Source: Stenoxybacter acetivorans DSM 19021
GTDB lineage: Bacteria; Pseudomonadota; Gammaproteobacteria; Burkholderiales; Neisseriaceae
Direction: 5' to 3'
Assembly: GCF_000745895.1 (NCBI RefSeq)
Contig: NZ_JQKE01000025.1
Location: forward strand, 1-37,957
Length of the DNA: 37,957 bases
Numbering within the stretch: position 1 is the first letter of the stretch; each line of letters starts with the position of its first letter. Shown one piece after another: positions 1 to 37,957 of this stretch. The position numbers were made by a program, and so were the translations under genes. Under the pieces are notes generated by a model that made no database searches, was not told the origin of the DNA, and worked only from the letters and a program-made list of their open reading frames with translations.

Positions 1-798
1 GCGACACCGAACACGCCAACTCAGTATTAGCCCCCATATTTAACTTGCAGAAAGTGCAGGACAATATGGCATTGGCGCAGGTGGTCAGCGAGATTGTGTC
101 CACCATTGCCACCACCGCCGCCAATGTTCAAAAAGAAGAAAGCTGGCAGCAACGCGATGAAGCGTTAAAGGCATTGGAAGACACCCTTACGCCAGAGCAA
201 TGGGAAGAATACCGCGGTAAAACCAAAAACGGCTACAAACCGGAATACTTACAGCAGCAACTGGGCAATAGCCACCCCTTGTGGCAAAACTACGCACAGG
301 CAGATCAGTTATACCAAAAAACCGAGCAGCAATACGGCATCGGCAGCCCTTACCAACGCGCTGCCCAAGCATTGGCAGCCTTAGCGGGCGGCATTGCCGG
401 CGGCAACCTCAGCCAAGCGGCAACGGGTGCCGCCATGCCCTATGCCGCCAATCAAATCGGTCAGTATTTTAATGGTCAGGAGCCAACGGCAGCGAACGAA
501 GCGGCAAGAATCTTAGCCCACGCCGCTTTAGGCGCAGCGGCGGCATACCTCAGCGGCGGTGCAGATGCGGCAGTGAGCGGTGCGGCGGGTGCGGCGAGCG
601 GCGAAGTCATGGCAAAAATCGTTCACGAAACCCTGTTTGGAGGCAAACCGAACCAAGATTTAACCGAAACCGAGAAAGACCAAATCCGCGATATAGCGAA
701 CTTAGCGGCTGGCTTGGTTGGCGGCGTAACGGGCGGAGGTGTCGGTGCGGTAACGGGGGCTGTGGCGGGTGATAATGCGGTGGTGAATAATTATCTGA
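1..798 (+). repeat. Direct repeat copy A of exoprotein pretoxin region
   Basis: This stretch is nearly identical to 2571-3352. Homology is already present at the left edge, so the repeat probably extends outside the window. It ends abruptly after the codons for VVNN: copy A continues as YLSQ, copy B as ALSN. The breakpoint at the pretoxin/toxin boundary is where CdiA-type modules are known to be exchanged. Confidence 0.85.
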
Positions 799-1643
799 GC
801 CAGGCACAGCAGGATCAGAGAGATAAAGAAATCGCCGCCTGTCAGAACCTATATTGTAGAGTAGAAGTGCGTGCGAAATGGACTGCCATTGACATAAAGC
901 AAGATAGTAGTTTTGCGGCGGGAGTGATTGCCGGCGTTCCGATAGAGTTGTATGACACAGCTAAAGGTATTATATCGATAGCCACCAGTCCAATTGAAAC
1001 TTATGAGGCACTAAAAGCCTTGTTTAGTAGCGATGATGTACTGAGCAAGATCTCAAATGAGGTAAAACAATCTTATATTGACCGTATTAACCATATGGAA
1101 ATGGAATTCGAGAAAGCAGGAAGCAGCGGTTCATTTAATGCAGGCGTTGAAGGTGGCAAACTGATCACAGATATAGTGGGATTAATTGCCGGTGGTGCGG
1201 GTACTGTGAAAAGTGGTGCTACATTAACAGAAAAAATTGTGGCTAAGGTTACTGGTAAGTCTGGGTCGGTGGGAAAAGGGAAGACAGGAACTATTTTTGA
1301 TTCAATTAAAGAAACTCAGCCTGTGTATCCTGGGTCGGTAATTCCTAAATCGTTTGAAATGACTTTGCCAAATGGACAAAAAGTATGGGTTCATGAGAAC
1401 GCGACAGAACATATAGTTGAATATGCAGCATCTAAAGCTGTTACACATACACCAGAAGCTGTAAGGCTAGCTAGTCAGGTTGAGCTTAAAAGCTTTCAAT
1501 CTGCTGTTAATACGGCGACTAAAAATAAAATTCCTTATAATGAAAGAATTACTGTAGATGGGTGGCAGCTAGAATTTAAACCTCCTCGTTCTAGTGATGA
1601 GTTGCCTACAATTATTCATGCTCGTTATGTGGGAGCTCACTAA
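1..1643 (+). CDS. CdiA/FhaB-type exoprotein, C-terminal part with toxin tip (5' end outside window)
   Basis: The frame is open from the window edge with no start codon; the TTG at 45 is internal, because the residues before it (DTEHANSVLAPIF) align with the same protein stretch near base 2575. This is therefore the end of a large two-partner-secretion exoprotein used in contact-dependent competition. Seen in order: a conserved pretoxin stretch (KVQDNMALAQVVSEIV), an Ala/Gly-rich segment (about bases 350-630), and a PT-VENN-like segment with NAVVNN (about 770-790), where CdiA proteins carry VENN. After this the sequence is unique to this copy: a Gly-rich linker, then about 110 residues containing WVHENATEH and a terminal HARYVGAH, in the position of a secreted CT toxin. 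I do not recognise the toxin family; the conserved His residues would suit a nuclease, but that is inference. A small immunity-like gene starts one base after the stop codon. Confidence 0.8.
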   Translation, partial: DTEHANSVLAPIFNLQKVQDNMALAQVVSEIVSTIATTAANVQKEESWQQRDEALKALEDTLTPEQWEEYRGKTKNGYKPEYLQQQLGNSHPLWQNYAQADQLYQKTEQQYGIGSPYQRAAQALAALAGGIAGGNLSQAATGAAMPYAANQIGQYFNGQEPTAANEAARILAHAALGAAAAYLSGGADAAVSGAAGAASGEVMAKIVHETLFGGKPNQDLTETEKDQIRDIANLAAGLVGGVTGGGVGAVTGAVAGDNAVVNNYLSQAQQDQRDKEIAACQNLYCRVEVRAKWTAIDIKQDSSFAAGVIAGVPIELYDTAKGIISIATSPIETYEALKALFSSDDVLSKISNEVKQSYIDRINHMEMEFEKAGSSGSFNAGVEGGKLITDIVGLIAGGAGTVKSGATLTEKIVAKVTGKSGSVGKGKTGTIFDSIKETQPVYPGSVIPKSFEMTLPNGQKVWVHENATEHIVEYAASKAVTHTPEAVRLASQVELKSFQSAVNTATKNKIPYNERITVDGWQLEFKPPRSSDELPTIIHARYVGAH

Positions 1644-1644
1644 A

Positions 1645-2028
1645 ATGGATATAAGTATTAGTAATCCAATAAATATCTCAATGGATCTCCTAGAAATTGA
1701 TAAGCATCTTCCGTCAATAAAATTTGACATTAAAATTAATGTCAAAAAATTTGGTTACTCATTGGTTGTAAATACACAAATATGGATTGAATGTAGTGTA
1801 TTTGATTTATTTATAGAAGCTATGCGTAAAGGTGAAATTGCTAGGCTTATGGATATAAATAGACTTTTTGAATTGACTATAGACGTAGCACAAAATCGAT
1901 TACAATGGTTCTGTGCTAAAGAAAACCTGGATGCTTGTATAACATTAGCGAAAGGTGAAGAAATGCTTACAAATGAATCAAGAGATATTATATACAGCAC
2001 ATTCAATGATTATCCACGATGGTGGTAA
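1645..2028 (+). CDS. Putative immunity protein for the upstream toxin tip
   Basis: 127 residues, starting at the ATG one base after the toxin stop codon (an upstream in-frame start at 1594 would overlap the toxin gene). It is AT-rich, rich in Ile, Leu and Asp, with no signal peptide or membrane segment, so it is probably cytoplasmic. Position directly 3' of a CdiA-type toxin tip is the classic place for the cognate immunity gene that protects the producer and its kin. I do not recognise a named Imm family; function rests on position, size and composition. It ends in DYPRWW, and the fossil toxin tail begins three bases downstream. Confidence 0.6.
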   Translation: MDISISNPINISMDLLEIDKHLPSIKFDIKINVKKFGYSLVVNTQIWIECSVFDLFIEAMRKGEIARLMDINRLFELTIDVAQNRLQWFCAKENLDACITLAKGEEMLTNESRDIIYSTFNDYPRWW

Positions 2029-2031
2029 CAT

Positions 2032-2066
2032 CTGGGAAGTCAGTAATAATCAGTAACGGACAGATG
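2032..2066 (+). pseudogene. Fossil 3' tail of an Imm8-associated toxin
   Basis: These 35 bases match 4334-4368 (the last codons of the second toxin) at 31 of 35 positions. In the matching frame they read SGKSVIISNGQM, against TGKSVTISNGHM in the intact tail. The tail is fused directly to haemagglutinin sequence that begins DVTVGRD. It looks like the scar of a recombination that removed an earlier toxin module and joined a new cassette at its end. Confidence 0.65.
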
Positions 2067-2570
2067 TTACCGTTGGCAGAGATTTAACCCTCATCAGCCA
2101 ACAAGACACCGACCAATACCAAAGCCGCCAAAACGACCAAAGTGTTTACGGCGAAGTCATGGTTTACGGCTACGGCGGCGGCAGCTTCAATGCCCAAGCA
2201 GGTCATCAAAGCATTGACAGCGATTACGCTTCGGTAAACGAACAAACCGGCATCTACGCCGGCGATGGCGGCTTTAATATTAAAGTAAACGGCACAACCG
2301 ATTTGCAAGGTGCAGTAATCGCTTCAACAGCAAACAAAGATAAAAACAGCCTGATTACCGGCGAACTGAAATACAGCGACTTAAACAATCATGCCGAATA
2401 TCAAGCTGTGGGCGGCAGTGCCGGCATCGGCAGCGCACCGCCGCCAAGCGCAAGTTACCAAAGCGGTGATGCCGACAGCACCACGAAAGCGGCAATCAGC
2501 GAAGCCACTATCATCATCGACGGCAAACAAGCCACCGATGCGCAATTGGCAGGCTTAAGCCGCGATACCG

Positions 2571-3352
2571 AACACGCCAATCAGGTATTAAAACCCATAT
2601 TTGACTTGCAGAAAGTGCAGGACAATATGGCACTGGCGCAGGTGGTCAGCGAGATTGTGTCCACCATTGCCACCACCACCGCCAATGTTCAAAAAGAAGA
2701 GAGTTGGCAGCAACGCGATGAAGCGTTAAAAGCATTGGAAGACACCCGCCCGAGCAATGGGAAGAATATCGCGGAAAGACTAACAACGGCTACAACCCGG
2801 AATATTTACAGCAGCAACTGGGCAATAACCACCCCTTGTGGCAAAACTACGAACAGGCAGACAAGCTGTACCAACAAACCGAACAGCAATACGGCACCGG
2901 CAGCCCTTACCAACGCGCCGCCCAAGCCTTGGCAGCCCTGGCGGGCGGTATTGCCGGTGGCAACCTCAGCCAAGCGGCAACGGGTGCCGCCATGCCCTAT
3001 GCTGCCAACCAAATCGGTCAGTATTTTAATGGTCAAGAGCCAACGGCAGCGAACGAAGCGGCAAGAATCTTAGCCCACGCCGCCTTGGGCGCAGCGGCGG
3101 CATACCTCAGCGGCGGTGCAGATGCGGCAGTGAGCGGCGCGGTGGGTGCGGCGAGCGGCGAAGTCATGGCAAAAATCGTTCACGAAACCCTGTTTGGCGA
3201 CAGACCGAACCAAAAATTAACTGAAGCTGAGAAAGACCAAATCCGCGATATAGCGAACTTAGCGGCTGGTTTGGTTGGTGGCGTAACGGGCGGAGGTGCC
3301 GGTGCGGTAACGGGGGCTGTGGCGAGTGATAATGCGGTGGTGAATAATGCGC
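2571..3352 (+). repeat. Direct repeat copy B of exoprotein pretoxin region
   Basis: Second copy of the sequence at 1-798, with scattered substitutions and the four-base deletion at about 2746. It supplies the homology through which the two toxin tips could be exchanged. Confidence 0.85.
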
Positions 3353-4383
3353 TGAGTAACGCTTCAGGAGAAAACAAACTTAACGATAAGGAAAAACAGC
3401 TCAATAAAAAATTAAAAGCAGCAGGGGTTCAAAGCGCTGATGATTATCAGCAACGATATGATGAATGTAAAACTGATGCTTGCCGCCAACAAGTAAATGC
3501 TGATTATCGTTATGCAGCAGAGTTAGCCGACAGAATTACGTTGGCTATGTATAACAGCGGTCAATTAACGGCAGACGAATTCAAAATACTGGTTACTTCG
3601 TATGCAAATAAAATGATGCAGGGAGCAGGAGACAGTGAACAAGCATCAAATACAGGCGGAGAAATCTATACGCAAAACGGTGCGACATGGTCGCCAGCCG
3701 GTGTTATAAACAATCCTTATTTTGATGAGATAAATACTCGTGTATTGTTGTCTGATCTAAAATCTGAGGGAGCAAGTGATGAACAAATTGCCAATCGGCT
3801 GCAACAAAATCAAATTGCCCGTGATTATTTATTTTCTTTGCCTCCTCAGGAACAGGTTGCGTTGTTGTTGGCAGAAGGATTTGCGATACAGACCGTTCTG
3901 AATGTGGTTACTAAGGTGAAGGGTGGTGCAGTACTGACGGATAAAGCAGCAGCTGGTAAGGGTGATAAAACAACGAGTGGTGCAGAGAATGTCGCGACTT
4001 ATCCGAAACTAAAAGATGAACTGATGCAGCAGAACCTGAACAATATTGCGAAGCAAGATTCGAGATTGGCAGCAGCAGCTAAAGGCAGTGGCACGACAAA
4101 CCCCAATTTTTCTGTCGGAATGGGAACTGCGGATGAAGCAAATAGGTTAGGTAAAATTTGGGTGGGAGATGGGGCTAGATTGGTTGATAACCAAAAAAAC
4201 TGCCCTGGTTGTTGGATTAGTGCCGATGGTTCTCGTTTGTATAGACCACCAACAGAAAAAGCGAATACTCCAACTCATTTTAATCCTACAGGGATACAGG
4301 CTAATTTCCAAATATTAGAAGTTAATCCTACTACTGGGAAATCAGTAACAATCAGCAACGGACATATGAGCATTAATAAATGA
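2836..4383 (+). CDS. Toxin-bearing half of the orphan cassette (pretoxin plus CT toxin)
   Basis: This is the intact 3' part of the frameshifted cassette; the frame is open back to the scar at about 2750, and the TTG at 2836 is only the first possible start. Seen in order: Ala/Gly-rich pretoxin (GGIAGGNLSQAATGAAMP), PT-VENN-like segment (LTEAEKDQIRDIANLAAGL) ending DNAVVNN, a linker with two Cys (YDECKTDACRQQ), then a C-terminal domain of about 110 residues with VGDGARL, NCPGCWISADGSRLYRPP and a final TGKSVTISNGH. I have the impression of this WISxDGxRxYRPP tip as a recurring polymorphic-toxin end but cannot name its activity. The Imm8-type gene overlaps its stop codon (ATGA), which suggests a matched pair. 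Without fusion to an upstream secretion domain it is probably silent. Confidence 0.65.
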   Translation: MWQNYEQADKLYQQTEQQYGTGSPYQRAAQALAALAGGIAGGNLSQAATGAAMPYAANQIGQYFNGQEPTAANEAARILAHAALGAAAAYLSGGADAAVSGAVGAASGEVMAKIVHETLFGDRPNQKLTEAEKDQIRDIANLAAGLVGGVTGGGAGAVTGAVASDNAVVNNALSNASGENKLNDKEKQLNKKLKAAGVQSADDYQQRYDECKTDACRQQVNADYRYAAELADRITLAMYNSGQLTADEFKILVTSYANKMMQGAGDSEQASNTGGEIYTQNGATWSPAGVINNPYFDEINTRVLLSDLKSEGASDEQIANRLQQNQIARDYLFSLPPQEQVALLLAEGFAIQTVLNVVTKVKGGAVLTDKAAAGKGDKTTSGAENVATYPKLKDELMQQNLNNIAKQDSRLAAAAKGSGTTNPNFSVGMGTADEANRLGKIWVGDGARLVDNQKNCPGCWISADGSRLYRPPTEKANTPTHFNPTGIQANFQILEVNPTTGKSVTISNGHMSINK

Positions 4384-4733
4384 AAGCAATATTAAAAGGT
4401 ATGTGGGTTTACTCTGCTAATTTCAGCTTAGAGAATTATAAGCCTGAAGAGAAAAATTGTTTTACCTTGTTGGTTAATTTAGACATAGGATTTATTGATG
4501 AAACAGGGGCAGATTCTTTTAATTTACACATCTGCACTCCTGAATGGCTCTGTAAAAATCAGTGGTTACCAGAGCTAATGCGGCACACGTTACTGGTACG
4601 TAAATATGATTTGAATGAAATCACAAAAACCATTACTGATTATATTGATCAGTGTGAGGGCAATGACTGGATGGAAATAGCCCAAAAACTCTCCCGTGTT
4701 TTTGCTTGGGAGTTTGAAGACTATCAGCCTTGA
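4380..4733 (+). CDS. Imm8-family immunity protein
   Basis: 117 residues; the start ATG overlaps the toxin stop (ATGA), so the two are translationally coupled. The pattern DSFNLHICTPEWLCKN, then a pair of Arg/His near LMRHTLLV, a central Asp-rich helix and the closing W-E-F-E-D-Y fits the Imm8 family of immunity proteins found beside polymorphic toxins. It would bind and neutralise the toxin tip encoded just upstream. No signal peptide, so it acts in the cytoplasm. Family assignment is from pattern memory; pairing is from the overlap. Confidence 0.75.
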   Translation: MKAILKGMWVYSANFSLENYKPEEKNCFTLLVNLDIGFIDETGADSFNLHICTPEWLCKNQWLPELMRHTLLVRKYDLNEITKTITDYIDQCEGNDWMEIAQKLSRVFAWEFEDYQP

Positions 4734-4753
4734 AAATTAGGAGTTAAATTAAA

Positions 4754-5218
4754 ATGATTTTTGGTGATCCTTATGATTTTGCACTTCAGTTTCAAATTGT
4801 CGAAAATTGGAATAATGAAAATAATTTCTGGAAGAATGGCATGTTTTATTTTTATTTAAATGGGGAAGCTATTTTTAATAAAGTGTGTGTATCTGAATTA
4901 AGAAGTGTATATGCTACCTATTTTGATATTAACTTAATACAAGTACCTAAGAATGATATAAATATATCTGCCCTTGAGTTATTTCAAAATGCTGATAATC
5001 ATTTTTTTAAAACTGGTGAGGATTTAATTTCTGGTATATTGGATTTAACATGTACAACAATGAGGGATAATGGTTATGATATTTATTTTTTAGGAACAAG
5101 CTCTGGTGATCGATTTGTATGGAGTTCTGATTCAGGAAAAACTATAAATGAGATATTTTTTAAAAAAGAAATTTTTTTTAATACAATTAGTAAAATGCCA
5201 GCAGATTTTATAAGGTAA
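4754..5218 (+). CDS. Imm42-family immunity protein
   Basis: 154 residues, beginning MIFGDPYDFALQF, followed by FWKNGMFYFYLNGE; this opening is typical of Imm42 immunity proteins. A ribosome site (TAGGAG) ends about 10 bases before the ATG. It is strongly AT-rich compared with the housekeeping genes. No toxin gene lies between it and the Imm8-type gene, so it is an orphan immunity gene, probably left from a lost module or kept against neighbours' toxins. Confidence 0.75.
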   Translation: MIFGDPYDFALQFQIVENWNNENNFWKNGMFYFYLNGEAIFNKVCVSELRSVYATYFDINLIQVPKNDINISALELFQNADNHFFKTGEDLISGILDLTCTTMRDNGYDIYFLGTSSGDRFVWSSDSGKTINEIFFKKEIFFNTISKMPADFIR

Positions 5219-5228
5219 ATTGGTAAAA

Positions 5229-5822
5229 ATGATTATTGGAGATTATGAAAAATTTGGCTTTTTAATTGAATATGATGCTAATGCTTCAGTTGATCCAACA
5301 TTTATTGAAGGCTTTTTTGTAATATATATCAATGGTAAAATGTACCCAGAAAAATTTAACCATTATGTAACACTCAATAGAGATGTTGAATATTTATTAA
5401 ATAACTCATCTTTTATAGAAATGCCTATTAATAAAAGATTATTTGAAATAGATAAAAAACAGGCAATTGTTGAGATGTTTATGTTGTCAAATATTCTTAT
5501 TTTGGATGAAGATAATCGTGAAGACTCAGATAACTTAAAAGAGGATTATACATACAATGCTATATCATCTCATTTTACAGATGGAGAATATGGTGAAATA
5601 TTTTCTGTTAGTAATGGAGAAATGATAAGAATTTTAGGGGGGAAGCTTCTTTCTGATTATGATGAAGAAAAATGTTGCTATATTAATTATAGACTATCTG
5701 ATGAAATTGATGAAATTTTTATACTAAAGTATGAACTAGAATATTATATTTCCAAACTTAAAAAATATTATACAAAAATTAAACAGATTCATAAAAAACG
5801 TTTTGATTATACATATAGTTAA
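5229..5822 (+). CDS. Second Imm42-like immunity protein
   Basis: 197 residues from the ATG at 5229, ten bases after the previous stop; a TTG at 5220 is a weaker alternative. It starts MIIGDYEKFGFLIEYD and continues with EGFFVIYINGKMYP, matching the layout of the preceding Imm42-type protein (FGDPYDFALQF ... MFYFYLNGE), so the two look like diverged relatives. The C-terminus is Lys/Tyr-rich. AT-rich like its neighbour and also without a toxin partner. The 224 bases that follow (to 6046) are very AT-rich with no gene visible. Confidence 0.65.
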   Translation: MIIGDYEKFGFLIEYDANASVDPTFIEGFFVIYINGKMYPEKFNHYVTLNRDVEYLLNNSSFIEMPINKRLFEIDKKQAIVEMFMLSNILILDEDNREDSDNLKEDYTYNAISSHFTDGEYGEIFSVSNGEMIRILGGKLLSDYDEEKCCYINYRLSDEIDEIFILKYELEYYISKLKKYYTKIKQIHKKRFDYTYS

Positions 5823-6046
5823 ACTATTAAATTTTTCAAAACGACTTACCGGAAAGATTACGGTTAATTACTTGAAATCTGCTGAATAGGCTGTGTTTAT
5901 TTATTTTGAAAATAATAATAGTATAGCTATAACTAAAAATAGAGATAAATCAACTTGTAGAAAAGCTAACATTATTTTATACACAATTAGAAAGAGAAGT
6001 TTTATATATTGAATAATAGAAAAATAATTTAAATGGTTATTAAATT

Positions 6047-7243
6047 TTGAACTTAAAACCGCTTTCATTCGCGTTACTCGCCCTATTGAGTAATCAAGTC
6101 ATTCACGCCGCCACAGGCTGCCTGACCGATGCGTACGTCCATTTTTCTCAGACCCAAAACGGCAACCACATCGCCGTCAATACCGGCGAGCCAACCCATG
6201 CCGGCAGCGTTCTGCCCAACAACAGCCTGTACCACATCAACCCCCAGCCCGGCGGCTATCTGGTTGAAACCGACCCGAAGTTTACCGACCACAAACATTG
6301 GCTGGGCAGCGACTACCTGCTGCAGCAACTGCAGCTTGACCCGCAGCGGGCGCAAAAACGCATAGGCGATGCCTTTTATGAGCAGCGGCTCATCAACGAA
6401 CAAATCGCCAACTTAACCGGACAGAGACGTTTAGAAGGCTATCAAAACGACGAAGAACAGTTCAAAGCCCTGATGGACAACGGCGCCACAGTTGCCAAAC
6501 AAATGAACCTCACCCCCGGCATCGCCTTAAGTGCCGAGCAAGTGGCGAAATTAACCAGCGACATCGTTTGGCTGGTCAGCGAAATCATAACCTTAGCAGA
6601 CGGCAGCGTTCAAACCGTTCTCGTACCCAAAGTGTATTTAAAACCGCAGACACAAGACCTGTATCCGGGCGGCGCATTGGTGAGTGCCGAAGCGGTACTG
6701 CTCAACCTCAGCGGCGACATACAAAACAGCGGCAGCATTTTAGGCAGACAACTGATTGATTTAACCGCCGCCAACATCCGCGACACCCACGGACAGCTCA
6801 GCGGCGCAAACATACAAATCAAAGCGGCGGGCGACATAGACCTGCACGGCAGCAGCATACACGCCGCAGAAGCATTAACCGCCCTGGCCGGTAAAAACCT
6901 GAACATCGAAAGCAGCGGCTACCGCAACCAAGTACACATTGAATCCGAAAACGGCAGCGTCTTTGACGGCAGCCGCAGCGGCATTGACCGCGTGGCGAAT
7001 TTAACCGTCAGCGGTGCGGGCAACCTCATCTTAAGCGGCAACAACATCAGCCTGAAAGCCGCCGACCTTGCCCACAGCGGCAGCGGCAACATCTACATCG
7101 CCGCCGCCGACAATCAATACCAAAGCCACACCGACAGCCGCTCATCGGGTTTCAACATCAGGCAATCTTATCAATTTGAAACAAAACATCTTCACGGCGA
7201 TGATGTGCTAAAATTGCATGTTATTCTGTTTCCACTTATATAA
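6047..7243 (+). pseudogene. Truncated two-partner-secretion haemagglutinin fragment
   Basis: The frame opens with TTG and a signal-peptide-like start (MNLKPLSFALLALLSNQVIHA), then jumps to the central region of FhaB/CdiA exoproteins: GGYLVETDPKFTDHKHWLGSD, FYEQRLINEQIANLTGQRRLEGY, LTPGIALSAEQVAKLTSDIVWLV, and beta-helix repeats (GDIQNSG, GDIDLHGSSI, KNLNIESSG). The N-terminal TPS secretion domain is missing, and the protein ends in unrelated residues ([16 protein letters not shown]) just before secA. It is therefore an internal piece of a much larger gene. In intact exoproteins this segment lies upstream of the DVTVGRD segment found here at 2063, so the locus order is scrambled. Translation from TTG is uncertain. 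Confidence 0.7.
7214..7242 (+). promoter_or_regulatory. Candidate secA promoter
   Basis: TTGCAT (7214-7219), 17-base spacer, TATATA (7237-7242), 26 bases before the secA ATG. It lies inside the final codons of the truncated haemagglutinin frame, which supports the view that the haemagglutinin end is junk joined to the native secA upstream region. Prediction by eye. Confidence 0.5.
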
Positions 7244-7268
7244 ACCGCCCGTAAAGCGGTATCCCATT

Positions 7269-9950
7269 ATGCTGACCAAACTAGCAAAAAAAATCATCGG
7301 CAGCCGCAACGACAGGCTGCTTAAGCAATACCGCAAAGTTGTTGCCAAAATCAACGCTCGCGAAGCCGAATTACAAGCCTTAGACGACGATGCGCTGCGT
7401 GCCAAAACCGCTGAATTCAAACAGCGTTTGTCTGACGGAGCAACGCTTGACAGCTTGCTGGAAGAAGCATTTGCCGTGTGCCGCGAAGCCAGCCGGCGCA
7501 CTTTGGGCATGCGTCATTTTGATGTGCAGCTGATTGGCGGCATGGTCTTGCACAACGGCAAAATTGCCGAAATGCGCACAGGCGAAGGCAAAACCTTGGT
7601 TGCCACGCTGGCAGTGTATTTAAACGCGCTGGCAGGCAAAGGCGTTCATGTGGTAACGGTGAACGACTATCTGGCGCAGCGCGATGCCGCCACCCTTGCG
7701 CCTTTGTATCACTTCTTGGGTTTAAGCGTGGGTGTGATTATTGCCAATATGGATTCTCAGGAAAAACAAGCTGCTTACCACGCCGACATCAGCTATGGCA
7801 CAAATAATGAATTCGGCTTTGATTACCTGCGCGACAATATGGTGAATGATGTGCGCGAAAAAGTGCAGCGCGGATTGCATTTTGCCGTGGTTGATGAAGT
7901 GGATTCCATTCTCATTGACGAAGCGCGCACACCTTTGATTATTTCCGGTCAGGCTGATGACAATGTCAGCTTGTATCAAGTGATGAACCAAATTCCGCCT
8001 TTATTGCAGCGGCAAACCGCCGAGGACGGTGAGGGCGATTATTGGGTGGACGAAAAAGCCCACAGCGTATTACTCAGCGAAGCGGGGCACGAACACGCCG
8101 AAGCAATATTAACGCGCATGGGTTTACTCAAAGAAGGCGATTCGCTCTATTCCGCCGCCAACATTATGCTGATGCACCATTTAATGGCAGCATTGCGTGC
8201 ACACAGTTTGTATTTCAAAGATCAGCATTATGTGGTGCAAGACGATGAAATTGTGATTGTCGATGAATTCACGGGGCGTTTAATGGCAGGTCGCCGCTGG
8301 TCTGACGGCTTGCACCAAGCGGTGGAAGCCAAAGAGGGCGTGGAAATCAAGCGTGAAAACCAAACTTTGGCGTCTATCACTTTTCAAAACTATTTCCGCC
8401 TGTATCAAAAATTATCCGGCATGACCGGCACGGCGGATACAGAAGCGTTTGAATTTCAAAATATTTATGGCTTAGAAACCGTTATTATTCCCACCAACCG
8501 CCCAATGGTGCGCAAAGACTTAAACGACCAAATCTACCGCACCGCCGAAGAAAAATACGAAGCGGTGGTTGCCGACATCAAAATGCGGCATGAAGCCGGA
8601 CAGCCTGTTTTGGTGGGAACAACCAGTATTGAAAACTCGGAATTGGTGTCAGAACTGCTCAAAAAAGCGGGTTTGGCACACAATGTCTTAAACGCCAAAG
8701 AACACGCCCGCGAAGCCGATATTGTGGTACAAGCCGGCCGGCCGGGCATGATTACCGTTGCCACCAATATGGCGGGGCGCGGTACTGATATTGTGCTGGG
8801 CGGCAACATTAAACCGCAAATTGATGCCATTGCCCGCGATGACAGGCTGCCTGAAAACGAAAAAAAAGCCAAGATTCAGGCCTTGCAGCAGCAATGGCAA
8901 TACGATCACGACCAAGTCATCGCCGCCGGCGGTTTGCACATCATCGGTACGGAACGCCACGAAAGCCGCCGCATTGATAATCAATTGCGCGGCCGCTCCG
9001 GCAGACAAGGTGATCCCGGTTCCAGCCGTTTTTATCTGTCATTTGAAGACACTTTGCTGCGCCTATTTGCCTTAGACCGCGCCGCAGCCATTCTCAACCG
9101 CTTGGCGCCCGAACGCGGCGTTGCCATTGAAGCGGGCTTGCTCACCCGCCAAATCGAGGGCGCGCAGCGCAAAGTGGAAAACCGCAATTTCGATATGCGT
9201 AAACAAGTATTGGAATACGATGATGTTGCCAACGACCAGCGCAAAGTCATTTATAACCAGCGCGCCGAAATTTTGGAACACGAAAACATCGGCGAATGGG
9301 TGCGCGAAATCCGCCATGATGTATTGGTGGATTTGGTGGACACTTTTGTACCGCCTGACAGCATGGAAGAAGAATGGGACATTGTCGGCTTGGAACAAAA
9401 ACTCATCAGTGAATTCCACACCCACGCGCCCGTTGGTGAATGGCTGAAAGAAAATCCGTCGCTGGGCAACCAAGATATTCGCGACCGCTTAATTGCGCAA
9501 GTCGAAGCCGATTATGCCGCCAAAATCGAGCTGGTCGGACACGTTGCCATGCAGCAGTTTGAGCGCAATGTTTTGCTCAACATCATCGACAGCAAATGGC
9601 GCGAGCATCTGGCAGACATGGATTACTTGCGCCAAGGCATTCATTTGCGCGGTTATGCCCAGAAAAACCCCAAGCAGGAATACAAGCGCGAATCATTTGA
9701 AATGTTCCAAAACCTGTGGCAAAGCATTCAATACACCGCTGCCTCAATTTTGATTTCCGTGCAAGTTGAACCCAATCCGACAGAAGCAGCCGCGCCGCCA
9801 GAAACCGCGCCGCACGTTCCCGTTTTGTCGGCAGATGATGATTTAAGCCCGTCCGCTTTGGAAGCGCGCGGCATCGTTATTCACCGCAACGACCCTTGCC
9901 CCTGCGGCAGCGGTAAAAAATACAAGCAATGCCACGGACAATTGGCGTAA
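7269..9950 (+). CDS. secA: Protein translocase ATPase subunit SecA
   Basis: 893 residues. The motor ATPase that drives unfolded preproteins through SecYEG at the inner membrane. Seen: N-terminal [19 protein letters not shown], Walker A RTGEGKT at 103-109, [15 protein letters not shown], the Arg-rich helicase motif [19 protein letters not shown], and a C-terminal zinc/SecB-binding motif with C877, C879, C888 and H889. Length is normal. An in-frame ATG 51 bases earlier would add 17 hydrophobic/aromatic residues absent from SecA proteins, so 7269 is the start. It stands between the toxin graveyard and cmk, 44 bases upstream of the latter. Confidence 0.98.
8844..8855 (+). repeat. DNA uptake sequence inside secA
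   Basis: Exact AGGCTGCCTGAA within the secA reading frame (codons for RLPEN). DUS are recognised by the ComP minor pilin during natural transformation. Confidence 0.8.
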
Positions 9951-9994
9951 TCCTGCGCCGGCTGCCTGAAAATCACATAATCAGATGATTCGCC

Positions 9995-10666
9995 ATGACC
10001 AAGACAGCAAATCTTGACCAAAAAGTCATCGCCATTGACGGACCGAGTGCCTCAGGCAAAGGCACAGTAGCGGCACGGGTGGCGGCGGCTTTGGGCTGGG
10101 CTTATTTGGACTCCGGTGCGCTGTATCGGCTCACCGCTCTGTACGCACAACGGCAAGGCGTGAGCCCTGAAAACGAATCGGCGGTGGCACAGCTGGCGCA
10201 GCAATTGCCGGTGCGCTTTACCCAAGAACACATTTGGCTGGACGACGAAGCCGTTGATGATGCGATTCGCACCGAAGAAATCGGCATGAATGCCTCTGTC
10301 ATTGCACAATGGCAATCGGTGCGGCAAGCACTATTGCAGCGCCAGCGCGATTTTTTAACCGATCAAGGTTTGGTTGCCGACGGGCGCGACATGGCATCGG
10401 TCGTGTTTCCAAATGCGCGTCTGAAAGTATTTTTAACCGCCGATGCACGCGTCCGCGCCGCGCGCCGCGCCAAACAGCTGGGACTGCCTGAAGAAGGCGA
10501 CGCATTTGACGGCATCTTGCGGGACATTGAAAAACGCGACGAAGCCGACCGAAACCGCTCGTTTGCACCGCTGCAAGCCGATCCCGATGCCAAACGGCTG
10601 GACACATCAGCTTTGAGCATTGAAGAAAGTGTACAAAAAGTACTTGATTGGTATCGACAAATCTGA
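9995..10666 (+). CDS. cmk: Cytidylate kinase
   Basis: 223 residues. Phosphorylates CMP and dCMP with ATP in pyrimidine nucleotide salvage and supply. Seen: P-loop GPSASGKGT at 16-24, YLDSGALYR (substrate-binding region), GRDMASVVFPNA and the lid segment RAARRAKQL, with RDEADRNRSFAPL near the end. Length fits the family. It precedes rpsA, the common cmk-rpsA-ihfB order of proteobacteria. A degenerate DUS (GGCTGCCTGAAAA) lies in the gap after secA. Confidence 0.97.
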   Translation: MTKTANLDQKVIAIDGPSASGKGTVAARVAAALGWAYLDSGALYRLTALYAQRQGVSPENESAVAQLAQQLPVRFTQEHIWLDDEAVDDAIRTEEIGMNASVIAQWQSVRQALLQRQRDFLTDQGLVADGRDMASVVFPNARLKVFLTADARVRAARRAKQLGLPEEGDAFDGILRDIEKRDEADRNRSFAPLQADPDAKRLDTSALSIEESVQKVLDWYRQI

Positions 10667-10680
10667 AATTCGTGTACAAT
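10654..10680 (+). promoter_or_regulatory. Candidate rpsA promoter overlapping the end of cmk
   Basis: TACAAT (10675-10680) with a weak TCGACA 15 bases upstream (10654-10659), 149 bases before rpsA. The leader is long and carries a DUS palindrome. Weak -35 and short spacing keep confidence low. Confidence 0.3.
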
Positions 10681-10725
10681 ACCTCGCTTTAATCCCCTGT
10701 TTGCCTGAGCAATGGCGGCAACCTT

Positions 10726-10737
10726 TTCAGGCAGCCT
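10726..10737 (-). repeat. DNA uptake sequence in the rpsA leader
   Basis: Exact DUS on the minus strand (reads TTCAGGCAGCCT on plus). The two bases that follow make TTCAGGCAGCCTGAA, an almost perfect palindrome, so it could fold in the rpsA leader RNA. Confidence 0.75.
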
Positions 10738-10829
10738 GAATGTATTTTTACGGCGATGACAGCCAAGGAATTCATCGCTTTTTTTAACCAACCTTTGTAT
10801 CCCTTGGCGGTACGTTTTGAGAAAACAGA

Positions 10830-12515
10830 ATGACTATGGAAAGTTTTGCCCAACTGCTTGAAGAAAGTTTCACCCTGCAAGAAATGAACCCCGGTGAAGT
10901 CATTACCGCGGAAGTCGTGGCGATTGACAATAATTTCGTTACCGTAAACGCCGGTTTAAAATCCGAATCACTGATTGATGTAAACGAATTCAAAGATGCA
11001 GCGGGCGAGATTGAAGTAAAAGTTGGAGACTTTGTTACCGTAACCATCGAATCCATGGAAAACGGCTTTGGCGAAACCAAATTATCGCGCGAGAAAGCCA
11101 AACGCGCCGCCGATTGGATTCGCTTGGAAGAAGCAATGGAAAGCGGTGAAATTTTATCCGGCGCAATCAACGGCAAAGTCAAAGGCGGCTTAACCGTGAT
11201 GATCGGCAGTGTCCGCGCTTTCTTACCCGGTTCATTGGTTGATGTGCGTCCGGTAAAAGACACTTCACCCTTTGAAGGCAAAGAGGTTGAGTTTAAAGTG
11301 ATTAAACTCGACAAACGCCGCAACAATGTGGTGGTTTCCCGCCGCGCGGTGTTGGAAGAAACATTGGGCGAAGAGCGCAAAGCCTTGCTGGACAACCTGC
11401 AAGAAGGTACTGTGGTTAAAGGCATCGTGAAAAACATCACCGACTACGGCGCATTTGTGGATTTGGGCGGCATCGACGGCTTGCTGCACATCACTGATTT
11501 GGCTTGGCGCCGCGTGAAACACCCGAGCGAAGTATTGGAAGTGGGTCAAGAAGTCGAAGCCAGAGTGCTGAAGTTCGACCAAGAGCGCAGCCGTGTGTCT
11601 TTGGGCATGAAACAATTGGGCGAAGACCCGTGGAGCGGTTTGGCTCGCCGCTACCCGCAAGGTACGCGTTTATTCGGTAAAGTAACCAACCTCACCGATT
11701 ACGGCGCATTTGTAGAAATCGAACAAGGCATCGAAGGTTTGGTACACGTATCCGAAATGGATTGGACCAACAAGAATGTTCACCCAAGCAAAGTTGTGCA
11801 AATGGGCGATGAAGTCGAAGTGATGATTTTGGAAATTGACGAAGACCGCCGCCGCATTTCTTTGGGCATGAAACAATGCCAGCCCAATCCGTGGCAAGAA
11901 TTTGAAGCCAATTACAATAAAGGCGACAAAATCAAAGGCGCGGTTAAATCCATTACCGATTTTGGTGTATTCATCGGCTTGCCCGGCGGCATTGACGGCT
12001 TGGTGCATTTGTCTGATTTGTCTTGGACAGACGGCGGCGGCGAAGAAGCTGTGCGTCAGTTCAAAAAAGGCGAAGAAGTGGAAGCCATGGTATTGGCAAT
12101 TGATGTTGATAAAGAGCGCATTTCTTTGGGCATCAAACAGTTGTCTGGCGATCCGTTCAGTAACTACATCGCCGTAAACGACAAAGGCAGCATGGTTAAA
12201 GGCGTGGTAAAATCACTTGATGCCAAAGGCGCAGTGATTACTTTAGACGGCGATGTGGAAGGTTATCTGCGCGCTTCTGAAGTGTCTAATGACCGCGTTG
12301 AAGACATTCGCAATGTGCTGAAAGAAGGCGACGAAGTCGAAGCCGTCATCACCACGGTTGATCGCAAAAACCGCAGCATCAATTTGTCGATTAAAGCCAA
12401 AGACGCCAAAGAAACCAGCGAAGCACTGCGCAACGTTACCGCCGGCAACGTCTCTGCCGGTACCACCAGCTTGGGCGACTTGCTGAAAGCCAAATTGTCC
12501 GGCGACAACGAGTAA
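10830..12515 (+). CDS. rpsA: 30S ribosomal protein S1
   Basis: 561 residues, the usual six-repeat S1. It binds mRNA leaders and the 30S platform to help initiation on weak ribosome sites. Seen: start [14 protein letters not shown], then repeated S1 OB folds with the signature [24 protein letters not shown]-like cores near residues 190, 275, 365 and 450, each followed by SLGMKQ or SLGIKQ, and an end [14 protein letters not shown] typical of neisserial S1. The ATG six bases downstream is an alternative start. ihfB follows after six bases, so the two are cotranscribed. Confidence 0.98.
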
Positions 12516-12521
12516 GTAATT

Positions 12522-12836
12522 ATGACTAAATCCGAATTGATGATGCGGTTGGCTGAAAGTTATATTGCCCGAAATCCGCAGACACAGCTGGTTGCCAAAG
12601 ACCTTGAGCAAAGCGTGAAAGTATTGGTAGATACAATGGTTCAGGCTTTATCTCAGGGCGAGCGGATCGAAATTCGCGGATTTGGCAGTTTTGATTTGAA
12701 TTACCGCCCTGCGCGAATCGGCCGCAATCCGAAAACCGGTGAAAAAGTAGAAGTAGAGGCAAAATACGTGCCTCATTTCAAACCCGGCAAAGAATTGCGC
12801 GAACGCGTGGATCAGTCCGTTGCACAGAAAAAATAA
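12522..12836 (+). CDS. ihfB: Integration host factor subunit beta
   Basis: 104 residues. Forms the IHF heterodimer with IhfA, bends DNA sharply and shapes promoters, replication and recombination. Seen: [12 protein letters not shown], the DNA-binding core [15 protein letters not shown], and the beta-arm [11 protein letters not shown] with the intercalating Pro70 after R68-N69. The C-terminal tail ([11 protein letters not shown]) is slightly longer than in E. coli. It follows rpsA by six bases and is closed by a strong hairpin terminator. Confidence 0.97.
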
Positions 12837-12860
12837 CGCAATCTCTCGTTTATCTGACAC

Positions 12861-12890
12861 AACGCCGCTTTATGTAAGCGGCGTTTTTTT
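12861..12890 (+). terminator. Rho-independent terminator after ihfB
   Basis: Perfect 10-bp stem (AACGCCGCTT, 12861-12870, with AAGCGGCGTT, 12876-12885), five-base loop, then a run of T. It ends the cmk-rpsA-ihfB transcription unit, 24 bases after the ihfB stop. Confidence 0.9.
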
Positions 12891-12964
12891 GATGCGTTAC
12901 TGCACCTTGTGGTAATGTTTCGCCTATTTACATTAACAAACATATTTATTGCGCAATGAAATCT

Positions 12965-12987
12965 GCTTTTCAGGCAGCCTGAAAAGC
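12965..12987. repeat. Palindromic DUS (exact DUS on minus strand 12969-12980)
   Basis: GCTTTTCAGG and CCTGAAAAGC form a 10-bp stem around CAG; the exact DUS is on the minus strand. It has no T-run, so it is more likely an uptake signal or operator-like dyad upstream of zapE than a terminator. Confidence 0.7.
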
Positions 12988-13054
12988 GGAGCGATTGAAA
13001 ACCATTGAGTCATATTGATGATTAATGGCTAACCGCAAAAGAACCGATTGAGAA

Positions 13055-14212
13055 ATGACAAATCCCCTATTCACTATTCCCGATTTTCAAAATCACAGCC
13101 CTTTAACGTGGTATCAAGCCGCCGAACAGCAGCCGGGGTTTATCAGCGATACCTCTCAATTGCGCGCGATTAAAGTGCTTGATAAACTTTGGTCGGATTT
13201 AATGATGTTTAAACGCAAACGCAACCGCTTTTTGGGGCGCAGTTTGCGTTCACCGCAAACGCCGAAAGGTTTGTATTTTTACGGTGGTGTCGGGCGCGGC
13301 AAAAGTTTTTTAATGGACGCGTTTTACGGCTGCCTGCCATATCGGCGCAAACGGCGTGTGCATTTTCATGCGTTTATGGCAGACATTCATCATCGTTTGC
13401 AAAATCACAAAAGTGAAGCCAATCCCTTGCGGACGGTGGCAACGGAAATCGCCAATGAAGTGCGCGTATTGTGTTTTGATGAATTCCACGTCAGCGACAT
13501 TGCCGATGCCATGATTTTGGGGCGTTTGCTCGAAGGTTTGTTCGCAGAAGGTGTGGTGCTGGTCGCCACCTCCAATTACGCACCCGCCGAGCTTTATCCG
13601 CTCGGACAAAACCGTTCCGGCTTTTTGCCCACCATTGCGCTGATTGAGCACGAATTAACCGTATTAAACGTGGACGGCGGAGAAGATTACCGATTGCGCA
13701 CCCTCAGCCCTGCCGATGTGTTTTATGTACCGAACAGCGCGGAAAACGAAACCCGTTTGGCGCAATTGTTTTCACGCATGAATCACGGCGAAGCGGCACA
13801 AGCCGGCAGCATTGAGATTTACGGGCGGACATTACCGACACTCGGGCAAACCGACAGCAGTATTTGGTTTGATTTCGATACCCTTTGCCGAGGCTTGCGT
13901 TCACAGGCAGATTATTTGGTGCTGGCAGAACGCTTTCGTATGGTGTTTTTGTCAGGCATTGCGCGTTTATCCCAAACCGAGCGCAATGAAGCGCGCCGCT
14001 TAACTTGGTTGATTGACGTGTTGTACGATTACCGCGTCAAATTATGCGCCACTTGCGCTGTGCCGATTGATGAAATCTACACTGAGGGCGATTTTGCCAA
14101 TGAATTTACCCGCAGTGCCAGCCGTTTGATCGAGATGCAATCAGAATCCTACCTGGCTTTAGCACATTTAACGCTTGATGCGCCCAAAACAACGGCAGAA
14201 ACATCAAGTTAA
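13055..14212 (+). CDS. zapE: Cell division ATPase ZapE (AFG1 family)
   Basis: 385 residues. AAA-type ATPase that acts at the constricting Z ring in E. coli; the eukaryotic relative AFG1 works in mitochondrial protein turnover. Seen: Walker A GGVGRGKS at 77-84, HFHAFMADIHHRL, Walker B VLCFDEFHV around 138-146 with D142-E143, sensor-like VLVATSNYAP, and a C-terminal VDVLYDYRVKL block typical of the family. A 218-base gap with terminator and DUS palindrome separates it from ihfB, so it has its own promoter, which I cannot place with certainty. Confidence 0.92.
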   Translation: MTNPLFTIPDFQNHSPLTWYQAAEQQPGFISDTSQLRAIKVLDKLWSDLMMFKRKRNRFLGRSLRSPQTPKGLYFYGGVGRGKSFLMDAFYGCLPYRRKRRVHFHAFMADIHHRLQNHKSEANPLRTVATEIANEVRVLCFDEFHVSDIADAMILGRLLEGLFAEGVVLVATSNYAPAELYPLGQNRSGFLPTIALIEHELTVLNVDGGEDYRLRTLSPADVFYVPNSAENETRLAQLFSRMNHGEAAQAGSIEIYGRTLPTLGQTDSSIWFDFDTLCRGLRSQADYLVLAERFRMVFLSGIARLSQTERNEARRLTWLIDVLYDYRVKLCATCAVPIDEIYTEGDFANEFTRSASRLIEMQSESYLALAHLTLDAPKTTAETSS

Positions 14213-14260
14213 ATGGCATTAAAAGTATTAAAACACCCAAAATATTGATAAAATGATGTA

Positions 14261-14289
14261 TTGACTTTCCAATATTCCCGCCTTATGGC
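14261..14289 (+). promoter_or_regulatory. Candidate ndk promoter
   Basis: TTGACT (14261-14266), 17-base spacer, TATGGC (14284-14289). The -35 is near consensus, the -10 is weak. The leader to ndk would be about 145 bases, long for this gene, and contains a small open frame. Confidence 0.35.
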
Positions 14290-14365
14290 TGAACCCAGGT
14301 ATTCCGTGCGAATCGCAGCGGTGAAATGTCATAAGGGAAACGTGGTCAGAGAAACGGTGCAGTAG
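14285..14365 (+). other. Possible 26-codon leader ORF upstream of ndk
   Basis: ATG to TAG, 26 residues beginning MAEPRYSVRIAAV and containing CHKGN. No ribosome site is visible before it, and it overlaps the candidate -10 element. It may be chance; it could also be a leader peptide or gene remnant. Confidence 0.2.
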
Positions 14366-14442
14366 AATAAAAAATAATTCAACTGCATCAAAAAGCAAGT
14401 ATATTTCATTATCAACGTTACAAAACACTCGGAGCAAAACAC

Positions 14443-14868
14443 ATGTCTGTTGAACGTACCATTTCCATTATCAAACCCGATGCCGTTGCCAAAAACGTTA
14501 TTGGGCAAATTTACAGCCGCTTTGAAAACAACGGTTTAAAAATCATTGCAGCCAAAATGAAACACTTGAGCCAAGCCGAAGCCGAAGGTTTTTACGCCGT
14601 ACACAAAGCGCGTCCGTTTTTTGCCGATTTGGTAACATTTATGACCAGTGGTCCGGTGATGATTCAAGTGTTGGAAGGCGAAAATGCCGTTGCCAAAAAC
14701 CGAGAATTAATGGGTGCAACCAATCCGAAAGAAGCCGCTGCCGGCACTATTCGCGCGGATTTTGCCGAATCCATTGATGCCAATGCCGTACACGGTTCAG
14801 ACAGCCTCGAAAATGCCGCCATTGAAATCGCCTATTTCTTTGACGACAGCGAAATTTGTCCGCGTTAA
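14443..14868 (+). CDS. ndk: Nucleoside diphosphate kinase
   Basis: 141 residues, full length. Transfers the gamma phosphate between nucleoside triphosphates and diphosphates through a phosphohistidine. Seen: [15 protein letters not shown], then the catalytic His117 in NAVHGSDS, followed by [16 protein letters not shown] ribosome site (14431-14434) lies eight bases before the ATG. It is closed by a DUS-built terminator and precedes rlmN, the common ndk-rlmN order. Confidence 0.98.
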
Positions 14869-14879
14869 AAATTTTCAAT

Positions 14880-14923
14880 TCAGGCAGCCTGCCCTGCTGT
14901 ATCTCAGGCAGCCTGAGTTTTTT
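14880..14923 (+). terminator. DUS-derived terminator after ndk
   Basis: TCAGGCAGCCTG (14880-14891) pairs with CAGGCAGCCTGA (14905-14916) over 12 positions with one central A-A mismatch, 13-base loop, then a T-run (14918-14923). The first arm contains an exact minus-strand DUS (14879-14890), the second an 11/12 copy. DUS arms serving as terminators are common in Neisseriaceae. Confidence 0.75.
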
Positions 14924-15004
14924 GCCTTAAACCGATTGTGCTCTGTTTAAAGAAAGCGAAAAGAAGCGGCGCAGTTGATTTAAGGCAAAAAAGACCGCAT
15001 ACCC

Positions 15005-16099
15005 ATGAAAACCAATCTACTCAACTACGACCTGCCCGCATTAACCGCCCATTTTGCCGCCATGGGCGAAAAGCCGTTTCGCGCCAAACAAGTGATGCGC
15101 CACATTCACTTGGGCGGCGCGGTGTGCTTTGACGATATGACCGATTTGGCAAAATCGCTGCGCGAGAAACTCACTGAACACGCAGATATTCACGTTCCCG
15201 CACTCATCACCGAACAACATTCAGCAGACGGCACACGCAAATGGCTGTTGGATGTCGGCACGGGCAATGGTGTGGAAACCGTATTCATTCCCGAAGAAAC
15301 CCGCGGTACTTTGTGTATTTCTTCACAAATCGGCTGTGCCTTGGAATGTACATTCTGTTCCACAGGCAGACAGGGTTTTAACCGCAATTTAACGGCGGCG
15401 GAAATCATTGGTCAATTGTGGTGGGCAAATAAGGCTTTGGGTGTTACCCCGAAAAATGAACGCGTGATTTCCAATGTGGTGATGATGGGCATGGGCGAAC
15501 CGCTGGCAAATTTCGACAACGTGATAACGGCGGTAAACATCATGCTTGATGACCACGGCTACGGGTTATCGCGCCGCCGAGTTACCGTATCAACATCAGG
15601 CATGGTGCCGCAAATGGACAAGCTGCGCGAAGCCGCACCCGTTGCTTTGGCGGTTTCTTTGCATGCCTCCAATGATGCCGTGCGCGACACGATTGTGCCG
15701 CTGAACAAAAAATACCCGCTGGCAATCTTAATGGCAGCATGCCGCCGCTATTTGGAAAAAGCCCCACGCGATTTTATTACATTTGAATACGTGATGCTGC
15801 AAGGTGTGAACGACGAAATACAACATGCACGCGAATTAGTGGCGTTGGTGCAGGACGTGCCGTGCAAATTCAATTTAATTCCGTTTAACCCGTTTCCGAA
15901 TTCGGGTTATCAACGCTCAAGCTCTGCACGCATTCAGGCATTCCGTGATGTTTTACAGGCAGCCGGCTTGGTGGTTACTGTGCGGAAAACCCGCGGTAAC
16001 GACATTGACGCGGCATGCGGACAACTGGCGGGGCAAGTACAAGACAAAACCCGCCGCCGGCAAAAATGGCAAATCTTGGAACGAAAGGAAGCGTCATGA
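15005..16099 (+). CDS. rlmN: Dual-specificity RNA methyltransferase RlmN
   Basis: 364 residues. Radical-SAM enzyme that methylates C2 of A2503 in 23S rRNA and A37 in some tRNAs. Seen: the CxxxCxxC cluster C111, C115, C118 ([13 protein letters not shown]), the SAM-binding [23 protein letters not shown], and the second catalytic cysteine C338 in DIDAACGQL. Length is normal. It overlaps pilW by four bases (ATGA), starting a tightly coupled operon pilW-rodZ-ispG. Confidence 0.97.
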
Positions 16100-16866
16100 A
16101 AATAATCAGCTATTTACTTGCTGCTTGTGCTTTACTCACCGCTTGCAGCAGCGGCGGTCTGAAAGAACCCACCGCTGCCGAGCGATCAAAAGCACTGGCG
16201 CAAACCAAAACCCACTTGGCAATGGAATACATGAGAGCGCAAGACTACCGCCAAGCAATCGCTGCGGCGGAAGATGCGATTAAAAGCGACAACCGCTATG
16301 TTTACGCATGGCTGATGCGCGCCCAGATTTATCAACAGCTCAAAGTGGCAGACAAAGCCGATGAATATTTTCGCCACGCCCTGAATCTCGAACCGAATAA
16401 TGCCGAAGTGAATAATAATTACGGCTGGTTTCTGTGCGATTTGATGCAACGCCCCAACGATGCCATGGCATATTTTGATCGCGCGCTGGCAGACCCCACT
16501 TACCCCAACCCGGAAGTCGCCAACATGAATAAAGGCATTTGCAGCGGCCGTATGGGTCAATACGGCTTGGCAAAAGCCTATTTTGAACGCGCCATTGCCG
16601 CCGCGCCGTGGTTTTATCCCGTACAAAAAGAAATGGCCCGCAATGAACTGGCTTCAGGCAATGTACAAAATGCCGATTACTTATTCCGGCAATACCAAAG
16701 CCGCGTAAACGCATTAAATGCCGATGATTTATTGTTGGGCTGGAAAATTGCCCGTGCCATGGGCAAAGGGCAGGCTGCTTATGAATACGAAGCGCAATTA
16801 CGCACGCTTTATCCTTATTCGCCCGAATTAGAACAAATCTCTACAGGAACTGGAACTGCGCCATGA
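16096..16866 (+). CDS. pilW: Type IV pilus biogenesis lipoprotein PilW (PilF)
   Basis: 256 residues; ATG overlaps the rlmN stop. An outer-membrane lipoprotein pilotin that stabilises type IV pilus fibres and helps PilQ secretin assembly. Seen: signal peptide with lipobox LLTAC and lipidated C17, then tetratricopeptide repeats ([53 protein letters not shown]). Length and position between rlmN and rodZ match PilF/PilW loci of beta- and gammaproteobacteria. Relevant to natural transformation, in keeping with the many DUS in this window. Confidence 0.93.
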
Positions 16867-18173
16867 CATCTCGTAATAACTTGCCGAGAAGCAAAAAAAA
16901 TAAGCCGGAAACTGATGATTCTCTTAACCGCGATGCCGCTCTTGAAACCGAAAGCACCGAATCGGTAGCAGAATCCATAGACGCGGAAAAGCTGCCTGAA
17001 AATGATTCAGCCGAGCAAACCGACAACACGGAAACTGTTTCAGACAGCCCGAATGCAGATGCCGATACGGAAGCCGTAATCAACAGCAACGACACCGTGT
17101 CTGAAAGCGATTCTGCTGAGAATGATTCTGTGGAAACGACAACGGAAGAAACTGGCACTGATACAAAAGCAGAATCGGTTTCAGGCAAAACAACCGAAGA
17201 GAAAACAGCCTCTGAAGAAATGAATAAATCGGTATCGGAAGCAATCACCGAACCTGAGGCGGTTGAAGCTGAAGCCATAGCAGAAACCGAAACCATTCGA
17301 GTGGCGGAAACGGTTGATCCCGCTTTGGCATTGGGCGAATTGCTGCGCCAAGCACGTGAAAATCGATTTTATTCACTCGGCGAAATTGCCGACAACCTGA
17401 AATTTTCCGTCCGCCGCATTGATGCACTCGAACGCGGCGATTACACGGGGCTACCTGAACCGGTATTCGTGAAAGGCTTTGTGCGTACTTATGCGCGGTT
17501 TGTCGGTGTAAACGATACCCAAGTACACCACTATCTGGCACAAATTTTCCCTGAAGAAAAAACCACACCGCCGGTATCTGCCACCGAATCCAAACCGGCT
17601 AAGAAAAACTATTTAAATTATCAGGGTGATCCGGTAAAAAAAAGCATACCCAAGTGGGTGTTGGGTTTATTTTTGCTGCTCGCCATTATTGCGGTGATTT
17701 ATGTGTGGCAAAGTAAATCCAAACAAAAAAATACCGAAACCGCAGCCGCAGCCGTCAGCGCGTCTGTACCGGTAGTGGAAACCAATAATGTCAGCGTTAT
17801 CCCCATGGAAGACGCAAACACAGCGTCCGCCGCAAGCGGCCAAACAGCAGTGGCAGTAACAGCAAGCGAATCAAATTTGAACGGTGCGGCGATATCCGAC
17901 ATTGCGGCGGCAAGTGCCGCAACGCCGCCGATTCAAACATTGCTCATCAATTTACGGCACACTTCTTGGCTGAAGGTTGATGATGCCAAAGGCGAAACGC
18001 TCTACAGCCAAATCGCCGAAGCCGGTGTTTCTCTGCGTTTTGACGGCGCAGCACCGTACCAAATACGCATTGGCAATCCCAACGGCGTCAGCATGATGTT
18101 AAACGGCAAAGAAATTCCGGTAGCCGATTCCGGTAAACCCGTTACCTTAACCGTGGGCGAAACAGCGCAATGA
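16863..18173 (+). CDS. rodZ: Cytoskeleton protein RodZ-like, with long acidic N-terminus
   Basis: 436 residues; ATG overlaps the pilW stop. RodZ links MreB to the cell-wall elongation machinery and crosses the inner membrane once. Seen: a low-complexity acidic region (about residues 15-148, rich in Glu, Ser, Thr, Asp), then the HTH domain ([20 protein letters not shown] to about 225, with [14 protein letters not shown]), a membrane segment at about 264-282 ([18 protein letters not shown]), an Ala/Ser-rich spacer and a periplasmic beta domain (about 355-435, [16 protein letters not shown]). RodZ proteins normally start almost at the HTH, so the 150-residue acidic extension is unusual. ispG follows with another ATGA overlap. 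Confidence 0.88.
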
Positions 18174-19435
18174 ATCACATACGCCGCCGCCCCACTTTTC
18201 AGGCAGCCATTGACCATGTCCGCATCGGTTCAGACGCGCCGATAGCGGTGCAATCCATGACCAACACCGACACTGCCGATGCCCAAGCAACTGCCGAACA
18301 AGTAAAACGGCTGTCAGATGCGGGATCGGAATTGGTGCGCATCACCGTAAACAGCCCCGAAGCGGCAGCCAATGTTGCTGAAATTCGGCAGCGGTTAAAC
18401 GACATGGGCTGCAACACGCCGCTAATCGGTGATTTTCATTTCAACGGCGAACGTTTGCTTCAAGAATTCCCCGCATGTGCCCGTGCTTTATCCAAATACC
18501 GCATTAACCCCGGCAATGTCGGCAAAGGTGCAAAAGGTGATGAAAAATTCGCTTACATGATTCGCACCGCCGCCGAGCACAACAAAGCCGTGCGCATTGG
18601 TGTGAATTGGGGTTCGCTTGACCAAGTGCTGGCAAAACGCATGATGGACGCCAATATGGCATTGTCTTCACCGAAACCCGCTGAAGCCGTTATGAAAGAA
18701 GCATTAATCGTTTCGGCATTGGAATCCGCACAAAAAGCCGTGGATTTGGGGCTGCCTGAAAACAAAATTATCTTGTCATGCAAAGTATCGCATGTACAAG
18801 ATTTGATTGATGTTTATCGTGATCTGGCGGCACGCTGCGCCTTTCCTCTGCATTTGGGTTTAACCGAAGCGGGCATGGGCAGCAAAGGCATTGTTGCTTC
18901 AACCGCCGCGCTGGCGGTGCTGCTGCAAACGGGTATCGGCGACACCATTCGCGTATCGCTTACGCCCGAACCCGGCAGTCCGCGCGAACAAGAAGTGGTG
19001 GTGGCACAAGAAATTTTGCAGACAATGGGATTGCGTTCATTTACCCCAATGGTAACTGCCTGCCCCGGCTGCGGGCGCACCACCAGCACCGTATTTCAAG
19101 AATTGGCGCGTGATATTCAACACCATTTACGCGACAAAATGCCCCTCTGGCGCAGCCAATACCCCGGTGTGGAAACCTTGAATGTGGCGGTGATGGGCTG
19201 TGTGGTCAATGGTCCGGGTGAAAGCAAATTGGCAGACATCGGCATCAGCCTGCCCGGTACCGGAGAGACACCGATTGCCCCTGTCTATATTGACGGTGAA
19301 CGCGCGGTTACACTCAAGGGCAATAACATGACGGCTGAATTTTTACAAATTGTCGAAGACTATATCCACAGCCATTACGGTGAAGGCGGCAGCAAACGCA
19401 ATCATCATGCAGTGATTCCGATTCACAATGCGTAA
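18170..19435 (+). CDS. ispG: 4-hydroxy-3-methylbut-2-enyl diphosphate synthase
   Basis: 421 residues. Converts MEcPP to HMBPP in the MEP isoprenoid pathway using a [4Fe-4S] cluster. Seen: N-terminal barrel start [31 protein letters not shown], and the cluster ligands C298, C301 ([10 protein letters not shown]) and C344 ([11 protein letters not shown]) with E351. Length fits the proteobacterial enzyme. It overlaps rodZ by four bases and is the last gene of the operon; hisS, often next in other genomes, is absent here. Confidence 0.97.
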
Positions 19436-19465
19436 TGCTCACCCGCATCAAGCATAAATATATTA

Positions 19466-19477
19466 AGGCTGCCTGAA
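19466..19477 (+). repeat. DNA uptake sequence after ispG
   Basis: Exact AGGCTGCCTGAA in the 216-base gap between ispG and the ketosynthase gene; no paired inverted copy and no T-run, so not a terminator. I see no other feature in this gap. Confidence 0.8.
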
Positions 19478-19651
19478 AACCATATTTGCTTCAAAATACG
19501 CCAAAAAATGCTAAATTGTCTGCCAAACAATACGCAATCTATGATTTACTGACGGCAACCTTGAAGCGTGAATTGCCGTGACGATACATCAATCTTTCCG
19601 ATTTTGACAGATTGCTTGTGTAACCTTTGTCTTCATTAAGAAATATCCACC

Positions 19652-20872
19652 ATGAAAACGCCTGTTTACCTGCATTGCCCCGGCGTGGTTTCGGCATTGG
19701 GCGACGATTTAGCCGCAACATGGCAAAGGCTGTGGCAAAAACCAGCTGATTTTCTCAGCATAACCGACCAATGGACACCCCCGCGTACTTTGCCTGTCGG
19801 CGCGGTAACCCTGCCTTTGCGCCCATTTGCCAAAGACACACCGCCGCCGTTTCTCGGGCGCAACAATCAATTGCTGTGGCATGCTGCGGGCGCGGTTGAA
19901 GCGCAAATTTCGGCAGTAAAAAGCCGTTTTGGTGCAGAGCGGGTGGCGGTGCTTATGGCAACTTCTAACGGCAGCATGGACGAAAATCGCGTAGCATTTC
20001 AGCATGTGGCAAACGGCGGTCCGTGGGCAGACAGCGGCTTTAATCAAGTGCAGCAATGTTTGGTGTCGCCTGCCGAATTTATGAGCGCGCAATACGGTTT
20101 ACGGGGTTTGCGTTATGTGATTTCCACTGCCTGTACCTCAGGGGCGCGGGCGATAATCAGCGCGGCAAGACTGCTGCGCAGCAATTTGGCTGATGCGGTG
20201 GTGGTGGGTGGTGTTGATTGTTTATCGGCATTGACCATCAATGGGTTCGCCGCTTTATCGGTGTTGTCTGACGAGATTGCCGCACCCTTTGCACCACAGC
20301 GGCGCGGCATCAATATCGGCGAAGCGGCGGCGGTGTTTGTGATCAGCCGTGAGCCTTTGTTTGACGAAGCCTTGCCGTTATTGGGTTACGGTGTCGGCAG
20401 CGATGCCTACCATATGTCCAGCCCACGCCCTGACGGCTTGGGTGCGCAGCAATCCATTCAGGCAGCCTTGCATTCCGCCGACTTGCCGCCGCAAGCCATT
20501 GGCTGGGTAAATCTGCACGGCACGGGCACAGAACACAACGATGCCATGGAAAGCCTTGCCGTAGCGGCGTGTTTGGGCAACACGGTTTGTTGTACGTCCA
20601 CCAAGCCGCACACCGGTCATACTTTAGCCGCCGCAGGGGCTTTGGAAGCGGCGTTATTGTGGGCGAGCATCAGCCGCCGCATCAACCCCGACGGACAATT
20701 GCCGCCGCAATATTTGCCGCGCGGGCAAGACCCTGATATTGCCCCGATTCATTTAAGCACATCAACCGATGGCTGGCGGTTAAATCAGCCGCGCATCGGC
20801 TTGAGTACTTCATTCGCTTTTGGCGGCAGCAATGCTGCTTTGATTATTGGTTCTCCACAGGAGGCTGCCTGA
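19652..20872 (+). CDS. Beta-ketoacyl-ACP synthase, aryl-polyene type
   Basis: 406 residues of the KAS II-like fold. Catalyses decarboxylative condensation of malonyl-ACP. Seen: catalytic Cys in STACTSGARAI (C161), His in LHGTGTEHND (H289) and His in KPHTGHTLAAAG (H323), and a C-terminal FGGSNAALI. The N-terminus lacks the usual MRRVVITG start and the protein resembles the ketosynthases of aryl polyene pigment clusters more than FabF; this is supported by the ApeP-like dehydratase one base downstream. A minus-strand exact DUS (20457-20468) lies in the gene and a plus-strand one at the stop codon. Confidence 0.8.
   Translation: MKTPVYLHCPGVVSALGDDLAATWQRLWQKPADFLSITDQWTPPRTLPVGAVTLPLRPFAKDTPPPFLGRNNQLLWHAAGAVEAQISAVKSRFGAERVAVLMATSNGSMDENRVAFQHVANGGPWADSGFNQVQQCLVSPAEFMSAQYGLRGLRYVISTACTSGARAIISAARLLRSNLADAVVVGGVDCLSALTINGFAALSVLSDEIAAPFAPQRRGINIGEAAAVFVISREPLFDEALPLLGYGVGSDAYHMSSPRPDGLGAQQSIQAALHSADLPPQAIGWVNLHGTGTEHNDAMESLAVAACLGNTVCCTSTKPHTGHTLAAAGALEAALLWASISRRINPDGQLPPQYLPRGQDPDIAPIHLSTSTDGWRLNQPRIGLSTSFAFGGSNAALIIGSPQEAA
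20457..20468 (-). repeat. DNA uptake sequence inside the ketosynthase gene
   Basis: Exact DUS, minus strand (TTCAGGCAGCCT on plus), within codons for IQAAL. Confidence 0.8.
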
Positions 20873-20873
20873 A
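20862..20873 (+). repeat. DUS spanning the ketosynthase stop and the next ribosome site
   Basis: Exact AGGCTGCCTGAA covering the last three codons of the ketosynthase (E-A-A-stop) and ending directly before the ATG of the dehydratase. The ribosome site ACAGGAGG (20857-20864) overlaps its first bases. Confidence 0.85.
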
Positions 20874-21362
20874 ATGCTGCCCTGCCCGATTACCCGCATC
20901 GCACCTTTGTTACCACACAGCGGAAACATGGTGCTGCTTGACCGCATTTTAAGTTATGACGAAACCGGATTGTGTGCTGCGGTATGCCTGCGCAACGGAC
21001 ATCCGTTGCAACAAGCCGACGGCACAATTCCGGCGTGGATGGGCATGGAATTATTGGCGCAATGTATCGGTGCGCTGGAAGGCTGTTTCGCTCAAGAACA
21101 CGGGCAAGCCATACGCTTGGGCTTTTTATTGGGGACACGCCGCCTGAATTTGCTGACGCAAAACCTGCCTTTAAACCGCCCCTTAATTGCCGATGTGCAT
21201 TTATCAATTCGCGATCAAAACGGCTTTGCGGTATTCGACTGCCGCTTGTATGAAAGTGAATATCCGCTGCCGCCGCAGCAAGAACCACCCAATTTATTGA
21301 TTCAGGCAGCATTGAATGTATTCAGTCCGCCAAATTTGGATACATACTTGCAGTCGGCTTAA
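20874..21362 (+). CDS. ApeP-like hotdog dehydratase
   Basis: 162 residues from the ATG at 20874, one base after the ketosynthase stop, with ribosome site ACAGGAGG; an upstream in-frame TTG at 20847 lies inside the ketosynthase and is not needed. Hotdog-fold 3-hydroxyacyl-ACP dehydratase. Seen: LLPHSGNMVLLDRIL with the active-site His, AWMGMELLAQCIGALEG, RLGFLLGTRRLNL, FDCRLYE and a final ALNVFSP; this set fits the ApeP/FabZ-like dehydratase of aryl polyene biosynthesis. The other genes of an aryl polyene cluster are not in the window, so the unit may be a satellite or relic, or serve a different lipid. Confidence 0.78.
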   Translation: MLPCPITRIAPLLPHSGNMVLLDRILSYDETGLCAAVCLRNGHPLQQADGTIPAWMGMELLAQCIGALEGCFAQEHGQAIRLGFLLGTRRLNLLTQNLPLNRPLIADVHLSIRDQNGFAVFDCRLYESEYPLPPQQEPPNLLIQAALNVFSPPNLDTYLQSA

Positions 21363-21620
21363 ATTATTCTTATTCGTTCATCATCGGTTTCTGCAAGTGA
21401 TCTGAATAATACTACGCTGTAATCAAAGCGTTGAATTATTGAAAATCTTGCAGCGGCAAGCGGACACAATCGTTCGGCATTTAAGATTTGCTGTATGATT
21501 TGCCTGCGCAGTACTGATAAATCGCTGATAAACAGATTTATTCTCAGCCCAAAAACAAGGGCGAAAAATATTTTTGGAAATGATTGCTTGAATCAGCAAT
21601 ATTTTTGAAAAATTTGATGT

Positions 21621-21708
21621 TGGTGCCCAGGAGAAGACTCGAACTTCCACACCCTAAACGGGCGCTAGGACCTGAACCTAGTGCGTCTACCAATTCCGCC
21701 ACCTGGGC
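21621..21708 (-). tRNA. tRNA-Leu (anticodon CAG)
   Basis: Read on the minus strand: acceptor GCCCAGG ... CCTGGGC with discriminator A and encoded CCA, D arm GGCGGAATTGGTAGACGC, anticodon stem CTAGG/CCTAG around TTCAGGT (anticodon CAG), long variable arm, and T arm with GTTCGAGTC. 85 bases plus CCA, normal for class II tRNA-Leu. The 258 bases to its left (21363-21620) show no gene. Confidence 0.97.
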
Positions 21709-21723
21709 TTTGCGTGGACGGCA

Positions 21724-21747
21724 TGTTTCGGTTAGTATGCCGAAACA
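21724..21747. repeat. Inverted repeat in the tRNA-Leu leader
   Basis: TGTTTCGG (21724-21731) and CCGAAACA (21740-21747), perfect 8-bp stem, 8-base loop, between the tRNA promoter and its 5' end. It may fold in the precursor or act as a dyad site. Confidence 0.5.
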
Positions 21748-21760
21748 GCAGAATTTGTGC

Positions 21761-21788
21761 ATTATATATTCTCTTTAAAGATTGTCAA
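21761..21788 (-). promoter_or_regulatory. Near-consensus promoter of tRNA-Leu
   Basis: On the minus strand TTGACA (21783-21788), 16-base spacer, TATAAT (21761-21766): both hexamers match the sigma-70 consensus exactly. Transcription would start near 21754 and read leftward through the inverted repeat into the tRNA. The -35 ends seven bases before the rnr ATG on the opposite strand. Confidence 0.75.
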
Positions 21789-21795
21789 TTATCCC

Positions 21796-24090
21796 ATGAA
21801 AAAAAACACCCCTTCACCCGACATTTCACTTCGCCGCCAAGATCCTTATCTGGCTCGGGAGCAGCAACGCTATGACAACCCTTTGCCCAGCCGCGAATGG
21901 GTGATGGCGGTGCTGGAACGGCAGGGTGTGCCGATTAAAATGGCTGATTTAATTGCCTTATTTGACATCAACGGCGATGAAATTCCTTTTTTTGAACGCC
22001 GCCTCAACGCCATGACGCGCGATGGACAAGTGTTGATTAATCGGCGCGGCGCGGTGTGTGCGGCAGAAAAACTGGAATTGGTGAAATGCCGCATTGAAGT
22101 GCATAAAGACGATTTTGGCTTTGCCGTGCCGCTCAATTCGGCAGACGGCAGCGATTTGGTGCTGTATGCGCGGCAAATGCGCGGGGTAATGAACGGCGAC
22201 ATCGTTATTGTGCGCCCGATTGGTACAGATCGGCGCGGACGGCGAGAAGGTCAAGTGTTGGATATTTTGGAACGTGCCAATAAAACCGTGGTCGGACGGC
22301 TGTTGGTGGAACACGGCATTGCCATGTTAGTACCTGAAGACAAACGGCTCATCAACAGCATTATTTTGGAGCAGGATTCTGTTACAGGGCTGGATATCGG
22401 ACAAGTAGTGGTGGCGCAAATTGATTCCTATCCGGAAGGGACGCGCCCCGCCGTCGGGCGCGTTATTGAAGTGCTGGGTACATACGCTGACAGCGGCATG
22501 GAAATCGAAATTGCGGTACGCAAACACCATTTACCGCACCTGTTCAGCACCGCATGTGAAGTAGCGGCGGCAAAAATTCCCGATTCAGTACGCCCCGCAG
22601 ACACAAAAGGACGGGTGGATTTACGCGCACTGCCGCTGCTCACCATTGATGGTGAAACCGCACGGGATTTTGACGATGCGGTGTACGCAGAAAAACAAGG
22701 CCGCAATCATCGCCTGATTGTCGCCATTGCCGACGTGAGCCATTATGTACGACCCGATGACGCCATTGATATTGACGCACAAGAACGCGCCACCAGCGTT
22801 TATTTTCCGCGCCGCGTGATTCCCATGCTGCCTGAAAATCTTTCCAACGGCATTTGTTCACTCAATCCCGACGTAGATCGCCTGTGCATGGTGTGCGACA
22901 TGGTGATAACCCATGCCGGCAACGTAAAATCATATCAATTCTATCCCGCCGTGATGCGTTCACACGCCCGTTTAACCTACAACCAAACATGGCAATGGAT
23001 CAGCGAAGGCAGCAACCACCCGCTCAAACCGCAAATCGATCAGCTGTATGCCCTGTATAAAATTTTGCTGAGAAAACGCGCTCAGCGCGGGGCAATGGAA
23101 TTTGATACCGTCGAAACCGAAATGCTGTTTAACGAACAGGGTAAAATTGAGCGCGTGATTCCGGTGGAACGCAATGACGCACATCGGCTCATCGAAGAAT
23201 GTATGCTTGCCGCCAACGTTTGCGCCGCTGAATTTTTACTGCAACACAAGCACACAGCCCTTTTCCGCAATCATTTGGGACCCACGCCGGAAAAACTCAC
23301 CGCTTTGCGCGAACAGCTTGCCCTGCTCGGTTTGCAGTTAAACGGCGGCGACAAACCCACACCCAAAGACTATGCCGAACTGGCGGAAAAATTTGAAAAC
23401 CGACCCGATAAAAATGTTTTGCAAATCATGCTGCTGCGCTCCATGCAGCAAGCGGTGTATGAACCTGAAAATCACGGTCATTTCGGCTTGGCTTACCCCG
23501 CATACGCACACTTTACTTCACCCATTCGCCGCTACCCCGATTTAACCGTACACCGCGCCATTAAAGCCGTATTGCAGCAAAGCACCTATCAGCCCGACAC
23601 CGCATGGCAAGCACTCGGCACGCATTGCTCACTGGCAGAACGCCGTGCCGATGATGCCAGCCGTGATGTCAGCAATTGGCTGAAAACCTATTACATGCGC
23701 GACAAAGTGGGTGAAATATTCAGCGGCCGCATCTCCGGTATGGCGAACTTTGGTTTATTTGTTACGCTGGACGATATTTACATCGACGGCATGATTCACA
23801 TCAGCGATTTGGGCGAAGATTATTTCAATTACCGCCCCGATATGATGGCGATTATCGGCGAGCGCAGCGGCGTTCGCTTCAGTGTCGGCGACCGCGTGGC
23901 AGTCAAAGTAACCCGTGCCGATTTGGACACCAGCAAAATTGATTTGATGCTGATTAGCGGCGGCGAGAAAAAACGGCGCAGCACAACGGCAAAAACAGAA
24001 AATACGAAAAAACCCGATAATCCGACGGCAGACACAAAAAAACGCAGCAATCGAGTGAAAACAGCAAAAAGCAATCGGCAGAAACGCTGA
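21796..24090 (+). CDS. rnr: Ribonuclease R
   Basis: 764 residues from ATG at 21796; an upstream ATG at 21757 would run through the tRNA promoter and add 13 residues not seen in neisserial RNase R. Processive 3'-5' exoribonuclease for structured RNA. Seen: N-terminal winged-helix region (DPYLAREQQRYDNPLPSREWV), cold-shock domains, RNB catalytic motif with D285, D291, D293 and D294 (TARDFDDAVY), AYAHFTSPIRRYPDL, S1 domain at about 639-720 (GRISGMANFGLFV) and a Lys-rich tail (about 725-764). No good ribosome site is visible before the start. Confidence 0.95.
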   Translation: MKKNTPSPDISLRRQDPYLAREQQRYDNPLPSREWVMAVLERQGVPIKMADLIALFDINGDEIPFFERRLNAMTRDGQVLINRRGAVCAAEKLELVKCRIEVHKDDFGFAVPLNSADGSDLVLYARQMRGVMNGDIVIVRPIGTDRRGRREGQVLDILERANKTVVGRLLVEHGIAMLVPEDKRLINSIILEQDSVTGLDIGQVVVAQIDSYPEGTRPAVGRVIEVLGTYADSGMEIEIAVRKHHLPHLFSTACEVAAAKIPDSVRPADTKGRVDLRALPLLTIDGETARDFDDAVYAEKQGRNHRLIVAIADVSHYVRPDDAIDIDAQERATSVYFPRRVIPMLPENLSNGICSLNPDVDRLCMVCDMVITHAGNVKSYQFYPAVMRSHARLTYNQTWQWISEGSNHPLKPQIDQLYALYKILLRKRAQRGAMEFDTVETEMLFNEQGKIERVIPVERNDAHRLIEECMLAANVCAAEFLLQHKHTALFRNHLGPTPEKLTALREQLALLGLQLNGGDKPTPKDYAELAEKFENRPDKNVLQIMLLRSMQQAVYEPENHGHFGLAYPAYAHFTSPIRRYPDLTVHRAIKAVLQQSTYQPDTAWQALGTHCSLAERRADDASRDVSNWLKTYYMRDKVGEIFSGRISGMANFGLFVTLDDIYIDGMIHISDLGEDYFNYRPDMMAIIGERSGVRFSVGDRVAVKVTRADLDTSKIDLMLISGGEKKRRSTTAKTENTKKPDNPTADTKKRSNRVKTAKSNRQKR

Positions 24091-24446
24091 AGTATTGTCG
24101 GCAAACTATTTTTGCTTTTTACCAAACAATTCGCAATGCCGTGCGGCACAGCCATTCAAAAACAGATTGCCGCCTGTTTTTGCTTGTTACACTGACCGCC
24201 GATTGAATCAGGCTGCCTGAAAACGGTTTCAGGCAGCCTGTTGTTTGGTACTCGTTTTTTTTATTTGACCAACCTAAATAATCACTTTCATGACTTTTCG
24301 GCATTGTTCAATTGGGAACATTACACTATATCAACGCTTTGAGCATCAGCCTTACCACGCCGATAACTTGTGTAGCAGCAGGTTCTGTTTTTATGCTGGT
24401 TTATGCTGCGTTGTTAATTTTTCATTGATAAAGGACAGCATAAGTA
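24091..24446. other. 356-base intergenic region; probable left junction of the foreign operon
   Basis: Holds an inverted repeat CAAAAACAG/CTGTTTTTG (24157-24165, 24174-24182), a DUS hairpin, then sequence with no recognised gene. A possible promoter for the downstream operon is TTGTTC (24304-24309), 17 bases, TATATC (24327-24332), with a small dyad TGTTC/GAACA over the -35. A 9-base direct repeat TTTATGCTG occurs at 24390 and 24400. The change from DUS-bearing to DUS-free sequence falls after 24240. Confidence 0.4.
24209..24240. terminator. Inverted DUS hairpin after rnr
   Basis: CAGGCTGCCTGAAA (24209-24222) and TTTCAGGCAGCCTG (24227-24240) form a perfect 14-bp stem with a 4-base loop; both arms hold an exact DUS (plus 24210-24221, minus 24228-24239). 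A weak T-rich stretch (TTGTTTGG) follows. Likely terminator of rnr and the last native feature before the foreign operon. Confidence 0.75.
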
Positions 24447-25241
24447 ATGGAAAATTCCAGTTATTATAAAGGCGTGATTCTGGATATCGACGGCACGTTA
24501 TTATTGCATGGTAAAGCTTTACCCGGCGCAGGTGAAGCAACTGCTGCTTTACGCCGGGCAGGCTATCAACTGCGTTTTGTCAGTAATACGACCAGCCGCA
24601 GCGAGGCGCAACTGGCTCAGGTGCTCCTTTTACAGGGTATCGATGCCAGCGAAGCTGAGATCCAGACATCAGTTTCTGCCTGCCTCTGCTTTCTGCAGTC
24701 GCATTTTAGCGATAAAAAAGGGTTCATTGCTGTGCCGGAAGCACTGCAGACACGTTTCAGTCAACTGGAACAGTGCGGCGAGCAGCCCGACTATGTGGTG
24801 CTTGGGGATCTTGACGAAGGGTTTAATTACGCCATTCTGAACCGGATTTTCAATTTTATCCGCAACGGTGCACAGTTGATTGTTTTTCATAAAAATAATT
24901 GGTACTTCCGTGACGGAAAAACCTGGCTCGACAGCGGCGCCTTTACCCGTGCACTCGAGTTGGCTGGTAACACCCAAGCTGTTGTGGTGGGGAAACCTTC
25001 TCCGGTGATGTTTCAAAGTGCTATCCAGTGCATGGGGTTGCCAAAAGATCAGGTGTTGGTCGTTGGTGATGACGTTACTACCGACGTGGACGGTGCGCGC
25101 AATGCAGGTCTGCCTTTTTTACTGGTGGGATCGGGAAAATTTAAGCCAGCCGATTTGACCACACACAACATTCCTCAGAACCACTTTATCTCTACTATCA
25201 TCGGGCTGCCGGAATGGTTGCAATATAGGGTAACTTACTGA
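24447..25241 (+). CDS. HAD-superfamily phosphatase (class IIA, NagD-like)
   Basis: 264 residues. Seen: motif I DIDGTL with nucleophile D13 and D15, motif II SNTTS at 46-50, motif III Lys183 in GKPSP, motif IV GDDVTTDVDGA at 207-217; the cap lies between II and III as in class IIA HADs (NagD, LHPP, PGP type). It should remove phosphate from a small molecule. It overlaps the ATP-grasp gene by one base (TGATG), so the two are coupled. Base and codon use (more CAG, CTG, GAT) and lack of DUS differ from the neighbours and look enterobacterial. Substrate unknown; a ribosome-site-like AAAGGA precedes the start. Confidence 0.82.
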   Translation: MENSSYYKGVILDIDGTLLLHGKALPGAGEATAALRRAGYQLRFVSNTTSRSEAQLAQVLLLQGIDASEAEIQTSVSACLCFLQSHFSDKKGFIAVPEALQTRFSQLEQCGEQPDYVVLGDLDEGFNYAILNRIFNFIRNGAQLIVFHKNNWYFRDGKTWLDSGAFTRALELAGNTQAVVVGKPSPVMFQSAIQCMGLPKDQVLVVGDDVTTDVDGARNAGLPFLLVGSGKFKPADLTTHNIPQNHFISTIIGLPEWLQYRVTY

Positions 25242-26488
25242 TGAAACTACTTAATATTGAAGTCACCTCACGCGGCGACGTTTTTCACAGTCGTTATGAT
25301 ATCTTTCGCCAGCAAGGTGCGGATATTTATTACCTGACTGCCAGCAATGATGCCACGCCTTATGCCGGATTTGCCGGTAAACGTGTAGCCATATCCCAGA
25401 CGATAGAGGCAATAATGAGCGAAGCGAGAGCCTGGCATCAGCAAGAGCAATTTGATGCGATCATCACTACCGATGAGGCTTCCGTGGTTGCAACGGCCCT
25501 GATCGCTCAAGCGTTGGGGCTTCCGGCAACCAGCGTTGAGGCGGCTAAAAACAGTCGCAATAAATACTTGATGCGGCTGGCACATCAACAAGGCGGGGCG
25601 CCACACCCTCCTTTCCACCTTTGCTGCTCGCTTGAGCAAGCTTTACAGGCGGCCAAAACGATAGGCTATCCGGTCATTATCAAACCGACATTAGGAGGGA
25701 ACGCAGAACACGTTTATCTGATTCGTAATGAAGAGGTGATGCGTCAACAGTTTCCGATGGTGTGGGAAGCCAATCTCCATTACTCCTATGGGCAACATGA
25801 GGCTAAAGGGATCAATCTGGAACCTAACGCGCTGCTGGTTGAAGGCTTTCTTGCCGGTTCTGAGCACTGTGTCGAAGCTTGGGTGCGCGATGGTGTTATT
25901 TGTATCGGTTCGATTGCCGATCGTATTTCTACCGAGCTGGAAGTGTTCGACAACGATCTTTACCGAACGCCCAGCATGTTATCGGTCGCCGATCTTGAAA
26001 AATTACGCCACGCGCTGGAAGCGGGTGTCCGTGCGCAGGGCATTGATTACGGCGTTGTCCATGCGGAGTTTCGTTTTCACCAGGGTGAAGCTTATATCCT
26101 TGAAATTGCAGCACGCATCGGTGGCGGAAGCCTGTATAAAATGGCTCGCCTGAGCTATGACTACTGTCCGGTTACAACAGCTTATCGCGTGGCCACTCAG
26201 CAAAAGCCAGACGCAAAGTCGCTGGAAAAAAACGGTCGGGTAGCGGTTGGTCTGACGATGCTGTGTCAGCAGGGAAAAATCAGCCACATTTCCGTGCCGG
26301 AAACAGTGAAGACCCACCCCGCAGTCTTTAACCTGGGGATCCTCGCTCGTGAAGGTGATTTTCACTATCGGCCGCCCGCCGGAAACGACATATTTGGTTA
26401 CATCGGCGTGACGGGCACTTCACAGGAAGCAGCCATTGCTCTGGCTTCCGACCTTTTTGCACAAATCGATATACGCTTCGCGGATTGA
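25241..26488 (+). CDS. ATP-grasp family ligase
   Basis: 415 residues. Seen: an N-terminal pre-ATP-grasp domain (about 1-100), KNSRNKYLMRLAHQQG at 103-118, nucleotide-binding Lys148 in PVIIKPTLGGNAEHV, LLVEGFLAGSEHCVEAWV at 198-215, metal-binding E276 in VVHAEFRF and E288 in EIAARIGGG, then a C-terminal domain. This layout is that of carboxylate-amine ligases such as L-amino acid ligases, PurK/PurT and carboxylases; there is no biotin or carbamoyl module. It would activate a carboxylate as acyl phosphate and join it to an amine. Flanked by a phosphatase and an exporter, it may make a peptide-like small molecule; that is inference. Confidence 0.82.
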   Translation: MKLLNIEVTSRGDVFHSRYDIFRQQGADIYYLTASNDATPYAGFAGKRVAISQTIEAIMSEARAWHQQEQFDAIITTDEASVVATALIAQALGLPATSVEAAKNSRNKYLMRLAHQQGGAPHPPFHLCCSLEQALQAAKTIGYPVIIKPTLGGNAEHVYLIRNEEVMRQQFPMVWEANLHYSYGQHEAKGINLEPNALLVEGFLAGSEHCVEAWVRDGVICIGSIADRISTELEVFDNDLYRTPSMLSVADLEKLRHALEAGVRAQGIDYGVVHAEFRFHQGEAYILEIAARIGGGSLYKMARLSYDYCPVTTAYRVATQQKPDAKSLEKNGRVAVGLTMLCQQGKISHISVPETVKTHPAVFNLGILAREGDFHYRPPAGNDIFGYIGVTGTSQEAAIALASDLFAQIDIRFAD

Positions 26489-26514
26489 GAGATAAACAGG
26501 GACAAGGAGATGTT

Positions 26515-27450
26515 ATGAGCGATTCCCGTAAGCTGGGTGCTTTTCTGGTATTGGCATTTTTAATTATGGCTAATGCGAACGCCGTTTTTTCGGGCTGGCT
26601 ATTGCAGTCGGTTCCTCCCTTTACATTGCTTTTTTGGGGCTTTTTGATCACAACCTTGTTCTTTTTTGTACGGCTTAGTGTGTCGCAAGGCGTCGCGGCG
26701 TTAAAAATCCCGCGTGCTTCGTTGATGGGATTGATCACGCTGAATCTGGCAAGCGGCATCAGCTGGATTGGCTATTACTGTGCGCTGAAATTTATTGAGC
26801 CGGCGATTGTCAGTGCACTAATGGGCTGCATAGGACCGTTATTTATCCTGATGGTCGGATTTATATCACAACGCCGGATTTCGATTAATCAGGTAATCAC
26901 CTCGGCGGGAATTATCGCGGGCACGGCAGTGCTTTCATGGGCATCCATCGCCGATCGTTCTGCGGTGCAAAACGTTGCGGTAAACCATGTACTATTGGGG
27001 CTGGGCGCGGCTTTTATCGGCGGTTTTGGTCAGGTTCTGACCACTCTTTCCACTAAAAAATTAGCCAACCAAAACTGGAGTGCGAGCCAGATTATGGCGC
27101 ACCGTTTCTATTTGCTTACCGCAGTGGCGGCTGTTGTAGCGTTAAACAGCACCGGGTTGCTGCTTAATTCGCCTGCCGGCATGGTGTCGGTAGGCACGGT
27201 TTCTGTCCTGGGGATTCTGGTGCCGCTCTGGCTGTTGCAAAAAGGCATTATTATCTCTTCGCCTTTTACCGTTTCAGTGCTTTTATCGCTCGGACCATTA
27301 ATGACGCTGCTGTTTCAGGGTTTCGACTCACGGTTGCTGTGGTCAAATATGTCGGTAGTGGGTTGCGGCATTATCGTGCTGTCAACGCTGAATAATTTCG
27401 CCTTTAGTCAGAAAGCGCCCCAGATCAGCCGAACCAACAGCCAAGGATAA
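26515..27450 (+). CDS. EamA/DMT-family transporter
   Basis: 311 residues from ATG 26515, chosen because AAGGAG (26504-26509) lies five bases upstream; a TTG at 26485 overlaps the ATP-grasp stop and is less likely. About ten hydrophobic segments in two homologous halves (for example LGAFLVLAFLIMANANAVF, ILVPLWLLQKGIIISSPF), typical of the RhaT/EamA drug-metabolite exporters. Located third in the operon, it probably exports the product of the two enzymes upstream. Foreign base use, no DUS. Confidence 0.85.
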   Translation: MSDSRKLGAFLVLAFLIMANANAVFSGWLLQSVPPFTLLFWGFLITTLFFFVRLSVSQGVAALKIPRASLMGLITLNLASGISWIGYYCALKFIEPAIVSALMGCIGPLFILMVGFISQRRISINQVITSAGIIAGTAVLSWASIADRSAVQNVAVNHVLLGLGAAFIGGFGQVLTTLSTKKLANQNWSASQIMAHRFYLLTAVAAVVALNSTGLLLNSPAGMVSVGTVSVLGILVPLWLLQKGIIISSPFTVSVLLSLGPLMTLLFQGFDSRLLWSNMSVVGCGIIVLSTLNNFAFSQKAPQISRTNSQG

Positions 27451-27453
27451 GCC

Positions 27454-27579
27454 ATGCCTGATACACAAAGTTGCGCCGTGGAAATTGTGCAGATAACGGA
27501 TATGCATCTCGGCGCGAACAAAAATAGCTTACTGAAAAATGTAAACAACCCTGCTAATTCTTACAAAAAGGCTGCTTGA
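27454..27579 (+). pseudogene. Truncated metallophosphoesterase (calcineurin-like, CpdA-type) stub
   Basis: ATG three bases after the exporter stop; 41 codons then TGA. The first 21 residues contain VEIVQITDMHLGA, the N-terminal metal-binding motif D-x-H of Icc/CpdA-type phosphoesterases; the remainder (KNVNNPANSYKKAA) does not continue the fold. The fourth operon gene has been cut off, and the last codons contain an 11/12 DUS-like sequence (AGGCTGCTTGAA), marking the right junction with host DNA. Confidence 0.7.
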
Positions 27580-27667
27580 AACGGGTTATTCCACCACCAT
27601 TAAAAAAGGTGTGCCATTGCGTTGATGATCAGCCGCAAAGAAGGTCAATGACTTATGGCTTTATGCT

Positions 27668-29269
27668 ATGATTATCCGTCTATATTTACCCTGCCGATTC
27701 AACCGCGCCATGCCGTTTTCTTCCCTGCCCAATCCAACAAAAAGTGAGCGTATCCGCCCGAATACACCCTCAATGCTGTATCGCGCCCACCAAATTTTAT
27801 TGGATGAGCATCAAGATCTTTCCGGCGTTTATTTGCTGGACGATGCCCGCGAAGCCTTTGCGGCACGGGTGGCGCTGATTGATGCGGCGGAACACAGTTT
27901 AGACGTGCAATACTATATTTGGCGCAACGATACTTCCGGACAATTGCTGTTGAGTGAACTGGCGGCAGCGGCGCGGCGCGGTGTGCGGGTACGCTTGTTG
28001 TTGGACGACAACAACACTGTGGGCATGGACAATATTTTAACGGTCATGAACCGTGAAGCCAATGTCCATATCCGCCTGTTTAACCCTTTTAAAAATCGCC
28101 GCTGGCGTGCTTTGGGTTATCTCACCGACTTTTCCCGTCTCAATCGGCGCATGCACAATAAATCGCTCACTGCCGACAACCAAGTCAGCATTGTCGGCGG
28201 ACGCAATATCGGTGATGAATATTTCGACATCGGCAGCGGCACTTTATTTGTGGATTTGGATATTCTGGCCATAGGAAAAGTGGTGGACACCATTTCCGCT
28301 GATTTTGATCGTTATTGGAACAGCGCGGCGGCAGTGGATTTCAGCAGCATTGTTTCGCCGAAATTCGACTTGAAGCAAGCCGCTGCGCCGATTTTCAGCC
28401 GCCGTCATTTCAATCAAATCCGTGCCAAAAGTTATGCCATGACCTTGTCGCGTGAAGATTTTTTGAAAAAGCTGCTTTCAGGCAGCCTGCCATATCAATG
28501 GGCAACTGTGCATTTAGTCAGCGACAGCCCCAATAAAGCCACACCATCGCGCTCCTCGCCGAAATTACCGCGTTTTTCTCCCTTGGATTTTGCGCAAGAA
28601 TGGAAGCAAAAACGTGAGCAAAAACAAGCTGATCAGGAAGAAAGTATTTTTCAGCATTTGGCACATACTTTGCGCCGTCCGCTCGAAGCCGTATTATTGG
28701 TTACGCCGTACTTTGTTCCCACGGCTGCCGGTGTGGCGGCATTGTGTCATTTGCGCCAATTGGGCGTTGAAATCAGCGTATTAACCAATTCTCTGTCCGC
28801 CACCGACGTTCCCGCCGTACATTCCGGCTATGCCCGCTACCGCAAAGCTTTATTGCAGGGCGGCATTGCTTTATATGAACTGAAAAACCAACATTTAATC
28901 AAAGGACGGCGTGATCGCGGCGTGGTGGGCAGTTCTTCATCCAGTCTCCACGCCAAAACCTTTACCGTGGACAATGAACGCTTGTTTGTCGGTTCTTTGA
29001 ATCTTGATCCGCGTTCAGCCAGCCTCAACACCGAAATGGGCTTGGTGATTGAATTGCCCGTATTAACTCAAAACGTGGATGAAACCATTAAAAAGACCCT
29101 GCCCGAACAGACTTATCAGGTGCAATTAAACGAAAATCAGCAATTGCAATGGCTGAGCGAAGACAGCAGCGGCGAGATGATTATCCAATATAAAGAACCG
29201 CAAACCACATGGCGGCGCAGATTGTGGGTAAAAATCTTGTCGTACTTACCGATAGAACGCCTGCTGTAA
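27668..29269 (+). CDS. clsC: Cardiolipin synthase C-like phospholipase D protein
   Basis: 533 residues from ATG 27668; a second ATG at 27710 (residue 15) is as likely, since neither has a clear ribosome site. Phospholipase D fold enzyme making cardiolipin at the inner membrane. Seen: LDVQYYIWRNDTSGQLLL, first HKD motif H163-x-K165-x4-D170 followed by IVGGRNIGDEYFD, and second HKD motif LHAKTFTVDNERLFVGSLNLDPRS. These are diagnostic of the ClsC/YmdC branch. No signal peptide or lipobox is seen at the N-terminus, although many relatives have one, so the 5' end may have been altered next to the foreign operon. A minus-strand exact DUS lies at 28477-28488. Confidence 0.85.
   Translation: MIIRLYLPCRFNRAMPFSSLPNPTKSERIRPNTPSMLYRAHQILLDEHQDLSGVYLLDDAREAFAARVALIDAAEHSLDVQYYIWRNDTSGQLLLSELAAAARRGVRVRLLLDDNNTVGMDNILTVMNREANVHIRLFNPFKNRRWRALGYLTDFSRLNRRMHNKSLTADNQVSIVGGRNIGDEYFDIGSGTLFVDLDILAIGKVVDTISADFDRYWNSAAAVDFSSIVSPKFDLKQAAAPIFSRRHFNQIRAKSYAMTLSREDFLKKLLSGSLPYQWATVHLVSDSPNKATPSRSSPKLPRFSPLDFAQEWKQKREQKQADQEESIFQHLAHTLRRPLEAVLLVTPYFVPTAAGVAALCHLRQLGVEISVLTNSLSATDVPAVHSGYARYRKALLQGGIALYELKNQHLIKGRRDRGVVGSSSSSLHAKTFTVDNERLFVGSLNLDPRSASLNTEMGLVIELPVLTQNVDETIKKTLPEQTYQVQLNENQQLQWLSEDSSGEMIIQYKEPQTTWRRRLWVKILSYLPIERLL
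28477..28488 (-). repeat. DNA uptake sequence inside clsC
   Basis: Exact DUS on the minus strand (TTCAGGCAGCCT on plus), within codons for SGSLP, between the two HKD motifs. Confidence 0.8.
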
Positions 29270-29457
29270 ACCCATGTTCTGCGCCGCTCTTTTTTACCGT
29301 ATTATTTGCGTTTGAACGCATCCTGCTTTAAAAACCAAACCGCTTGGAAGCACCAAAATAAATGATTGCAATAACGTATTATTTTCCTTGATTTTTATTT
29401 TGATATTTCCTGCTGTTTTCCAACGCATTTTCTCTGTTTGACTGAATACAACCAATT

Positions 29458-32400
29458 ATGTCCGATCCCATTTATATCCCGCTGCGTTTGCACACTGAAT
29501 TTTCCATTGAAGACGGCATGGTTCGTATTGATGATGCGGTTAGCCGCGCTGCCCAATTGGCTGTGCCTGCTTTGGGCATCAGTGATTTAATGAACACTTT
29601 TGGTTTGGTGAAGTTTTATCAAGCATGCCGAAAAGCCGGAATTAAACCGATTATGGGTGCTGATGTCTGGCTGGAAAATCGGGTACACGAAGATAAACCC
29701 TTTCGCTTATTGCTGATTGCCAAAAACCACGCCGGCTACTTGCGCCTGAATGAATTGCTCACCGACGCTTATGTTGCCGCAGACAAAGATCCCAACCATG
29801 CCTGCTTACGTCAAGCATGGCTGGAAAACGGCGACAACAGCGGCTTGATTGCCTTGTCGGGCGCGCATTATGGTGAAATCGGACAAGCCTTATTGGCAGG
29901 GCATGAAGAACAGGCACAAACGGCCTTACACAAATATCGGCAATGGTTTGGAGACGGCTTTTATTTGGAACTGCAAAGGCTGCCTGAAAAACCGGATTGG
30001 GAAACAGTGGTTTCAGGCAGCCTGCAATTGGCAAGTCAATTTACCGTGCCAGTGGTGGCAACGCACCCAACACAATTCATGCACCGTGATGACTTTCAGG
30101 CACATGAAGCCCGTGTTTGCATTGCCGGCGGCTGGGTGTTGTCTGACCCGAAGCGCCCGCGCACATTCACGTCCTCACAATACTTCATTACACCCGATGA
30201 AATGGCGGCGCGTTTTGCCGATATTCCCGAGGCTTTGATTAACAGTGTGGAAATCGCCAAACGCTGTAATTTGACGCTCACTTTGGGCAAAAACTTCCTG
30301 CCCGTGTTCCCCACGCCTGACGGCATGGATTTAAATAACTACCTCACGCATTTGTCGAACAAAGGTTTGGCAGAACGCATGGCGGTTTTGTATCCCGATG
30401 AAAATGAGCGAACCAAACGGCTGCCTGAATACCAAGCACGGCTGGATTTTGAGCTGAAAACCATTATTCAAATGGGCTTTCCCGGCTACTTTCTGATTGT
30501 GCAAGACTTTATCAATTGGGCAAAGCAAAACGGCTGTCCGGTGGGACCGGGGCGCGGTTCGGGCGCGGGCTCTCTGGTGGCATATGCTTTGCGCATTACC
30601 GATTTAGATCCATTGCGCTATGCCTTGCTGTTTGAACGGTTTTTAAATCCCGAGCGGGTATCCATGCCCGACTTTGACATTGATTTTTGTCAGGAAAACC
30701 GCTGGCAAGTGATTGAATACGTGCGCCGAAAATACGGTTCGGCAGCGGTTAGCCAGATTGTTACGTTCAGCACACTGTCATCTAAAGCAGTGGTGCGCGA
30801 TGTCGGGCGGGTATTGGAACTGCCCTTTGGTGTGTGCGATCGTTTGTCGAAGCTGATTCCGGTGGAAGCCAATAAACCTTTGAGTTTGGCAAAAGCAATG
30901 GCGGCAGAGCCGCAAATCGAACAGTTGCTGCGGGAAGAAGAAGCCGAAGAATTGATGGTGTTGGCGCAAAAACTGGAAGATTTGACCCGCGGCTTAGGCA
31001 TGCACGCCGGCGGCGTGTTAATGGCGCCGGGTAAAATCACCGATTTTTGTGCGGTGTATCAAGCGCACGGCGGTGATTCTTCTCCTGTATCCATGTACGA
31101 CAAAGACGATGTTGAAAAAATCGGTTTGGTGAAATTCGATTTTTTGGGTTTACGCAACCTGACCATTATTGAAATGGCACAACGCTATATTCACACCACC
31201 CGCGGCGATGTTGTTGATGCGGCGCATATTCCGCTGGACGATGCCGCCACATATGCCGATATTTTTGCCAAAGGCAACACCACGGCGGTGTTTCAATTTG
31301 AGTCGGCGGGCATGAAGAAAATGCTGGTGCAAGCACGGCCAAGCCAGTTTGAGGAAATCATTGCCTTCGTTGCCTTATACCGCCCCGGCCCTATGGATTT
31401 GATTCCCGACTTTATTCGGCGAATGCACGGTGAAACCTTTGAATACCTGCACCCTTTATTAAAAACCGTATTGACACCCACTTACGGCGTGATGGTATAT
31501 CAAGAGCAGGTAATGCAGGCAGCGCAAGTGTGCGGCGGCTACACATTGGGCGGCGCGGATTTGCTGCGCCGTGCCATGGGTAAGAAAAAAATTGAAGAAA
31601 TGGTGATGCAGCGGGCTACGTTTGTTGCCGGTGCATCGGCACAAGGCATTAACGAAACCAAAGCCAATGAAATTTTTGATTATATGGAAAAATTCGCGGG
31701 CTACGGTTTCAATAAATCCCACGCCGCCGCCTATGCTTTGGTGGCATACCAAACCGCTTGGCTCAAACGCCATTATCCCGCCGAATTCATGGCGGCAACC
31801 ATGTCCAGCGAGCTGGATAATACCGACCAGCTCAAAATTTTTTATGAAGACGCAAAAGCCAACGGCATCACTTTTTTGCCGCCCTGCGTGAATCACTCCG
31901 ATTACCGGTTCACACCTTGTGCCGACAAGCAAATCCGCTATGCACTCGGTGCAATTAAAGGCACAGGCGAGGGTGCGGCAGAGGCAATTGCGGCGGCACG
32001 GCAAGCGGGCGGCGCATTTAAAGATTTATTCGATTTTTGCGAGCGTGTCGGCAAACAACACATCAATCGGCGGGTATTGGAAGCCTTGGTGCGCGGCGGG
32101 GCATTTGATGCCGTTGAAGCCAATCGTGCCATGCTGCTTGCCAATATTGACTTGGCAATAAACCATGCGGATCAGGCTGCCGCCAATGCCAACCAAGGCG
32201 GTTTGTTTGATTTTGCCGCCGATGCCATTGCGCCGGTGGAAATGGTCTATGCCGCGCCGTGGACTTTGTCGGTAACGTTAGCGGAAGAGAAACAAGCCAT
32301 TGGTTTTTATTTATCAGGGCATCCATTCGCGCCTTATGCCAACGAAATTCGCGCTTTTGCCAGACTCACTTTGGCTGAACTCAAACCCACGCAGCAGAAA

Positions 32401-32913
32401 ACCAAAACATGGGTGGCGGGTTTTGTTACAGATGTGCGCTACATTGCGGGAAAACGCGGGAAATTCGCCGTTTTGTTATTGGAAGACGGCACAGAAAAGA
32501 CCGAAGTCGTGGTGGCGGGTCAGCTGATGGAAGCGAATGCCGAGCAATTAAAACCCGACCAAATTTTATTGCTGGAATGCAAAATCACCGCCGATGAATA
32601 CAACGGCGGCGAAGGTTTACGCATTACTGCCGATTCGCTTTATACCTTAGATGCCGCACGTGAACGTTTCGCCCGCTGCCTGAAATTAAATTTGAAACCG
32701 CACCACGATGCGGCGGCGTTGGCAGCATTACTAAACGCACACACGCAAGGCGAGCAAGGTGAACGCCATGTACCGCTGAAACTTTTCTACAGCAGTGAAC
32801 ACGCCGCCGGTGAGTTGCGCCCTGCCGCTTCGTGGCAAGTGCGCATCAGCACCGAATTACTGGCAAGTTTGAGTGCACAATTGGGTGAATATGCGGTGGC
32901 AGTGGGCTGGTAA
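29458..32913 (+). CDS. dnaE: DNA polymerase III subunit alpha
   Basis: 1151 residues, full length. Catalytic subunit of the replicative polymerase. Seen: N-terminal PHP domain (IPLRLHTEFSIEDGMVRIDD), GPGRGSGAGSLVAYAL, polymerase catalytic motif MPDFDIDF with D405 and D407, GLGMHAGGVLMAPG, VALYRPGPMDLIPDFI, FNKSHAAAYALVAYQTAWLK, and helix-hairpin and OB domains near the C-terminus. It is preceded by a 188-base gap in which I see no clear promoter. An inverted pair of exact DUS lies in the coding sequence near residue 175-189. Confidence 0.98.
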   Translation: MSDPIYIPLRLHTEFSIEDGMVRIDDAVSRAAQLAVPALGISDLMNTFGLVKFYQACRKAGIKPIMGADVWLENRVHEDKPFRLLLIAKNHAGYLRLNELLTDAYVAADKDPNHACLRQAWLENGDNSGLIALSGAHYGEIGQALLAGHEEQAQTALHKYRQWFGDGFYLELQRLPEKPDWETVVSGSLQLASQFTVPVVATHPTQFMHRDDFQAHEARVCIAGGWVLSDPKRPRTFTSSQYFITPDEMAARFADIPEALINSVEIAKRCNLTLTLGKNFLPVFPTPDGMDLNNYLTHLSNKGLAERMAVLYPDENERTKRLPEYQARLDFELKTIIQMGFPGYFLIVQDFINWAKQNGCPVGPGRGSGAGSLVAYALRITDLDPLRYALLFERFLNPERVSMPDFDIDFCQENRWQVIEYVRRKYGSAAVSQIVTFSTLSSKAVVRDVGRVLELPFGVCDRLSKLIPVEANKPLSLAKAMAAEPQIEQLLREEEAEELMVLAQKLEDLTRGLGMHAGGVLMAPGKITDFCAVYQAHGGDSSPVSMYDKDDVEKIGLVKFDFLGLRNLTIIEMAQRYIHTTRGDVVDAAHIPLDDAATYADIFAKGNTTAVFQFESAGMKKMLVQARPSQFEEIIAFVALYRPGPMDLIPDFIRRMHGETFEYLHPLLKTVLTPTYGVMVYQEQVMQAAQVCGGYTLGGADLLRRAMGKKKIEEMVMQRATFVAGASAQGINETKANEIFDYMEKFAGYGFNKSHAAAYALVAYQTAWLKRHYPAEFMAATMSSELDNTDQLKIFYEDAKANGITFLPPCVNHSDYRFTPCADKQIRYALGAIKGTGEGAAEAIAAARQAGGAFKDLFDFCERVGKQHINRRVLEALVRGGAFDAVEANRAMLLANIDLAINHADQAAANANQGGLFDFAADAIAPVEMVYAAPWTLSVTLAEEKQAIGFYLSGHPFAPYANEIRAFARLTLAELKPTQQKTKTWVAGFVTDVRYIAGKRGKFAVLLLEDGTEKTEVVVAGQLMEANAEQLKPDQILLLECKITADEYNGGEGLRITADSLYTLDAARERFARCLKLNLKPHHDAAALAALLNAHTQGEQGERHVPLKLFYSSEHAAGELRPAASWQVRISTELLASLSAQLGEYAVAVGW
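29977..30023. repeat. Inverted DUS pair inside dnaE
   Basis: Exact DUS on plus (29977-29988) and on minus (30012-30023), 23 bases apart, encoding RLPEK and VSGSLQ. AGGCTGCCTGAAA and TTTCAGGCAGCCT could form a 13-bp hairpin in the mRNA. No T-run follows, so it should not end transcription. Confidence 0.85.
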
Positions 32914-32919
32914 AATACA

Positions 32920-33525
32920 TCAGCGGCGCATGGCTTTTTCGGCAGGTGTCAGCGCATTAATAAACGATTCGCGCTGAAAAATACGCTCGGCATATTTGAG
33001 CAGCGGCGTTACCGATTTACTCAATTTAATGTCGTAATGGTTAAGCCGCCACAACAAAGGCGCAAGTGCAATGTCAATCATGGAAAAGTCTTCACCCATG
33101 ATGTATTTGTTTTTAACAAATCCGGGGGCAATCAAAGTCAGCCCTTGAGAAATGAATTCACGTGCTTTGGTTTTTTCTTTAGAGGAACTGTCTTGCGACT
33201 CCAAAACCTGTACGTGGCTGAACAGCTCTTTTTCTAAGCGAAACAACACCAAACGCCCGCGCCCGCGCATCACGGGATCGCCCGGCATCAGCTGTGGATG
33301 CGGAAAACGCTCATCAATATATTCATTGATGATATTGGATTCATGCAAAATTAAATCACGCTCCACCAACACAGGCACTTGGTTGTAGGGATTCATGTGC
33401 GCCAAGTCTTCCGGCTTGTTGAATGTATCCACATCTTTAATTTCAAAATCCATGCCTTTTTCATGCAATACAAAACGGCAGCGTTGGCTGAAAGGGCAAG
33501 TGATGCCCGAATATAAAATCATCAT
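32920..33525 (-). CDS. sspA: Stringent starvation protein A
   Basis: 201 residues from the first of two adjacent Met codons (33525); an upstream start at 33582 would add 19 residues outside the family. Glutathione-S-transferase fold protein that binds RNA polymerase and modulates transcription under stress. Seen: MILYSGITCPFSQRCRFVL (thioredoxin-like), NPYNQVPVLVERDLILHESNIINEYIDERFPHPQLMP, and an alpha-helical C-terminal domain with DIALAPLLWRL. It is convergent with dnaE, six bases apart. A degenerate DUS lies in its leader. In many genomes it adjoins petABC, as here. Confidence 0.93.
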   Translation of the reverse strand: MMILYSGITCPFSQRCRFVLHEKGMDFEIKDVDTFNKPEDLAHMNPYNQVPVLVERDLILHESNIINEYIDERFPHPQLMPGDPVMRGRGRLVLFRLEKELFSHVQVLESQDSSSKEKTKAREFISQGLTLIAPGFVKNKYIMGEDFSMIDIALAPLLWRLNHYDIKLSKSVTPLLKYAERIFQRESFINALTPAEKAMRR

Positions 33526-33704
33526 GTTGTGTAATCCCCTAACCGGCTGCCTGAAAATGGTATGACCAAAACACCGATACACTTTATAACATCTGCACGT
33601 TTTGCAAACAGTACGGCAATAGCGGCTTTATTGTGTTTACGCTCAGTGTTTTGGTGAATCGCTATCTGCACTGCATACCACAGCGATTTCGGCTTTTGCA
33701 TGTT

Positions 33705-33716
33705 TTCAGGCAGCCT
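33705..33716 (-). repeat. DNA uptake sequence between sspA and petC
   Basis: Exact DUS on the minus strand. The 333-base gap 33526-33858 also holds the petABC terminator; otherwise I see no gene in it. Confidence 0.8.
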
Positions 33717-33804
33717 GTTATCTGTTGGCTGAAAAATGAAATGATTATACTTGATTTCAATAAGAAAACGCCAGAAATTGATATTATCTTATTGTTTAAT
33801 AAAT

Positions 33805-33837
33805 AAAAAAGGCAAAACCAAACGTTTTGCCTTTTTT
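33805..33837 (-). terminator. Terminator of the petABC operon
   Basis: GGCAAAAC (33811-33818) and GTTTTGCC (33824-33831) with a 5-base loop, extended by A6/T6 on the flanks to a 14-bp stem. Read on the minus strand it follows the petC stop by 21 bases and ends in a T-run. The symmetric flanks would let it work in both directions. Confidence 0.85.
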
Positions 33838-33858
33838 GTACGGGAACAAAATACTGCC

Positions 33859-34647
33859 TTAATGCACATCTTTCCAGTATTCTTTTTTCAGGAAATACGC
33901 CAAGGGAAGCATAATCGCCAACAAGAACATCAATACCACATAGCCGATTTGCTTGCGCTTCATCTGCGCCGGCTCACCCATATACACCAAATAGTTGGTT
34001 AAATCGCGGGCGTAGTTATCGTATTCTTTGGTAAGCACATTACCATCGGGCAAAGTACGCGACATCGTACCAGTGGTTTTCCAATACAGTTTCGGCGCCA
34101 TCAACCCTGTGTGTTCGTCTTTCACCATCACCGGCTGGCCATCTTTATCCAACTCAACTGCCCGAATACCTTGTTGTTCCCACAACACATGCGGCATGCC
34201 CACTTTATCAAATACGGTATTATTCCAGCCGCTTGGGCGGGTTGGGTCTTGGTAAAAACCGCGCAAGTAAGCATAAAGATAATCCGCACCGCGTGAACGG
34301 GCAATTAAAGTTAAATCCGGCGGTGCCGCACCAAACCATTTTTTTGCATCTGCCGGAGACATCGCCGCGTGCATCACATCACCGACTTTATCGGTAGTGA
34401 ACATCAGGTTTTTCTTGATTTCGTCTTCAGTCAAACCCAAGTCCGTTAAACGATTAAAACGCATACCGCTGGCGGAGTGACAAGACAAACAATAATTGGT
34501 GAAGATCTGCGCACCGCGCTGCAAACTCACGCGGTCGCCCAAATCAATCGGTGCTTTCTCATAAAGACTGCCCCCGGCGGCAGAGGCAATGCCCACACTC
34601 GCTGCCATGAGTAAGGCAGCCAATCCTTTTTTCCAAGATTTTTTCAT
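33859..34647 (-). CDS. petC: Cytochrome c1 of the bc1 complex
   Basis: 262 residues from ATG 34647, preceded by AGGG; the in-frame TTG at 34662 is less likely. Accepts electrons from the Rieske protein and passes them to soluble cytochrome c. Seen: signal peptide (KKGLAALLMAASVGIASAA), haem motif C53-x-x-C56-H57 (NYCLSCHSASGMRFNRL), a later Met region (MSRTLPDG), and a C-terminal membrane anchor (GYVVLMFLLAIMLPLAYFL). Last gene of petA-petB-petC; petB ends 15 bases upstream. Confidence 0.95.
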   Translation of the reverse strand: MKKSWKKGLAALLMAASVGIASAAGGSLYEKAPIDLGDRVSLQRGAQIFTNYCLSCHSASGMRFNRLTDLGLTEDEIKKNLMFTTDKVGDVMHAAMSPADAKKWFGAAPPDLTLIARSRGADYLYAYLRGFYQDPTRPSGWNNTVFDKVGMPHVLWEQQGIRAVELDKDGQPVMVKDEHTGLMAPKLYWKTTGTMSRTLPDGNVLTKEYDNYARDLTNYLVYMGEPAQMKRKQIGYVVLMFLLAIMLPLAYFLKKEYWKDVH

Positions 34648-34662
34648 TTTCGCTGCCCTCAA

Positions 34663-36024
34663 TTAAATGAATTTCGCAAACAGAATCGCACCAATCAATA
34701 CAATCGCCACATACACGAAGAACATCACTTTTTGACGAGTGGTACTCATGGTTACGCGATCCGGTACGGGTTTACTGCTGTCGATTTTGGTATATACAGG
34801 CATCAACAAGAAGAAGCCAAAATACACAACAGACAAAATACGCGCCACTAAAGTGCGTAAATCGTCGGACGGCAACGCACCCAAGATGCCCAAACCGATA
34901 AACGACACCACAAACAGCGCAACAGCTGTTTTGAATAACGGTCCGCGATAGCGTATGGATTTGACTTCAGCACGATCCAGCCACGGCAATAAAGCAATCA
35001 GCACCACGGCGGCACCCATACCCAGCACGCCCCAAACCTGTGTACCGAGGAACGACGGAATGGCGCGCAAAATGGCGTAGAACGGCGTGAAATACCAGAC
35101 CGGTGCAATGTGCGCGGGCGTTACCAATGGATTGGCGGGATCAAAATTCGGTGCTTCCAAGAAATAGCCGCCGCCTTCGGGAGCGAAGAACATAATCGCA
35201 CAGAAAATAATCAAAAACACCACCACACCCAAAATGTCTTTTACAGTGTAGTAAGGATGGAACGGAATGCCGTCTAAGGGAATGCCGTTTTCGTCTTTGA
35301 ATTTTTTGATTTCCACGCCGTCAGGGTTGTTTGAACCGACTTCGTGTAAGGCAATAATGTGTGCCACCACCAAACCGAGCAATACCAGCGGCACAGCAAT
35401 CACGTGCAGGGCAAAGAAGCGGTTTAAGGTAACATCAGACACATTGAAGTCGCCGCGAATCCACACGGATAAATCAGGACCAATCACCGGAATGGCAGAG
35501 AACAGGTTAATAATCACCTGTGCACCCCAAAACGACATTTGCCCCCAAGGCAGCAAATAACCCATAAAGGCCTCTGCCATCAATGCCAAGAAAATCAGTG
35601 CACCGAACACCCACACCAATTCACGCGGTTTTTTGTAAGAGCCGTAAATCAAACCGCGGAACATGTGCAAATAGATCACCACAAAGAACATAGACGCGCC
35701 GGTGGAGTGCATGTAGCGGATAATCCAACCGCCGGACACATCGCGCATAATGTACTCAACCGCAGTAAACGCCACAGGCAAGCCATAATTATTTATGGTG
35801 CCGTCGGGCTTGTAGTTCATCGTTAAGAAAATGCCGCTGACGATTTGAATCACCAACACCAGCAAAGCCAGCGAACCGAAAAAATACCAGAAGTTAAAAT
35901 TTTTCGGTGCGTAGTATTCGCTTAAATGTTCACGCCACAGCTTAGAAAGTGGAAAACGATCATCAATCCAGCCAAGCAACGAGCCTAACAAGCATGATTT
36001 GTTTTCAGTAGTTTGGTTTGCCAT
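34663..36024 (-). CDS. petB: Cytochrome b of the bc1 complex
   Basis: 453 residues, about eight membrane helices. Carries the Qo and Qi quinone sites. Seen: haem b ligands H106 and H120 in helix B and H207 and H222 in helix D. The second pair is 15 apart rather than the 14 of mitochondrial cytochrome b. The Qo motif at 308-311 reads PVWY instead of PEWY; I believe a Val variant is known in beta- and gammaproteobacteria but cannot check. Starts 14 bases after petA ends. Confidence 0.96.
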   Translation of the reverse strand: MANQTTENKSCLLGSLLGWIDDRFPLSKLWREHLSEYYAPKNFNFWYFFGSLALLVLVIQIVSGIFLTMNYKPDGTINNYGLPVAFTAVEYIMRDVSGGWIIRYMHSTGASMFFVVIYLHMFRGLIYGSYKKPRELVWVFGALIFLALMAEAFMGYLLPWGQMSFWGAQVIINLFSAIPVIGPDLSVWIRGDFNVSDVTLNRFFALHVIAVPLVLLGLVVAHIIALHEVGSNNPDGVEIKKFKDENGIPLDGIPFHPYYTVKDILGVVVFLIIFCAIMFFAPEGGGYFLEAPNFDPANPLVTPAHIAPVWYFTPFYAILRAIPSFLGTQVWGVLGMGAAVVLIALLPWLDRAEVKSIRYRGPLFKTAVALFVVSFIGLGILGALPSDDLRTLVARILSVVYFGFFLLMPVYTKIDSSKPVPDRVTMSTTRQKVMFFVYVAIVLIGAILFAKFI

Positions 36025-36038
36025 CTGATTAGCCTCTT

Positions 36039-36623
36039 TTATTTGTCGTCACCAACCAAAATGACATTGTCATTCAGGTATTTGTAAGGCGGGATGACCA
36101 AGTTGGTCGGCGCGGGAACGCTTTTGTAAACACGACCTGCCAAGTCAAATTTTGAACCGTGGCACGGGCAGAAAAAGCCGCCTTTCCAATCCGCGCCCAA
36201 ATCTGCGGGTGCCAAATCGGGGCGGAATGTCGGTGAGCAACCCAAATGGGTACAAATACCGATTGCCACAAACAAATTGGGCTTGATAGAACGCAATTCA
36301 TTTTTGCAATATGCCGGCTGATGTTCCACTTCGGATTTCGGATCTGCCAATTGGCTGTCCAAACCGGGCAGTTCTTTCTGCTGCTGATCGGTGCGGTTAA
36401 GAATCCAAACCGGCTTGCCTTGCCATTCAGCAGTAATCATCTGCCCCGATTCAATTTTGCTGATGTCCACCTCTACCGGCGCACCGGCGGCTTTGGCTCT
36501 TTCCGACGGGAAAAAGCTCAGCACAAACGGTGTTGCCACGCCCGCACCGGCAACAGCACCTGCGGCACTGGTCGCCACAGTAAGGAATCGGCGCCGACCA
36601 TGATTGACTTGTTGATTATCCAT
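36039..36623 (-). CDS. petA: Rieske iron-sulfur protein of the bc1 complex
   Basis: 194 residues. Shuttles electrons from quinol at Qo to cytochrome c1 via a [2Fe-2S] cluster. Seen: Tat-type N-terminus (HGRRRFLTVATSAAGA) as membrane anchor, cluster boxes C124-T-H126-L-G-C129 and C152-P-C154-H155-G-S. First gene of the operon; the bc1 complex feeds the neisserial respiratory chain and proton gradient. The 120-base upstream gap presumably holds the operon promoter, not clearly resolved. Confidence 0.96.
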   Translation of the reverse strand: MDNQQVNHGRRRFLTVATSAAGAVAGAGVATPFVLSFFPSERAKAAGAPVEVDISKIESGQMITAEWQGKPVWILNRTDQQQKELPGLDSQLADPKSEVEHQPAYCKNELRSIKPNLFVAIGICTHLGCSPTFRPDLAPADLGADWKGGFFCPCHGSKFDLAGRVYKSVPAPTNLVIPPYKYLNDNVILVGDDK

Positions 36624-36743
36624 TATGTTGTCCTAATAACTTTTGGTAGTAATCGCCTATTAACCGGGTAATTCTAACTGATTTTAACCTAGTTATTAAA
36701 GCCTTATTTAAAATGAGGTTAAAATTTGTGGCTTTGTTTGATG

Positions 36744-37496
36744 TTAAACAGGATTTTTTTCGTCAAAAAACGAAACCGGAACTTGAAATTCTTCGGATAT
36801 TGCCGCTGCCAATGCCTGAACACCGAAGCGTTCAGTGGCATGGTGTCCCGCGGCAATAAAAGCAACATCATTTTCCAATGCCAAATGGTATTGTGCCTCG
36901 GACACTTCTCCTGTGATAAATACTTCCGCACCCGCATCAATGGCTGCCTGAAAAAATCCCTGCCCACCGCCGCTGCACCACGCCAAACGGTGTACGGTTT
37001 TGCGCGGGTCATTTGCCAGCAATAAAGGTTTTCGCTGCAAAGTTTGATCCAACTGCGCCGTCAAGTCTGCCAAACAAACAGCCTGCGGCAAACTGCCCAA
37101 AGACAGCAAATTTTGTTCGCCGATTTGCGCGTCCATGTACCAACCCATGTGTTTTGCCAATTGCGCGTTATTGCCCCACTGCGGGTGGGTATCCAAAGGC
37201 AAATGATAGCCCGCCAGATTTAAATCGTGTTGCAGCAAAGCCCGAACGCGCTGTTTTTTCCAGCCGACAATACCGGCAGGCTCACTTTTCCAAAATAAGC
37301 CGTGATGCACAAGCAGCATTTGCGCCTTAACGTCTGCTGCATACCGTATTGCCGCCAAACTCGCCGTAACCGCACACACGATGCGATTAACTTCCTCACC
37401 GCCTTCAACTTGCAAGCCGTTGGGTGCATAATCTTTGAATTGTTCAACGGTGAGCTGTTGATTACACCAATTGATGATGTCGCTGCGCTTTGCCAC
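36744..37496 (-). CDS. Nif3-like dinuclear metal centre protein
   Basis: 250 residues of the Nif3/YbgI family, which form toroidal hexamers with a two-metal site; the biochemical role is still unsettled (GTP cyclohydrolase I type 2 annotation is common). Seen: PNGLQVEG, metal-binding H64-H65 in LLVHHGLFW, LPLDTHPQWGNN, WCSGGGQGFFQAAIDAGAEVFITGE, and AAGHHATERFG near the C-terminus. Often found upstream of petABC in Neisseriaceae and other betaproteobacteria, as here. A DUS-like 11/12 site lies in the gene (about 36942). Confidence 0.92.
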   Translation of the reverse strand: MAKRSDIINWCNQQLTVEQFKDYAPNGLQVEGGEEVNRIVCAVTASLAAIRYAADVKAQMLLVHHGLFWKSEPAGIVGWKKQRVRALLQHDLNLAGYHLPLDTHPQWGNNAQLAKHMGWYMDAQIGEQNLLSLGSLPQAVCLADLTAQLDQTLQRKPLLLANDPRKTVHRLAWCSGGGQGFFQAAIDAGAEVFITGEVSEAQYHLALENDVAFIAAGHHATERFGVQALAAAISEEFQVPVSFFDEKNPV

Positions 37497-37620
37497 GATG
37501 TTGTTCCTGTATTAAAAACAGCTGTTTTTTTAAAAGCAACATGATGAAAATTAAAATGCGGTTAAAGCTTAATATTATACGCCTTATCATCATAAGCAAA
37601 ATGTGCGGGAATCTCTTTGA

Positions 37621-37957
37621 CAGGGCAATCGCATGAAAGATTTAACACAGTTTCAGTAGTTGCTCACGGTAATTATCAGAGGTAGCCGCCAGTAATCGCT
37701 GTACTTTAATGCCACCTTTGCGCTTCACAGGTGATAGGCGGATTAGGTTAAGAGATATGCGGTGTAATATGGCTAAGTTATGAGCAGCGAAGCCATTTCT
37801 GGCTCGCATTTGATCATCTTTAAAAGCAATATCCATGCACCAATGCAAACTGTTTTCAATGCGCCAATGCAGGCGTATGACGTGATTCAACAATTCGGCA
37901 TTGTTTGATAAGCTGCTGATATATAATCGTTGTTCATAGGTTGTTTTTCCATTGATT
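37621..37957 (-). mobile_element. ISAs1-family insertion sequence, partial (right part outside window)
   Basis: The element carries the 3' part of an ISAs1-type transposase. Its outer end is probably at 37621, where CAGGGCAATCGCATGA resembles the CAGGG-type terminal repeats of the family. The other end and target duplication are beyond the window. Confidence 0.6.
37642..37957 (-). CDS. ISAs1-family transposase, C-terminal part
   Basis: The minus-strand frame is open to the window edge, so the start is outside; the TTG at 37893 is internal, since upstream codons (YEQRLYISSLSNNAELLNH) belong to the family. Seen: the DDE-domain end RIENSLHWCMDIAFKDDQ with its Glu, followed by NGFAAHNLAILHRISLNLIR. 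It ends normally at 37642. Confidence 0.85.
   Translation of the reverse strand, partial: INGKTTYEQRLYISSLSNNAELLNHVIRLHWRIENSLHWCMDIAFKDDQMRARNGFAAHNLAILHRISLNLIRLSPVKRKGGIKVQRLLAATSDNYREQLLKLC

What the first reader, a model, noticed from the sequence alone, without database searches (positions are those of the whole stretch)
24447..27579. Foreign four-gene operon: HAD phosphatase, ATP-grasp ligase, EamA exporter, metallophosphoesterase stub
Overlapping or closely spaced genes, complete catalytic motifs in the first two, no DUS over 3 kb in a genome that has one about every 2.3 kb elsewhere, and E. coli-like codon use. The set suggests ligation of a carboxylate to an amine, dephosphorylation of the product or a phosphorylated precursor, and export: a minimal small-molecule pathway, perhaps a phosphorylated dipeptide-like antimetabolite kept harmless until exported. 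I do not know this combination as a named system. Motifs are seen; pathway is inference.
Basis: partly seen in the sequence, partly recalled or inferred. Interest (0 to 1): 0.75.

Follow-up and report, generated by a model that had tools for sequence, protein, structure and literature searches.

The report
Rare foreign ligase, phosphatase, exporter trio
A relative of Neisseria carries a piece of DNA from another bacterium with three intact genes (a phosphatase, an enzyme that joins an acid to an amine, and an exporter) that probably make and export a small peptide-like compound; the same trio turned up in only two other, distantly related bacteria, and its product is unknown.

Summary
The genes are real, at the stated coordinates, and foreign by codon use. 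But this is not an intact four-gene operon. It is a fragment of a five-gene unit, TauE–HAD–ATP-grasp–EamA–metallophosphoesterase, intact in Mixta theicola. The phosphoesterase is cut after about 30 codons, against the terminal repeat of a multi-copy insertion sequence (27541-27565). HAD, ATP-grasp and EamA are intact. Pelistega europaea has just those three; a second genome of the Mixta genus has a decayed copy. The ligase profile matched 1 of 101 relatives and 1 of 369, 2 of 392, 1 of 268, 1 of 394 and 1 of 378 genomes in wider, overlapping draws, each hit being one of these four genomes. The ATP-grasp is of the L-amino-acid-ligase kind; its nearest relatives found here lie in hydrazine-type clusters. 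Best reading: a minimal dephosphorylate, ligate, export pathway for a small amide. Antimetabolite function is unproven. Parts have precedents: phaseolotoxin (HAD plus L-amino-acid ligase) and mangotoxin (ligase-like genes plus EamA). New variant of a known kind, moderate interest.

The parts
24294..24428 (+). Remnant of a TauE/SafE-type membrane protein gene (C-terminal end, with a gap of 23 residues against Mixta), left edge of the foreign segment
   Evidence: matches residues 172-237 of the 238-aa Mixta theicola TauE upstream of the same operon
24447..25241 (+). HAD-IIA phosphatase, 264 aa; HAD motifs complete by eye (DIDGT, SNT, GKPSP, GDD)
   Evidence: structure model pLDDT 83 (three of five models good, two near 36); top fold match 3epr Z 26.9, rmsd 3.1, 254 aligned, others tied
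25241..26488 (+). ATP-grasp ligase of the L-amino-acid-ligase type, 415 aa; start codon overlaps the HAD stop codon by 1 nt
   Evidence: 65% identical to Mixta, 64% to Pelistega
26515..27450 (+). EamA/DMT-type transporter, 311 aa, putative exporter
   Evidence: 74% identical to Mixta, 53% to Pelistega
27454..27579 (+). Truncated CpdA-like metallophosphoesterase gene; homology to the 264-aa Mixta protein ends near 27546, the rest reads through an IS end into host DNA
27541..27565 (+). Terminal repeat of a multi-copy insertion sequence, right edge of the foreign segment
   Evidence: 51 places in the own genome at up to 3 mismatches, this one included; control pattern 0; flanks of fuller copies read by eye as a transposase C-terminus

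Best explanation
The stretch is a horizontally acquired fragment (about 24294 to 27543) of an operon TauE–HAD–ATP-grasp–EamA–phosphoesterase of the kind found in the enterobacterium Mixta. Three genes survive whole and form a compact pathway. The HAD-IIA enzyme removes phosphate from a phosphorylated small molecule (inferred). The ATP-grasp enzyme activates a carboxylate as an acyl phosphate with ATP and joins it to an amine, giving a dipeptide-like amide (class shown by homology, substrates unknown). The EamA protein exports the product (inferred). In the parent operon the phosphoesterase would cleave a phosphodiester or nucleotide-linked precursor before the HAD step, and TauE would move a small anion (both inferred). 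Neither is needed for the part that persists, since Pelistega has the same three-gene core.
For: Same gene order with 52-74% protein identity in Mixta theicola and Pelistega europaea. Remnants of the two outer genes at both edges. Codon use outside the range of 16 host ORFs. Ligase not found at E<=1e-40 in the other 100 of 101 relatives. Ligase family: Pfam ATP-grasp_4 + LAL_C2; best solved relative BL00235, 6.1e-24 with the three-row profile and 8.5e-36 with a six-row profile that includes the plasmid relatives. In an unrooted tree of 10 ligases the three separate from the other seven with support 99; the nearest ones are Pantoea, Klebsiella and Deinococcus proteins in biosynthetic-looking clusters. 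Precedents, passages read: phaseolotoxin cluster with HAD hydrolase phtP and L-amino-acid ligase phtU; mangotoxin mbo operon with D-Ala-D-Ala-ligase-like mboC, biotin-carboxylase-like mboD and EamA protein mboF.
Against: No substrate or product is known; HAD-IIA enzymes have varied substrates. Only three intact copies were found, so conservation of order rests on few genomes. The segment is broken at both ends, and the second copy in the Mixta genus is decayed, so loss happens and function in this host is not shown. The ligase tree joins Mixta with Pelistega (support 72), not with the window, so the donor need not be close to Mixta, although HAD, EamA and the edge remnants point that way. No enzyme that makes an unusual building block adjoins.
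Confidence: 0.55

Rival explanations
1. A neutral passenger: a fragment taken up by transformation or moved by an insertion sequence, not expressed usefully, on its way to decay.
For: Both edges are cut inside genes; one edge is an IS end; a second genome of the Mixta genus shows decay of the same operon.
Against: The TauE remnant carries a 23-residue gap, while HAD, ligase and EamA have no stop and no large gap against Mixta and Pelistega. Pelistega keeps just these three genes.
Confidence: 0.2
2. A detoxification module: the ligase couples a toxic amino or carboxylic compound to an amino acid, HAD removes phosphate from a related toxic phosphate, and EamA pumps the harmless conjugate out.
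For: A compact cassette without enzymes that make a precursor, in scattered hosts. EamA proteins are said to carry amino acids and other metabolites out of the cell (passage of PMC3355146).
Against: Nearest ligase relatives sit in biosynthetic-looking hydrazine-type clusters. No hit of the three proteins in the defence library PADLOC, which is not made for detoxification.
Confidence: 0.15
3. A salvage locus for phosphodiesters: phosphoesterase and HAD degrade a phosphorylated compound, the transporter and ligase act on the released part.
For: A HAD gene and a phosphoesterase gene stand together beside ABC transporter genes in two Rhizobium plasmids. The Mixta phosphoesterase is about 35% identical to annotated CpdA proteins.
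Against: Those HADs are only 27-29% identical to the window HAD; the phosphoesterase is truncated here and unmatched in Pelistega; no uptake system adjoins the trio in the window.
Confidence: 0.1

Closest known systems
L-amino-acid ligases (BL00235, BacD, PSPPH_4299/PhtU)
   Same: ATP-grasp_4 and LAL_C2 domains; profile match to BL00235 at 6.1e-24 or 8.5e-36
   Different: Far in sequence from the solved ones; substrates unknown; its own subfamily of three sequences with blocks such as EHCVEAWV and FDNDLYRTP that the plasmid relatives lack. PhtU itself was not compared
Phaseolotoxin (pht) cluster of Pseudomonas syringae
   Same: Lists a HAD hydrolase (phtP), an L-amino-acid ligase (phtU) and two dCTP-deaminase-like genes; Mixta also has two such genes upstream of its operon
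   Different: 23 genes with amidinotransferase and adenylylsulfate kinase; the window has no DCD genes; orthology of HAD and ligase to phtP and phtU could not be tested
Mangotoxin mbo operon
   Same: Ligase-like genes mboC and mboD and an EamA protein mboF (passages; that mboC and mboD are ATP-grasp proteins is my reading)
   Different: Other enzymes present, such as an amidinotransferase; no HAD named in the passages; sequences not compared here
Hydrazinoacetate-type clusters on Pantoea and Deinococcus plasmids, and a Klebsiella plasmid
   Same: Closest ligase relatives outside the trio, 40-44% identity
   Different: In Pantoea and Deinococcus the ligase lies with lysine N-oxygenase, cupin, MetRS-like and FAD-oxidase genes (Pfam only for Pantoea); none adjoins the trio. 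The Klebsiella record starts just before the MFS gene, so its left part was not seen

Membership tests
L-amino-acid ligase (ATP-grasp) | ATP-grasp domain with the LAL C-terminal domain | tested here: met
   PF13535 4.5e-17 and PF18603 2.6e-10, both above cut-off
L-amino-acid ligase (ATP-grasp) | Closest solved relatives are L-amino-acid ligases, with motif blocks aligned | tested here: met
   3vot BL00235 6.1e-24 and BacD 5.7e-14 with three rows; 8.5e-36 and 1.1e-20 with six rows, alignments shown. Which residues are catalytic is recalled knowledge of the fold
L-amino-acid ligase (ATP-grasp) | Makes dipeptides from free amino acids | not testable with these tools
   needs an enzyme assay; the structure model of the ligase was too poor to use (pLDDT 51.9)
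HAD-IIA phosphatase | HAD-IIA profile and fold | tested here: met
   TIGR01460 121.4 bits against cut-off 100.15; 3epr Z 26.9, rmsd 3.1, 254 aligned; HDHD2 3hlt Z 26.5, rmsd 2.6, 247 aligned
TIGR01458 family (nearest NCBIfam equivalog) | Score above the curated cut-off | tested here: not met
   165.7 bits against 175.95
CpdA-type phosphoesterase (27454-27579) | Full-length catalytic domain | tested here: not met
   41 aa against 264 aa in Mixta; homology ends after about 30 residues
Phaseolotoxin cluster | HAD hydrolase and L-amino-acid ligase in one cluster | tested here: inconclusive
   both gene kinds present; orthology to phtP and phtU untested, no pht sequence was at hand
Phaseolotoxin cluster | Two dCTP-deaminase-like genes in the cluster | tested here: not met
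   window has none by tblastn with the Mixta proteins (best E 0.23); Mixta has two
Hydrazinoacetate cluster | Lysine N-oxygenase, cupin/MetRS-like protein and FAD oxidase beside the ligase | tested here: not met
   the trio lies between rnr and a PLD-family gene and no such gene lies between; the rest of the genome was not searched for them

The most novel reading that the evidence does not exclude
The trio is the exchangeable core of an undescribed family of phosphorus-handling, peptide-like antimetabolite pathways related in logic to phaseolotoxin: a nucleotide-linked or phosphorylated precursor (two dCTP-deaminase-like proteins, a phosphodiesterase and a phosphoesterase in the Mixta parent) is trimmed by the HAD enzyme, joined to an amino acid by the ATP-grasp ligase and exported by EamA.
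Probability: 0.08. Interest if true: 0.75.

Novelty: new variant of a known kind. Interest (0 to 1): 0.4.

Why it matters
If right, three genes suffice to make and export an amide product from common metabolites, a smaller unit than the phaseolotoxin and mangotoxin sets, and the unit moves between distant Proteobacteria. It gives a short, testable pathway and a marker for finding fuller parent clusters.

Tried and rejected
Rejected: a complete four-gene operon (both outer genes broken). Rejected as main evidence of foreignness: GC and DUS absence. Composite transposon: only one IS end was found, none near 24290 (best 9 of 25 mismatches). Phage or plasmid carriage: no relative in viral contigs (two short peptide patterns only); on plasmids 262 of 262 records were under 60% identity and the best-ranked one 43.6% (40 rows seen). 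E. coli: no DNA match. Empty site in relatives: PLD-family homologues in 14 of 41 genomes; rnr did not appear in the flanks of about 1.5 kb held for them, so the ancestral site could not be read; no genome of the same genus is listed. Structure of the ligase: model too poor, not searched. PADLOC: no hit for 3 of 3 proteins at E<=0.001. HAD profile at E<=1e-20 in relatives: 2 of 43, the own genome and one distant match. Phosphoesterase relatives on Serratia and Cedecea plasmids lie in transfer regions; 20 of 80 records were listed. DCD-gene loci: of nine fetched (L070-L078), none holds a match to the ligase or EamA at E<=1e-3 and two hold a HAD at 27-29%; the Paenibacillus one has a single DCD gene, and the Embleya one was not annotated and its ORFs were only listed. 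Priestia and Yersinia plasmids pair an ATP-grasp gene with a DMT transporter, but these ligases are only 21-23% identical: an analogy. A Rhizobium locus with the best plasmid HAD match had no annotation. TauE: no plasmid match. Print: (four of five terms) found 0 papers; (three of five terms) found 17, 15 listed, none naming the trio in title or abstract start. Paper passages, not whole papers, were read.

Limits: genome draws overlap; several searches scored only the best 4 to 6 candidates per genome, and the genome-contig scan used six exact peptide patterns from one sequence, so distant copies can be missed. The Mixta phosphodiesterase fragment matches its family below the cut-off (19.7 against 23 bits) and is broken by eye, so the Mixta cluster upstream is not complete.
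Full report
What is there. Between rnr (21757-24090; name by eye) and a PLD-family gene (27668-29269) lie three intact genes on the + strand: HAD-IIA phosphatase 24447-25241, ATP-grasp ligase 25241-26488, EamA transporter 26515-27450, and a 41-aa phosphoesterase stub 27454-27579. Spacing is tight: 1-nt overlap, 26 nt, 3 nt. The genome is 2.61 Mb in 143 contigs. The window's DUS is of the type called simDUS (motif recalled; passages of PMC3630211, tie simDUS to Simonsiella muelleri), so a Simonsiella-like Neisseriaceae host is likely; the species is not known to me.

Is it foreign? Yes. Codon use of the three genes lies outside the range of 16 host ORFs of the window (mean log-likelihood -1.17 to -1.31 against -0.92 to -1.15; HAD only just outside), and the five Mixta operon genes score alike under the same host table (-1.16 to -1.27). 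The three genes nevertheless still fit the host table slightly better than a Mixta table, less so than any host ORF, which suggests partial adaptation or a different donor. GC equals the host's. The absence of DUS is weak evidence, chance 0.06-0.11. The ligase profile (E<=1e-40) matched 1 of 101 relatives, the own genome.

Edges. The 356 nt between rnr and HAD hold a remnant of a TauE/SafE-type gene, 24294-24428, matching residues 172-237 of the Mixta protein with a 23-residue gap. At the right edge homology to the 264-aa Mixta phosphoesterase stops near 27546, where 27541-27565 is a terminal repeat found at 51 places in the genome with up to 3 mismatches (control 0). Of 14 stretches fetched around copies, nine (L056-L062, L064, L065) share 278-355 bases before the repeat in the rows shown; the translation looks by eye like the C-terminus of an integrase-type transposase, and no family search was run on it. 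Others share less or, as in L068, form an inverted pair without such a body. No second IS end was found to the left. So the segment is a fragment of TauE–HAD–ligase–EamA–phosphoesterase.

Relatives. A scan of genome contigs gave two loci. Mixta theicola (L009): TauE, HAD, ligase, EamA, phosphoesterase in one row. Pelistega europaea (L010): HAD, ligase, EamA, then a LysE-type gene; no match to the Mixta phosphoesterase in its genome. Identities to the window are HAD 56/52, ligase 65/64, EamA 74/53 percent. In the Mixta genus 2 of 8 genomes hold the HAD at E<=1e-40; in the second (G599) the HAD is whole, but TauE is frame-broken, the ligase is cut after about 136 residues, and the last 20 residues of the phosphoesterase follow directly. 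The ligase profile gave 1 of 369 (class), 2 of 392 (Mixta family), 1 of 268 (Pelistega family), 1 of 394 (Mixta order) and 1 of 378 (phylum) genomes, all being these four; the draws overlap. No copy in viral contigs or, as DNA, in E. coli genomes.

What the proteins are. The ligase carries ATP-grasp_4 and LAL_C2; best solved relatives are the L-amino-acid ligase BL00235 and alanine-anticapsin ligase BacD. In an unrooted tree of 10 ligases the window, Mixta and Pelistega proteins separate from the rest (support 99); within them Mixta and Pelistega pair weakly (72), against a window–Mixta pair; the nearest others are Pantoea, Klebsiella and Deinococcus proteins of 40-43% identity. In Pantoea and Deinococcus these sit beside lysine N-oxygenase, cupin, MetRS-like and FAD-oxidase genes, the set described for hydrazinoacetic acid (passages of PMC10445470). 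The HAD model (pLDDT 83) matches HAD-IIA phosphatases, best rows tied near Z 27, and profiles of HDHD2 and LHPP, but falls short of the TIGR01458 cut-off. The EamA profile found no solved relative at E<=0.001. The phosphoesterase of Mixta is closest to Rv0805 and CpdA types.

How it most likely works. Shown: gene content, order, foreignness, truncation, ligase class. Inferred: HAD frees a substrate from its phosphate, the ligase joins a carboxylate to an amine through an acyl phosphate, EamA exports the amide. That just these three genes persist in two unrelated hosts, while TauE and the phosphoesterase are broken or missing, suggests that they are the working core. Against: few copies, and decay in one.

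Compared with the known. Phaseolotoxin's cluster lists a HAD hydrolase (phtP), an L-amino-acid ligase (phtU, which makes alanyl-homoarginine) and two dCTP-deaminase-like genes (passages of PMC3927611 and PMC11278893). Mixta has two such DCD genes about 0.8 kb upstream of TauE, followed by a weakly matching, broken phosphodiesterase fragment. Mangotoxin's mbo operon has D-Ala-D-Ala-ligase-like and biotin-carboxylase-like genes and an EamA protein (passages of PMC3355146). Phosphonoalamides show two ATP-grasp ligases making peptides in one pathway (passages of PMC11867202). The window trio thus works like a reduced ligase-based peptide pathway, but membership in any named cluster is not shown. 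DCD gene pairs occur in other clusters without the trio, so the likeness to phaseolotoxin is a lead, not a test.

Verdict. A real, rare and apparently mobile gene trio, cut out of a larger operon, with a plausible but unproven small-amide pathway.

Noticed in passing
window 27541-27565; 51 places in G000: Terminal repeat of a multi-copy insertion sequence; 22 of the 51 places listed lie within 350 bases of a contig start, so the element probably broke the assembly.
   Followed up: partly
window 45-5822: Two ORFs with a PT-VENN pre-toxin domain followed by two Imm42 immunity genes; the first 8.8 kb of the window have no 10-mer DUS.
   Followed up: no
L011 4565-12120, L012 3655-10140, L013 884-4226: Plasmid clusters of Pantoea ananatis and Deinococcus ficus with hydrazinoacetate-type genes and a ligase near the window's; a Klebsiella variicola plasmid has the MFS, ligase and binding-protein end of the same order as Pantoea.
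   Followed up: partly
L009 6562-7675; L070-L074, L076-L078: Pairs of dCTP-deaminase-like genes recur in loci of Streptomyces, Nonomuraea, Nocardiopsis, Embleya, Rhizobium and Mixta; in the seven annotated plasmid ones a phosphoesterase or methyltransferase gene is near.
   Followed up: partly
L009 802-4451: PALP-type enzyme, UbiD-like decarboxylase and a free-standing B3/4 domain protein in a row in Mixta theicola, perhaps an amino acid analogue pathway with its own editing protein.
   Followed up: no
L021 6001-8242, L022 4710-6891: Other plasmid clusters that pair an ATP-grasp gene with a DMT/EamA transporter (Priestia, Yersinia frederiksenii).
   Followed up: partly
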